A DNA stretch of 64,000 nt, taken from NCBI RefSeq assembly GCF_011745365.1, contig NW_024468918.1, positions 1,020,488-1,084,487 on the forward strand, written 5' to 3'. Under the pieces are notes generated by a model. It searched no databases and was not told the origin of the DNA. It saw only the letters and a list, made by a program, of their open reading frames with translations. The DNA comes from Cryphonectria parasitica EP155. Its lineage: Eukaryota > Ascomycota > Sordariomycetes > Diaporthales > Cryphonectriaceae. The position numbers were made by a program, and so were the translations under genes. Shown one piece after another: positions 1 through 64,000 of the stretch (positions within the stretch are counted from its first letter, which is position 1; each line of letters opens with the position of its first letter).

Positions 1-789
1 CCGAGGACGATCGAGCTGCCTGAATTTACGGAGACAACACCGGGTGCGCAGGAAGACAACACCGCGGTACCTGCCGACCGCGTTCCAAGTGTTATTTCCC
101 CCACCCTCGTGGTCCGACCAAGTGAGACCAGCGATACCGAGTATACACTCGTGGGCCTGGGCACCCGCTCTGTGTCCTTCCTGGGCATCAATGTCTATGT
201 ACTAGGGTACTACATCGCGACAGCAGACATAGCCGAGCTGCAGGCGCGCCTCGTCAAGAGGATCAACCCCATCGCGTCGGCGCTGGTCTCGACGGAGAAG
301 GACGACCTGCGCAAGAAGCTGCTGGACGTGGTGGAGGGCGAGCAGGTCTGGGAGGAGCTGCTTCGATCTGGTGTGCCGGCGCGGAGCATGGTGCGCGTGG
401 TGCCGGTTCGCGACACAGACTTTGGCCACCTGCGCGACGGCTTTGTCCGGGCCATTCAGGCGCGGACGGGCCAGGAGAAGGATGAGGCCTTTGGGCAGGC
501 CATGCAGGAGTTCAAGAAGATTTTCAGCAGGGGCAAGGTGCCGAAACAGAAGGAGCTGCTACTTCTCCGGGACCGGGACGGCAAGTTGACCATGGTCTAC
601 GATGAGGGCAAGTCATGGGGTAGACAGCTCCTGGGCACCGTGGCAGACGAGAGGATCTCGAGGGCGCTGTGGATGAATTACCTCGCGGGCAAGAAGATTG
701 CGAGCGAGGAGGCCAGGCAGAGCATTGTGAACGGCGTTATGGGCTTTGTGGAGAGGCCTGTGGGGACGGTGGCAGCGCAGGTCATATAG
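1..789 (+). CDS. AIM18/AIM46-like chalcone-isomerase-fold protein (5' partial)
   Basis: The frame is open from the first base of the window, so the N-terminus lies outside; the stop is at 787-789. The visible part matches the fungal chalcone isomerase-like family (AIM18/AIM46, altered inheritance of mitochondria). Near the start it reads LVGLGTRSVSFLGINVYVLGYY, a strand-turn-strand typical of this fold, and further on it has an RALWMNYLAGKKIASE segment. The family is mitochondrial in yeast; the ascomycete members are regarded as fatty-acid-binding or non-enzymatic relatives of plant chalcone isomerase rather than flavonoid enzymes. No intron is visible in the part seen. The gene runs tail to tail with the glutaredoxin gene downstream. 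Family assignment is from pattern recognition; the mitochondrial location cannot be checked because the N-terminus is missing. Confidence 0.8.
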   Translation, partial: PRTIELPEFTETTPGAQEDNTAVPADRVPSVISPTLVVRPSETSDTEYTLVGLGTRSVSFLGINVYVLGYYIATADIAELQARLVKRINPIASALVSTEKDDLRKKLLDVVEGEQVWEELLRSGVPARSMVRVVPVRDTDFGHLRDGFVRAIQARTGQEKDEAFGQAMQEFKKIFSRGKVPKQKELLLLRDRDGKLTMVYDEGKSWGRQLLGTVADERISRALWMNYLAGKKIASEEARQSIVNGVMGFVERPVGTVAAQVI

Positions 790-1170
790 TGGCGAGTGAT
801 TACTCCTATCCTTCTTCCGATTACCATCTCTACTACCATTGGCGAGAAGAAAAAGAAAGGAGACAAGAGAAAGCACAAAGGAAGCATCACGCCTTGCGAG
901 AATACCCAGAGAAACCTGTTTCAATTCTGTCTCGAGGGATGATCTTTGCTTTACTTGGCAACTTTGACGGGGTTTTTTGTTTATTACTCTCTTCCCCGTA
1001 TAATATTCTTGGTCATCGCTCCTATGGATGGATAACTCCACGCTCCCCTCATCTACTTCCCCCACCATCACAGGTTTGCCTTGCCGTCCATGCTGTAGTC
1101 GTCAATGCCACTCCGTCATAGTAGAAGAATTGAAACGAGAGTAGTAGTTGCTGCTTGGGCGGAACGGGCC
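790..1170. other. Convergent intergenic region
   Basis: This stretch separates two genes whose 3' ends face each other. It is T-rich and should contain the polyadenylation signals of both. No further gene is seen. Confidence 0.6.
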
Positions 1171-1653
1171 TTACGCAATGGCGCCGACCCCCTTGAGCTT
1201 GGCCTTGAGGTCATTCTGCGAGAGGGCGTGCAGGTTGTCATTGCCACCGATGTGCTCGCCACCGATGAAGATGTTGGGTACGCTGCGCTGGCCCTCGGCG
1301 GCCACGACCTCTTTCTGGAGAGCGTCCTGAATATCAGAGCCGTCGCCTATACAACACCGAGAAAGAAAACAAACGGTCAGTGGGATCGGCACGTAGGTAT
1401 GAGAAGGACAAGAGCAAGCAGGAGAGAGGGAAGAGAAAGAAAGCTACGCACTCTCTTCGTCCATCTCGTAGACCTTGAAGTCGGCGCCCAGGCCCTGCAG
1501 GGTCTTCTTGGTGGCCCGGCAGTAAGGGCAGTAGCTCTTGCTAAAGACCATCACGGGGTTCTCCTTGATAAGGAGTTCGGCCTTTCCCTTTGCGCTAGAC
1601 ATGTTGATTGGTGATGTTGAGACTCCGGAGAAGAATCTGCGCAGGAGGGACAT
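1171..1653 (-). CDS. Dithiol glutaredoxin
   Basis: Two exons join to 125 residues: 1653-1452 and 1346-1171, with a GTGCGT donor and a TAG acceptor. The product has the glutaredoxin active site CPYC (Cys42 and Cys45), the cis-proline motif SVPNIFIGG (Pro91) and the glutathione-binding GGND at about 101-104. It reduces disulfides and glutathione mixed disulfides using glutathione. The first 17 residues (MSLLRRFFSGVSTSPIN) are basic and hydrophobic, so the long form could enter mitochondria; a second methionine at residue 18 (MSSAKGK) would give a cytosolic form of usual length. Dual targeting from two starts is an inference. The intron interrupts the codon for Ser68, between the active site and the cis-proline. 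Confidence 0.93.
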
Positions 1654-1980
1654 TGACTGGGGGGAGGTTTGTGTGAGGGTTGTGTTGAGAAAAGTTGGAG
1701 CGGGTTGGAGGCGCAGAAGGGGAATCGATAATTATATGTCAGTGTTGCATGTACTACGTAGTGGGATATGGATGACTTGGGCATAGGAATATTTTCAGGT
1801 GTCAGCCAAGGTTGGATTTGTCAGTGTTCGATAATTAGGTGACCTCTTTGTATCCTGCTAACTGCTTCCATATATCGCGGTACCCCATTCAGCGCGGACA
1901 GTACATACACTTTTTCCGTACCTGAATATTTAGCACACTACCACCCCGTCCCCCTGCCCCCAATCGTATTCTTATCGAAT

Positions 1981-2372
1981 TTGGTAAAATCAACCAGCCA
2001 CTTGGAGAAATCAACTGGCCCCCCACCACTCTAGCCGTATTTGGCAGACTATGCACATGGCGCCCACACTGTCTTTCATAATAGATATAGTATACATTGC
2101 GCCGCTTGTAATAAGGCTGCGAGTGCAAATGTTAATTCACATTACAAGACATAATTATTCAGAGTTAAATTTTTCATATCCAGTATACTCCTTAATCCAT
2201 AAGCATATCTATATAAGCTATTGCAGATAAGCAGCGCCAGTCATAGTGTGAGCATATGTTCTGTACTGGAGGTGAGTACATGTGAGATATTTATTAGATT
2301 GCTGTTTACTTTAGGTATAGCGCCGGTGGGGGGCAGGTTGATTTCTCCAGGAGGCTGGTTGATTTTACGAAA
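1981..2372. repeat. Imperfect inverted repeat, possible MITE or fold-back element remnant
   Basis: The left arm (1981-2027) and the reverse complement of the right arm (2325-2372) match at about 42 of 47 positions. Each arm carries GGTGGGGGGC, a GTTGATTTCTCC block and a GGCTGGTTGATTTTAC block. About 300 AT-rich bases without coding capacity lie between the arms. The layout suits a miniature inverted-repeat element or the decayed ends of a larger one. I could not find clear target-site duplications. Confidence 0.5.
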
Positions 2373-3442
2373 TCAATTTTTACCCCTCGACCCCTCCATC
2401 ATTGGGTTTTTGAATACTGCACAAAACCCCCCCCCCCCTGGCCTGCTGTCCGACCTCGGTTGAATTCTTTGCCTCGTCGCGCTGGCTGACACGGGTTGTA
2501 TCATAATGCATAGTAATCACACAAACAGTGAGTATTCTGGATCATCTTTTCAAAGGCAGATGACCCAGGTATAAAGTATATTTACTATTATGTAGCAATT
2601 CCTTTACTGTACAGACCGAACACAACTATCGAAGCTCGTGGAAGTATTCACTCTGTGCGCCTAGTGCCTCTCGTTTGTTTGCAGGTATGGAAATGACGCA
2701 ATGCCCGCTGAGATCCACTGTTACAGACCACATGCGATGTATGTAACCCAGTACATGAGTAAGTTATAGTGATAATTGAACAATTCCAAATCTCGACGAG
2801 GGGTGGTGACATGTTTGTCAGCCAGCATCATCAACGCCACCGGACCGACCCCACCGTAGGATACAGTTCCATGTAGGCCTTGTAAGGCTGCATCGAATTT
2901 GGAAAAGCAACGAGATGACAAAAGCAACAGGACGAGGGTCTCCCAGAACACCTCAAAACCCAGCGTACTACTGTAGATGCTTCATTATAGTGGAAAAGAG
3001 TTGAGAGAGCCGGATACAGGCAAAGGGAAGAAAGGAATCACCTCTTCCTGTGGCATTTACCACGGCATTGTTCGCAGACAGAACGATCCAAGTGTCACAG
3101 TCTCATCTCATCTCAGAATGAAGCAAGACACACAAGACATGGCTTTGCTGCCAACTCGTGTGATCCTCAGACCTGTTTAACTTCGAGGACACCAGGTCGA
3201 AATCCAAAACTTTTGGTCATTGCGTACTAAGTACCCTCAAAACGCGTTGCCTGTGATATACTACCCGTCTCGTCGCCTTGTCTATCGCCTTATATTTATT
3301 CTGGTCCAGATCATTCCATACAATCGATTGATATGTACATCGTCCAAATTATTGTTGTTGGATCGCCGACCTCGTTTTCAACTCGTATCCCTTCTCGTAT
3401 CCCATCTAGGCGTCCAAGTGTTTTTAAAAAAGGAGGACGCTA

Positions 3443-3455
3443 TAACCCTAACCCT
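3443..3455 (+). promoter_or_regulatory. Telobox-like motif (TAACCCTAACCCT)
   Basis: Two perfect units of the TTAGGG-type telomere repeat lie about 800 bases upstream of the BAG-domain reading frame. Short internal copies of this motif act as sites for Tbf1/TRF-like factors in fungal promoters. It is far too short to be a chromosome end. A role here is inferred from position only. Confidence 0.35.
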
Positions 3456-4246
3456 GTATTGACCACGTCAGGGGATTCAGGGCTGGCTTGTTTCGGCAAG
3501 CATCTCGATTGGGCCTGGCCTGGCCAAGAGACCTTCGCAGCCTCATTTCCAACCTGCAACCTAAGCTTTGCATATTCATTCCCGGGGGTCAACGCCATCA
3601 TCAAAAAGTCGATCAACTTTCTCTGCAGCACTTTTCAAGCTGATACTTTTCTTCCTTGCCGTCCCATCGATCCCTGTAACTGGATCCTCGCAACCGATTA
3701 GAGGGTGTGAAATCTTCAGCGACACCATCCGTATCTCTCAGCCTATGCACGACCTCAACTCGTCACCCCATTGTCAACGTACACAGCCTTTCACTATTTG
3801 GTCTCTCACGAGCTCACGAGACAAGTTTCGGACGCACTTGTTTGCTCGGCGCATGCAGCCTGCCGCGCACACTCTCTGCATCACAGCATCTCCGGCGTTC
3901 AGCATTACAGCATCGGCCCCACCTTATCACGTCAGAACTCAGGCCTCGAGACCCCCGAACCCGCTTCACTGATTCAGGGAATGGTTTTTCTGGCTTGACG
4001 GACCAGACTGTAGTCACTCAGTCAGTTAGCTACCTGCTCCCAATGTCCCTCCTTTGATCGCAAGCCTGCCTGCCCGATCACAGAACAGTCTCACCCCCCC
4101 CCCCCCGGGCAAAAGGGCTGCTGTTGACGTTTACAAAAAGACAGCCGCACCCGTCTCTCTTTCGATTCTATCCAGATATCAACACCATTTAAATCCTCTC
4201 GATTCCCGGTCCGTGTCCTTCCAAGGACCCTCCAACATCGCCCACG

Positions 4247-5521
4247 GTGGCTTCCGGACCTCCTTCCACCCTGGCATCCTCCGGTGCCGTCATCACCGGG
4301 CATATTGCCAACTTGACCACCAGCCTGGTGAAGCAACTGCCTCACTCGGTTCAGACAGGTATCGACAGCGCCTCACAATACATCCAAGCCACCACAGGTG
4401 TCGATCCGGCTCTCTTCTACAGCAGCGCTGCTGCCGCCGCCATCCTCCTCGGCGCCATACCCACTGCCTACGCCAAGTCAATTTCCAACAGGGCAAACAG
4501 GAAAGCCGGCGGAGAAAAGATGTCACGGAGGGGCTGGTCGAGCCACGAGCGCGGCGGCCTATCACCATTCGGCTCTAGCCTGGGCGACGGTCGAGGTGGC
4601 GTCCCCGAGGTTACGGATGAGGACTATAGCTACATCACGTCGGAAGATCTTGAGCGCACCCACGGCATGGACGGGCGATACGGCAAGGATCCGGCTGGCA
4701 GCGGCAGCCACTACACGCGGGCGGCGGGCGGCGGCCCCGCGCTGGTCATCGACGACGACGATATCCTCCTCATCAAGCACAAGGGCGCCACCTACCCGGA
4801 GCACTTTCCCGCCTACAGTATCGGCGATGGCAAGCTCCTGGTAGGCGACGTTCGGGAGCGCGTGCAGATGATCATGAAGCTGTCGGACCGGAGGACAAAC
4901 AAGATAAGACTGCTGTACAAGGGCCGGCAGCTGAAGGACAACCTGGCCCCGGTCTGCGAGTTCAACGTCAAGAACAACAGCGAGATCCTCGTAGTCCTGC
5001 CCGAACCCGGCGACGACGACGACTCCAGCAGCCAGAGCAGCGAGGAGGTGGTAGTGGTAGGGAGGGGAGACGAGGAGAGCCGCCCTAAGAAGTCCAAGAA
5101 GAAGAACAAGAGCAAGAGCAAGAAGAGCAGGAGAAGCGACAGCCCTCGGGAGAGCAACCTGGAGGTCCCCAGCGGCGGCACTGGCGCGAGCAGACCGCAG
5201 TCGCCTGCATCCGCGGTTTCTGGCGCCAGCGCGGCAGCGGCCGCACCAGGGGGGCCCATTGACAAGCTCAACTCCATCAGCACCCACTTCACAACCAAAC
5301 TGCTGCCGTTGTGCGTCCAATTTACCGCCAGCCCGCCGTCAGACCCAAAAAAGCGAGAGGATGAGCATCGCAAGCTCTCCGAGACGGTCATGCAGCAGGT
5401 GCTACTGAAGCTTGACGAGGTGGAGACCAACGGGGAGGAGGAGGCGCGCGCCAGGAGAAAGGAGCTGGTCAGGACGGTGCAGGAAGTCCTCAAGGGGCTC
5501 GACAGCAAGGTGAACGCTTGA
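4247..5521 (+). CDS. BAG-domain Hsp70 co-chaperone with ubiquitin-like domain and N-terminal membrane segment
   Basis: The frame encodes about 424 residues. In order: a hydrophobic Ala/Leu-rich stretch at about 59-74 that could anchor the protein in a membrane, a low-complexity Gly/Ser region, a ubiquitin-like domain at about 172-258 (it includes IRLLYKGRQLKD), an acidic then very lysine-rich linker, and a C-terminal BAG domain at about 338-420. BAG domains bind the Hsp70 ATPase domain and promote nucleotide exchange. The start is unresolved. The frame is open from 4193, but there is no in-frame ATG before 4520; 4247 is a GTG. The true start may lie in an unseen 5' exon (an AG acceptor is at 4224-4225), or a near-cognate codon may be used. 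Starting at 4520 would remove the membrane segment. Confidence 0.82.
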   Translation: MASGPPSTLASSGAVITGHIANLTTSLVKQLPHSVQTGIDSASQYIQATTGVDPALFYSSAAAAAILLGAIPTAYAKSISNRANRKAGGEKMSRRGWSSHERGGLSPFGSSLGDGRGGVPEVTDEDYSYITSEDLERTHGMDGRYGKDPAGSGSHYTRAAGGGPALVIDDDDILLIKHKGATYPEHFPAYSIGDGKLLVGDVRERVQMIMKLSDRRTNKIRLLYKGRQLKDNLAPVCEFNVKNNSEILVVLPEPGDDDDSSSQSSEEVVVVGRGDEESRPKKSKKKNKSKSKKSRRSDSPRESNLEVPSGGTGASRPQSPASAVSGASAAAAAPGGPIDKLNSISTHFTTKLLPLCVQFTASPPSDPKKREDEHRKLSETVMQQVLLKLDEVETNGEEEARARRKELVRTVQEVLKGLDSKVNA

Positions 5522-6698
5522 GACTTGTTGGGGCCGAACCACTTCTGAGGAAGAGCACAGCTGAGATGGCTTGAGCCTGGTAGCTTGATGAAGTTAGAAG
5601 TGGAGAGGCGCGCAAACAACACAGTCTGGCCCCACGCCTGACGGTCGACCCTCTATTTCACAGTTTACATGTTGCATCTTTTTCGTGTTTTGATCGCCAA
5701 GATGTAGCGTGGCGCATACCATGGGGACACGGGGCCAAAGTTTCCTAGCATGCAAGCATGGACGGAAGGATGTACGGACGACAGGATAGACAGACCTGGG
5801 TACCTTTTCTAAGGCGCAGCAAAGGTCACTGAGAAGGCAAGTCGGTTGAGCATGACAGGTCGCCGGCGCAAAAGGAGCACGGCTGTTAGGCAGAGCCGTT
5901 TTACCTTTTGGTCTGCTGGCATCAAATTACATCTCTTGTGGTGGAAACATCATGTGATTTCTTCAGTGTAACCTGTATGCCACTATTCTCAGCCCTTTTG
6001 GCATGAAACTCTAAAGATATGCTTCTGTAGATTGAGATGGTGAATGTGTTTTTTCTTCTTCTGAGTGGCTACTAGGCAACACGGCAGCAGTTGAGCATTC
6101 CCCCAATGCAGGACTTACGTTTCTTCGATACCAAATGATTTAGGAAGCACTCAGAGCGAGGGCGAGAGCGAACGTCGAACACGTGGGGAAAATGCAAGCA
6201 TAGATCGCGGCAATGATAGTAGCCCTGAACCGATAAGATTACTCTGGTGAATCCCTAGTTGGTGACTGCCTTATGTCGTTGAGATGCTGCTGGTGCAGTG
6301 CGGACTGGCAGGCACTGGCAAGACAGGCCGGGTAGGGCAAAAGAGAAGTGGGTCCGGGTAGGGTTTTGATTGGCCACACATCACGTGGGACTAGCTGCCC
6401 TAAAAATTCTCGCTGGCCCTTGTTCCCTCTGCCCGCAGGAAAGCAGAGGGCTAGCCGGAGAACGGGCCACTTACAGCAGGCGCAAGACTGCGTGGGCATC
6501 TCAATTTTCCCCGTGCGTGTGGCCCAGGTCCCATCTTCTTCCCATTGCCTCCCCAACTCCCAACCAAATACTAACCCTACCACAACCAGGGACGACTCAG
6601 AATATTTCGCAGACTTCGTTTAACTTCGAAGTTTGTCCTTCTGAGCATCTTCTTTTATCCCCTTTACCTCCTGTCTGGTTGACGACAACTCCACAAAG
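5522..6698. other. Intergenic region with the L16 promoter
   Basis: No gene is recognised here. The left half is the 3' flank of the BAG gene. The right part holds the ribosomal protein L16 promoter with two telobox-like motifs (listed separately) and pyrimidine-rich leader sequence before the ATG. Confidence 0.55.
6359..6580. promoter_or_regulatory. Telobox pair in a ribosomal protein promoter
   Basis: TAGGGTTTT at 6359-6367 and CTAACCCTAC at 6571-6580 face each other upstream of the L16 start at 6699. Telobox sites bound by Tbf1-type factors are an established feature of ribosomal protein promoters in filamentous ascomycetes. A reversed CCAAT box (GATTGG) directly follows the first motif. 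Function is inferred from the motif and the gene downstream. Confidence 0.5.
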
Positions 6699-8051
6699 AT
6701 GTCCACCTTCGAGCAGGTCGTGAGTACAATCCCCCCACCCCCGATTCACATCACGACACGCACGCGCGCAGACACACACATTGCAGTGCTATCATCGACT
6801 ATGGCCCCTTGCTGCACAATCAGAGAGAGGAGGGATGGGATTGGCCCGCCCTGAGCTGGCTGGAGATCGTCGGGAACGCTGGTGTGGTCGACAGATGGAT
6901 GACGGATTCGCCAGCGTTCCATACATCTTGGTGTGCTTCGGAGAATGAGGTGGACGGGACGAGCTCCCTTGATGCAGGACGACGCGAACGAAATATTCTT
7001 TTCGCGATGCGAATCGATGATGGGCGGCGAGGGCAGGGGATCCAATCGTCACAACACATCACAAATATACTGTGGGAAGAGCAAAGAAGCTGACTGTTTC
7101 TGTGCGTGTCACTCAGGTCGTCATTGATGGCAAGGGCCACCTTCTGGGCCGTCTCGCCAGCATTGTTGCCAAGCAACTGCTGAGCGGCCAGAAGATCGTC
7201 ATCGTCCGCTGCGAGGCCCTCAACATCTCTGGAGAGTTCTTCCGCGCTAAGCGTACGTCTTGCACCTACAACCAATCCTCTCCCCCCCCCCCCCCCTCCA
7301 GTCGATTTCTCGACACCACAATCCTCGAGTGTACCTGGTGTTACTTGTCGAGGTGGTCGAGGATGGATAGTGGCAAGCATGAATAGAATAAAATCCTAGC
7401 ATGAAAACTGACAATATGGATATACAGTCAAGTACCACGCCTACCTGCGCAAGATGACCCGTTACAACCCCACTCGCGGAGGTCAGTCGACGATTTCCCC
7501 CCCTCTCGCTCCCAAGGCGCAAAAATTATCGATTGAGACAACATATCTGACTTTTACTGCTGCCAGGCCCCTTCCACTTCCGTGCTCCCTCTCGCATCTT
7601 CTACAAGGCTGTCCGCGGCATGATTCCCCACAAGACCGCCCGCGGTGCCGCCGCCCTCGAGCGCCTCAAGGTCTTCGAGGGTGTCCCTCCCCCTTACGAC
7701 AAGCAGAAGAAGATGGTCGTTCCCCAGGCTCTGCGTGTTCTGCGTCTGCAGCCCGGCCGCAAGTACTGCACCGTCGGCCGTCTGAGCCACGAGGTTGGCT
7801 GGAAGTACCAGGATGTGGTTGAGAGGTACGTTTTCTCGGCTCCACGGGGAGCAGAACCCCTCGGGGTGTTTTGGTTGGGGACCAGCTTTACTGACAGATG
7901 ATGTGTACACAGACTCGAGGAGCGCAGAAAGGCCAAGGGCGCCGCCTACTACGAGCGCAAGAAGGCCGCCCGACGACAAATCACCGAGGCCAAGAAGAAC
8001 GCCAAGGTCGACGACAAGACCACCAAGGCCCTCGAGGCCTACGGCTACTAG
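6699..8051 (+). CDS. RPL16: 60S ribosomal protein L16 (uL13)
   Basis: Five exons join to 202 residues: 6699-6719, 7117-7252, 7428-7481, 7567-7825 and 7913-8051. All four junctions have GT/AG ends and keep phase. The product starts [20 protein letters not shown] and contains [39 protein letters not shown] and a basic C-terminal helix ending EAYGY, all typical of fungal uL13, at the family's usual length. It is a structural protein of the large ribosomal subunit. The first exon has only seven codons and the first intron is long (397 bases), a layout common in ribosomal protein genes. Intron 2 contains a 15-base poly-C run at 7282-7296. Teloboxes upstream agree with co-regulation with other ribosomal protein genes. 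Confidence 0.97.
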
Positions 8052-10134
8052 ATGGTGGTCGTGCTCGTACCAACGACAAACCCTTTGTGTGCTTCTTTTT
8101 ACGTTTGCGCTTAGATCGGCGTGGGATGGTCTGGTCTTGCATTTGGCGACGGACGGCTTTTCGGGATGGGAAATAGTGCTGGCTTATTCGTCAGGTCCGG
8201 TCCCCAGATATAGGGACCCATACACCCTGAACTACTGAGATGAGCCTACATGGACGAGAAAAAACCAAGAAAGAAGAACAAAAAACCTTCTCCAACCAAA
8301 AATATAGGGGTCTGTTGGATGATGCGATGTGTGACTGTGGTTACTGTGATCGATCGAGCTGAGTATCGTTTCGGAGAGGAAACTTTGAGTCGCGGCGTGG
8401 GGTCTTGTCTTGAGAGTCAATCGAAGTGTCCGCTGCTGCGCTGCTGCTGGTAGAGCACTGGTGGACCGACGGAGCCCTGCGCCGTCGTAACACCTCTCAA
8501 GGCCTTAATGCACATCTCTTGCGAGGCTTGACAAACAGTCACTCACTACGCCTGATGAATATATCTGCCCAATGAGGACCAGTCAAGTACACACGGTATC
8601 GTGCCCCCGATAGAGACCGCCTCTGTTATTGTACACGCAACCAATCTTCCCCGCCTTTGTGCCCATCATACATCCCCGCGCTGAATGCCTCCCTTGTCTG
8701 GTCATATGATCTTCACCTCGAGTATGGCCATCTTACGAGGGCGGCCACGGCAGTAGTAATCATGGTCGGAGGGGTCTGGAACAAAGTCCCAGCAGCACCG
8801 GAACCTGTCTAGGAATCTGTCTAGGAACCTGTCTAGGAACCTGTCTCGCAAGAAGTTTGATCCATACTTGATCACAAGCAAGTCGTCGATACACATGCAA
8901 AAACATGGGCTCAACAACATCATATAGCATGGATAATTATACTGGACACATTTCTTTCTCGATCGCTCCTCCGTTAGACCTCCTCCGGCCCCCTCACATG
9001 CATCCTTCTGCAGTTGGGCTCCGACCTGATATTTTGAGCGGCTGTAGGAAGAATAAATGGGATTTGAGTCCAGTGTGGAGTGTTTCTTCAAAAGGTAGTT
9101 TGACTATTATTTGGTCACAGAATATGTAATGGCTTGAGGGAAAAGGAGGAAAGATGCAAAGAGGGTAGAGGAGGTGTTTCCTTTGTGTTCGGCGGGTTGT
9201 TTGCCCTTTTTATCTCCAAGCGTTGACTACGGTTGGCCCACACACACATCCCACAACGTACTTTATGCATGCAGTGTACATAAGTGCATGTTACTACTGC
9301 AGCCAACCCCCCTTCCATGACCCGATTTTTGGAAAGCCCCTCAGTCGAGCCTATCACAGCGCCGCCGGACAAATGCTAATCGGGTGTAGGTACCATACTT
9401 GAGCTATCCGATAAATTTTATGATCTTCCAGCATAGTGAGTGAGAAACTCGTACATACTAAGTACCTACCTACTTTGTATGTGATGGGTTTTTCTTCCTC
9501 CTGCACAGTCCACGGTCATGCCGCAGAACCCGGCGCTTGCCAACGCACACTCCAGCATGGTGACCTCGGAGAAAAGTATGCATACAGTATGTACGGAGGC
9601 AATTCAGTTGTTAATTTAGGGAAGTGAAGATCGTTTCCGGCGGATGTGGCGGGAGGAGTGTTGGTTGAATGTTAATGATGATTACAGTTTCTTTGAAAGG
9701 CGACTTTGGACTTGGCCTACCCTCGTACATTGTGGACAGCACTTGATATCAAGGAATACGAGAGCCGTTGTTTCACGGAGTAGTTACGCGTAGGTCGATG
9801 CATGGCGTACAACTGCCAGAGTTTCTATATCGGCAACCCGAATCTTGTCTGATACCCAGTGTCCGTGTCCATGAACTACATATCCAAATATATTCTCGAG
9901 TTTCTTCATATGGAGTGAGTTCTAAGATTATGATATTTTGATACATTCTTCCAGGCTTCAGTTGTGCATCACTTAAACACGCTTCTGGGCTCTTTTCAGA
10001 TATGGAAAAGGAAATCCAAAAAACCTGTTCGTTGCACAGAATTCCTAAGAAAACCACATCTTGAAAGAAACCAGAGTAGTTTGTTAGCCCTCGATACTTT
10101 ATGCACAGCTCGAGGGTCTGTCCTTGGTGAGACA
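8052..10134. other. Intergenic region without recognised genes
   Basis: About 2.1 kb lie between the 3' ends of the L16 and cyclase genes, so no promoter of either is expected here. A 12-base tandem repeat sits at 8800-8847 (listed separately). Short open frames on both strands lack recognisable domains. Confidence 0.5.
8800..8847 (+). repeat. Four tandem copies of a 12-base unit
   Basis: The unit GGAACCTGTCTA is repeated four times in a row, with one C-to-T change in the second copy and a final A-to-C change in the fourth. The unit is a multiple of three, so any frame through it stays open. Nothing indicates that it is translated. Confidence 0.85.
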
Positions 10135-11341
10135 TCAGAAGATAGCTAGCGCATTCGGCGGAGAGGCCACGAGACCTGGGTGGTTTAACGGCGCCGAGGT
10201 CAACATGAAACTGTATCTTCCAGTCTTCCTGCAATACGCAGAAAGGGCTTTGAGATCCCAGAGCTCTCCGATAGGCAGACCAAACATTGCGAGAAAATAT
10301 TGATGCAATACTGCTTCTGTCAGTATATGATATTCCCGTAACCAGGCTACCAAAATAAAATAAAATTGAAAATGGGCTGTCCATCATCCATCCACTTACC
10401 GAGATCACCGACAGAACCTTCTGTGCCATCTGCCTTGAGCGGAGGAAAAGCTTCAAACGACGAGCTATCTCCCGCCACCGCAGAAAAATGCCTGTTCCAG
10501 ACCCACCTCGCCGTGTCCTCGGAACCGTGCAGCCCAGACAGCCTGAACTGCTGCAGCTTGGCAAGGTCTTCAGGTGTAAGATTCTCAAAGATCTCCGTAA
10601 CGCCGGTCCGGATGATCAAGATGTCCCCATGTCGGAACTCAACCTTCTGGTGCCTGGCCACGTTCTCGATGTCCTCGACTGTGATGCGGTACCCATCGAG
10701 GCAGTGGTAAGGCTTGTTTTGAGCGTCCATGTAGCCCTTGAAGTCGATCAGGACGCCTCTGCCCACGAGTCCGCCGTGGGCGTGCCAGTGGTCGAGAGTC
10801 GGCAGCGAGTTCTCAGCGCTTGTCTGGGGCGAGGACAAGCCGTCAAGAGTGACCTTGGTCCCGTTGTAAGCCAGGCCTGACGGCTGATGCTGCATGTGGC
10901 ACAGGCTGTCCCACTGGCTGCTGAACTGGGTGTTGAACTCCAGCTCGTCGTCCCAGCCATGACATGTCGAGGGAGTCAGCTCGTTGGGAGTCAAGAAGGA
11001 TATGAATTTATGGACAGGCGCTTTACGCCCTGGGATGGGTATCTTGATGCCATTGAGCGGCCAGCTTTGCGTTAGATGTCAGATGAGTGATTTTTATTCT
11101 TAGTATCTCTTGAGAGAATGGGGGGCGGTTGGGGAAAAAAAAAAAAAATTATTGGGGGTTACTTCAATGATATAGACACCCCGTCCTTGACCTCGGCAGC
11201 CGCAGCAGCGACCACAGCCGGGGTGAGAAGATTGAGCGTGCCCAGGAGGTCTTTCTTTCCGTCCTTGTCGAAGACGCCCCATGCACAGCCTTGTGGCATT
11301 CCCTCCACAGCCGGGAGATGGTCAAAGTCTGGAATCGACAT
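10135..11341 (-). CDS. Cyclase-family (kynurenine formamidase-like) metal hydrolase
   Basis: Three exons join to 341 residues: 11341-11163, 11064-10400 and 10316-10135. The product starts MSIPDFDHLPAVEGMPQGCAW and belongs to the fungal branch of the putative cyclase family (PF04199). Characteristic blocks are SLNWPLNGIKIPIPGRK, FNTQFSSQWDSLCHMQHQ where the metal-binding part of the family normally lies, GRGVLIDFKGY, FRHGDILIIRTG, and the C-terminal LHQYFLAMFGLPIGELWDL and VASPPNALAIF. The classical HxGTHxD motif is replaced by the WDxLxHMxH variant usual in these fungal members. Family proteins hydrolyse amides or lactones, or cyclise polyketides; the substrate cannot be told here. No signal peptide is seen, so it is probably cytosolic. 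Confidence 0.88.
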
Positions 11342-12253
11342 TGCAGAGTTGGGATTGAGTTGAGAGCAATTAGGAAGCCACGTGCGGGAGGAGGGAGTTT
11401 TGGCTGCTTGTTGCTATGGAACAATACTATTAAGTTGGGCCATGGCCGTAATTGAATATATATATATTTCTTCACGAGGTTGAACAGGCACCAGCTTTGC
11501 TCGTTGTACATTAATATTTGGTGCTTTTCACGCTAGATAAGTCACGAATTGTCTACCCAACCATGAAGTGTTAGAGGAGTGACTGCGCCTCAAAAAGATG
11601 GAGCACAGATGGGGTATGTAAGCCACATGCATCTACCTAAATAAGTTCGTTCACGGATTAGGGGAACTGAGTGGGACAACAAGTTACTGTTGACAGTAAT
11701 ACAGCAATAGTAGGGCGTGTCTCATGGAGGGTATTGAGTGTAAAATTAATGGATTCAGTGCAACCCTTGGAAGACAATCTAATCGGCTGCAGAGAATTTA
11801 CTACATAGGACACAATGAGATAATTTGGATTTAGCTTGATGGTTGCGCTGCAGAAAGAAACGAAAGAAAGGAAAGATGAAGGAAAAGTAGCTAGTTGGTT
11901 GAGGCTATCTTAAGTGGCTGCCTGGTATCACAATTTAATAGCGCACAGATATTCAAGGCTTTGAGTGAAGGATGGGTTCCGTCAAATAATGCTGCCTGCC
12001 TCATCTACCAAATTGTACTAGTAATACCATGGGTGATGAGTCTCGTTGTATTGTAGTCACGAGGTTTCCATTCCTGAGCAGTGCCTTGATCATTGGTCAT
12101 CGCCTTGGTCTGACAGTATCATCTTCCTCATAGGAGTTTGCTTCTTAGCCGTCACACAGTTTGAACAAATGGATGATTTTATTTTATTTTTATATGTCCT
12201 TCTCCTTTTTCTCTTCCTTTGTTTTTCAGTTTTTCTTTCCCAACAACCAAAGC
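11342..12253. other. Intergenic region
   Basis: This holds the promoter of the minus-strand cyclase gene on its left side and the 3' flank of the deformylase gene on its right. AT-rich patches are present, including a TATATATAT run near 11457-11467. No gene is seen. Confidence 0.5.
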
Positions 12254-13117
12254 TCAGTTAAAGACGACCGTCTTTGTAACATTGAGGAAGACCCGCCTCT
12301 CGGCAACCCACTTCACGGCGGCGGCCAATACCTGGCTCTCGACATTGGAGCCCTCCTCGACGAGATCCTTGGGGCTCATGCTGTGGTCGACCCTCGCGAC
12401 GCGCTGCTCGATGATGGGGCCCTCGTCGAGATCAGCGGTGACGAAATGCGCGGTGGCGCCGATGATCTTGACGCCGCGGTCGTAGGCCTGGTGGTAGGGC
12501 TTGGCGCCCTTGAAGGAGGGCAGAAAGCTGTGGTGGATGTTGATGATCTTGCCGCTCATGGCAGCGCACAGGGTGGGCGACAGCACCTGCATGTAGCGGG
12601 CCAGGACGATCAGCTCGATGCCGTGCTGCTTGACCAGCTCGAGGATCTGGCCTTCCTGCTGGGCCTTGGTGTCCTTGGTCACGGGCAGGTGGTGGAACTC
12701 GATGCCGTAGCTCCTGGCCAGGTGCTCGTAGTCTGGGTGGTTGGAGACGATGACGGGCACCTCGATGCGCAGCTGGCCTGCCTTGGCCCGGAAGAGCAGG
12801 TCGTTGAGGCAGTGGCCGATCTTGGAGACCATGATGAGCACGCGCATCTTCTTGGCGACGGGCCGGATGTCGTAGTCCATGTCGAGGGAGGCCGACAGGT
12901 CCACAAAGGAGGCCTTGAGGGTGTCGGGCGACGAGACGGGTCCAAAGTGCACGCGCATGAAGAACTTGTTGGAGACTGGGTCCGAGAACTGCTGCAGGTC
13001 CAGGATGTTGATGCCCTGGCTGGCGAAAATGCCCGTCACCGCGTGCACGATGCCAGACTTGTCCGGGCAGGACAATGTGAGAATGTAATCCTCTCCTTGG
13101 CTTTCAGTGGCTGCCAT
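12254..13117 (-). CDS. purU: Formyltetrahydrofolate deformylase
   Basis: This is a single uninterrupted frame of 287 residues from the ATG at 13117. A further in-frame ATG nine codons upstream (13144) is possible, but the sequence from MAATESQ fits the family start better. Residues about 8-85 form an ACT domain (YILTLSCPDKSGIVHAVTGI). The rest is a formyltransferase-like domain with VIVSNHPD, the IINIHHSFLPSFKG active-site block (Asn, His) and GATAHFVTADLDEGPIIEQ with the catalytic Asp region. The enzyme hydrolyses 10-formyl-tetrahydrofolate to formate and tetrahydrofolate, balancing the one-carbon pool. It is better known in bacteria but also occurs in filamentous fungi. The lack of introns and bacterial-type architecture would fit an old transfer, which is an inference. 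Confidence 0.95.
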   Translation of the reverse strand: MAATESQGEDYILTLSCPDKSGIVHAVTGIFASQGINILDLQQFSDPVSNKFFMRVHFGPVSSPDTLKASFVDLSASLDMDYDIRPVAKKMRVLIMVSKIGHCLNDLLFRAKAGQLRIEVPVIVSNHPDYEHLARSYGIEFHHLPVTKDTKAQQEGQILELVKQHGIELIVLARYMQVLSPTLCAAMSGKIINIHHSFLPSFKGAKPYHQAYDRGVKIIGATAHFVTADLDEGPIIEQRVARVDHSMSPKDLVEEGSNVESQVLAAAVKWVAERRVFLNVTKTVVFN

Positions 13118-15675
13118 GGTGATGATGGTAGTGGTGACGATCACTGGTGCTGCTGGTCAGAGAGATTGTTTGCTGAATGGATGTTCTCGAAAGGAAGAGA
13201 GGGCGTAAATTGGATATCAAACAGGGCTTGTTTGTGAATTACTTACCTAGGAAGAATGTTTAATTTCCCTCTCTAGAGGTCTTTCGAAAGTCGTGATGTT
13301 GAATCCTGACTCGACTTGGATCACTTTTCGCTGATCAGAACCCCCGCTGTCATGCAACTCGACTCACTCACTGCTGCTCGATATTCTTCCCAATCACAGC
13401 ACGGCGCAGAATTTTGATGTCAAGCGTGCGGGTTCCGCTGTGTGGGGATTCCCGTGCCGTGTGTCGCCCGAGCGAGCCCTGTCAGCAGAAACGTACAAGG
13501 CCTAGACTCATTGGTTTTGCGGAGCACAGCTTTCCGCTAACAGAGAAGGGGAGTCAAGCCTTCTTCTTGGTCCGTCATCGGCGGGCGTTAGACCGGCTGA
13601 GGGAAGCAATGCACTGGGAGTGGTGAGTGCGTGTCTATGTAATTTTATGCATGTTAGGTGTTCGTCTAATCTGGTGTGCATGTGGCTTTGTGAAACAATA
13701 ACCATCATACAAACGCTATTGACTCCCCAGTCACCCTGGGTAAAATCCATATTTCTTGGGAATCCGTCTTAGATACAAGATGGCCAAGTCATCATCAGAA
13801 GGAAGGGTTATTATTTATTGGGTGTGCAGTGAAGCCCAGCTGCAAAATCACGAACCAACAAGCAAGCATTCTGTCTGCTTTCTTTCGATGTACCAAGTCG
13901 TGTCTTGCCGTCCAAACTCCAGCCCAGTTTTCATGTATTTTTCTCTCTTCTTTCTCGATAAGGCCTGCAAGCAAGATTAGCATTGACGTAGACAATACAC
14001 TATACACTTGTAATTTGCTGCATGGGCCTGGTCGGCGCCCATCTCGGGCGATAGGCCCGAACTGCATCTCCGGAATCCGAGTCGAGTGATGCAAATCGTT
14101 CAATGAAACGCCACACACACCTCAAAACATGTGGAACCACGGCTCGAATATATGACTTATGCAATCAGGTCCGTCGCAGATATGCACTAGCTACATGAAA
14201 TCATCTACGTATAATATATGTGTGAAAAAACAGTTCCTTGTACACCACATTGAGACTGGCGACCTATATTCGATATGATTACTTGAGACCGCGCACTCGC
14301 TTCTTCTTCACTTTCAAAGACTTAGGAATGGAGGGCTACAAATTCCCACAATGCAAGGCGCAGTCCAGACCATCATTGAGCAATTCTTAACATAGGAGTA
14401 AAACCTGCTACGAGATTCACAGTGTCCACCGGTCTTGCGTAAACACAGACCCGCCCAGGTGCAAATCATACCCAATCCCCCCCGGAACGTGGGGGCATCT
14501 TGTCCGTTTCCATTTTCGTTTCGATGATCTCTGAACTACCGTGGTCTAGTATGTTAGGGCAAATTCAACAAACCACTACATCATCTATTCTCCGATTCGA
14601 ATGGCAAACTAATCCCAAGGCATGAAGGAATTCAAATATCACCCATTCATCATGCCAGGAGCCGGCACTTTACTTGTCGTCTTTCTTTTGCTCATGAAGC
14701 TTCCTTCCCATCTGGAAAAAGACCTCCCTCCCAGCAGAGTCAGGATCATGATGTTTTGTCCCACAAATATAGTGCTGTCGTGATCGGTATCTCCTCACCG
14801 AATACTACGATGTATATTACAACCACGACGTAATGACTTGTCTCGCCGGACGGACGAGTAACTGAACATGCAGATACACAGTGGGGCAAAATCCTCGGAG
14901 TGGCAGATAGATCATTACTTACCATAGTACATACTATTGTAATAGTAACCAAAAAAATCCGCCGATGGGAGATAATGATTCTTTATGCAGCATCCTCTTC
15001 TACGCGACCCTACCTCAGTACCGACTTGCATCTATTTGGTCTACGATGGCACAATGCATTCCTCATTGGCGTGGGACGCCTCGTATCTACGAGTAAACCG
15101 GGTTGGGGAAAACAAGTCGTTTTTTGCCCCTGTTAAGCATGCGCGGCTTGTACGTCGGCCCCTGAACAACTTGGCCATCGGTAATTTCGGCTCTGCACAC
15201 GTACCGAGCTAGTGCCTGCAAACAACAAGCTTAATAGAGAAAATTTAGTGACGCATCTGGAGACCAGTGGGTCGCAGCACAGGTCCATAGTGTCTCAGTG
15301 GGGGGCATTCGGGTTACGTGCCACTGGCAATGGCCCTGTAAACTGTAATAGCAAAGGGGAAAGGATTACCGTTTAATCCCCCACACCACGGCGGCCCTGA
15401 CGTTATTGTAGGATTGGGACCAGGGACGTTCTCCTTGCCAGGAACGGACTGAATATGGAGACGGCCTCGTTCACCGAGGTGGCCTCCTACTCCTTCTCTT
15501 GAGGGACCCTGCGATCTACTACTGTTGTAACGGTATATATTGCCACCGCTCGCCTCCTGACGGCTTGGAATTTTGCTGTCGTTGATGTGTGTGTGAGTGT
15601 GAAAGTTTTGACGCGACACCGTCCAATTGCTCTCTCTCTCTGCCTCCCCTTTGAGATTTGCCTTCTATTCCCATC
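13118..15675. other. Long intergenic region, divergent promoters
   Basis: About 2.6 kb lie between the head of the deformylase gene (minus) and the head of the beta-propeller gene (plus), so both promoters lie here. Short frames on both strands show no recognisable domains. A short basic peptide frame on the minus strand near 14283-14333 ends like a gene tail, but nothing upstream supports it. Confidence 0.5.
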
Positions 15676-16764
15676 ATGCGTTCTCAGAACAGCCTGGCCC
15701 TTGCGGCCGTGACCCTTTCGTCCTTGACGGGCTCCGCGCTGGCCCAGACCGCCAAACAGCTTTTCAATTTCACGACCTACGTCGACATCGAGAACAGCAT
15801 CCTCCGTTCCAATGGCCAGCTTTTGTTCACCACCCTCACCGGTCCTGAGCTGTACACGATCGATACCAACGCGGATGAGCCCACGGCCGAGGTTGTCCGT
15901 TACCTGCCTGGGGTCACGGCTCTGACTGGCATTGCCAGGGTCGACGATGACAAGTTTGCTGTTGCTGGAGGCGTCAGGGGCAGCTATAGCTACGCCAACG
16001 AGACCATCTTCACCATTGATTTCACCGAGGCCACCGAGGAGAACCCAAATATCACTGTGCTGGAGACAGTTGCGACCTTGTTAGTTTTGATCGTTCAACC
16101 TAAACCATTTCTGTCTATCATCATACCATCCTGTCCTTTTTATGGATGAATGGATTAATCGTGATTAATATGAAAAACCTCACTGACACACGCACACAGG
16201 CCTGACGCGATCATGCTCAACGGCATGGCTGCACTGCCTTCCAACTCCCACGTCCTGGTCCTTGCCGACTCTCGCGTGGGTTGTCTCTGGCGAGTCGACA
16301 TCGACACTGGCTCTGTTGCCGAAGCCGTCACGAGCGAGTACTTCCTGGCCCCCGACAATGCCACCACCCCGATCGGAATCGACGGCCTGAAGATCACCGC
16401 CGATGGTTCCTACGCCTACTTCACCAACGTCTATCTCGAGCTCCTGGGGCGTATCCCCATCGCAGACAACGGCTCCGCCCTGGTCGCCACGGGAGACGCC
16501 GAGATCGTGACCAACTTCCTCGGCGATGATGACTGGGATGACTTCCAGCTCAACGGCACCATCGCCTACGGCGCCCAGGACCCTTACTACCTGTCCTCGG
16601 TGGACCTGACCACTGGCGAGCTGACCGTGCTCATCAACGACACTAGCATCGCCGGCGGACCCACCTCGGTCGTCCTCAAGGGTGACGGGTCTACCATCTA
16701 CCTGACCACCCGTGGAGACTCGACTACCGAAGCGAGTGGCCAGATTATCGAGATTACGCTGTAA
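15676..16764 (+). CDS. Secreted SMP-30/gluconolactonase-like beta-propeller protein
   Basis: Two exons join to 322 residues: 15676-16079 and 16200-16764, with a GTTAGT donor and a CACAG acceptor. The ATG at 15676 opens a clear signal peptide (MRSQNSLALAAVTLSSLTG, cleavage after SALA). The mature part has repeated propeller-blade patterns such as ELYTIDTNA, VGCLWRVDIDTGS, IGIDGLKITADGSYAYFTN and TSVVLKGDGSTIYLTTRGD, as in SMP-30/gluconolactonase/LRE-like proteins. Several NxT/S sites suit secretion. Members hydrolyse lactones or phosphotriesters, but many fungal copies are uncharacterised, so no substrate is claimed. The next genes are a Zn2Cys6 regulator and a secreted FAD oxidoreductase. Confidence 0.85.
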
Positions 16765-18535
16765 TGAGTCTTTTAAGAGAGAGTGTGAAGTAACGACTAT
16801 GTATATGGGACCCCAGTTGTATATATTCATTGTGTGTATATATATGCACTCCATGTGGAACGAAGGAACTTTTGTTTTGCATATGTAATTAACGGCTCCC
16901 AGCCTGCTTGGATTGGAGGCTTGTGAATACACAATTTCTGCAAATGATTGAACACTTTTGGCAAGGTTGAAACAAATACAGAGCAGAGCACCTCTTGCAT
17001 TCACCACAAATGTAAAATACAGGAATTCTTGACTTTGCATGGGATGTTAGGGTTCATAAACCGACGCACCCAGCTTCGTTGTTACACAGGCATCTGAGTG
17101 TGGTTATTGTAAGAAGTCGTAGTGCTTCTGGCTGTAAGCAGTCGACCGTGTGCTGAGTAAGTAATAGACCCCAGGACGTTCCACCAATACTCAATTTCTT
17201 ACAGCAGAAAGGTGCCATGCTCTACAGGAAGGCTCGCATCGACTCATGAGCAGAATTAGTCCGGCAGGCCAGGCTTATATCAACTGGTAATTATACTAAC
17301 GTAAGTGTAAGGTTTTATATCTAGTGAAGTCATTTCGGTGTTGTCATTATGCTTTCGATATAAACCAGCAGAAGCACGTAGGGATGACCTAAGCAGATGC
17401 ATATCGAGATCATATCTGCCGATTGTGGACAGCATGAGGACATCGGAAAATGTTGTCATCCTGCCGGATTTACGAGAATACCAATGACAGCCCCCAGTTT
17501 ATTTGACACCAGCCACCTGTTCCATCCCTTGATCTTTACTACCTGCACGCAGACACTCTTGCTATCTTGTTACAAAAAAGAAAAGAAAGAAGAAAGAAAG
17601 AAGAAAAAAACTCGCGAGCCTCGGGATAACGAAGACTAGTTGTAATTTTTGGAAAAGAGGTCGAATGTTTTTCAAAGCACAAGAGGTCGTTTGTTCACAG
17701 CAGGATGTTATTTGATCGACAAAGTGGTCGAGAACATAGATGATTTGAATCCAATCCATCTCGTCTGCAGGTGCCATGGTAATAGTCAGTTAATTAACCG
17801 CTCGCACCATTCACCAAATGTTCTGGAGGATACTGAGCAGTGCATCTTCTTATTCCGAACGAGTAAAACGGGCATCTGGGCGTGTATCAATGGCCCTGTC
17901 CTTCCAAAGATTCGTTGGCATAAACTAAGGGTTATCGCAGATCATTCGATCCTAAGATCGACGGATTTGCTCCAGGAAGAGAGAGACCTTAATATGGTAT
18001 AGTACTATGTGGGCTGACGTCGGATTTCAACACGCAACAGATGCGGGCTTCGGAGTTCGGAATCACCCAACATGCCGCCTCTACTGTCAGATGCTGTGCG
18101 CCCATGACTTTGGTCCGCCGCGGATTTAACTGGATTCCGTTCCCGTTTTCAGCTGCAGGGCGTGCTCCCCCCGTCTCTTCCTCTCTCTCCCTCTTCCTTT
18201 TAGCAGAGTGACTGGTTCTCTTACCTCTTGACCGGATTTCGAGCGTGAACTGGCCCTTTTTCGCTTCCCCCGAACAATCCGACATTCAGTGTTTTTCGTT
18301 TGTGTTGCGCCAACGACGTTCTGACTTGTACCCATCCGAAAATCGCGAAATCCACCTGGCCGGTTGCATTAAGCCATAGCCTTTGGGTATTTCGCGTCAG
18401 GGTTTGCGCGCCTGGCCCGGTCCGGCCTCCGCCGAGAGTCTACCGTTACAGCACCGAAAGGAGAACGAGAGCCCGAGTCCCACACTGCAATCGGGCCACA
18501 TGTGAGGCGAGCGCCACAAGGAAATAGTCCTCGCC
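16765..18535. other. Intergenic region upstream of the transcription factor gene
   Basis: About 1.8 kb. It contains the 3' flank of the beta-propeller gene, a purine-rich GAAA/AAGA tract near 17574-17613 and pyrimidine-rich sequence near 18170-18200. The right end is the promoter and leader of the Zn2Cys6 gene. No additional gene is supported. Confidence 0.5.
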
Positions 18536-21303
18536 ATGCAGTCATCCAGTCAACGTATTGGGAAGTCTCCCGCACCGTCCGACGCACACATGCCCTTGGG
18601 CACACCTGCTCCTTATGGGCATGCGTGTACGAATTGCGCCAAGGCAAAATGTAAATGCATCCACCGCGACGGAGGAGGAGCCTGCGAGCGGTAAGTCTGT
18701 CTTTTCTCACTTTCAGTTGCACGCGCACACACACACACACACACTCTCTCTCTCTCAAACATACTTTATACATATACATATACATATAAACTTTTGCTAT
18801 TGTGAGGACAAGGTGGGATCAGCCATGTGTTTCTATCTCTTGGCATTCCCCCCTGCATAATATAAGTCTTGAAAGTTGGTGACTGGTGCTGTCTGGAAGA
18901 AATGGTCGACGCTGGCTGCCTTGTGTCTAGATTCTCGTCCTTGTTATGATTGCTGTTCAAAGTAGGCTGCCCTCGTCGTATTTCCTTGGTCTGACCTGAG
19001 ATATTTCAAATCGCCGCGTTTCTAGGTGCTTCCGGCTCAAAAAGGACTGTAACCCATCCGTTCCCAACCGGAAGCGAAATCCACGAAAAACCCCTTCCTC
19101 GAGGACTGCGCATCTCGAGGAGAAGCTGGATGACCTGGTCTCTCTGATCAGGTTACAGACCAACATCAGAGCTCCCGGCAAGGCCAACTCACCTTCTACA
19201 AGACCCGAGACACATGGCTTAGGCGGGCCGCCGACTGTCCCATCGCTGTCATCCGTGTCGACCCCCAATGAGAGCCCGGCAGGGCCTGCTTCTGGCGAGA
19301 CGTATGCAACGGATGTAACAAGTCCGTCGAGTACGGGTGTGGGCTTTGAATATGACTGTACGTCGACGGATCCTGCATCTTCTCTCCCTCCTTCTTTATT
19401 CTCTCTTCTTTACAGACACATATGCTCATACCAGAATTTACAGGCCCTATTGCCGATGATGTTGCAGAATCAAATTTGGCCCTATTCCGGAGGGACATGG
19501 TGCGGTTCTGCCCTATAGTCTATCTGCCTCCGTCCTTAACCGCCAAAGAACTTCGACGGACTCACCCGTTTCTGTGGCTCAGCATCATGGCATGTGCCTC
19601 CTGTTCCATGAAGGAGGCCTATGCCTTGGGAGACAAATTGAGACAGGCCGTCGCCACCAAGGTGGTGATTGATCTGGACAGGAACCTCGACTTGCTGCAG
19701 AGTTTGCTGGTGTTTATGCAATGGCCTCACTCTCACAGGACTGACAAGCCTTGGCTATCGCTCTGGACCAATATGGGGCTCGCCATGGCTCAAGACCTGG
19801 GGTTTATGAGCGTGCACGGAGAGACAGCGTACACGTACGTCAAGAAGTTTTGGCTTCCCAAGTCTCAGAACAAGAATTGCCATGGGCAGAGTAATACAGC
19901 CCGAACTATGGAAGAACGCAGGACGGTACTGGCCTTTTATGTGTGGACGAGCATGTAAGTGTTCTTCTCCCTTCCATTCCTTTTTGATGTTTGCGTGTGT
20001 TTGTATGAGTTGCGAGAAATTTGGCAAATCAATTCTCATCATCTTTTCAGGTCCTCTCAAATGGTCAGAAGAGAGAATGCTATCCGTTGGACACCCTTCA
20101 TGGAACAAAACCTACGAGCTATCATCGAGACCCCAGAGTGGGAGGGCGACAGCATCCTTGCTACACAGGTCCGATGTGCGCTCGTGGGCCAGCAGATGAC
20201 AGATCTGGCCATTCAACAGGCCTATCGCGCTGGAGAGTCCCGAATACCCATGTACTTTCACAACTCATTGAGTGCTCAATTAGAGGACATCTGGCGAACG
20301 CTTCCGGCAAACCTCGTGCAGAATGGTAAGTCCCTCGTCTATTAGACATATCCATCAGTGGAACTTGGGTTGCTGACTGGAAGTTGTGTGTTGTGAAAAC
20401 AGAGGCAGTCCTGCTGTCTCTGTACGGCGCAGAGGTTGCTGTCCATGACCTGGCTTCCAACTTTGATCCATCATTAGACAATGTAGACATTATCAAGCGC
20501 TTGGATGCACTACAGAAATGTCTCAAAGCCGTGGAGAACTTCTTCCAGACCTGGGATAGAATACCAACCCAACAACACATGGGTCTCACCCTCACCACCT
20601 TCATCCAGCTTCTACACGTCATCGTTGCGCTCTTCCGGCTCAGCACTCTTGATAGCATCCCTGGGTGGGACCCTGCCGTGGCCAGGGGCAGACTCCATCT
20701 TTTTGCGTTATTGGATCATCTTGCAAAACAGATGGAAATGACCATTGCGACGATTCCCATCCTGGAAGATGATGAAGAAGCCAGCAGTAAGTCGATGCCC
20801 CCCCCCCCCTCTGTGGGACGTTTCCCTGCGTGGTATCAAGAAGCTGACGATAATCATCACAGCCTGGTCCAAAGCTGCAAAGGTGATGAGATTGATCAAG
20901 CAAGGGATCAAGAGAGATTTCCCAGTACGTGCAGCACGAACACTCACCAGGTTTTTTGGGTTTTTTTTATTCTATCGCTCTCAAATTCTTGACCCTTCAG
21001 CCATCGTCAGCAACCAGCCGAGCTGTGTTGTGTTGTTCCCACATGCTTCACTATATGATCTATGCCCTCCAATTTTTGGGTATTCAATTTCTCACTGAAG
21101 GCCGTTACTAATACGAGATCTCCTTCTCACAGAACCTTGATCCTCTGGGTAGTACGGGCATTGAGCAAGTCTCTGCCATGGCTGCAGGCGGCGCAGATCT
21201 TCAGGGATCGTCACAAGAGATCCAGGACGCCTTCCTGACAAATTTCGGGGACGACCCGTGGCTATCAGCCATCTTTATCCCGTGGGATTCTATGAATTTT
21301 TAG
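18536..21303 (+). CDS. Zn2Cys6 fungal transcription factor
   Basis: Proposed exons are 18536-18690, 19026-19357, 19444-19954, 20051-20325, 20403-20786, 20863-20924 and 21133-21303, giving about 629 residues in phase throughout. The DNA-binding domain spans exons 1 and 2: cysteines 31, 34, 41, 50, 53 and 60 give the canonical C-x2-C-x6-C-x8-C-x2-C-x6-C spacing, with intron 1 inside the cluster. A basic linker (NRKRNPRKTP) and a coiled-coil-like LEEKLDDLVSLIRLQ follow. The middle region is helical, as in Leu3/War1-like regulators. The end reads FGDDPWLSAIFIPWDSMNF. Two junctions are uncertain: the exon 2-3 acceptor, and a coding-like segment at 21001-21099 (contains MLHYMIYALQFLGIQFLTE) that this model skips. 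Its place between a lactonase-like and an oxidase gene suggests local regulation, which is inferred. Confidence 0.85.
18726..18756 (+). repeat. CA/CT dinucleotide microsatellite in an intron
   Basis: A (CA)n run passes directly into a (CT)n run inside the first intron of the Zn2Cys6 gene. It is a simple sequence repeat and a likely length polymorphism. Confidence 0.9.
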
Positions 21304-22437
21304 GTTACTTCACTCTACGGTTGTATGCGTGCTGGGCCCTGGACATTATGCGAAGATTCGCTTTGGTAATCACCCATGTAATCTATCTACGCTCACTCAA
21401 TCTTGAAAATATTCCATGTATTTAATTATACCTCCTACTTGAGTATGAGCCGCTTCCCCACAAACCTGGCTGAAGCCCCTCAACGCAGTGCAGTAAACCA
21501 TCTAGGAAGGGAAAAGAAAAGGGAGGGGAAGGGGGGGGGGGCGGTCATAGGCCCGTGCTTATCCCAATCATATGTTCATTTACATGAAGATAGTTGCTAC
21601 TTGTCATGCATTCAGCGGGTCAATCTGCTGACGCTCCCTATAACGTGCAGCTCCAGGCCTATTTATGGTCTTTGTTTTGGTAAAGTCGTCGAGGTCTGGG
21701 GCTTTGTCCCCGACAATTACTTGCACATTGCAGCCACAGGCTTGTGTGATCAGACGAGAATCCTGGGGTAAGAAATCCGGAGGCCCGAGCCCTTTCGAAG
21801 TTTATTGATTTGTTCCCAATTTTTATTTATCTACTGCTGACTGTTCTGATCTGATATGCGATAACGACCACAAGATCTGGGCGATCAATGTTTGGTTCGG
21901 CTATTATCCATGCATATGTCAAGATATAGTTTTGTCGCAACCGGATACCGGGGCTCAAGATTCATAGACTTATGCAGTCGGGTGTGACATTAATTTACAG
22001 CTGCCAGTATCATATTTATATAGTCCAATATATTACTGAACATGATTGGTCACGAGAATCTCTGTCTCTTCTAGCTCGGCTTTGATAGTGTGGAGATACC
22101 GTTCAATTTATTTTTAACTGCCACCCTCTTTCTATAGATGCACCACTCACTTTTGTTCTTGTTGAAATATATATGTAGACCAGCTGATCATAGTAACTGG
22201 CACATCGTTTATGTATCGGACCGAGGAAGACATTATCCAACGTATTTTCTTCTTCCGACAACAAAGTTATTACATACCTAATATGTTGAACTGGTCACAC
22301 CAATCGTGAAGTCCAGTAAAGTGTTCCGTGGGTTTGGTTTACACACTTCATTTGAATCTTGAAATAATGGGCTCAAAGGCTGATTAAACCGGCTTCTTAT
22401 AACAAAAACGCACGTACTATTTACATGAAACCGCCAT
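21304..22437. other. Convergent intergenic region
   Basis: This stretch lies between the 3' ends of the transcription factor and the FAD oxidoreductase genes. It includes an 11-base G run at 21531-21541 and AT-rich sequence. No gene is recognised. Confidence 0.5.
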
Positions 22438-24275
22438 CTAGTTGGCACCCAGCTTGAATCCACCCCAGTTCAGGCGGCTGAAGACGCCCAGGGGATCGTA
22501 AGCCTCGCGAATCGCCTTCATGCGCTGCACATTCTCGATAGGGAAGCCCAGGAACGGGTCCTGGAACTCGCCGCTGTCACCCATGTAGAGGAACTCAGAC
22601 GCCAGACCAAGCGCTTGGTTTTCCATGTGCCAGTAGTCAGACAGCGAGCGCACCCAGTTGGTCATGCGGAGGTCGTCGACCTCGTTGGCCCAGGCAGTAG
22701 AGAATTGCCAGACTATAGCGTTACACAAAAAGCATGGTTAGCAAAACCCGTAAGTAATTACCACCAGGAGAGAGGTGCGCAACAGGCCCGGGGGGGGGGT
22801 GGGGGGTAGAGGGGCAAACTCACTGATCCAGGACTCATCGTCGTCAAGACCCCAGACATTTCCGATGCCGTTGTTCTTTGCGACAGACGCGGCACTCTTG
22901 GGGAGAATGTTCATGACAAAGGTAGGGTAAAGACCCTCCACGTCGCTGATCTCGTCGACAGCAGCCTTCCATGCGTCGTAAATGCGATTCAGTTGAGTTG
23001 CATTCGCTTTCATCGTGTGAGAGGCGAATTGGATACTAAAGCAGATTGGAATTTACATATTAGCAATGCACAGCCCTGAACAGAAGAGAGGGGACAAGGC
23101 AAAGAAGGAAGAGGGGTTGTTGTTACCGGAACATCTGGAAAGGCGTTTCCAAGTTCTCGTGCCACTGGAGCGGAGTCAAGACGTTGTTCGAGACAGAGAC
23201 TGCAGGGATGGCAGAGAAGTTGGCGAAGCGCGAGGGAGGCGACTCGGTTCCTTCTTGGATACCAAGGAGCGAAGGGGAGACGGCCTTGGTGGTGGCGTTG
23301 TAGCTGATGCTGATGACACTTCCTGCAGCCAGATCCGGGCCATCATTCTCAGCGAGTTCGGCAGTGGCTCCGATGAAGTCCACAACAGCAGACTCGTTGT
23401 AGGTCTGAACGGTGGTGCTGATATACGGAATGGGAAGCGTCTTGATAACAAACTTGGTCACGATGCCGAAGTTGTTGGCACCGCCCTTGAGCGCCCAGAA
23501 CAAATCCGGGTTGGACGTAGCGTTGGCAACAACCTGGGTGCCGTTGCCGAGGACCACGTCGTAGCTGAGTATGTTGTCCATGACCATGCCATACGTGTTG
23601 ATGAGGTAGTGGAATCCTCCAATGAGACTCAGGCCGGGAACGCCAATGGTTTTGAGACGGCCACCAATGCAGTACAGACCGTATGGGTCCAGTGCCGAAT
23701 ACACATCGACCCATCGGTTGCCGGGGCCCACAGCAATGGACGAGTTGTCAGCCGCGACCGCCAGCTCCGTCAGGTTGTCGAGCGCGAGCACCACGCCGCC
23801 GTTGATGTTGTTGGAGCCTGGGAACTAATATAGGAAGCCATGTGAGTTTGGGGGGTGCGACTGTGGCCGACGTCGTTCAAGAAAGAGGAAGGAGAGGGGA
23901 AGTCGGCAACTTGTTCTTGTTTTCTTTTCTTACATTCATATGGCCTCCACCTCGAATAGCAAACTGGGCGCCACAGGACACGATGGTCGACACAGCACCC
24001 GCCACCTCAGAGGCATCTGCAGGCTGGAAGAAGCACTGAGGCTCCTGGTCGGAACGGATATCCCAGTAAGAGACGGTCTCGATGGCGTAGTCGGACGAAT
24101 TTTGGCCAATGACGGAAGCGCCGTACTTTGCTGCCAGCTGGGTGCATGCACAGCTCGCTCCATCCGCCAGGGTGGCGACGGGAATCTCTGATGGGACTGA
24201 GCTGTTGGTTAGGGCAGCAGCGCCCAGGCTGAAGCTGCTGAGCAGGAGCTTCCGCATCGTCGAGGTTGACGGCAT
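22438..24275 (-). CDS. Secreted FAD-linked oxidoreductase (PCMH/BBE type)
   Basis: Four exons join to about 508 residues: 24275-23934, 23824-23127, 23035-22824 and 22712-22438. A signal peptide follows Met7 (MRKLLLSSFSLGAAALTNS). The PCMH-type FAD-binding domain includes AIRGGGHMN, whose His112 is the usual covalent FAD attachment residue. It then has NNINGGVVLALDNL, PGNRWVDVYSAL, GVPGLSLIGGFHYL and DLFWALKGGANNFGIVTKF. The C-terminus has the berberine-bridge motif YDPLGVFSRLNWGGFKL. The cysteine that gives bicovalent flavin in AA7-type enzymes is not seen at the GGRLKTIGV position, so flavin is probably held by His only. Such enzymes oxidise alcohols, sugars or alkaloid-like amines with oxygen; the substrate is unknown. 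Intron 3 holds a 10-base G run. Confidence 0.9.
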
Positions 24276-27200
24276 GATATGTGTTGGGTGGAGGGGCGAA
24301 GATGGGGGAGAAGGGCGTTATCGAGATGGTTCCAAGGCTGGAAGACTTGGGCTGTGAGCTTGCTTGAAACAAGTTTGGGATCGTCGAGGACTACAACAAA
24401 CACAGGGGACAATCCTTCTTTTATATAGATCTCGGAACTTTGCAGCGGAGGATCTGAGTAAGTAGCCCTTGAATGGAATTAAAATCTCATCTACCACCAG
24501 AACTAACGCCTCATTACTCTTTTCCAGCTCGGGGTATATTTTAAAGAGAAAAGAAAGAAAGAAAAAAACTAAAACCCCGTCGCTCTCGCTCTCGTCGATG
24601 CAACAAGGCCCAACATATTTACCTAACGGACCCCTGGACTTCTCAATGACAAAGCCCATGAATGCCCCTAAGCGACACCACAGCGATATAGCTTGTTGGA
24701 ACAAAATATGTGCTTGAGCGTCCAAGTTGCTGGTGGCTGAGCGGCCGTTGCGAAGGAATCGGGAAACCACTATATCGACAACGGCATCTTAGTCCACACG
24801 GGATATATTGAACATCCGTCTAGGGCTTAGCGCGAACTGCAGATTCTAGCGAGAAGTGGGACCGGGACCGAGAGCGAACCGCTGATCAACGGTCTTCACT
24901 GAACAAATAAGTATAGGGTTGAAGCTTAGAGGCCGTTGCAATTTAACAAGTGGGTTATTTTCTCCAGAGACCCCTATTTACCTGACTGGCTCAAGGACAC
25001 TACGTTATGCGGCAACGAGGCCGGGCATAGAAGCGGCTATATCCTTCGTACTCGGACACGTGCATTGCATCTATGCATTTCGGAACATTGGGGCCCTTGC
25101 AGATGCTGATTGATCCCTATGATAAGGCCCCATGTTCGTTGTTTGACCATCCAGATCAAGCTTTGCCTGTACGTGTACACGAGGATGAGATGAACCCCTG
25201 TTCCCACGAGCCTTTGACAGAAGTCTACCAGGCTGCCCCCAGTTCTTTCTTTTGTCTTTCACGACTATCGATACGGCGTGCGGGGTGGTTTTTTTATTTT
25301 ATTTTAATTTTATTCTAAATTTTTATGTTTTTATTTTTAATTTTTTTTATAATTGTGTCTGTCGAAAGTCCATATGTACCTGGATTGTAGAGGGCTCATG
25401 GAACGAAATGTGAACTCGGGCATCGTTCCTCCGCTGCGATAGCGCGCCACCTGCAGGATGAGACGCGACCCCGCCTCTTCCCTTGTCTTTCCATGTTGGT
25501 CAAGAATGTGCGACTCAAGCCGGTCAGAATAGTCACTACGCTCATTTAAGCTTAAGATCAAACCTTCACGACACGTTGGCTAATAATAATAACAATCGAA
25601 ACGGACTTGACCGGACAGCGAGCGACACCACGAGTTCGCAACACGCTGGCGAGAGCGAGGAACACGCACTTGGAAGTCTGACGAGAGTGCCTTGCTATAC
25701 TTCCACGGCGGCGGGTTCCTCGGCACTGCCACAGCGGATATCAAGTGGATGATGAGGCTGATTCGCCTCGTCCCGGCACTGCCGAGCTCAGCTGGTACAG
25801 CCGCATGAACATATTTCCTTCTTCGGCACCTTCGGGGTGAAGTTGTTCACCGTTCTTTCTCGCTTCCCCATTATGCTTCAGCTTGGACGACGGGTCTCAG
25901 GTGCGAGGCCGCGCACAGCATCCACCTTCATCCCTCGACCGTCATAAAAGGTAACAAGTCGACCAGGTCATCTGCTGCAAGTTATTGGCCATGTGGCGTT
26001 CGGGGGCAGAAAGTATAAGCTGAGAGGCAGGTCCGATGTGTGGAAAGCTGGGCATCGACAGAGGCGTGTGCTGCTTCGCTGGTAGACCGTCATCGACAAT
26101 GTCATATCATCCTCCTCCTTCCTCCACGAACCAGGCCGACCGTGGCGGTCGGAAACAAAGCGTTGAAAGGCGACCAGAGCCACTCCGCACAGCGACGGCG
26201 AGAGTCAGCCGTGGCCAAGAGACCTCTCACGGGGCTCTGTAAGGGGGTCACCTAGAAGTTCGTTCTTCTGTGCCTTTGTAGATACCCCTTCTTCAACTAT
26301 GCTCAGCTCAAAGACCCTCAGGCCAGATTCATGCACATGGTCAAAGATGCCCCAAAGTCCGTCGCGCGCACTTGGGAACCTCGGCATCCTGGGCTGTTCT
26401 TCTCATTGACGCGTTTGAGCTCGCCAGTCATCAATCACAAAAGGGTGTGACACAGCTGACCAATATGACTCTATCATCCTCGAGTCACAGACCAAGCATG
26501 ATCTCATTGGACTCAACGTGCATCCCGTAGTTCTCCGTCGCCGAGAATCATGCATCAGGCTACAAAAGCACCCGATGAACAAAAGGATCGTGACAGACAG
26601 CCTAGAGGAAGTGCGCAACTTGGTAGATCAAGAGACGCTGATTACCAAAGGAGACGAGGGCCGCAGCGGCGATTGAGGACCTCGGAGCAGGCCACTGGGC
26701 TGCCTCTTGGTCACCAGAGGTCAACAGGATGGTGCCTTTGGGCTTGGCAAATCCTGATGATGAGGCAGCAGGTCGGGGACATCGATATGTTTGCCGGGTA
26801 CTCACCGGACAGAGAATTCGCTTCGCTGCGCTAAGGTAGCCACGATAGGTTCTCGTAGCCACGGTAAGCAGTCTTGTTGCTTGTAAGGCTCTATTGCCCC
26901 CAGGCACACATACTTAGACCCTCGGATTTCCACGATCCTCAGAATCATCAGGGTCAGGAGCAAGTATGCAGTATCGCCTGATACAGGAATACCAGCCTTC
27001 TTGACGATCAATTTGTCACTTCAAGCTTTGTATAGAGGGTCTCAATGAGGATGCTCGATATAAACCAATACTGAAGAAATCGTGCAAGCTTCCAATCATT
27101 CTTTCAGCAAGTGTGAGCCAGCGGCTGTAGCAGCACTGTATCTCCTGCAATCGCAGCTAAGAGAATGCATGAAAACTAAAGAGGTAGAAAATGTTAGATT

Positions 27201-28881
27201 CTGTTTCGCTGGAAGATGCTTGGGAAAAGGGGGATGTTTTTCTTTATTTTTACAAGACTGTCTTGATCTCATATGCCCAGTGCGTATAGCGCATTGCGTA
27301 TCTAACCTGGCATGCAGCACTTGCTTGCTATTTAGCGGGAATAAAATAATAGAATGATGAAAGGAAATGAAGACAAGGTGGACGAGGGCGATCGAGAGCG
27401 TAAGGGCGTAATGTATCTGTCAACCATTATTTACATCGTCAGTTGAGCAACGAGTAACGTGGATTCTCAGGGCAAGGGACAATGCCGGCGAGGGGAGGGC
27501 TTTGATGGGACGGGTGGATTTGCGGATAGACTGAATCCAGGTATTGCTTTGGCTGAACGATACACGATAACACCAATTTGACTCTGACCATACTACTTTC
27601 ACTCCGAGTGGCGACTTTCGGAATATATGCTATATGTATTATACCTACAAAGTCCTAGGTAAATCCAACAGGTAGAGGCACGTGAAAAGGCACCAGAACC
27701 AAGCGTGAGGCAAGACACTCCTCAGTCCAAGACAGGGAGATGATCTTCACTTAACCATGGCACGGATGCTTAACCAGCGTTGCAACCTGATCGATCCACT
27801 TGATCCTGCAAGCCTGAAGAGGATCCATTGGCTGGCAATGATCCACTAATGTTTCATGAAACGGGTGGTTGCTTTTCGCCAAGCGTTGCCTCCTATCCCC
27901 AAAGGCTCGCCTCCTTAGACGAGAGACCCTGTGTCGTGCCTGTGTTGTGCCTAGACACCAAGAGCAGTATCTGAACTTCGAAACGAGGCCGCCGCCCAGA
28001 ATTGTCCAAGACCTGTGCCGCTGACGGTCATCACCGCTGACTGGATACCATGTTAGTTTGAAGTATTGTATTCACTGTCCTTTTCTTTTCTTGTTTGGAT
28101 CACGATGCAGGCAAGCGATTCTCGGCTGAAGGGTACATTCGCTCTTAGGTCTCGGTCGTATTTGCTACTGTTGTGTCTGCAGGTTGCCATGCCTTAGCCC
28201 ATGTCTCACTGTTTGGTTTTTCCCCTCAGGGGTTCAGTATAGTGCAAGTAATTTACTTTACCATGCAGCTCTAATTTATGTACGGTACAGAGGACACCAA
28301 AGGATTTTTCCTGGTTTCAATGTGCGACATCTGACAGCCAACTCGCTCTCTACTTCATGCATGCATCCGTCAAGGCGCCAGCCAGTGTCACCTCAGCCAG
28401 TCCAAAGTCCCTCAGGGGCCGTGGGGCGAACAACAAAGCAGATTCCTTTGGATCATCCCTGAGGTGGTCCTCCTGCAGCGTTTGGTAAATTGTGATTCGC
28501 ACATTTTGTATTGCCCCTAATCGATGATCACCAGCTGCCAGGGGCGTCTGCCACTGTCTACGCGGGACGGATGACATCAAAGCGGTGTTCGCTGTGGATA
28601 CACGATCCGCCCCTGAGTCGCATTGGCGGGCCTGAGCGGTTATGCCAGGGAGTCAATCTTAATCTGTACTGCACATCCTTTTGCTTGTACTCCCTGGCAT
28701 CGGTACAGGTCATTTATAAATTTATATCGCCCAAAAGGCGGTCTCTCGTACACTCATTCTCCCATCCTACCTTTTCGGCTTTCCTCAACCGTTCCTCTCG
28801 TTCATTTGTTCATCACAGTCTCTCGTTTTTCTTTCGGGTTCTCCTCTCCTCGGATTCAGTATATTACAATTCATTCTCAAA
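24276..28881. other. Gene-poor region, partly degenerate
   Basis: About 4.6 kb without an intact gene. The left edge is the FAD oxidoreductase promoter. A decayed hydrolase-like locus occupies about 25650-26840 (listed separately). T-rich tracts lie near 25290-25355. The sequence from 26850 to 28500 shows only short frames. From 28700 the DNA becomes CT-rich, like the leader of the small secreted protein gene. Confidence 0.5.
25650..26840 (+). pseudogene. Decayed alpha/beta-hydrolase-like locus
   Basis: Near 25670-25780 one frame reads SDESALLYFHGGGFLGTATA, with the HGGG oxyanion motif of the hormone-sensitive-lipase/alpha-beta-hydrolase-3 family, then runs into a stop. Other coding-like pieces follow in different frames: YPFFNYAQLKDPQARFMHMV near 26281-26340 and IEDLGAGHWAASWSPEVNRM near 26673-26732. 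The last resembles the histidine region of alpha/beta hydrolases such as epoxide hydrolases (GHW...PE.VN). Stops and frame changes separate them. Whether these come from one gene or two is unclear. The HGGG piece is the firmest; the rest is tentative. Confidence 0.4.
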
Positions 28882-29522
28882 ATGAAGGTGGGTGGAAAGA
28901 AGCAAAAAAAAAAAAAAATCCCAAAACACGTGAATCCGTGCTGCCACTTCGTGTCACGGAAAAGCTGACGGAAGAACAAACTTCATGTATATCCAGACCA
29001 ACGCAGTGATTCTCACCCTCGTCGGTGCTGCCAGCGCCCTCGTGGCCCGCTTCCCCATCGTGCCCGTGCCAGAGACTCTCATCCAGTACCAGAGGTGGTG
29101 TCCTGTCTGCGATACCGTGGCCATGAACTACAAGTGCATCAACGCCGGTTCATCATGCCAGGCCAGCGTTTTCATGTACGTGCTTGCTCTGACAGAGCCT
29201 GTGTCTTTGCAAAAGCGACCCGACCTTCTTCGGAAGGTTTCTACTCCGCACCACCCACGGCTTCTCGCATTCATCAACCATGAGACCACGGTCAAATCCC
29301 CCCCTTTTCACATTCGCTGACTCGTATTTTGCACAGGCCACCTGCTGAGGACGTTGACGGGTGCACTGCATCGTGCTCGTCCACCTGCCAGCTGTCATAC
29401 GTCGCCAACAGGTCAGTAAACGCTTGCACGCATTACGACGACTACCGAGCGAGCAATGATACTAACTAATCTGCAGCGACTATGGATACACCTGCAACGC
29501 CACTCTCACCAACTCCAACTAA
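28882..29522 (+). CDS. Small secreted cysteine-rich protein
   Basis: Four exons join to 101 residues: 28882-28887, 28997-29175, 29337-29411 and 29477-29522. The first exon has only the two codons ATG AAG, followed by a GTGGGT donor; splicing gives MKTNAVILTLVGAASALVA, a standard signal peptide. An ATG at 28985 in the same frame as exon 2 would give a similar leader (MYIQTNAVIL) and is the alternative start. The mature part of about 80 residues has eight cysteines (WCPVC, KC, SC, GC, SC, TC and TC), consistent with four disulfides, and NxT sites near the end. No family is recognised. Size, leader and cysteine content match fungal effector-like or cell-wall-associated proteins; function is unknown. 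A CT-rich leader sequence precedes the ATG. Confidence 0.72.
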
Positions 29523-30617
29523 GCCACAAAGGATCGCATATGGATGGATTGATGTGCTGGAGCTTGTGTTGAAGGGAAATGTGGGCTGAGGGATCTGAAT
29601 TGAGGAAGCAGGGCAGTACAGAATTATGAGAGCAGCTCGCGACGCTCACAAAAAACAAAACAACATACCCATTTATAAAGCTGTCGTGGTTTATACAGCA
29701 GGTCTACAGTGCATAATACTATACATAATTTCATGCATATGTGTGCTATGAGGCACAGTTCCGTCCAGACTCCATTGGTTACGTCCGGATGATATCAACG
29801 CAAGATCTCCGAGAAGGTTGCCGCTAAACTTTAATGTTCCAGTGCTGTAAATCATAGGCCGGTATTTCTGACTAGAAAGTGTGAACTGGACGATTCTAGC
29901 CCGTGAATCCTTTTCATGTTCTAATCTTTCTCAAGAAGTTTTTAAGATTGGCTTCGTCTGTGCCGCGATGCCGAGTAGTATCAACTTGTTCTTTCTGAGT
30001 TAAAATAAAGCGGGATCTCTGCAGCCAGCAGGACTTGCATCATACTCGACCTCAGCTTGTTGTTCAGTGCCACGACATGCATCCAAATCATTAAAGACCT
30101 TTCATAGCGGGTGAAATATCTCCTGGAGCTTCCAAATGTTCTCGCGACTCCAAAGGTGTAAGAACGTTTTGTCACCGTGAGGCTTATAAGTTTGAGAATG
30201 ACCCAAGATAGTCTTTTCATCAGATATGTCGCGTCTAGACTACCTGGAGGACGTACAAGAGATTTTTTTTCTTCTTTTGATCTGAATCGTCTACAGACAT
30301 GGTAGGGTGGCGATGTTTCCCCCTTTCTTCCTCAGCTTCGTTCCCTTTCTCTCCCGGACTTTGCTAGGTATGTCCAGAGGGAATCACAGAGTGGTATTTA
30401 TACATTCCTCAAATAAAGATAAATATTGGAGTAAATGATTACGTAGCACCAGAGGTGGTTAGTTAGAGGCGATATAATTTTGTCTGGTTTTTTTTTCTCT
30501 TTCGCCCACATCATCTCCCCTTATTCCATACAAGCGAGTGCTTGACTCTGAAACCCAAGCGCCAGAGGCGGATCCCCTTTGTCACGCTCATTTGCTCCAT
30601 GGTATGCTCTGTACCCA
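29523..30617. other. Convergent intergenic region
   Basis: This separates the 3' ends of the small secreted protein gene and the DUF7029-type gene. It is AT-rich with short T runs (for example near 30264 and 30488). No gene is recognised. Confidence 0.5.
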
Positions 30618-32180
30618 TTACCAGTCAAGACATCCATCCCAGATGCTGACTTCGTATTCATACAGCGAGATATCGATCCATTCCGTGGCGAAAGCGGTGA
30701 CGTCAAACTCGAAAGAAATAGCCTCACTCAGACCGTTGGCGCAGGCAGTGCTGCTGGTAGTGTTTGGGTACGTCACGCTGCCAGACGTGGCGTTGATGGC
30801 CTGCGTGGCGGTGGCGGTCGTGACGAACGGAAAGGAGGGCTCGGCCTTGACGCCAGTGCTGAGGTCGATCAGGCCGTCAAAGAGCTTGCAGGCGAACTCG
30901 ACGGTGAAGTCGATGTAGGGCTTCAGGGTGATGGAAACGTCCTCGGTGACGTTGAAGGTGGCATCGTGCTCTGTCTCCCAGCCGCTGGAGTCTAAAGTTC
31001 ATGGGAAGTCAGAACTGTAATATTCTCGACCAAAACATTTTCCCCTCCTATGAGCACACTGACAAGAGGAGTCCCAGTCCTTGAAATCCATGTGGATTGT
31101 ACCGTTGGGCATCTGCGAGGTGAATTCGCCTGTGACGGTGCCAGCAGCGGCGGCGGTGACACTGGCACCAAAGCTGATACCCGCAGAAGGACCGAGAGAA
31201 ATAATACCGGGCACGTCGAGGACAGAGTAGCTCAGTGCATCGGGCGACCAGGTCCAGCTGTCAGACCACGAATCCTTGATTGTAAGCTCCATATCAGCAT
31301 AGTGGTACACCGACTTGTCGATATCGATGTAGAATTCGGTCACGCCCTTGAACAGTTCCCACTTTGCATGACCGGAATACTGGACCGAGTTGTTGATTGA
31401 GGCCTCGTTCACGACTACTGTCACATAGTCTGTGTCCACAATCGTCTGCTCCGAAGGAATAGAATATGTGTAAGCGATGGTAAGGCCATCGTCGTTCCAG
31501 CTGATTCCACGTTTGTCCAGAGACTTGGACCCACTGGTGAAGTCAATCTCGGTGGTGCCTGGGACCTAGTCATCAGTCTCTGGATTTTGTTCGGTAAAAG
31601 GCTGGGAGAGCGTACTCGTAGTTCCAACAATGTCACTCTTTTCCGCCAGAGCAATGATTGTCAGGTTGGATTCGAAGGCAGTAAGAGCGTCAGCATCAGT
31701 CACAAAGAAAGACCGCTCGAGCTCGGAGTCACAATCACCCAAATGGTTGGTGATCATCACAAAGCTGCTGTTCATGGCGCTCCACTCCGAAAGGGCTTCA
31801 GTATAGGCCTCGGTATTGTTAAAGGTGACAGCCACAGAACTCTGGCCAGTGCAGTCGACGGCGGACACATCATCGATATCCTCTAGAACAACAGCGGAGT
31901 TCTGCATAGTCAGTCCCACCGAGACAGCGCTGTCGTTGCTCGGGGTCTGCCATGCCAGGCTCAGGTTCTTCTTGGGCACCACGTTCCGGCCTGCGGTCTG
32001 GACTCCATTATTACTGTTTGGGACAGGCCTGAGCGGAAGATTTGTCCCGGAGGCGAGGGGTTGAGAGGTTGAAGAGTTCGTCAAGGTGCCGTTGGAAACT
32101 ACCGTAGGGGCAGAAAAGACAGGAGTTGAGAGTAGCGAGAGAAGAAGAACCCCGGCGATGTTGGATTTGCTGGAAACCAT
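30618..32180 (-). CDS. Secreted DUF7029/DUF7223-type glycoprotein
   Basis: Three exons join to 477 residues: 32180-31616, 31558-31064 and 30991-30618, all in phase. The N-terminus has a signal peptide (MVSSKSNIAGVLLLSLLSTP, cleavage near VFSAP). The first part (about 60-190) has the pattern of the fungal DUF7029 domain, including a VDCTGQSSVAVTFNN strand and a GDCDSELERSFF segment. A SLDKRGISW segment follows, whose KR is a possible kexin site. The second part is beta-rich (WELFKGVTEFYIDIDKS, SSGWETEHDATFNVTEDVS) and resembles the DUF7223 family. There are many NxT/S sites. Proteins of this layout are common in plant-associated ascomycetes and lack an assigned activity. The domain names are from memory and need a profile search; secretion is well supported. 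Confidence 0.78.
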
Positions 32181-35100
32181 GGTGAAAAATAACGATGAAG
32201 TTGTGATCGTAAAAGACAGACTTGGGTGAGGGAGGCGGATAGCCTAAGTTGTGTGTTGAATTATTGTAAAGAGTGACTGAAGCGAATGAAGTAAAAACAA
32301 AAACAACACAAATGTAAAAGAATGACACAATTACCACGATTAGAGCATCGCCAGACTTGAGGAACCGTTTACAAACAAACAGATCTTGGAAACATGATCG
32401 ACGTCAACATGCAGCCAGAGCTGGAAGCATATAAATAAGACGCATTCAACTTGACAAGGCTCGTGCGGGATGGTGGTGATTCCCCTGCACGCACGCGCGG
32501 TTGGGCAGATCAGGAAATGGGGGGCCTTGGGGGGCCGTGGACCCCTGGTTCCTGCATGGTCGATCATATGGCATGGGAAGCATGGGAAAAGGGAACACTG
32601 AGTCGTGCACATACGAGGATTGGACGACTGTAACTCGCCCCTGGGCCAATCTCATTTCAAACTCGTACCGAGGCGACTCTCCTACGATTCCTCCTCGGTG
32701 GATGGTCATCGTTGGTCGGTCAGCATGATCAGAATCCTGGCCTATCACCTTGTCTATAGGGCAAGTTTGGTACCTGAGCCCACCTATCTAAGCTTGCTAG
32801 GGCAGATCCTACAATCTGATAACACAGACCAGACGAACGCCACAGGTCTGACCTGGCTGAGATAAGGTTTGGACAGGGGGCTCCAGCTCCCTGCAGCCTT
32901 CTCCCGTCAAGCCAGGGTAATCGTGACTTTACAAAAGGATCATACCTTGTTTGGCACCGACAAGTCTTGTGCGCGTGTGTCTGTGCACGAAAAAAGTATT
33001 GTCATGAACGGTGGTGGTATGAGGGTTTTGGAAGCATGTAGGCTGGCGCATAAGGAGCTGGTCTCTTTATGGACATACTCCGTGCATAGCCTCACAATGC
33101 GGGTACACACACACTCAGCATCTAACCCACAGCGAGGAGGATCGCTGGGTCCAGGAAGGGTTCATAGTTTCGGGCAAATAGCCGGGTATGTGGGCCTGAC
33201 AGCATCGAATTCTTGCTCCCCTGCCATCTGTTTTCGTTATGTACTTACTTAGCGACCATTGGCCAGCTACAAAGGTTACCATAGTAGACTATCATTGATT
33301 GGGAGGTGGTGATATCTCAGCCACGCGAAGTCAACTATACAATTCGCAGCTGGCCAGGGATATGGTTGATGATATTCGGGCAATAGTCCAAAGCATCTCA
33401 TCTTCTACTTGCAAAGCATGCCGGTCCACATTTTGACGATGCACACAAAGTTGATGTTCTGCAGCTTGACTTGTAAGCCAGTTAAACGAAGTTCCGGACG
33501 GGTGATCACTAAATATGTGGTCTCAATTGTGCAAGTTCGATACCCTTTTTGTCTTGGTGTCTTGACCAGCAATCTGGCTCTGGGCTGCCATCGGACATCG
33601 CATGACGGACGTGAAGACTCTCGTTGTCATTACGGAATGAGTTTCGGTGTATATGACACGCGGGTGAAATGATCTGATCACAAATTCTTTTCATTAGTAA
33701 ACCCCCATTTGGAGTAATTATGAGCTAAACAACCGTGGATCGAGTTAGTGAAACGAGTTTCCGTTCATCACGGTTAGACCGATCAAGAATTTTCTCCAGA
33801 GAACTGCATACAGTCTCTTGAGTTGCAAGTTTCCGCCTGTAACTCTACAGCCACACAGTTCCCACATCCCCAAAAGTCTTCATGCCCGGAAATAACAAAG
33901 GGCCATTACTGGAGATGTCAGCGTAATATTGGAGGAATATGTGGCACAGGTTTCGAAACTTCGTCACGAGCCACCGGACGCATGAGGCTCATCTGAAAAA
34001 GTATATACTATGGGGCAGCTCGCATGCTGTCGGCCGTGTGGCTCCAAATGAACGTTCTCCCCGTCCCGTGCCGAGCACGCTGATGTAAGAATCCTGGTGA
34101 CCTTGGAATAGAGGCGAGTCCGCACGAGTCGTATAACGGTGCAATCGAGGATTGGCCCCACAAAGGGCCATTCCGAGATCTATCCTTTACTACATACTTT
34201 GTAGAAATACACAGCACTTTTATTGACCACAAGGGCTCAGTGCCGAGTGAGTTTCTCGATCAGAGGATGAACAGAGGCAGAAAGAATTTACCTAAGAACT
34301 TCCAGCAGAATCAATGTCAGGAGCGAGTCTCTAGAATATAAAATGAGCTTGTTTCTTGGAATTGGCCATGGGGAAACACTGGCGGATTTGCACAAGCTCT
34401 CAACTAGTACCAACAACCTCAAATCCCCTGAACGCCGGACAGCTACCAGAAGTTATATTTCAACGCTTCGTTAGAGTCTGGACAGCTGAGTTGGTTTTCT
34501 TTTCCCAGCGTAAGCACGTTAGATTCTTGGGTAATAAGGGTATGTACATTTTCGAGCTCTTGTTGAGACCCGCAACGCCAAATGATCAAGCTCGCTGTAC
34601 ATCGAACAAGACTCTTCAAACACGGCAGATTTTCCAAGCTGGATACAGCCATGCCTGTGGAGGGCGCCTAATTCGCAGGTGCCATCTTGCATTCATGGCA
34701 GTTATCAGTTAGAACTCTGTACCTTACATGCCGAGGAACAGATGATCAGGGGAAAGACAAGGAGGTGCTAAGTGGTTGACAGAGCCACACGAGCAGTGAA
34801 CGGGTGCAAAATTGGCAGTCCTCCTCTATAAAACCATGTTCAAAATAGGAACTCAAAATTGAACTTGATGAATCAGATGGACGAGGTCAAACGTTAACCT
34901 TAGGATATTCACGACACACACTATTGGGCACAACGTCTTCAGAACCTCGCGCAGATGCAGCCTTCTGTTCTCAGGTCTCCGGAGGGAAAGAACTCGTGGG
35001 TTTAACAACGTCTACGAGATCAGTTACACGAATCGATTTACAAGCCATAGGGAAGAAGATAGATACACCATACGCCGAGCGATAGCTGGCAAGTGAGGAC

Positions 35101-35396
35101 GACTATTGACGTAAGCGAGCTTCATAGCGACGATCTATGTTTCTGCGCGTGATGCTAAGTGGTATAATTTTCGAGCTGAGACGCAGTGGAATACAAGTAC
35201 TGGCGCAGCAACATGCGTGGAAACGTCACATCGTAACAGCGGTCAGCTCATGGCGCTCAGAGCAGCTCGAGCAACCTGAGCTCTACTTGGTCTGTCGTCG
35301 GATCCCTAACCCATCGAGACAACAACTAGCCGGGACTCTTCTGTTGTTATGCATCCCGACGAGTCCGTCGTGAGTATGGAAGAGTCTGATTCTGGA
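32181..35396. other. Long region without intact genes
   Basis: About 3.2 kb. The left edge is the promoter of the DUF7029-type gene. The rest has short frames on all strands with no recognisable domain. The right edge abuts the GH51 relic, and the missing N-terminal half of that gene could not be recognised here. Confidence 0.5.
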
Positions 35397-36265
35397 TGTA
35401 AATGCTATTTTCAGGACTGTCCTGAACCCTTACGTCGACGACATCCTCAACGAGCCCGCGTGCTTCCTAGGAGTCCACAAGCACCATCTATAGTGTTTTG
35501 AGTCTTGAAGGCGGACAGCACGATCTTTTCACTATGAATTATATCGAGTTCGGCAACGAGGATGATATGCTTACTGGAGGGTGCAGCATCTATGCCAGCC
35601 GGCTCACGACCATCTATAATGCTATTTATGCATAGTGTCATGTCTTCCCTCAACTATGCCCAGGCGGATGATGACGGTCACACATCATTATCTCACACCT
35701 GATGAGTTCGTCGAGTTGGTTGACGAGTGGGATCAAGTCTCGAGAGAAGGGGCGACGCTCTTGGCCGGGCAATACGCCAACACCTCAGGCAATGATGGCA
35801 CGGCGACGTATTGGTTTTACATGCAGGGGCGCTGCTCAGAAGCTCCTGTATACATGATCAGTAAGCGGCCATAATCCTGTTCCGCTTTTGCTTGCATTAA
35901 TCAATTCAATCTAGCTGACTTGAATAGGCATGGATGGAGATAAACAGGCTCCTTGGTCTCAACTCGACAATGTGCTCTATCACTGGCTGCAGCTTTTTCC
36001 GAGTGCAGGACATGTTCTCTCCGCACCATGATACCATACTTCCCGTGGACTATGGATTCTGCGTTGCTTCGTCCAGGTCCAGCTCGACCTTCTACGTCAA
36101 GCTAGCCAATTATATGGCTCGTTGACGGGACAATCACTTTTGCAATCTCCGGTGACACTTTCGTCATCCGCAGTTCTGTGAACGCTGAGCGGGAGCAAGC
36201 TTGTCTCCAATTATCCTGGCATTGTTCCATCAATCTTCAGACCTCGACGGTTTCTGGCAGCGCTT
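35397..36265 (+). pseudogene. GH51 alpha-L-arabinofuranosidase relic, 5'-truncated and frameshifted
   Basis: Pieces in shifting frames follow the order of the C-terminal half of GH51 enzymes. Near 35419 the DNA reads LNPYVDDILNE; 35501-35634 reads GGQHDLFTMNYIEFGNEDDM with the general-acid Glu in GNE, then GCSIYASRLTTIYNAIYA before a TAG. 35662-35865 reads MTVTHHYLTPDEFVELVDEW, YANTSGNDGTATYWFYMQG and PVYMI. A GTAAGC...AATAG intron still looks usable at about 35862-35930. After it come TMCSITGCSFFRVQDMFSPH, DTILPV and STFYVKLANY. Working enzymes are about 650 residues and remove arabinose from arabinan and arabinoxylan. The N-terminal half and a continuous frame are missing, so no active enzyme is expected. 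Confidence 0.72.
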
Positions 36266-36624
36266 ATGGCAGTTGTGGTTTTATCATTCCGCCTTGTTGG
36301 GGGGCATCTTTCCGGCGCTTGCCACCTGAATCGTCGCGATACCGGTCATTTGGTACGCAGCGCGATCTGATTTACCAGGTTGCCAGTAATCATACACAAT
36401 CTGTCTTGTATGCATCACCCTGCAGGTACTGCGTAGGCGTTGTTGTGTCGTCGCCATGTTATTAATTTAATATAAGCCCACCGACTATGAGTCACCTCGC
36501 TAGGGGCCTTGGTCTGTTGATATCAAGTGCGGCAAAGAGAAATAAAATGTTGCGGCAAAGCACACCGCCCTGAACGCCTTGCCATGCTGTAGCTCCCTGA
36601 AGAAAAGAATCTCGAATGCCGGCC
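36266..36624. other. Intergenic region
   Basis: This separates the GH51 relic from the 3' end of the AP-2 mu gene. No gene is seen. Confidence 0.5.
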
Positions 36625-38015
36625 TCAGAACCTGTTGTGCGATGGCATATATCAGCGACCAGTCCATGGGGTGCCTGCGTATTCAAATGTTGGGTGGTAA
36701 ACTCTTACCTAATTTCGTAGCTCCCTGCCCTCGTCATATACCTGACCCATTTTACGCTGCTATAGTTGCTCTTCTCGAAGACCTTCAGGTACCTCACCAG
36801 CAAGCCGCTGCTGGTAAACATCAGGAGGCTAAAGTTGATACTCAGGGGGGGCCGACTCCAGGTCTTCTGATTGGTCATGGAAGTCAGTTCGGCCTCGGCA
36901 CTGAGGACGAACTCGCTCTGGCCGGTGAAGCGGCCGATCTTCCAGACGATGTTGTTCTCGGCGGGCTCGTACTTTGCCTTGCCCTGGGTGCATCTCTCGT
37001 TGATTCTGGCGGTGTTGAGCGGGGTGGGGATGCGGACGACGACGTTAGTGGCGAAGAGCTTGGAGCCGAAGTTGGCCTTGACGCCGATGCTGTACTCGAC
37101 CTTGGTCTTGCCGACCTCGTTGACAATTGCGTGGACCTTGAAGGGGAGGTTGATGTTCTCGGTGGCGCGGTAGCGCATGAGCTCGAACTCGCCGTCGGGG
37201 GGCACGAAGGAGATGATGCGGTCCGAGTCGAACTTGCCGAGCTTGACGCACTGGTGGAACTGGCAGTCCTCGAGGGTGACGCTGCCGGCAGCGGCCTTGG
37301 TGGCTTTGGTGCCCATACGGTTGCCGCTCGGCAGGCTGAGCAGGCCATCGTTGTCGAGGAGCAGGCGGTCGTTGAGGCCGAACTTGCACTCAGGGGTGCC
37401 CGAGAGGTAGGCGCGCATGATGATCTGGCCGGTGACATCGGCGCGCAGGACGGCGCCCGTCGCCGACATGAGCAGGTTGACGTCCTCGATGACATCGACA
37501 AAGGCCTCGTTCTTGCGGTACTTGACGTCGGCCTTGCGCCACGAGAGGGCGCCGGTGGCCTGCATGGTGATCTTGGCTGAGTCCTCGGCCCTGTTCTCAG
37601 ACTTGACGCCCTCGGTGGTGATGTACATCTTGAGGGTGTCGGTCTCGGTATTCTGGGGGTAGCCGAAATCGATGATCTCGTCGAGCAGCTCATAGACGAG
37701 GACGAAGTTGTTCTTGACGGCCTCCTCGTCGAACTTGCCAAAATAGCCACGGCCCAGCTGGATCAAGCGGTAGAGGAACTCGAAGACGAGGGCGGCATTG
37801 GCGTTGCTCTTGGTGATGGCGACGAGGTAGATGTTCTCGTGCTTGACATGGCTAAAGGTGGTGCTGCCCAGCGTCAAGATGGGCGACCTGACCTGGGCGT
37901 TGCTGATGACCTGAATGCGGAAGACATCGGCGAGGCGGGGGCGGCAGTCGTTGCGAAAGGCGCGGAAGATGAGGTTCTCGCCCTTCTGGTTGAAGATGAG
38001 GATCCCAGAGAGCAT
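36625..38015 (-). CDS. APM4: AP-2 clathrin adaptor complex subunit mu
   Basis: The main exon is 38015-36709. Read straight through it stops right after SYEIR, but AG|GTAAGA is a good donor there and a CAACAG acceptor at 36634-36632 leads to a seven-base last exon (36631-36625) that completes EIRF and stops. This matches the conserved mu2 terminus and gives 437 residues. The N-terminal longin-like domain (about 1-135) contains MLSGILIFNQKGENLIFRAF and FVLVYELLDEIIDFGYPQNT. The mu homology domain (about 165-437) contains SWRKADVKYRKNEAFVDVIE, the cargo-binding part. AP-2 links plasma-membrane cargo to clathrin; in filamentous fungi it also serves apical endocytosis at hyphal tips. High third-base GC creates long meaningless frames on the other strand. 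Confidence 0.96.
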
Positions 38016-38115
38016 GGTTAGCCGACAGGGTTGCTATGGTGGTGGAGGGCGGGGTGGAAGGGGATGATGTATCAGGAGGAGGAGGGGAGTGACGAGGATC
38101 GGGCGGAGGAGGAGG

Positions 38116-38148
<33 letters not shown>

Positions 38149-40790
38149 ACTATAGTAGTAGTATCAACAGCAACGAGCAACAGCAGCAGTAGCACCAAAA
38201 GTTAGTGGCCGCTCTTGCCCCCTGACGCCGTTCAGAGGAAGACGCGGAAGGCACGAAGGGTTCCTGGCCCCGCAACATGATTATGTCAGCCAATTTCAGG
38301 GGCAGCACGTTCTTGCCATTTTGTTGTCCAGCAATTGTCTGTATCGATTTACTGATTAGGATACCAAGCTTCCCATGCCCCCACTTTCTCTCACCCCTCC
38401 TCGGCCCCCCTTCTCAACCACTACGACCTCTGCTGGAGGATAAATACAAGAAGGATGAAGAAGGAAAGAAAAATGTCTATCTCAAGAACTAGGTAAACGT
38501 TTCGAATCATTCAGTTGACTACAGTTACCATAGTGAGCTGACTCGCAGACATACCACTTGCTATCACGCACTCCAACTCGTGCATATTCTGAAGGTGACA
38601 ACGCGTCCCATCTTAACACACGCACGCTGGTCTCCTCCTCCTCCTCCACCACCTCCTCCCATGCATATTCAGATCGGATCAAAGCTGGTGTCGATCAGGC
38701 TTTCAAAGGGAGAAGAAGAAAAAGAGACGAAGGAAAAAAGAGCAAGGGCAAGGCTGCATGTGTCAGTGTTGCGTCTATATTTGGGAATATGATTGATCAG
38801 TCGACTCAGACGACACGCTGGCATGTGCATTTGACGCGGCTGGCGACACTGTCTGTGCTGCGGCTGAAGCTGTGGCCCCCAAAGGCAGCTAAATGACCGC
38901 GGCGGAAGGATCACCATCAACATGGCAACTAGTCCTACTATGGCTCATGCCGTGTGGCAAAGGCATACGCCTGTGCCGCAGCTGCTGCCGTTGGCCGCGA
39001 ATCCCCCCTTCAAGGGATGCAAAGGGTGTGTGGTGTGTCATTCTGAACGCCCTAGGATGTCTGTCTGGGTGACAAACTTGAAACTCGATCCAGCGTATCA
39101 GATTTTTAGCAGAGCCTGGCAGAGGGAAAGAAGAGAGTGCGCTCCCTCGACGACACCATTCACGCTCAATTGAGACTATTAGTACCTGTCGGCAACGAAC
39201 ATGGGCACTGAAATGGCATGCAGGACATGACTGTTCTGTCTGGCGGATTGGCGGATCTTCTGGAACCCTTCTGGGACCCTCTCTGGCGCACATCGCATCG
39301 AATCTAATCCCCACTGCTCATGGTGGCTCCACTTGTACGTGTGCTTGGAGCGTGCGCAAGAGATCGCTCTCTAAGTGGCGCTATCCTTAGGGCAAAAGAC
39401 AGACAAGACTCATCCATCTCCATCCTGGAATCATTTCAATCTTGACTGTTCTCGACTCTCGACTCTGAGCTTTCAACTTGGTTTACCCCTGAGGACGAAT
39501 ACCTCCGGTCAAAAAATACGGCAGGTCCCGTCGCTCATGTCACCCACATTCCCCCCCCCCCCCCAAAAAAAAAAAAGCTGACTGCATGGGCAAACCTCGC
39601 CAACCCCTGAATCATGCGCATTGCAGGACAAAGAGGCACGACCAACGGACGACCAGCATCAGCCTGCCAGGCACCGCCAGGGACCAATCCAGACCCCGGT
39701 CTTGTTGGTCGTCAGCAACATTGGTTGGTTCTGCCATCGATTCCTTCGGCTGAAGGGGGGAGATCCTACTGCAGTCACAACCACAGCCTGGAAGGCTGGA
39801 AGGGACGCAGGAGAGCTGCCGTTGTTCCGTGGTACTAGTCTGACACCCTTCTCACACATATGCGAGTGGTTCGCGCCCTTCTTCAATCTCTATACGCCCT
39901 TCGTTCGCTTCTTTGAGTGCAGATATTGCTGATCCTCCTGACCGATGCAGGGGAACGAAAGCAGGCCGCCCGTCTCTACCGTCTCCGATCGTAGGCTGGA
40001 CCCCATTTGGGGTGCACCCCTCCAACGAGGCCTCCCTTCTTGGTAGAAGCGCGACGCAATTGTTCTTCAGTGTTTCATAATTAACTTCCACGCCTGTCAC
40101 CCCAAGTGCCTCGTCACAAGAGTGGATCCTCCGGGCATTTGGCAATTCTGAGTGGAGCTTCCTCGGGTGCTCCTTGGGGCCCCGGCGTCCATGGCGCTCC
40201 CATCATGGAGTGTACGACTCTGCCGTCTCCACCCCCCTTGTGAGCCTGGACCCTCTCGATTTTCCATTCTTGTCCGGCCTCACCATCGCCTGCATCTCTT
40301 TGGTTCGAGGGCTGAATTAGTTGCATGGGCTGCCGGCCAGTGGAGATTTCGCAAGGCCCCCCAGGTCCTTACACTAAATGCTATCCATCCGTTGGAAAGA
40401 AGAAAAAAAGTTATTCCCCATTGCTGTCTTCCTGCTTCGAATCCTCTTGAATGTGACCTGCTTTGCGCCCATATACGTCCCCCACCTCCGAGGCCAAAGG
40501 ACCTCTCGAGCAGGCTTCACTCTCCTTGCACATACACACTCTCTCCCCCAGCGAGCATTGAAGTATTTCAGCTTCTTTCCCCTTTGTTGTTGCTATTCTC
40601 ATCTTCTTCAACAGCCACCCTTGCCTTGGTCATACTTGGCTAAGACATACTTCTGGCTCTTTTGAAAGGCGGTTCCTTCAGATCTTGTGTACCCGGTTCC
40701 GCTGAATAACTGGTGACGACCGCTCTCGTCTTTTCCCCTTTTCTTCTTTTTTTCTTTCTTTTCTTCTACTTCCTCTCCTTTGCCAACATC
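38016..40790. other. Divergent intergenic region
   Basis: About 2.8 kb between the AP-2 mu start (minus) and the bestrophin-like start (plus). It has a GGA/GAT trinucleotide tract at 38104-38148, a C14A12 homopolymer pair at 39551-39576 and a long pyrimidine-rich leader just before 40791. No gene is recognised. Confidence 0.5.
38104..38148 (+). repeat. GGA then GAT trinucleotide microsatellite
   Basis: A (GGA)n tract passes into about ten GAT units in the 5' flank of the AP-2 mu gene. It is a simple sequence repeat. Confidence 0.9.
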
Positions 40791-42643
40791 ATGGCGGACG
40801 GCGGAGAATACCATGCCTCGCCCAGCAATGCCCAGGGCGGCGACGACGTTGCCCACCCGGGCCACAAGGGGTCGCTCGAAGACATCCCTCCTCTCGATAA
40901 GGTCGAGTCCCTGCTGCGCTCCAGGGCCAACACGCCGAACCCTTTCAGCCGACAGCACACGAGCTTAGATCTCGATGATTACTTTGTGAGCCATTGCCTA
41001 TTATTGCCTCCTCCTCCTCCACACGGGCACGCGACCAGCTCGCGTAGCCACTCTGTCCGTGCCGCCGCACGGGTGCTCGACACTCACTAACAAGAGACTC
41101 CTCTAGCACGGTCCACGAGATATTCTCAAGCATTCAAAATGGCCCATGTTCATGCGGATGCATGGTAGTATCCTACCGAAGATGATTGTACCGCTCTTCA
41201 TCCTGGGGGGTTGGGCGACATGCATAACATGCATCTCGGAATTCACCCGGGTACAGTGTAAGTTAAGAACAACATCAGCTTTTGCTACCTGGTGACTTAC
41301 TATGGATGACGCTGACGTTCTTGTTATTTCTCTCCCTCTAGTGGGCGTGAGCTCGATTCTTCTCACCGTGACCGGTTTCGTCGTCAGTCTGGGCCTGAGC
41401 TTCCGGAACTCCAGTGCCTACGAGCGTTATATGGAAGGTCGGAAATACTGGGCCCAGATCATCCTGTCGTCGCAGAACCTCGCACGTGTGTTCTGGCTGC
41501 ATGCCAAAGAACGCCCAGACAGCAAGGACAAGGACATACTTGCCAAATTGTTAGTCTCTCTTGGCTATCGTTTTCATTCCGAAAGGGAGAAAAGAGGAGA
41601 GGAAGAATCCCTTGCTAACGCGGAGGTGTCATGTGTAGGACCGCGCTCAACCTCATCACCGCCTTTGCCGTCGCAGTCAAGCACAAGCTTCGCTTTGAGC
41701 CGTACACCAACTACGATGACATAACGAGCCTCGTGGGCCACCTGGACACCTTTGCCCTCCATGCGACTCACGATACCCCCGATCTGGCTTCGCTCCGCCG
41801 TCAGAACAAATTCAAGGCTACTGGCGAGTACCTGGGCATCTCCTTCGCCGCCAGCAACCCACGCAAGGCCATCAAGAAGGCCACGCGACCCCTTGGCAAC
41901 CTTCCTCTCGAGATCCTGAGCTACCTCGCCAGTTTTCTGGACGAGATCATCGAGAACGGCCAGCTCACCGTCCCCATGCAGCAGACCCTGGCTTGTAAGT
42001 AGTCACTTTTCATCGACTGGCCCCGAGAGATCACATTCACGTTGTGCAGGTATCTTTGAACATGTTCTGACACGGTTTCACTTGTGTGACAGATAACAAT
42101 ATTGCGGCGCTGAACGATGCCCTCGTCGGTACCGAACGAGTCCTCACTACTCCGCTCCCGATTGCTTACGCCATCGCCATCTCGCAAATCACCTGGGTCT
42201 ACTGCTTTCTGTTGCCCTTCCAGCTCTACTCGAACCTGCACTGGGTGACGATTCCCGCAACAGTGGCCGCGGGGTACATCATTCTGGGCCTGCTCTTCAT
42301 CGGACGGGAGATCGAGAACCCCTTTGGCGAGGATGTCAACGACCTGCCGCTCGAGAACTACTGTGCGCAGATCGCCGCGGAGATGGACGTCATCGCAGCC
42401 AGGCGCAAGCCTCGCAATGTGGAGTGGATCGAGACGATCGACAACAAGGTCCTGTGGCCCCTCAGCCAGAGCGGCTGGAATGTGTGGATGCACAGGGGCG
42501 AGTCCAAGCTGCGTGAGGCGCTCAAGGCCAAGACCGAGCTCGGCTTCGAGGATCGCCAGCCCGACACCATCAACACGGGGAAGACGAGCGGTACAGAGAA
42601 GACTGAGGCCACGTCAGAAACCACGGCTGTGCACAGCGTCTGA
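40791..42643 (+). CDS. Bestrophin/UPF0187-like anion channel
   Basis: Five exons join to 486 residues: 40791-40985, 41107-41257, 41342-41549, 41639-41994 and 42093-42643, in phase at every junction. The product belongs to the bestrophin, RFP-TM chloride channel/UPF0187 family. After a soluble N-terminus comes KWPMFMRMHGSILPKMIVPL and a first membrane segment. Then LLTVTGFVVSLGLSFRNSSA and YERYMEGRKYW form the conserved second segment and loop. The later hydrophobic pair has TWVYCFLLPFQLYSNLHWV and TVAAGYIILGLLFIGREIE. The family signature IENPFGEDVNDLPLE follows. The last 100 residues are soluble and end in a Thr/Glu-rich tail. Fungal members are thought to conduct anions across cell or organelle membranes; the compartment cannot be told. 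A pyrimidine-rich leader precedes the ATG. Confidence 0.93.
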
Positions 42644-44323
42644 AACAGAAAGAGATGCATTGCCCCGGTGGTGGCCAGGGAAGGTAGATGCAACTCTGCA
42701 CATATTTGGGCAGAGTTGCGGTGTGATGGCCAGACGTTAGTAATGGGGTCAGATGAGAGGCATTGGAGCGACAAGGGAGTCGTACAAGTCTCAGATGCCC
42801 TCGACAATCGGCCGCCGAGATCGTTCTGGACCCTTTTTCTTTTCCACTTAATATCTGTTTTGTTATGGCTTTGAAGGATCGAACACCGAGTGTGCTGGCA
42901 AACAAGTCATTCGCCCATGGCAAGACCAACCGATTTTTCCCCCCTTCTTTTTATTTCTTTTGTGTTCCCTTTCGGCTGGCGATGGCATTACAAAATCGGC
43001 ACGGTATGGCACGGAACTATGGTTTTGGCGTTTTCTTTTACACAATTGCAGGGCATCTTAAAACAAGAAGACTGGACAAGCGAGCGGTCCCGGAACTCTG
43101 ACGAGATCGGGAACGACCACAATATACACGTTCGTGCTGTCATGGGAGAGAGCACTCTTGCAATATTTGTAAATTGCGGGGTCGGTGACACGATCAATAA
43201 ACTATTACAGAGACATATGTTTGACAATATCGATATTGCGTACCACGGCGTGACCGTCTTCCCTCGGTAGAGGTCAAGAGCCACAAGGGCGTGTGCGGCT
43301 CTACGAAACAAGGTTCCAAGACGTCATGTTCCACTCCTTCACAGCTTCCCTCCCCCATTTGGCCCCACGATCGAGATCTGTCATACAAGCCCCATGGCGT
43401 CGTGTTGCTACAGACAGCGGTTCAGGTAGAAAGAGGTGTCTGACGATGCTAGCGGCCTTTTCTTCTTTGGTCTGGACCGTCAAAGATCTCGGGAATGGAA
43501 CGGCGGCAGGCGTCACGATCACAATAGGCTATAGCTTAGGTGAGAGGTGGTCATTATCCTTTCCTGCTGTTCATTCATTGTTTTGATGAAAGCCACTTTC
43601 AGGAGGGGTGTTACGTCGCTATGGCGTGCGAGGCTTCGCGGTGGCTTGTGGGCTACCTCATTTTGTCTTACGGATCATGCCGCTTCCCAAGGCGTCCCGG
43701 ACGCCGTTCCTTTTGGAGGAGGGGGGGTGGAGGGGGAGGGTGTTCCCGACTCTCAAGCAAGACTGATTCTCCGTCATGGTGCTTATGGCTTCTCGGGCTT
43801 ATTCAGTGTAGGAACATCCGTGACGTGCAATCTCGCCACTCTTTCAGGACGGGATTTCTACATTCTGTGGCTCTTCATATTATATCTTCTTCATACCTGT
43901 TTCAGCGGTACAAGTTTGGCCATGCATCAAGTTTGAGCAGCACAGGCAACTTTCCCTAATCTTGAACTGTGCTCCAGGGACGGGTCTGCCACTGGTTGAA
44001 CATGGTCCGGGAACTCGTTGCCCTACAAAGTTTCGCGACTGGAGAGATCCTGTACAACCCATAGGTAGGAATGGTGAAGCGAAATGTGAGAGAAACAAAG
44101 GTTATCACTGTGCAAACTTGGCGAGCGCAGTCGGTGACCACCGTCACTCCTCGGCATTCAAAATAACCCCCCAACAATTCTTGAAACGTTCTGCTCGTGC
44201 GAGCATCACTATTTCTCATGATGCGAAAACTCGACAGGTGCAGACTTTCCATGCTCAACCCTCAGTCGATGTCCAGTGTTCGATCCTACGGCGGAAAACG
44301 AACAAGGTGTATGCCATCTCAAG
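42644..44323. other. Intergenic region
   Basis: About 1.7 kb. A long open frame at 43547-43936 is glycine-rich in part, but has no recognisable domain and no supporting context. The right end is the promoter of the next secreted protein gene. Confidence 0.5.
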
Positions 44324-45173
44324 ATGAAGATCGTCTTCGCAGGCTTGACTCGCTTCGTTGTGCTCTTGAGCAGTGCTGTTGCTCGTAAAGTTGAATTGAA
44401 CACTCGTGTTGAGACGATGCTCCCCGCCAATTCCACGTCCTCTATTGTCAACACCACTTCTGAAATCTCGACTACCTTACGAACTATCTACACGTCTCCT
44501 CCCAATGCTACTGTCATGCTTCCTCACATGTACCTCTTTGAATTGACTGCCTATGTCAACAAGACTACAAAACACGCCCAGTAAGCCCTTGGCTCATGAT
44601 CATCAACACCTGTTCTGTCTCGGTGCACATTTCTTACCCAATCACAGCTATTCTTTCCTTTGGTGGATTGAGCCTGACTTCGACGCTGTGAGATGCACGG
44701 CCTCAGCTGCAGCCTCTGACGGCAAGCTCGACGATGTCGTGAAGTCTCAATGCTGGCAGGACCAACCTGGGTAAATTAGAACTCGTACACTAGGCTGGAA
44801 TTCCCTGTTCCCGTCTATTTCTGCAGACGCAAGTCTCAGTTCACAAGCACAATGCTGACGCCTCTTCGCCGTCGCCGTTCTCAGGCTCAAGCCGCCCAAC
44901 GACACGTCTCTTGCTCACTTCAGCTTCGCGTGGGAGCACGTCTACAACGGCACCGTGCTGATCCTTCGCTCGACCAACCCAGCCAGTGCTCACCACTGTC
45001 CAAGTTTTCCGCACGATGCGTGTTGGGCCCAGGGTCTGCACTGGATCAGCCCCAAGAATATCAAGTGGATTGGCGGGGTGCAGCGGTTCGTTGGCGACAG
45101 CACTCTTCAGTTCCTGGGAACGTACTGCGAGTCGGGGATGGAGGAGTGTACTTGGTCTGAGTACCTGTACTAG
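44324..45173 (+). CDS. Secreted protein of unknown function
   Basis: Three exons join to 222 residues: 44324-44580, 44648-44770 and 44885-45173. The ATG opens a plausible signal peptide (MKIVFAGLTRFVVLLSSAVA). The mature part begins with a Thr/Ser/Asn-rich stretch with several NxT/S sites, then has strands such as YLFELTAYVNKTT, YSFLWWIEPDFDAVRC, FSFAWEHVYNGTVLILRS and WISPKNIKWIGG. There are six cysteines after the leader (RC, QC, HC, AC, YC and EC), so three disulfides are possible. The family is not recognised and no activity is claimed. It is one of several secreted-protein genes in this window. Confidence 0.68.
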
Positions 45174-46132
45174 TGGTGTCCTGGAGTATTAAGTCGGGTG
45201 ATCTGAGGATGTCTTAATCATGTTGTAGCTGAATCTCTAGAGTGGTCATGCAACATTCGCCCTCAGATTACTGTAATAGAAAGACAAACTTCTCATATCG
45301 CCAGTTAGAATGATAAGTAAACAATGGGGAGTGGCCGTTGACAGAATCTTGTGTGGAATGTCCTCATATCTGTTGCCTTGTGCTCTAGCCTGTGCAGCTG
45401 TGCTCGATTGGTCTTTCGTTACCCGAAGGAAAATTCAATGGAACCGGGGACGTAGTTAAGCGTCTAGACCAAGAACTATGTCCCTATTAGTAGTAAAACA
45501 TTTGCCTGAGGCAGGCTGGTCGCCTATGAACTTATGGAGCGTCGACATGTTTGAGTGGTCAAACTTGCTTCATATTGCAGTCTTGTCTCTGAACAGCAAA
45601 GATAGAGAGAGTGGTCGAAAACAATCTCGTCACTATTGTCCCTCAGAATAAGATCATAGTCATTGAACATTGACCTGTCCAAAAATTGGTAGTGCTTACT
45701 TTTCTTCATCCAGGCCAATGAAGAGGGGATGAGATAATTGCTATGAAAAATACCGCCTATCTACAAAACGCCCGAATACGGCAGAAGACCAGGCCCAAGG
45801 GGGTAAATACATGCTGCATTAGGACACCAGGTGGTGGGATAATGCATCTTGAGCCATCAATGGAGGCTAATTAAAAGCTGACACTCAACTTGAATGTTGT
45901 GCTCGCTTATGCATGTTGCCTGCTCACGCAGTAGTCTTTCTGCAGACCTTCGTATCTTCCCATTCCAAGCTATCTTCTCCTCTTTTGCGCCAAGTCCGGT
46001 CAGCGTCTTCACATAGTGATCATCTCTATAGATCTGTTTCCCTTTTCTCTCTTTCTTTTCCGTTTTTGCTTTGGTGATGATACCTTAGAGTCGCATAATA
46101 TTATATCAATAGTAGTACATTCAAGCCACACA
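45174..46132. other. Intergenic region
   Basis: This is the 3' flank of the unknown secreted protein gene and the promoter of the dehydrogenase-like gene. No gene is recognised. Confidence 0.5.
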
Positions 46133-47951
46133 ATGAAGTCGTCGCCGCCAATCCTTTGCACAGCTTTACTGTGCCTGGGATCTGTTTTGGCGACAGGAAT
46201 GACAATCCGGAGTGCAGCCACCACATGTCAGACCATCCTCTCCCCATCTTACTCTCCTCCGACCGTCAGCAGCGGGTGGACAGCATCTCTCGCTGCATCT
46301 GGTCTCTCGAAACCGAGGACTATAGTCTTTGATGAATCGGGGGCGCTTCTAGTTTTGGAAAATGGTGTGGGAATCAAGCGCATCACTTTCACGAATCAGA
46401 GTGACTCGTGTCTAACAGCCGAGACTGCTGTTGTGATCGTGAATGAGACAAGCGTATGGACTCATATTTGATGTTGGCACCAGCACCTCGCGGAGAAGAT
46501 TTTACATTACTGACAGATTGTGTCGCAGTTGAACCATGGGCTGGTGCTGTCCAATGACGGAACGACCATCTATGCTTCAAATGCGTCGTCAGTTCTTGCA
46601 TGGCCTTACAACTCAAGCAGCGGGTCCGTGACAGGACTTTCAACGACTGTCGTCTCGGGCATGACGAGTGACAACCAGGTTACCCGTACTCTGCTTGTAT
46701 CTCAACTTGAGCCAGACATGCTCATCGTCTCCAGGGGAAGCGATGAGAGATACGAGGCTGTCTCTCAGTCCAGTGGCCTAGGCCAGATCAAAGCCTTCAA
46801 TTTGACAGAACTTTTGACATCGGCAGACTCGTTCGACTTCGATTCAACAGGCCGGCTGCTGGGCTGGGGGCTGTTCAACGCGGTTGGCATCGGAGAACAC
46901 CCGTTGACGGGCGGCATATTCGCCATGGACAATGGCGCCGACGATATGACCAGAGATGGATCCGATATTCACCAAAGTAATCCTGGAGACGAGTTGAATT
47001 TTCACGGCTTTCTCAACGGCACAACCTCGATCTCTGGGGCTGAGGAACAACAGGGTGCCAATTATGGCTATCCCGATTGCGCGGCGGCCTGGAATACCAC
47101 GATCCCAGATTCCCCGGTTGATTTTCAGGTTGGTGAGCAGTTCAGTGTCGGAAACAGCACGGTCAACGACACTATATGCCAGACTGAATTTGTGGCGCCC
47201 AAACTCACCTTTAGTACGTACTGCATATCTTCACTTCACCCCGAAATAAGTATGGAACTCGACAGTGCTGATGGTTATCCCCTTCACCCTTGTTCTAGAG
47301 CCCCATCAAACCCCACTGGATATCCTATTCTCGGCAGACGGAGCCGGTGCATACATCTCCTTCCACGGCTCCACAGACGAGACGAATCCAGTAGGCTATC
47401 TTGTCGGCCAAGTCACTTTTGACCCCGTCACCGGCCAGCCCACCGAGAGCTCGGACAGCACGACCGCCCTCTCTGATATCATCCGGAACTCAGATGATGC
47501 AGATTGTCCCTCATCATGTATGAGGCCGGTCGGGCTCGCGGTGGACCGTCAAGGCAGGCTATACTTTTCCTCGGACACCACGGGTGAGATTTACGTTCTT
47601 GTCAATTCCACTTCAACAGGCTCGCAGGGTGGGCAAGAGGACGGCTTGACAGGGCGTGACAGAACCATAGCCATCGCGGTACCTGTAACGATTGGCTTTG
47701 TCCTCCTGTGTCTTTGTGGAATCGCATTTTGGCGCTGGAGGAGGAATGGCTGGGTGTTTGGCAAGCCGGTCGGTCATACTGGCCGGTATCCAGACAACCT
47801 GTCAAATGAGGTTCACGGTGATTCGGCCGATCGCAAGGTTGATGGGATCCCGTTGACGGATCGAGGAAGCTGGGGAAACCAGCAAGAGCACAAGAAGAAT
47901 GTTTTCCGCGATGAAGTGCAGAGACAAGAGCAGCAGCGGGTCTATAGCTAA
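46133..47951 (+). CDS. PQQ-type pyranose/sorbosone dehydrogenase-like protein (AA12-like), membrane-anchored
   Basis: Three exons join to 552 residues: 46133-46453, 46529-47213 and 47299-47951. The signal peptide is MKSSPPILCTALLCLGSVLA. The luminal or extracellular part is a beta-propeller resembling soluble sorbosone/glucose dehydrogenases and the fungal AA12 family: LSKPRTIVFDESGALLVLEN, LNHGLVLSNDGTTIYASNAS, IGEHPLTGGIFAMDNGADD, NPGDELNFHGF and CMRPVGLAVDRQGRLYFSSD. A transmembrane helix at about 460-481 (TIAIAVPVTIGFVLLCLCG) is followed by a basic cytosolic tail of about 70 residues. AA12 enzymes use pyrroloquinoline quinone to oxidise pyranoses and pass electrons to partners such as LPMOs. 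PQQ binding here is inferred from family resemblance; I did not verify each cofactor ligand. The ATG at 46133 is chosen because the leader begins there. Confidence 0.82.
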
Positions 47952-50052
47952 GATGGTACAGTTAGCAATACTAAGAGTCAAGTGTGCGAAAAGGCTTGGA
48001 AGAGAGATTTGGTAATCCTGAATACATCCATTTTTCATGAATAAATGCAGACAGAAGATGTTACTACTTTCTTTCCATGCCATACAATTGTCTCTGCCGT
48101 TTCTTGCCGTACCAACGTTATGATGATACTATTATTCGTCAAGCAGGATAGTAAGTAGCTAACGGAGGAACAACCAAACCTATAATCTCGGTAGCTCTTT
48201 ATGATTGAATCAGGTAAATATTTATCAAGCAATGATATGCAGACCGAGACCACGGTCAAAAGCTTGTCTCTCTGCAAGAAGGGAACCTCCAGAATGATTT
48301 GGTTTGAGGTATCTTGAACGAAACAGTCCATCTCGATTCTGGAGTGTTGTTGCATCCACTGCGCATTCATTACATATATCACTATCTATAGAATTGCATG
48401 TGACGGAATGGTGAACACAGCCGAGGATTGCTTGATTGTCGTAATGCTCCCTCATCCTCCAGAAAAAGAGACAGCAATGGGAGTTCGGAGAATGCTAAAG
48501 CTCCGAAAGGCCTCTCTTATAGACCCAAAGGAGAGATTTCTTGCGCCATACCTTGGCTTATAGCAAATAGTATGTCTCGTGATGCGATGGACTGGCACGT
48601 TTATCTGGTGTGATCATGGCTGTGTGCGGATTTAAGAGATTTGATTCCAATAGGCTTGGAGATAAAGGGATATGCCCCATCGAAGTTCCTTTCTTTGCTT
48701 GCCCATGGTGAATTGTACCTACAAGTAACTGGTGATGATCGCTGCTAATTATTGACGATATTTTTCAGAATTAGCAATTGCATGATTGGAAGAAGAGACG
48801 AAGATACTGAGACGTGTCACTTGAAGCTGCCGAAATATACTATAATTACATGAAACAGTCACAGGGATCGTTGATCAATACCTACAAGCAAGCAAGATAC
48901 TTTCACGAGTTTGGCATCATAGCGGCAGTAATAATTAAGGGTTGCCATTGGGCCTTGCTTCTGCAGCATGTCGGGCATAGCACGATCCGCCCTCCGAGCA
49001 GCCAAGCCAGACGCTTCCACTCGACTCGCGTCTGGTGGACGGGTTATCGGTATTGCCACTGTCCGTTGTTGATGTGCAACATATTGCTGACCGCCTGCCT
49101 TGCTCGTCTCGACCCCTGGTAGACGAGCCTCCCACCCTCTTCGCAGTGACTGGTTGAGGGATACAAGCCACCTTCCGCTTCCAGCACATGCAGCGCATGT
49201 ACAAACAGATCATAGATGGGCTGTTGTTACTACCTGCCAAGTGGGAACAATGAATCGATCATAATCATGCTGCGAAACAATGCATTTAAAAAGAGCCATG
49301 ATTTCCTTGTCGCATGGGCTTCCAGCAACGTTCTTGTTTTCGTTCCAGAAACATCAAACTGGGCTCGTGTAATAGATTCATTATACTGTATGTTACTGGA
49401 ACCACATCAGCTTGTCTCCTTACCTAATCACGATTCTGCCGAAACCTGAGCAAGCACACACGGAGCCCGGGGACTTTTCGACCTTGACCGACGCCTCAGC
49501 CGGTATCCCAGGCCACAATGCCGGGATGGAATTGCAGTCCGAGGAACGATGGGGCTCAGGCTTTGTATGACAGCCCAAAGGAGGCCTTGGGCGCGGGGTC
49601 TTTTTGCGGTATAGCTTCCCTGTGACGGACCAACTAAGGCCGGCATGAGTACGCCAGCATGTCAGTCACGCAAAAGAGTGTGGAATGCGCAATAGGAAAG
49701 GGGATGACGAGACATGTAGCACAGGTTGCCTGCTGCGAGTCTGACTATACTCACATGTTCACACACAAACTCCACGAAGTCTACTTAAACAACACTTGAT
49801 GACACCAAGCTCGAGGTGCCATCACCTTTATTGATCCTCTCTGTGCTTCGTTTTCCTATCAGGCAGATTTACAAGACCATATCACATTTTTTTGTAGAAG
49901 ACATCCCTTGCTTCTCGGGTTCCTAGCAGTTCAATTATTGCTCGGCATCATTGACGTCGTTCCCTGGCAACGATCGAGGGGCTCTCATGAATTAACAAAA
50001 TACAGACAGCTTCACTTTCAATCAAAAAACACACACAACAACACAGCAAATC
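47952..50052. other. Intergenic region without recognised genes
   Basis: About 2.1 kb. Only short frames without domains are present. The right end holds the promoter and A-rich leader of the fused hydrolase gene. Confidence 0.5.
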
Positions 50053-51516
50053 ATGGGTGAACACAGTCCTGCACCCGTGGGCCTAGGCGCACGCCTTCAA
50101 CAGCTCGAACAGTTCTCACACGATGACCCGCGCGGCAGATATCTCGAGGCGTCCGACCACGAGAGCCTCTTCAAGCCTCACGGCTTCGAGGAGCATATTA
50201 TCGACCTGGGAGAGGTTCGTATGAACTACGCCGTGGCTGGACCTGATGATAAACCAGCCTTGCTCCTGATCCCAGGGCAGACAGAGTCGTGGTGGGGCTA
50301 CGAGAATGCCATGCGGCTCCTCTCTGAGTCGTACCAGGTCTACGCCGTCGACCTCCGCGGACAGGGCCGGTCGACCTGGACGCCTGGCCGCTACAGCCTG
50401 GACAACTTTGGCAACGATCTGGTCCGCTTCATCGACCTGGTGATCAAGCGGCCCGTCATCGTCAGCGGCCTCTCGTCAGGCGGTGTCCTGAGCGCGTGGC
50501 TGTCTGCGTTTGCCAAACCAGGCCAAGTCATCGCTGCCGTGTACGAGGACCCGCCCCTGTTTGCTTCGGAGCTCACGCCAGCAGTCGGCCAGTCGGTGAG
50601 GCAGACCATCGCAGGGCCGCTGTTCAGGATCTGGAGCAAGTGGCTCGGCCCGCAGTGGTCGATCGGCAACGAGGACGGCATGGTGCAGGCCATGGCCCAC
50701 GAGCTGCCTTCGTGGATCGCAAAGGCGCTGACGAGCATCATGTCGGACACCAAGACGGCACCCTTCATGGGCCCTGCGCCAGAGCTGAAGGAGTATGATC
50801 CTGAATGGGGCGATGCCTTTTGGAACGGCCGCGTGGCTCTGACCTGCGACCACGAGAACATGCTCAAGCACGTCAAAGTGCCGGTCCTGTTCACCCATCA
50901 CTTCCGCCACGTCGACGTCAACACTGGGAACCTGGTGGGCGCGAGCTCAGACACGCAGATCCAGCATGTGCAGAAGCTGGTCGAGGGCGCAGGCAACTCG
51001 TTCACCTACCAGTCGTTTCCCAAGATGCCTCACTCGATGCACGAGGCCGACCCCGTCTGCTACGTCACGACCATGACGGACTGGTTGGCCACCAAGGGCC
51101 TGGGCGAGGCGCTCAAGCCGACAAAGGACCAGCTGCCCAAGAAGGAGGAGAGCGATGGAGAGGAGAAGTACGAGCCAGCCAGCCTGGAAACAGCGGCGCC
51201 GCCCACCGTCAAGGTGGATGGCGTCTGGAACCTGTCGGTGCAGACTCCCATCGGCAAACAGTCCGTGACGCTGACGCTCCAGTCAGATGGGAACAAGTTG
51301 TCAGGGGCGCTGGACGGTGGGGAGGGAAGAAACGAGATCACAGAAGGTACAATAGATGGCTCGTCCGTCTTCTTCCGTGCCTCGCTCAAGAAGCCCGTCA
51401 GGGTCAGAGTCAGCTACAAGGCACAGGTTGATGGGGACTCCATGACCGGGACAGCCAAGACGCCACTGCTTCCAACCATCAACTTCTCAGGCAAACGTGC
51501 TGCTGCATCTTCATGA
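50053..51516 (+). CDS. Alpha/beta hydrolase fused to a C-terminal beta-rich domain
   Basis: This is an intronless frame of 487 residues with no signal peptide. Residues about 45-350 form an alpha/beta hydrolase: LLLIPGQTESWWGYENAMR (oxyanion region), VYAVDLRGQGRS, and the nucleophile elbow SGLSSGG with Ser141. A likely catalytic His is at 327 or 330 (MPHSMHEAD). A charged linker (about 360-385, KKEESDGEEKYEP) leads to a separate domain of about 95 residues, starting VDGVWNLSVQTPIGKQSVTL. It has the recurring GxWxLxVxTPxG, LxSDGNKLSG and VDGDSMTGT pattern of a small beta-barrel module that I associate mainly with bacterial proteins. Substrate and role of the second domain are unknown. A bacterial origin is possible but unproven. 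Confidence 0.85.
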   Translation: MGEHSPAPVGLGARLQQLEQFSHDDPRGRYLEASDHESLFKPHGFEEHIIDLGEVRMNYAVAGPDDKPALLLIPGQTESWWGYENAMRLLSESYQVYAVDLRGQGRSTWTPGRYSLDNFGNDLVRFIDLVIKRPVIVSGLSSGGVLSAWLSAFAKPGQVIAAVYEDPPLFASELTPAVGQSVRQTIAGPLFRIWSKWLGPQWSIGNEDGMVQAMAHELPSWIAKALTSIMSDTKTAPFMGPAPELKEYDPEWGDAFWNGRVALTCDHENMLKHVKVPVLFTHHFRHVDVNTGNLVGASSDTQIQHVQKLVEGAGNSFTYQSFPKMPHSMHEADPVCYVTTMTDWLATKGLGEALKPTKDQLPKKEESDGEEKYEPASLETAAPPTVKVDGVWNLSVQTPIGKQSVTLTLQSDGNKLSGALDGGEGRNEITEGTIDGSSVFFRASLKKPVRVRVSYKAQVDGDSMTGTAKTPLLPTINFSGKRAAASS

Positions 51517-52213
51517 GGTGGTGAAGGGGTGTATATATGTCTGTCGTCGTCGTCTGTTTTTTGTCTCTCACGCACACTGTTGGCGTTCTTTGTCCTGCAT
51601 CTCTTTAAGAGTAGTAGTGGTGTTAAGTTGCCCATATTTGGACATGCATGGGTGATTAACTGTGGGAAATCGGGCCACCGGTATTTAATTATACATATTA
51701 TTCGACATCATCTTGAACAGTTACAGGAGATACATGGTTCCACTCCTTACTAGGTCCTTTAAAGTACAAGTACTCAAATAGTGTTTACCTGTCTCTAAAC
51801 TCAGGATCGAAAGTCAAATAAGGGATCGACGACAATCGTCCCGGCAGATGACATTGACAGGGCCGAGATACCCACCTCTTGGCCTGCGCTAGCCGCCCTG
51901 TTGATGACGTTGTGCAGGCCATGTGACGATGTCTTCTCATTTGTCAAGTACTGTTTCAGTGGTGGCATTCCCGACAGTCATCGGTGATTCGAATGAAAAG
52001 ACTATTAGTAAAGAAGAGCAAGAACTGCAAACAAACCCCAAAGGCAATCAAATCACCACCTGTGCAGCAATTTCGATACCCTTCGTTTTCAAAGTGAATC
52101 AGACAGCGTCGTAATTACCTCGAGGAAATCTCCAAGGGGACCGAAAAGAAAAAGAAAGGGAAAAGGGGGGAGACAAAAGATCCCCTCAGCTTTTAAATCA
52201 CAATCGACGAGAA
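51517..52213. other. Intergenic region
   Basis: This is the 3' flank of the fused hydrolase gene and the promoter of the ThuA-like gene. No gene is recognised. Confidence 0.5.
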
Positions 52214-52461
52214 ATGGCACAGCAAGATCATGGCCAAATGCGGCCACCAGAAGAAACCCCCAATGGTCCTCTCCATTCATCAGGATCGACCTTTACTGTG
52301 CTTGTCTTCAGCAAGACCCAGGGCTATCGTCATTCCTCCATCTCGGCAGGAGTTCTAGCATTGGAGGAACTCGCCAAGGCCTCAGAGAGCTCGCTCATCC
52401 CCTTCCACATACATGCTACCGAAGACGCCATCGTCTTTAACCCGTCGACATTGGCATTATA

Positions 52462-52516
52462 AGTCAAAGGGGGGGGTTTTGGGCCGGGGTAGTTTTGGGC
52501 CACCCTGGCCACCCTC
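52462..52516 (+). repeat. Left terminal inverted repeat of the transposon
   Basis: It starts AGTCAAAGGGGGGGGTTTTG and ends GGCCACCCTC. It is identical to the reverse complement of 54263-54317 over 55 bases. Within it GGGCC recurs near GGGGTAG, which may be transposase-binding sequence; that is an inference. Confidence 0.95.
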
Positions 52517-52559
52517 GTCAAATACACACACCCATATATATATATACTGTTTATCTATT

Positions 52560-54167
52560 CTATTCACCCACCACGATGCAATCCTCCTCATCAGTAGGTA
52601 ATTCGACATCGCTCTCTTCATTCAGACTATCCTCGTGGCGATTGGCCGCGTTTTGAGCTCTCTGTATATCCTCAATCCCTGCAAACTTCGAATTCGGATC
52701 CATATCAACCTTTCTTCTTTTACTAGGCCTCAGAGCCTCAATCTGCCTTTTCAACGCTTTATTTTCCTCCAATGCCTTGGCAAACTCGAGATCTCTCTCC
52801 CCATAAGCCTTTTTTATCTTCTTGAATAGCATACGGCGGCCTGGTTCCGTTCGAAGTTGTTGTCGATTCTCTAGCAGCTGATAGTACAGCTGTTTAGCCT
52901 TTCGAGGAGTTGAAAAGAGGACTGGCTGGCTTGAGAAGGCTTTTGGGGAAAGACGAGGTGCTGTTGATTGTGCTGAGCCTGAATTGGACTGGGTCTGACG
53001 GCTTGGTTGACTGTTCTCGAGGAGAAGAGGGCTCAAGAGGGCTTTTGAGGGTCTGAGAGGCCACAGACCAGTTGCTTTCCATCCAGATCTAATATTCTGG
53101 CTTGAAAGGCCTTCCAGTCGAGCCAGACGATAGTTGCTGAGGAATAAACGCTTGCCTGCAATAGTTGAATCGCCCCATTGGCCCATATTGCTGACTTTCT
53201 TTCTGTATGCCCGTTTGAGAGATGAAAAGACCCCTAGATCGAGGGGTTGAAGAACGTGAGAGGTATGAGGAGGCAAGTAAATAAGCAGGATATTGTTTTG
53301 GAAGCAAAGCCACATAAACTCGTCCGTTTTATGGCTGCCATAGCCATCCAGGACTAACAGCCTGGCTTCTGAGAGATCTGCTGGCTGGCTATGAGGAATG
53401 AAGATCTCTTTCAGCCATTCAACTGCCATTTTATCGTTTGTCCATCCGTTTTGCATAGCTGTGAACTTCCAACCATCAAAAGGCTCCAAATCAAGAGGAA
53501 ACCACTGTTGTTATACCGTTTGGCCCTTGAAAATCACCAGAGGGAAGAGGTAGGCACCTGTAGCTGAGATATACTCGAGGAAAGAAGTCCAGGCTTTTGA
53601 TCCAGGGTCTTTCCTTTGAATTGAACGCGAAGAGGAGCCTCCGAGGACTAATCCATTTGTTCCTTGGCCCTCCATCAGGCTAGCTTCATCCATATTCCAT
53701 CTATTAGCTGGCTTAATAGCTTGGATATGAGGAAGATTGAAAAGACGAAACCAAAGCTGTATTACCTCTGTTGTAGCCCCATTCGTTCGTTCAGAAGCAA
53801 TGCAGCGAATCTTCCTGACCTTTATCTCTGGATTTCTCTTCAAAAAAGCCTGAGTCCATTGCACCCCGAGGGCCTGAGGGTCTCCCTGGACCTCGAGGAT
53901 CTGCTGAGCAAAGTATTTGAGTTCTGAATGGCTTGGTGGAACGCCTAGGCTTTCTTGAATCAGGATCCATTCGGCCAGTCTTCTTTCCTGATCAATAGAG
54001 AGCCTTTGCTGGTTTTCGTGGGCTGTTTTATGCGATTCCCCTTCTTCTAGACGAGCCTGAAGAGTACTCCTTGGAATACCCCATTCCCTCGAGGCTTGCT
54101 GCTGAGACTTGCCTTTTCTGACAGCCTCAACGGCCTGGGCTAGCTCAAACTCGGAATAGGGCTTCAT
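52560..54167 (-). pseudogene. DDE_1 transposase with a single in-frame stop
   Basis: One frame of 536 codons runs from the ATG at 54167 to the stop at 52560, broken only by a TAA at 53513-53511 (codon 219). The N-terminus (MKPYSEFELAQAVEAVRKGK) is a psq-type helix-turn-helix, followed by a CENP-B/Tc5-like DNA-binding region up to about residue 125. The catalytic acids are Asp160 (RWNMDEAS), Asp274 (LVLDGYGSHKTDEF) and Asp310 (PPHTSHVLQPLDLGVF), so D2 and D3 are 35 residues apart. The C-terminus is lysine- and glutamate-rich. The TAA precedes CAACAGTGG; relatives usually have a run of glutamines there, so a CAA-to-TAA change is likely. The two halves are otherwise clean, and a full-length protein is not expected. 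Confidence 0.92.
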
Positions 54168-54262
54168 AACAGTCAGATAAAGGTTTGCTGGAAAGATGAA
54201 GTTGTTTGGATCAAAATTGGTTGAGTAATAGCTATCAAACTAAAGGGGGTTGAAGAGGCGGT

Positions 54263-54317
54263 GAGGGTGGCCAGGGTGGCCCAAAACTACCCCGGCCCAA
54301 AACCCCCCCCTTTGACT
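54263..54317 (-). repeat. Right terminal inverted repeat of the transposon
   Basis: Exact inverted copy of 52462-52516. Beyond its outer end lies the TA target duplication and then CCGCGTCATCG of the ThuA-like gene. Confidence 0.95.
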
Positions 54318-54902
54318 TACCGCGTCATCGTGTTTCTCCAGTCGTCAGGAGAGTTCCTCGACAACGAAGCGCAGCTGAGTGCTCTGGAAGGGTTTGTCCA
54401 AGGCGGAGGTGGGGTCGTTGGTATTCATTGCGCGTCGACTGGCCTTCCCTCCTCCACGTTCTATGGCAGCCTGATCGGGGCTGTCTTCACAGACCACCCT
54501 GACCCACAGAAGGGAACGGTGGTCGTTGAGGCGCCCAGTCACCCCATTCTCTCAGGGACCGCTGTGCCCGAATCGACAGTGAAGAGGGCTGTGGCAGTGT
54601 CGACTCCAGGGAATCTCACAGCAAAGGACAATGTCGCCACCCAATTTGAATGGTTTGACGAATGGTACAACTTCAAAGCCAACCCGAGAGCCGCTGGGGC
54701 GCATGTCTTGTTGACTGTCAAGGAGGCAACCTATAAGGGTGGCACAATGGGAGAAGATCACCCTGTGGCCTGGTGTCAGGATCGGCAAGATTCGCGGTCC
54801 TTCTACACTGCTCTGGGACACTTTGATGATGCATACAGAGACCCGCGGTTCATGAGAATAATAAGGAATGCTATTATGTGGACGGCCAGGGTCTCCATCT
54901 AA

Positions 54903-57900
54903 ATGCCACCCTCGATTATCCCGTCAATAAGATGATCACAATGGATGACATATTGCGCAGGAGAAGTGTCAGACGTTAAAGTTCACTCCAACCCTGTTAT
55001 GAGGCGTCGGACTCATGTTTGAAGGGAACGGGCTGAACTTAAAAAGACGGACACTATGTCAATCCTCTCTTTTTCGTGTCTTCTTTTTTCCCCTTATTCT
55101 TTTCTTTCAGGGTTAACTTATGTTTTGATCTCCTTCGGTATATACACAAGAAAGGGAGAATTATGAAGGAGAGCCTGTTCTTCAAGGAGAGAAGTGTACG
55201 AGGGGGGGGAGCGCAGAGGGAGAATATAAAAGAATAAGCTTTGGTCTTCAAACCATCGAGAGTATAACTTTTAGTGCCGAACTTATTTTCATTCTCTGTT
55301 AAAAAATGCCCTTCAAACCCATGTTCACCTTTGTTCCAGTCTTGTTGTGCCATTCATTGTAAGTAATCCTCTCTCGTCAATTCTGCCTTCAGCATGCGCA
55401 GCTCTATGCATGAGGCTCGCAAAATAGGTCAATATTTGGAAGTCATTACATCGCCATATATTTGAACTGACTACAACTGCTGCAAGGACAATTAGCTATT
55501 ACCACGTCGGCGAGGTTTGGTGTCGCATGAGCCCTCGGTCCAATCGGATTGCCGATGAACTTTGGCACTCTCGGTAATTTCTCGCAAACTTACTTTGGTA
55601 CTACTATGGTGCCATCACTGCGACGATGCCGGTGCTTCACCGGTCCCTTTTGGAATCAAGACCCTTGCTTTTCCCTGTAATCTCATGGGTTGCGCATTTG
55701 TTGTTGCAAGCATGCATGCCACACGGACCCTGATCTGAAGATTGGAAGTCTGAAATGGCGAGAGCCGAACATTTATCAATCGGTGTACTATACAGTAATG
55801 GCTAGGATCCAGCCGTTTTCGTAGCATTGCTGCGTAAGCAGAGCACGTATACACTTCCTCCTCGCCCTGAGCATGAAGGGGCAAAAGATGGGATGAGCGG
55901 TCTCAAACCCAAAGTACACAGTACTCTACTGCAGTCATAGGATCTCGCTCTTCCTTGCCTGTGCAGTAGACTGTAGCCCGATGTCACAGTCGACGACTCA
56001 TGTTCCTAGTCCTCTCTTCCCCTCCCCTCCCCCTTAAAAATACGTCAACTAGTATTACCCTTGCATTGCCGTAGCATTCTGGTCTTCTTTTTCTTCTTTT
56101 CAAAAATACATACTGCGTTTCTAGAACTTGTATGGGCTGAGCCCACATACTTAGCCTGCAAGAAGCCCTCGACCCTCGACCCCTTTCTCCCTTCTTCTTC
56201 TCCCCCTTGCCCCCTTTCTCTGGTTTCCTCCTTTCCTTCTTCCTTCTTCTTCTCCATTAATGTTTCTCGGCCGAGATCCTACGAACGCCACGCGTTACCA
56301 GTGGTATGGTGCGGTGGGTGGACCGATCCAACCACGATACACGAAAAACCTTATAAAACACACTTTACCAGGCACAGGTTTTCCGGCTCCCCGACCCCCG
56401 CCGGCCGAGCTTTTGCTTGGCAACCGTATTTATTACATACTTAGTACGGAGAAGGTGCAGAGGCGTTCAAGGATTCGTGTTGATTGTTACTGCAGAAGTC
56501 ATACTTGTGATTCGCGGATTGCAACACGCCGCACTTTGGGAACCATTTGACCTGCCTCAAGACGGCAGGTCAAGTTCACCTTGCGTATGGATCTAAAATT
56601 CGTTCTACAAGCTTTTCGCACTCCTGAGCTGTATTACACTAATCGGTTTGATACAACAGGGAGCTTGCGCAGACTTATGCACATTCCAGGTTCTCGACAA
56701 GGGGTTTCGGCGAGTTTTCTTCTTGCGAACCATAGTAATGAGCACTACGTATTTACTTTGATTCGTAGCAATAGTTCCATGAGAGACTGAACAATTAGCG
56801 TCATCACAAGGAGAGTCCGCAACGCCCCCAGAGACGAAAAGAAGCCGGGGACTCGTTGATAGACCTGAGCTGACCATCACAAGAGCCGGAGCCCTCGGCT
56901 GCCCCGTGGACGATGCCCATCTTATAAGCAGCACACGTGGTGTGGCCAGGTGGGAGCTCTAGAGTCTCGGCTTCGTCTCCACGGCCCGCAACTCAAGAGC
57001 TGTCTCTCTCTTCGTCGCTCTGTTTGCCTCTTATTGAACCCCCTTTTTGACAGCATAGAGTTACGGCAGGATCGTCGCCGCTACGTGCTAAGGCCGAAGC
57101 TATTGACCGATGTTGCCCTGTGGCGGTGATCTCGGAACCTTCCCCCCTTGCAGGTTCCGCTATTTTCCTTAGGCTTTTTTCCCTTCTCTTTCGTTGGGAA
57201 GCCCCTGTCAATAATGATGGGATCCCCTATCAAGATCACTGAAAAGTGGACAAGAGCGGAATGGGATCCGAAATGTTCATGTCGTCCCCAAGGCACTTCG
57301 TGCGTATGCTTGGTCTGAACACAGGCTTCCACGCGTCCCTCGTTACCAGATATCAGCACACATGCAACATGTCCATCGGTCTCTGGCCTATTACAACGTT
57401 CAAGAAGATGCCTGCTTTCTCCTATTTGTGGTACCTGTGGTGCACTTGCACCTTCTCCCACCTGGCTCGACCTGCAGTCTGGTGCCTCTGGTTATCACGT
57501 GAAAAAGATCATCGCGAATGTAACAATCTTCCCAATCTCAAAGGGACGATCATGGACTCTTTGGAAGCAGAAGAACGTAATGTGGACACCTCGCCGTGGA
57601 ACATCATCATTCTACTACGTACTATGCAAAGAAAAGGACCCCGCATGAAATTCGGACCACGATGGCTGGGTTCCATCATGTTATGGTTTTAGTGCAATAT
57701 AATTCTGGGGCAGACAAACTTCAGCTGAGACACTATCCCTGTTTGGCTGATCAGTTCATCTCTTGCCCTTTTCTCCAACCCAAGGGGAGGCCCGTTCTCT
57801 GGAGGACGATATGCTGTTGGTTGGGCATGCAGGCTGCGTTGTTTGTTATTAGTCTTGAGAATGTACTATTACTGTAGTTAATAATATGATATTGCACTTG

Positions 57901-58351
57901 AGGCTCCATCCATTTCCCTTCCCAAGATGACTCTACATAGAAGTGATATTTTCCGGAGTCCTTCATCGTCCCCGTTTCATGGATGTAACAAGGTCTGGCT
58001 TGGGCCGTGACATTTACACAGCCAACAAAGACTAATTAATACTACTACATTTCTTAATTCAATCCCAAGACTCTGGTCTATGTTTCTTTTTCTCTCTTTC
58101 TTCCTCTCCTTCGTTGCCTTTGCCGCAACACACGTCGCAGGCTTTCTCTCCCTGATCCAGCAGCCTTGGTCTATTGCTCTTGCACACGCACGCCAACACA
58201 GTCACCACGAGTATTAGCTTGTATTCGTGACAGTGCCCAGAACCATCTCGAGGCAATAGAGCAGTGTAGATCCCTTTCGAAACCCTCGCCAAGAAAAGAA
58301 GAAGAAAAAAAACCAGCCAGCACGCCCTCCTCCCATTACTTTGCCGTGAAG
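54903..58351. other. Long intergenic region
   Basis: About 3.4 kb. A G-rich stretch lies near 55202-55210 and CT-rich sequence near 56000-56260. A tiny signal-like frame begins at 55308 (MPFKPMFTFVPVLLCHSL) but lacks a convincing continuation. No gene is supported. The right end is the promoter and leader of the rhodopsin-domain gene. Confidence 0.5.
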
Positions 58352-59959
58352 ATGGCCGCGACTGCGGAGGTGAACCATGCCGAAGATGGCGCCTCCCAAA
58401 CCAGCTACATTGTCTCTCTCGTCGTCATCGCCTGCGTCCTCTCGACATTAGCGGTCATTCTGCGCGTCTTTACTCGCGCTCGCATTCTTCACACGTTTGG
58501 CGCCGACGATGCCGTCATGGTCTTTGCGCAGGTCCTCACTCTTGGCTCTGCCGCCGCCATTCTTGCTGGTGAGTGTTGTGTTTGCTGCCTTTTCTCTTTT
58601 TGCCCCTGGGCAGATGAGCAAGACCTCTAAGCTCCAGAGACGACCTCTGAGACAAAAGACGCTGACTTCAGTCATTCGCTATGTTTAGAAAGCGCCTTCG
58701 GGATGGGACATCACTTCTGGGTCATGCCTGCTGAGAACCTTATACCTTATATGTTAGTGAAGCTTCGCCGTCGCCGTCTTCTATTTCGCACTCAATTTTT
58801 CTTTTCTTTTTTATCCTTTCCCTTATCTCACATACTGAATTGCCTAGTAGAGGCACATAGCAAGGGAATGTGGACTGGAGAGCACAAGAAAAATGAGTAC
58901 TGACACCAAGCGCTGTAATAAACAGGAAGTCTTTTTACGCCTCGATCATCCTGTACAACGTTGCAATCTGCATCGTCAAGATATCCATCCTGCTTCAATT
59001 CCGCCGCATCTTCACCTACGTCCTCATGCAGAAGCTGACACTGATCGGTCTGATCTTCGAGGGGATGTGGGCAACGACCCTGGCCATCCTCCTCCCTCTC
59101 TCCTGCGTTCCCGTCGAGGCCTTCTGGGACACGAGCGTCCCGGGCAGGTGTGTTAACGAGCTCACCCTCTGGTACTTTATGGCCGCCATCAATCTCCTCA
59201 CGGATCTGCTCGTCTTCACGATGCCCCTGCCCGTGATCAGGAGCCTTCGCCTGCCGCAGAAGCAGAAGATTATGTTGACGGGCGTCTTTTGTCTCGGCTT
59301 CTTGTAGGTCCTTCGGCCTTTTTTGGTCTCTTTTTTCCTCCTGTCTCTCAAGTACTTGACATGTACTGTATATTTTTTTCCCTCTGCACAAGAAGAAAAC
59401 TAATATATCGAACAGCACCTGTATCATCTCCATCTATCGCATCACAACCCTCAAGGCCGCCGGAAGCTCCACGGACCCGACCTGGGATAACACGGACGCG
59501 GCTATCTGGTCCCTGCTCGAGCTCTGTATAGGCGTACTGGCAGCCTGTCTACCAACGCTGAAACCACTCATCGCGCTGGTCCTTCCACGTCTCTTCAAAT
59601 CGACAACCAGCGCCGGTGGTGGCCGCCGCAGTGGCATGCCCTCTCGCGGCTACGGCTTCACGGGCAAGAGTACACAGAGGCTCGGGTCTGGGAATGCGGA
59701 GACGTCTTCGACCAGGGGTATAGCGCGCAGTGCGGCGTACGAAGAGGATGCATATGCGGACATGGCTGGCCTGAAGGTGGATGTAGGCAGCGGTGCTGGG
59801 GCCATGAGGGGCGACATCGAGATGCCTGCGTACCAAGTTCACGTGTCTGGAGGCCGTGACAAGCACAGCTCGACCCTCTCGGGCCACCGACAGCTGAGCG
59901 GGGGTGAGCTCGGGATCCAGACGACCACAGTCGTCACACAGAGGGTGGATTCTCTGTAG
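58352..59959 (+). CDS. Fungal rhodopsin-domain integral membrane protein
   Basis: Four exons join to 400 residues: 58352-58568, 58689-58752, 58926-59303 and 59416-59959, all in phase. Residues about 15-290 hold seven hydrophobic segments of the fungal rhodopsin domain (PF20684): YIVSLVVIACVLSTLAVILR, DDAVMVFAQVLTLGSAAAIL, the short GMGHHFWVMP loop, SFYASIILYNVAICIVKISI, FRRIFTYV, MWATTLAILLPLSCVPVEAF, LTLWYFMAAINLLTDLLVF and CIGVLAACLPTLKPLIAL. No CFEM domain precedes it, unlike classical Pth11 receptors. The tail of about 110 residues is Gly/Ser-rich and presumably cytosolic. Members are plasma-membrane proteins with putative receptor roles; ligands are mostly unknown. The gene is tail to tail with RVS161. 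Confidence 0.9.
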
Positions 59960-60347
59960 ATCTAGAAGATCTATGCGCGCGCCAAGCTTTTTTTTTAATG
60001 AATGAATTAATAGATTACGAAATACCCACGATGGACCTAAAGTCTGCATTTGTAGACGGGCGGCGGCGAAAAATCGCGCCGACATGTTTGTGAAGCCGAC
60101 CTGGTTTGTCACGCTCCTCGGCACCGAGACCAGAGTGGATTCTCAGTATGTTGAGCTTGGTAGGGCTAAAAGCATGTCAGAGGGTCATTGCTCCGCAGTG
60201 ATCGCCAAGAGGAGGCCAAATAATTGGTGAGAGCATTGTTCATACAATTAACACTCGTCTGTAAGCGCTCGAGGTGAGCAGATCAGGTGAATTCAGTCCT
60301 AGCGCCAGCCATGATGATTTTCAAACAAACACAAGAGACCACCCTTT

Positions 60348-60382
<35 letters not shown>

Positions 60383-60425
60383 ACCCTTGCCAATAAGACG
60401 CCAATACCGTGGTCGAAAAAAGGAA
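59960..60425. other. Convergent intergenic region with a CT microsatellite
   Basis: This lies between the 3' ends of the rhodopsin-domain gene and RVS161. A (CT)n run with one interruption occupies about 60349-60382, and a T8 run lies near 59990. No gene is seen. Confidence 0.6.
60349..60382 (+). repeat. CT dinucleotide microsatellite
   Basis: About 17 CT units with one G interruption lie about 45 bases downstream of the RVS161 stop codon. Confidence 0.9.
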
Positions 60426-61762
60426 TCAAACAGTGCCACTGATGCTCAGCTCGCGGATTTCCTGTAAGACCTGTTCGACACGGGCGTCAAGATGGCCTTG
60501 GGCGTATTGGTCTCTGGTCTCAGCATCGAGATACTGTTGAACCTGGGCCATACGGCTGTAGGCCTCGGCGCAGAAGCGCAACTGGATCTTGACGAGGGCC
60601 TCGAAGGAAGGATCCAGGTAGGGGACACGCAGGTCGATGAGTTGGGGCAGCTCAGTGCACAGCTGCTCGTTCAGCTGCTCATAAGCGGCCTTGGCCATGT
60701 CCTGCTCCTTTTCGGCGCGCGGAAGCTTGGTGACATCCTTGTCGGGCTTGTCCACCAGGCGCTTGACCTTGGCACGGAGGGCGTCGTAATCAAGGAGCTT
60801 GTGACTGCGCTTCTTGATGCCTGCAGGGAGTCAGAGGAAGTGCTGTCAGCTTGCGTTCCATCAGAGGGGGGATGTGTGTTGTATGTGTGCGAGAGAAGGC
60901 GCATCAGGACGGCGAGACAAACATTCATTGACGTCGGGAAAGTAGGCACAGAATCTGGAGATGGGCTCCAGCACAGTAGTCCTGTCCAGGGAGTAACAGT
61001 TAGCGGTCTGGACTACGCCACAATATTTCCCCCCTTTCACCACCTCCGCCTTCTCTCCGCTGCTATGTGGCGACGCTGTGAGCCACTTTTTCTTACCGGT
61101 AGGGCCCATCAAGGGCTTTTATAGTCTCTGCATCCAAGTCCTCGACAGCCTGCTTGTAACTTCTGCTGACACCATCCTTAGCTCCTGCGTCCCCGTAGAA
61201 CGCATCGATGGTCTCGGCGATGCGCATTTGTGAGGCGGTCATTGCTGAATACAGACGGAAGTAGTGTTAGCGGCGCGCCTTGGGATCGTAAGCAGGAAAA
61301 AGGGGGTGGGCGAGAAGCAACGAACCTCTGAGAGAGTCCAAGTAGCCTTTGGCCTCCTTCTGAAGTCTTAACGACGCCGTCTCCATGGTACGAAAGCGGC
61401 TGTAAGAGATTGTTAGAGGCCGCGCAGTGTTTTGGTGGAAGACGAGACGGGGAAGAGAGGGTGATCGTACCGTTCTTCGACTTCGTAGTCACGGTCATTG
61501 GTCTTCTCGACGTGACCTGTATTCGTCGTGAAAATAGGTCAGTCAATACTATTACTATTCGTTGAAGTTCACCACGCTCCACCAAGATACTGGACGTACC
61601 CGTCTTCATCATAACCTGCGTCGTTGCGCGGTTGACATTCTTCTTGAACCCTGAAGCATCATCGTGTCAGCAGCGCGTCGGCTACGTAATCCGCTGCTGG
61701 CCCCCGAAGGAAACAGAGCGAGTTTTATTGTGGTGTTGGTCAATCCTACCTGCCCACGACAT
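60426..61762 (-). CDS. RVS161: BAR-domain protein, Rvs161/amphiphysin-like
   Basis: Seven exons join to 261 residues: 61762-61750, 61650-61600, 61516-61471, 61399-61326, 61244-61097, 60981-60923 and 60820-60426. Every junction has GT/AG ends and keeps phase. The product starts MSWAGFKKNVNRATTQVMMK, which is the amphipathic N-terminal helix, and contains HVEKTNDRDYEVEER, LRAMTASQMRIAETIDAFYG, RTTVLEPISRFCAYFPDVNE and a C-terminal PSFEALVKIQLRFCAEAYSR helix. It is almost entirely a BAR domain of the family's normal size. With Rvs167 it forms a heterodimer that senses and drives membrane curvature in endocytic vesicle scission. The first exon is only 13 bases. It faces the peptidyl-tRNA hydrolase gene across a shared 1 kb promoter region. 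Confidence 0.96.
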
Positions 61763-62761
61763 GCTGGGCGACTGTTGCTCCCTGGTGCTTTCGGGGGTCG
61801 AGTCGGAAGCAGGAGAGGGGGGCGTGAAGGAGGAGGTTACGGCGACGACAATGGATCAGAGAAAGAGCGGAGAGTCCGTCGCCTTGGTCTCGATAGGTGC
61901 TCTAAGCAGGTGGGGTGATGTGTTGTGAACAAGTGGAGGAGATAGTAGGTAGATTGGGCGTTATCTTGTCAATTGCCTCGCCTTGAAGCTGCTTGGTTAG
62001 AATGGTGGTGGTGGTACGCGGCGGCGTCGGTCGTTGGTGACGATGTTGCTGATGCTACTGATGATGTCTATTGTCGAGGGGGGGGCGTGCGAAGGTTGTT
62101 GGCAGTCAAGCAGCCAGGCAGTCAAGTCAGTAAGTAAACCAGCACGGGCCTTGAATTACCCATGTCGTTGCATGTCGGTTGATCGGTTGCGTGGCACTAG
62201 GTGGTCAGGCATCCACTAACTCGCCTGTAGTGCACTGTGACTACTCAGGAACAGGAACAAGCGGGAGCCCCGCACTGCCACAACTTGCTCCTACCATACC
62301 GTAGTTCAGTACATATTTTGTGGCAGTGCAGGATTACGTCATAGCCTAAACTTTCCAGCCTGGTCCCGCCCTCAAACACCAATTAAAGGAAGGAAAAGAA
62401 GAGAAACAATATTTCTCTCAGGCTCAGGGTTAGGGATTGGATGACTCTGACTCTCTCAATTGAACCTAACCCAAGTGACTCGCCGGATGACCAAGACAAC
62501 TGCTACAAAATGGAGGCTTAGAGGCTCATGCTCATCCAACATACGGTATGATTCATTCTTTAGAGCCAATCCAATCTGCGCTTACTACTACTACTACTAT
62601 TACTACGCAGATACTAGGACCACTACTGGGAAGTAGTAGTCTTGGGCAGCGTTCGGCGCGCGAGAGGAAAACTAGGTCGAGACCTCGCCAGGCTTCAACT
62701 CATTTATCAGCACCACCACGACCACAACCCGACCTTGGAGGGTAGTTATATATGGTCCATC
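61763..62761. promoter_or_regulatory. Shared divergent promoter region of RVS161 and peptidyl-tRNA hydrolase
   Basis: This stretch has no gene. It separates two divergent starts. Two telobox-like motifs face each other: GGGTTAGGG at 62427-62435 and CCTAACCC at 62465-62472. An ACT trinucleotide run lies near 62584-62606. The long open frame across 61632-61928 has no recognisable domain. Regulatory function is inferred from position. Confidence 0.45.
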
Positions 62762-63652
62762 ATGCCACCAGCTACAGTCAGATACTTAAGCCGGTCTGGG
62801 CACCGCCTGAGCCTCCTCATGTCTTCTCCCATCTCACTTCACATCAAGACATCAAGGACAACAGCCTTTTTGCAAATAGCAAAGTTTCAGTCCTCTGCCA
62901 ACCAGACTATGGATTCGGCTTCTTCTTCTTCTCCTCCTCCTATGACCGAGAACACTTTTGATCCTCATTTCCTTGTCGTCAGCCTGGGAAATCCTCCACC
63001 CTACGCCGACAGCCTTCACTCTGCCGGCCACATCGCGCTACAGTCACTTCAGAACCTTCTTCAGCGCGACGCCGCCGACCAGCCTCGTTTCTCTTCTGAG
63101 CGTCTGGGAAAGAAGGCCACACAGGCCTCGAGGGGCTCCCGATACACCCTGCTCCAGTGTCCCACCCTCATGAACGTGTCGGGCCCCTGGCTGGCAAGGA
63201 CGTGGCGGGAGGCCCTGCAGCAGCACAGGGAACGCCACCCCGGGGCGCCCCTGGGCCTGGTCGTGGTGCACGATGACCTCGAGGAAGACACGTGCGTCGT
63301 CAAGGTCCGCAAGTGGAACAGGAGTCACCGTGGCCACAACGGCCTCAAGAGCATCATGTCGCTCATGGCCTCCTCGGACCCCGCCAACCTCTGCGCCACC
63401 AGGTGGGCAAAGATCTCTGTTGGCATCGGCCGGCCTGAGGGGAGAGATCCTGCCACTGTTGCTGACTACGTTCTCAAGCCCTTGAGCCGGTACCAGAGGG
63501 ACTCCTTGTTTGAGAAGTCGGGGCCTCCTGTCCTTGCCGCCCTGCGGGAGATCGAGTCTGCGTGGAGGTCAGATGCAGAGAAGGGAATCAATGATGGCGC
63601 CCATCCACCTACAGACGGAAAAGGGAACAAAGGCAAAAGCAAGAGACGATAA
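62762..63652 (+). CDS. PTH1: Peptidyl-tRNA hydrolase, bacterial-type (Pth1), probably mitochondrial
   Basis: The reading frame has 296 residues with no intron. It is open further upstream, but the first ATG is at 62762. The first 50 residues (MPPATVRYLSRSGHRLSLLM and so on) are basic, Ser-rich and nearly free of acids, as in a mitochondrial presequence; Met50 or Met61 are possible shorter starts. The Pth domain begins near residue 68: VVSLGNPPPYADSLHSAGH, with Asn77 and catalytic His90, then MNVSG (Asn138), VVVHDDLE (Asp171), HRGHNGLKSI (Asn193) and ISVGIGRPEGRDPATVADYV. The enzyme frees tRNA from peptidyl-tRNA that drops off stalled ribosomes. The C-terminus has a lysine-rich tail (GKGNKGKSKRR). 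The loop near PPPYADSLHSAG differs from the bacterial GxxYxxTRHN form but keeps the His. Confidence 0.92.
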   Translation: MPPATVRYLSRSGHRLSLLMSSPISLHIKTSRTTAFLQIAKFQSSANQTMDSASSSSPPPMTENTFDPHFLVVSLGNPPPYADSLHSAGHIALQSLQNLLQRDAADQPRFSSERLGKKATQASRGSRYTLLQCPTLMNVSGPWLARTWREALQQHRERHPGAPLGLVVVHDDLEEDTCVVKVRKWNRSHRGHNGLKSIMSLMASSDPANLCATRWAKISVGIGRPEGRDPATVADYVLKPLSRYQRDSLFEKSGPPVLAALREIESAWRSDAEKGINDGAHPPTDGKGNKGKSKRR

Positions 63653-64000
63653 AGGGAGGGCGTCTTGAGGTGAGAGCTGGCCTGTGGGCCCAACTCCAGC
63701 CAGATCGTATTGGAGAAAGGGAATAGCTCCAACTTGCGCATCAAAAAGCATCTAGCGACATTTGCATTTACAGTTCCTCAAGAGAGGAGCATTGATGATA
63801 CCCATGTATAGAAAATATAGAACCTAGCATCTGTATTCAACTTCATAAGACTTGTCTCATCAAAAGGTGTCCCGCCTAGTGATTGACGATCCCATCCTCA
63901 GCCATGTGCTGGGATTCCAATACTTAACAGCCATCTACAGCTACACATTATTGTTTATAATTTCGCTCTTGATTCCAGTTTAGTATTTTATAGTTTCTAT
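63653..64000. other. 3' flank of the peptidyl-tRNA hydrolase gene
   Basis: AT-rich sequence up to the window end. No gene is seen. Confidence 0.5.

What the first reader, a model, noticed from the sequence alone, without database searches (positions are those of the whole stretch)
52214..54902. Intact ThuA-like gene split by a complete pogo/Fot1-type transposon
A 1856-base element with perfect 55-base inverted repeats lies at a TA duplicated on both sides. Deleting the element and one TA restores an uninterrupted 276-codon frame across LALYRVIVF. Perfect repeats and no other lesions in the host gene point to a very recent insertion, so this locus may be polymorphic between strains and could mark an active transposon.
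Basis: seen in the sequence. Interest (0 to 1): 0.75.

Follow-up and report, generated by a model that had tools for sequence, protein, structure and literature searches.

The report
Transposon splits a fungal ThuA gene
In the sequenced strain of the chestnut blight fungus a common kind of jumping gene has landed inside an ordinary enzyme-like gene and cut it in two; the jumping gene has itself been disabled by the fungus's repeat-mutating defence, whose signature here is less usual than the insertion.

Summary
A 1856-bp element (52462-54317) with 55-bp perfect TIRs and a TA on each side interrupts an otherwise open 276-codon ThuA-family gene; 13 aligned homologues run straight across the junction. 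The genome is Cryphonectria parasitica EP155. The element is a Pot2/Fot1-type pogo transposon with at least 25 near full-length copies (>=90% identity).

Two inferences need correcting. First, this copy is not a working transposon: its transposase has a stop at codon 219 of 535. Of 19 same-length copies, two have an open frame. Second, perfect TIRs are not a clock: 18 of the 19 have them, including two with 143-145 C-to-T changes. Variation among the 19 is 290 of 291 sites C/T or G/A, i.e. RIP. One transversion and no indel in 35 kb do support a young burst. Strain polymorphism could not be tested.

Unexpected: RIP here avoids a 5' G and a 3' T (HCV context), hits CpG like CpA and CpC only somewhat less, and spares element ends; context and end-sparing recur in an unrelated hAT family. 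Standard RIP indices miss it (0 of 26 copies pass both thresholds). The public gene model bridges the transposon and contains TIR-encoded residues.

The parts
52214..52461 (+). 5' part of the ThuA-family gene: codons 1-82 and the first two bases of codon 83 (the left TA)
52460..52461 (.). left TA (target site duplication)
52462..54317 (-). 1856-bp Pot2/Fot1-type pogo transposon; its transposase gene lies antisense to the host gene
52462..52516 (+). left terminal inverted repeat, 55 bp, with two 16-bp direct repeats (52470-52485, 52486-52501, 88% alike)
54263..54317 (-). right terminal inverted repeat, 55 bp, with the matching 16-bp direct repeats (54278-54293, 54294-54309)
53511..54167 (-). 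[quoted passage not shown]
52560..53510 (-). rest of the transposase frame, with most of the DDE_1 domain, behind the stop
54318..54319 (.). right TA (target site duplication)
54320..54902 (+). 3' part of the ThuA-family gene, to the stop codon
52444..54274 (+). 1831-nt 'intron' implied by the public EP155 protein (P0001), which skips most of the transposon and translates the end of the right TIR; probably an annotation artefact

Best explanation
A Pot2/Fot1-type pogo transposon of Cryphonectria parasitica EP155 inserted by cut-and-paste into a TA in codon 83 of an intronless ThuA-family gene and duplicated the TA. The gene, the only ThuA-family match found in this genome, was thereby broken: the frame now stops after 82 codons, at a TAA formed by the TA and the first base of the element. 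The insertion belongs to a young burst that left at least 19 copies of exactly the same length. RIP mutated the copies by C-to-T changes and gave this one a stop at codon 219 of the transposase, while its ends stayed untouched. The copy should be unable to move by itself, but its intact TIRs could still be used by transposase from the two copies with open frames. Shown: structure, copies, TA sites, mutation spectrum, stops, open frames. Inferred: the order of events, loss of gene function, mobilisation in trans.
For: Structure. Transposase domains HTH_psq, HTH_Tnp_Tc5, DDE_1. DDD triad D160/D274/D310 in the open copy L002, invariant with eight relatives. 25 places at >=90% identity; 26 of 28 fetched copies have TA on both sides. 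Stop at codon 219 here, at an HCV site (ACA context); 2 of 19 same-length copies open over 535 codons. 290 of 291 variable sites over 19 copies are C/T or A/G, one A/T, no gaps; the T/A state is the minority at 284 of 290 sites. The methyltransferase genes CpDmt1 (rid orthologue) and CpDmt2 (dim-2 orthologue) are present with open frames (coordinates agree with passages of PMC5801561). The six-frame search matches ThuA at this locus only. Homologues cross the junction.
Against: No empty site from another strain was seen, so the insertion is inferred from homologues at 52-73% identity, not from an allele. No expression data. Whether the stop arose before or after the jump is open: this copy shares at most 6 of its 19 changes with any of the 15 lightly mutated copies (L003), and 11 with the heavily mutated L019, which fits RIP in place but does not exclude a mutated donor; five sites are changed in 12-15 of the 19 copies and look inherited, so some sources already carried changes. 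The public protein P0001 treats the element as an intron, so a spliced product is not formally excluded.
Confidence: 0.93

Rival explanations
1. The element works as an intron: transcripts splice from 52444 to 54274 and a slightly altered ThuA protein with 14 TIR-encoded residues is still made, as the public gene model says.
For: P0001 is reproduced exactly by joining 52238-52443 to 54275-54902.
Against: The implied intron is 1831 nt with the donor GTCGAC, poor against the usual short fungal introns and GTRNGT donors (recalled). None of 13 aligned homologues has the added residues; all 13 have residues where P0001 drops STLAL, 11 of them with the pair TL.
Confidence: 0.05
2. The insertion is old and fixed in the species; perfect TIRs persist because RIP spares ends, and the open host frame has survived by chance.
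For: Perfect TIRs are not a clock here; strain polymorphism is untested.
Against: One transversion and no gap in 35,264 bp over 19 copies and no frameshift or stop in 831 bp of host gene point to a young burst.
Confidence: 0.15
3. The C-to-T changes are not RIP but ordinary deamination of methylated cytosines over time.
For: CpG sites are hit as often as CpA per site; C. parasitica methylates cytosine in all contexts (passages of PMC5801561).
Against: Up to 145 changes per 1856 bp with one transversion over all 19 copies, and the same spared ends in two unrelated families. PMC5801561 reports methylation mainly at CHH and CHG and little at CG, which does not fit CpG as a top target.
Confidence: 0.12

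Closest known systems
Pot2 (Magnaporthe/Pyricularia) and Fot1-type pogo transposons of ascomycetes
   Same: TA target; TIRs of this length class with internal direct repeats (15-17 bp in DAHLIAE1, PMC3441728 section 9; 17 bp in TremA, PMC2836289 passages; 16 bp here); one intronless ORF; HTH_psq + HTH_Tnp_Tc5 + DDE_1 with a DDD triad. A Pyricularia grisea transposase (UniRef Q01165) is 50% identical over 100% of the query; that this entry belongs to the Pot2/Pot3 group is recalled.
   Different: Ends start AGTCAAAG, not ACGT as in DAHLIAE1. Transposases named for V. dahliae, Colletotrichum and P. grisea are about 50-53% identical; the top hit, an unnamed metagenome protein, is 57% (7995 candidates scored, 120 listed). 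So it is a family of its own.
Crypt1, the hAT transposon of C. parasitica (seen as citations in PMC3441728 and PMC5801561 passages)
   Same: Same species; the hAT family found here has near-identical copies and the same RIP signature. That this hAT family is Crypt1 was not tested.
   Different: Another superfamily, about 3.6 kb here, without the TA target (target rule recalled)
Repeat-induced point mutation (RIP) of Neurospora and other ascomycetes
   Same: C-to-T changes in repeats on both strands; RID orthologue present
   Different: No CpA preference over CpG; 3' T and 5' G avoided; element ends spared
ThuA family (PF06283), class I glutamine amidotransferase-like
   Same: Domain match of the joined frame far above the cut-off
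   Different: Disrupted here; function of the fungal members not known to me

Membership tests
pogo/Fot1 (Pot2-like) transposon | TA target site duplication | tested here: met
   26 of 28 fetched copies, the window copy included; L026 and L028 were only partly aligned
pogo/Fot1 (Pot2-like) transposon | terminal inverted repeats with internal direct repeats | tested here: met
   55 bp, two 16-bp repeats at 88%
pogo/Fot1 (Pot2-like) transposon | HTH_psq / HTH_Tnp_Tc5 plus DDE_1 domains | tested here: met
   Searches (two pieces of the window copy; L002), above Pfam cut-offs
pogo/Fot1 (Pot2-like) transposon | DDD catalytic triad | tested here: met
   D160, D274, D310 (35 residues between the last two) in L002; invariant in the alignment of nine, numbered one lower there because that frame lacks the first Met
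pogo/Fot1 (Pot2-like) transposon | uninterrupted transposase (autonomous copy) | tested here: not met
   window copy stops at codon 219; met in L002 and L007, 2 of 19 copies
pogo/Fot1 (Pot2-like) transposon | transposition activity | not testable with these tools
   no experiment possible
ThuA family | PF06283 match of the joined frame | tested here: met
   E=1.1e-57, 196.2 bits against a cut-off of 33.4
ThuA family | enzymatic activity | not testable with these tools
   no experiment possible
RIP | C:G to T:A transitions almost only | tested here: met
   290 of 291 sites in 19 pogo copies, T/A in the minority at 284 of 290; 225 of 225 sites in 9 hAT copies
RIP | RID-type methyltransferase gene in the genome | tested here: met
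   open frames at C2:1971383-1972249 and C6:348577-349791, within the coordinates given for CpDmt1 (rid) and CpDmt2 (dim-2) in PMC5801561 (passages)
RIP | preference for CpA (most fungi) | tested here: not met
   CpA 4.4%, CpG 4.3%, CpC 2.9%, CpT 0.6% of cells in 17 copies
RIP | occurs before meiosis in crosses | not testable with these tools
   no crosses possible

The most novel reading that the evidence does not exclude
RIP in C. parasitica has its own target rule, H-C-V (no G before, no T after the cytosine), and hardly reaches the outer 60-150 bp of a repeat. Transposons therefore lose their transposase but keep flawless ends, so that RIPped copies stay as substrates for any copy that is still open; and the usual CpA-based RIP indices overlook it, which may be why only limited RIP has been reported for this species.
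Probability: 0.6. Interest if true: 0.5.

Novelty: new member of a known kind. Interest (0 to 1): 0.38.

Why it matters
The insertion itself is an ordinary event, but it indicates that the reference strain of a model tree pathogen lacks an intact copy of its only detected ThuA-family gene and that the public gene model hides this. The copies give a clean natural record of RIP: because ordinary substitutions are nearly absent, C-to-T changes can be read almost directly. The record argues against using TIR identity as an age measure in RIP-capable fungi, and gives a target rule that could be tied to the RID-type enzyme by comparing species.

Tried and rejected
Perfect TIRs as evidence of recency: rejected. 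Sequence divergence between copies as age: rejected for the 19 same-length copies, since L019 and L020 (142 and 146 mismatches to the window copy) add no transversion. That mutated copies never gave rise to others: not supported. Lightly mutated copies share many changes with heavier ones (L007 8 of 10 with L014), and sites 342, 439, 855, 1431 and 1674 are changed in 12-15 of 19 copies; descent and repeated hits cannot be told apart well. Second ThuA gene as a back-up: none found by six-frame search (intron-split genes could be missed). Allele from another strain: none among the 120 hits listed of 2335. Solved-structure relatives of the transposase: none at E<=0.01.

Literature: Crouch et al. 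2020, the genome paper, is not held, and Clutterbuck 2011, which PMC8545091 cites for RIP in C. parasitica, was seen only as a citation; the target context may be in either. Papers were read as passages found inside the text, and one section of PMC3441728. Paper searches on RIP and its context. In the passages read I saw no ascomycete with CpC nearly as targeted as CpA and CpT avoided; RIPCAL's paper notes CpC depletion in Stagonospora nodorum repeats but with CpA-to-TpA dominant (PMC2621366). The library is partial.

Against the end-sparing claim: in the older subfamily (L018, L022, L024, L025) transition sites reach position 18 from one end and 24 bases from the other, though 48 of its 217 variable sites are transversions, so ordinary divergence is mixed in. 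L017 has one change inside a TIR. The limits 150 and 60 bp of the edge test were set after seeing the distribution; the TIR-only test (1 of 50 sites) was not.

Rows dropped: of 28 fetched pogo copies the spectrum used 17 or 19 of exactly 1856 bp; L018 and L021-L025 (indels, older) and L026-L028 (partial or below 90%) were left out, four of them being used as the older subfamily. Open frames were checked in the 19 only. The indices cover 26 of 28 (not L026, L028). Of 16 further places at 71-83%, 13 were not fetched and one (C1:40992) was fetched inside L023 but not analysed. Of 13 hAT hits, 10 were fetched and 9 used (L058 has gaps; L052 is cut by the contig end). Searches used the L002 transposase without its first Met (534 aa). 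An earlier count gave the stop as 53508-53510; the right place is 53511-53513.

Full report
What is there. The window lies in contig C10 of a 43.8-Mb, 17-contig genome. The EP155 protein P0001 comes from a contig of 1,293,730 bases, the length of C10, and two DNA methyltransferase genes lie within the coordinates printed for C. parasitica in PMC5801561. The genome is therefore taken as Cryphonectria parasitica EP155.

At 52462-54317 lies a 1856-bp element. Its 55-bp ends are perfect inverted repeats and a TA stands on each side. Removing the element and one TA leaves 831 bp, 276 codons and a stop, with no other lesion. The product matches ThuA, PF06283. Thirteen relatives at 52-73% identity, picked from the 120 listed, align straight across the junction. 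A six-frame search found no second ThuA gene.

What the element is. The antisense frame encodes HTH_psq, HTH_Tnp_Tc5 and DDE_1 domains. The open copy L002 encodes 535 residues with a D160/D274/D310 triad that is invariant with eight relatives. Among named relatives are transposases of Verticillium dahliae (53%) and Pyricularia grisea (50%); the top hit, unnamed, is 57%. With 16-bp direct repeats inside the TIRs it is a Pot2/Fot1-type pogo element.

Copies. The genome search returned 25 places at 90% identity or more, 16 more at 71-83%, and one copy in two pieces at 85-89%; it scored 40 of 75 candidates, so these are lower bounds. Of 28 fetched places 26 have TA on both sides. Nineteen are exactly 1856 bp.

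This copy is broken. Its transposase has a TAA at codon 219 (53511-53513), between the first and second catalytic aspartates. Of the 19 same-length copies 17 have at least one premature stop; L002 and L007 have none.

How it was broken. Over the 19 copies 291 sites vary: 151 C/T, 139 A/G and one A/T. There is no gap among them. The T or A state is the minority at 284 of 290 sites, so the direction is mostly C to T. Of 3,741 pairs of informative sites among 17 copies, 2,312 fail the four-gamete test, as expected if the same sites were hit repeatedly. This copy has 19 changes, 15 of them at HCV sites, the stop among them. This is RIP, and the rid orthologue is present.

Why the TIRs are perfect. 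In the 19 copies the two TIRs match each other fully in 18 and with one mismatch in L017. Among cytosines in the favoured context, 1 of 50 sites in the TIRs varies, and 1 of 73 in the outer 150 and 60 bp, against 229 of 397 inside (the 150/60 limits were set after seeing the data). L019 and L020, with 145 and 143 changes, have flawless TIRs. TIR identity therefore says little about age. What does speak for youth is one transversion and no gap in 35,264 bp. With a recalled fungal rate of 1e-9 to 1e-8 per site and year this is of the order of ten thousand to a few hundred thousand years at most; the figure is rough.

The RIP context. Per cytosine in 17 copies, CpA 171/3893, CpG 87/2006, CpC 135/4624 and CpT 30/4896 are mutated; after a G, 21/3774 in all and 0/1241 for GCT. 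CpC is hit somewhat less than CpA: 0.6 to nearly 1.0 of the CpA rate over the data sets. Summed as HCV against the rest: 612/8930 against 99/8303 in 19 copies. Counted once per site inside the element: 229/397 against 60/399. An unrelated hAT family gives 270/7641 against 25/8693, all 225 variable sites being transitions, with none in the first 145 and last 110 bp of the aligned part. The older pogo subfamily gives 319/1884 against 60/1744. For comparison, PMC4352252 found CpA, CpT and CpG signatures in its genomes (passages), and Anisogramma anomala, of the same order (recalled), shows CpA and CpT dominant (PMC10998396, passages). That paper speaks of limited evidence for RIP in a 43.9-Mb genome, by size and citation C. 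parasitica. The usual indices fail here: the substrate index is 1.47-1.72 in 26 of 26 copies (threshold at most 1.03) and the product index reaches 0.89 in 7 of 26.

The gene model. P0001, the public EP155 protein, is exactly 52238-52443 joined to 54275-54902. It skips an 1831-nt stretch and includes VAQNYPGPKPPPLT, encoded by the right TIR, which none of 13 homologues has. It is most likely an artefact.

Verdict. An ordinary insertion of a known kind of transposon, correctly seen; the burst looks young, this copy is disabled, and polymorphism remains to be tested. The RIP target rule and the bare ends are the part worth following.

Noticed in passing
P0001 (EP155 gene model over 52238-54902): The public protein contains 14 residues encoded by a transposon TIR; the annotation bridges the element as an 1831-nt intron.
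   Followed up: yes
L049-L057 (hAT copies): A hAT family of about 3.6 kb with near-identical copies shows the same C-to-T context and spared ends as the pogo family.
   Followed up: yes
G000:C6:1238364-1242081 and C1:38981-42731: Pogo matches of different identity lie side by side in twos and threes.
   Followed up: no
L018, L021-L025: An older pogo subfamily whose ends read AGTCGAAGG in 5 of 6 copies, with 13-19 transversions against the young one.
   Followed up: partly
P0123: A transposase 55% identical to this fungal one is filed under a Massilia metagenome-assembled genome, probably contamination.
   Followed up: no
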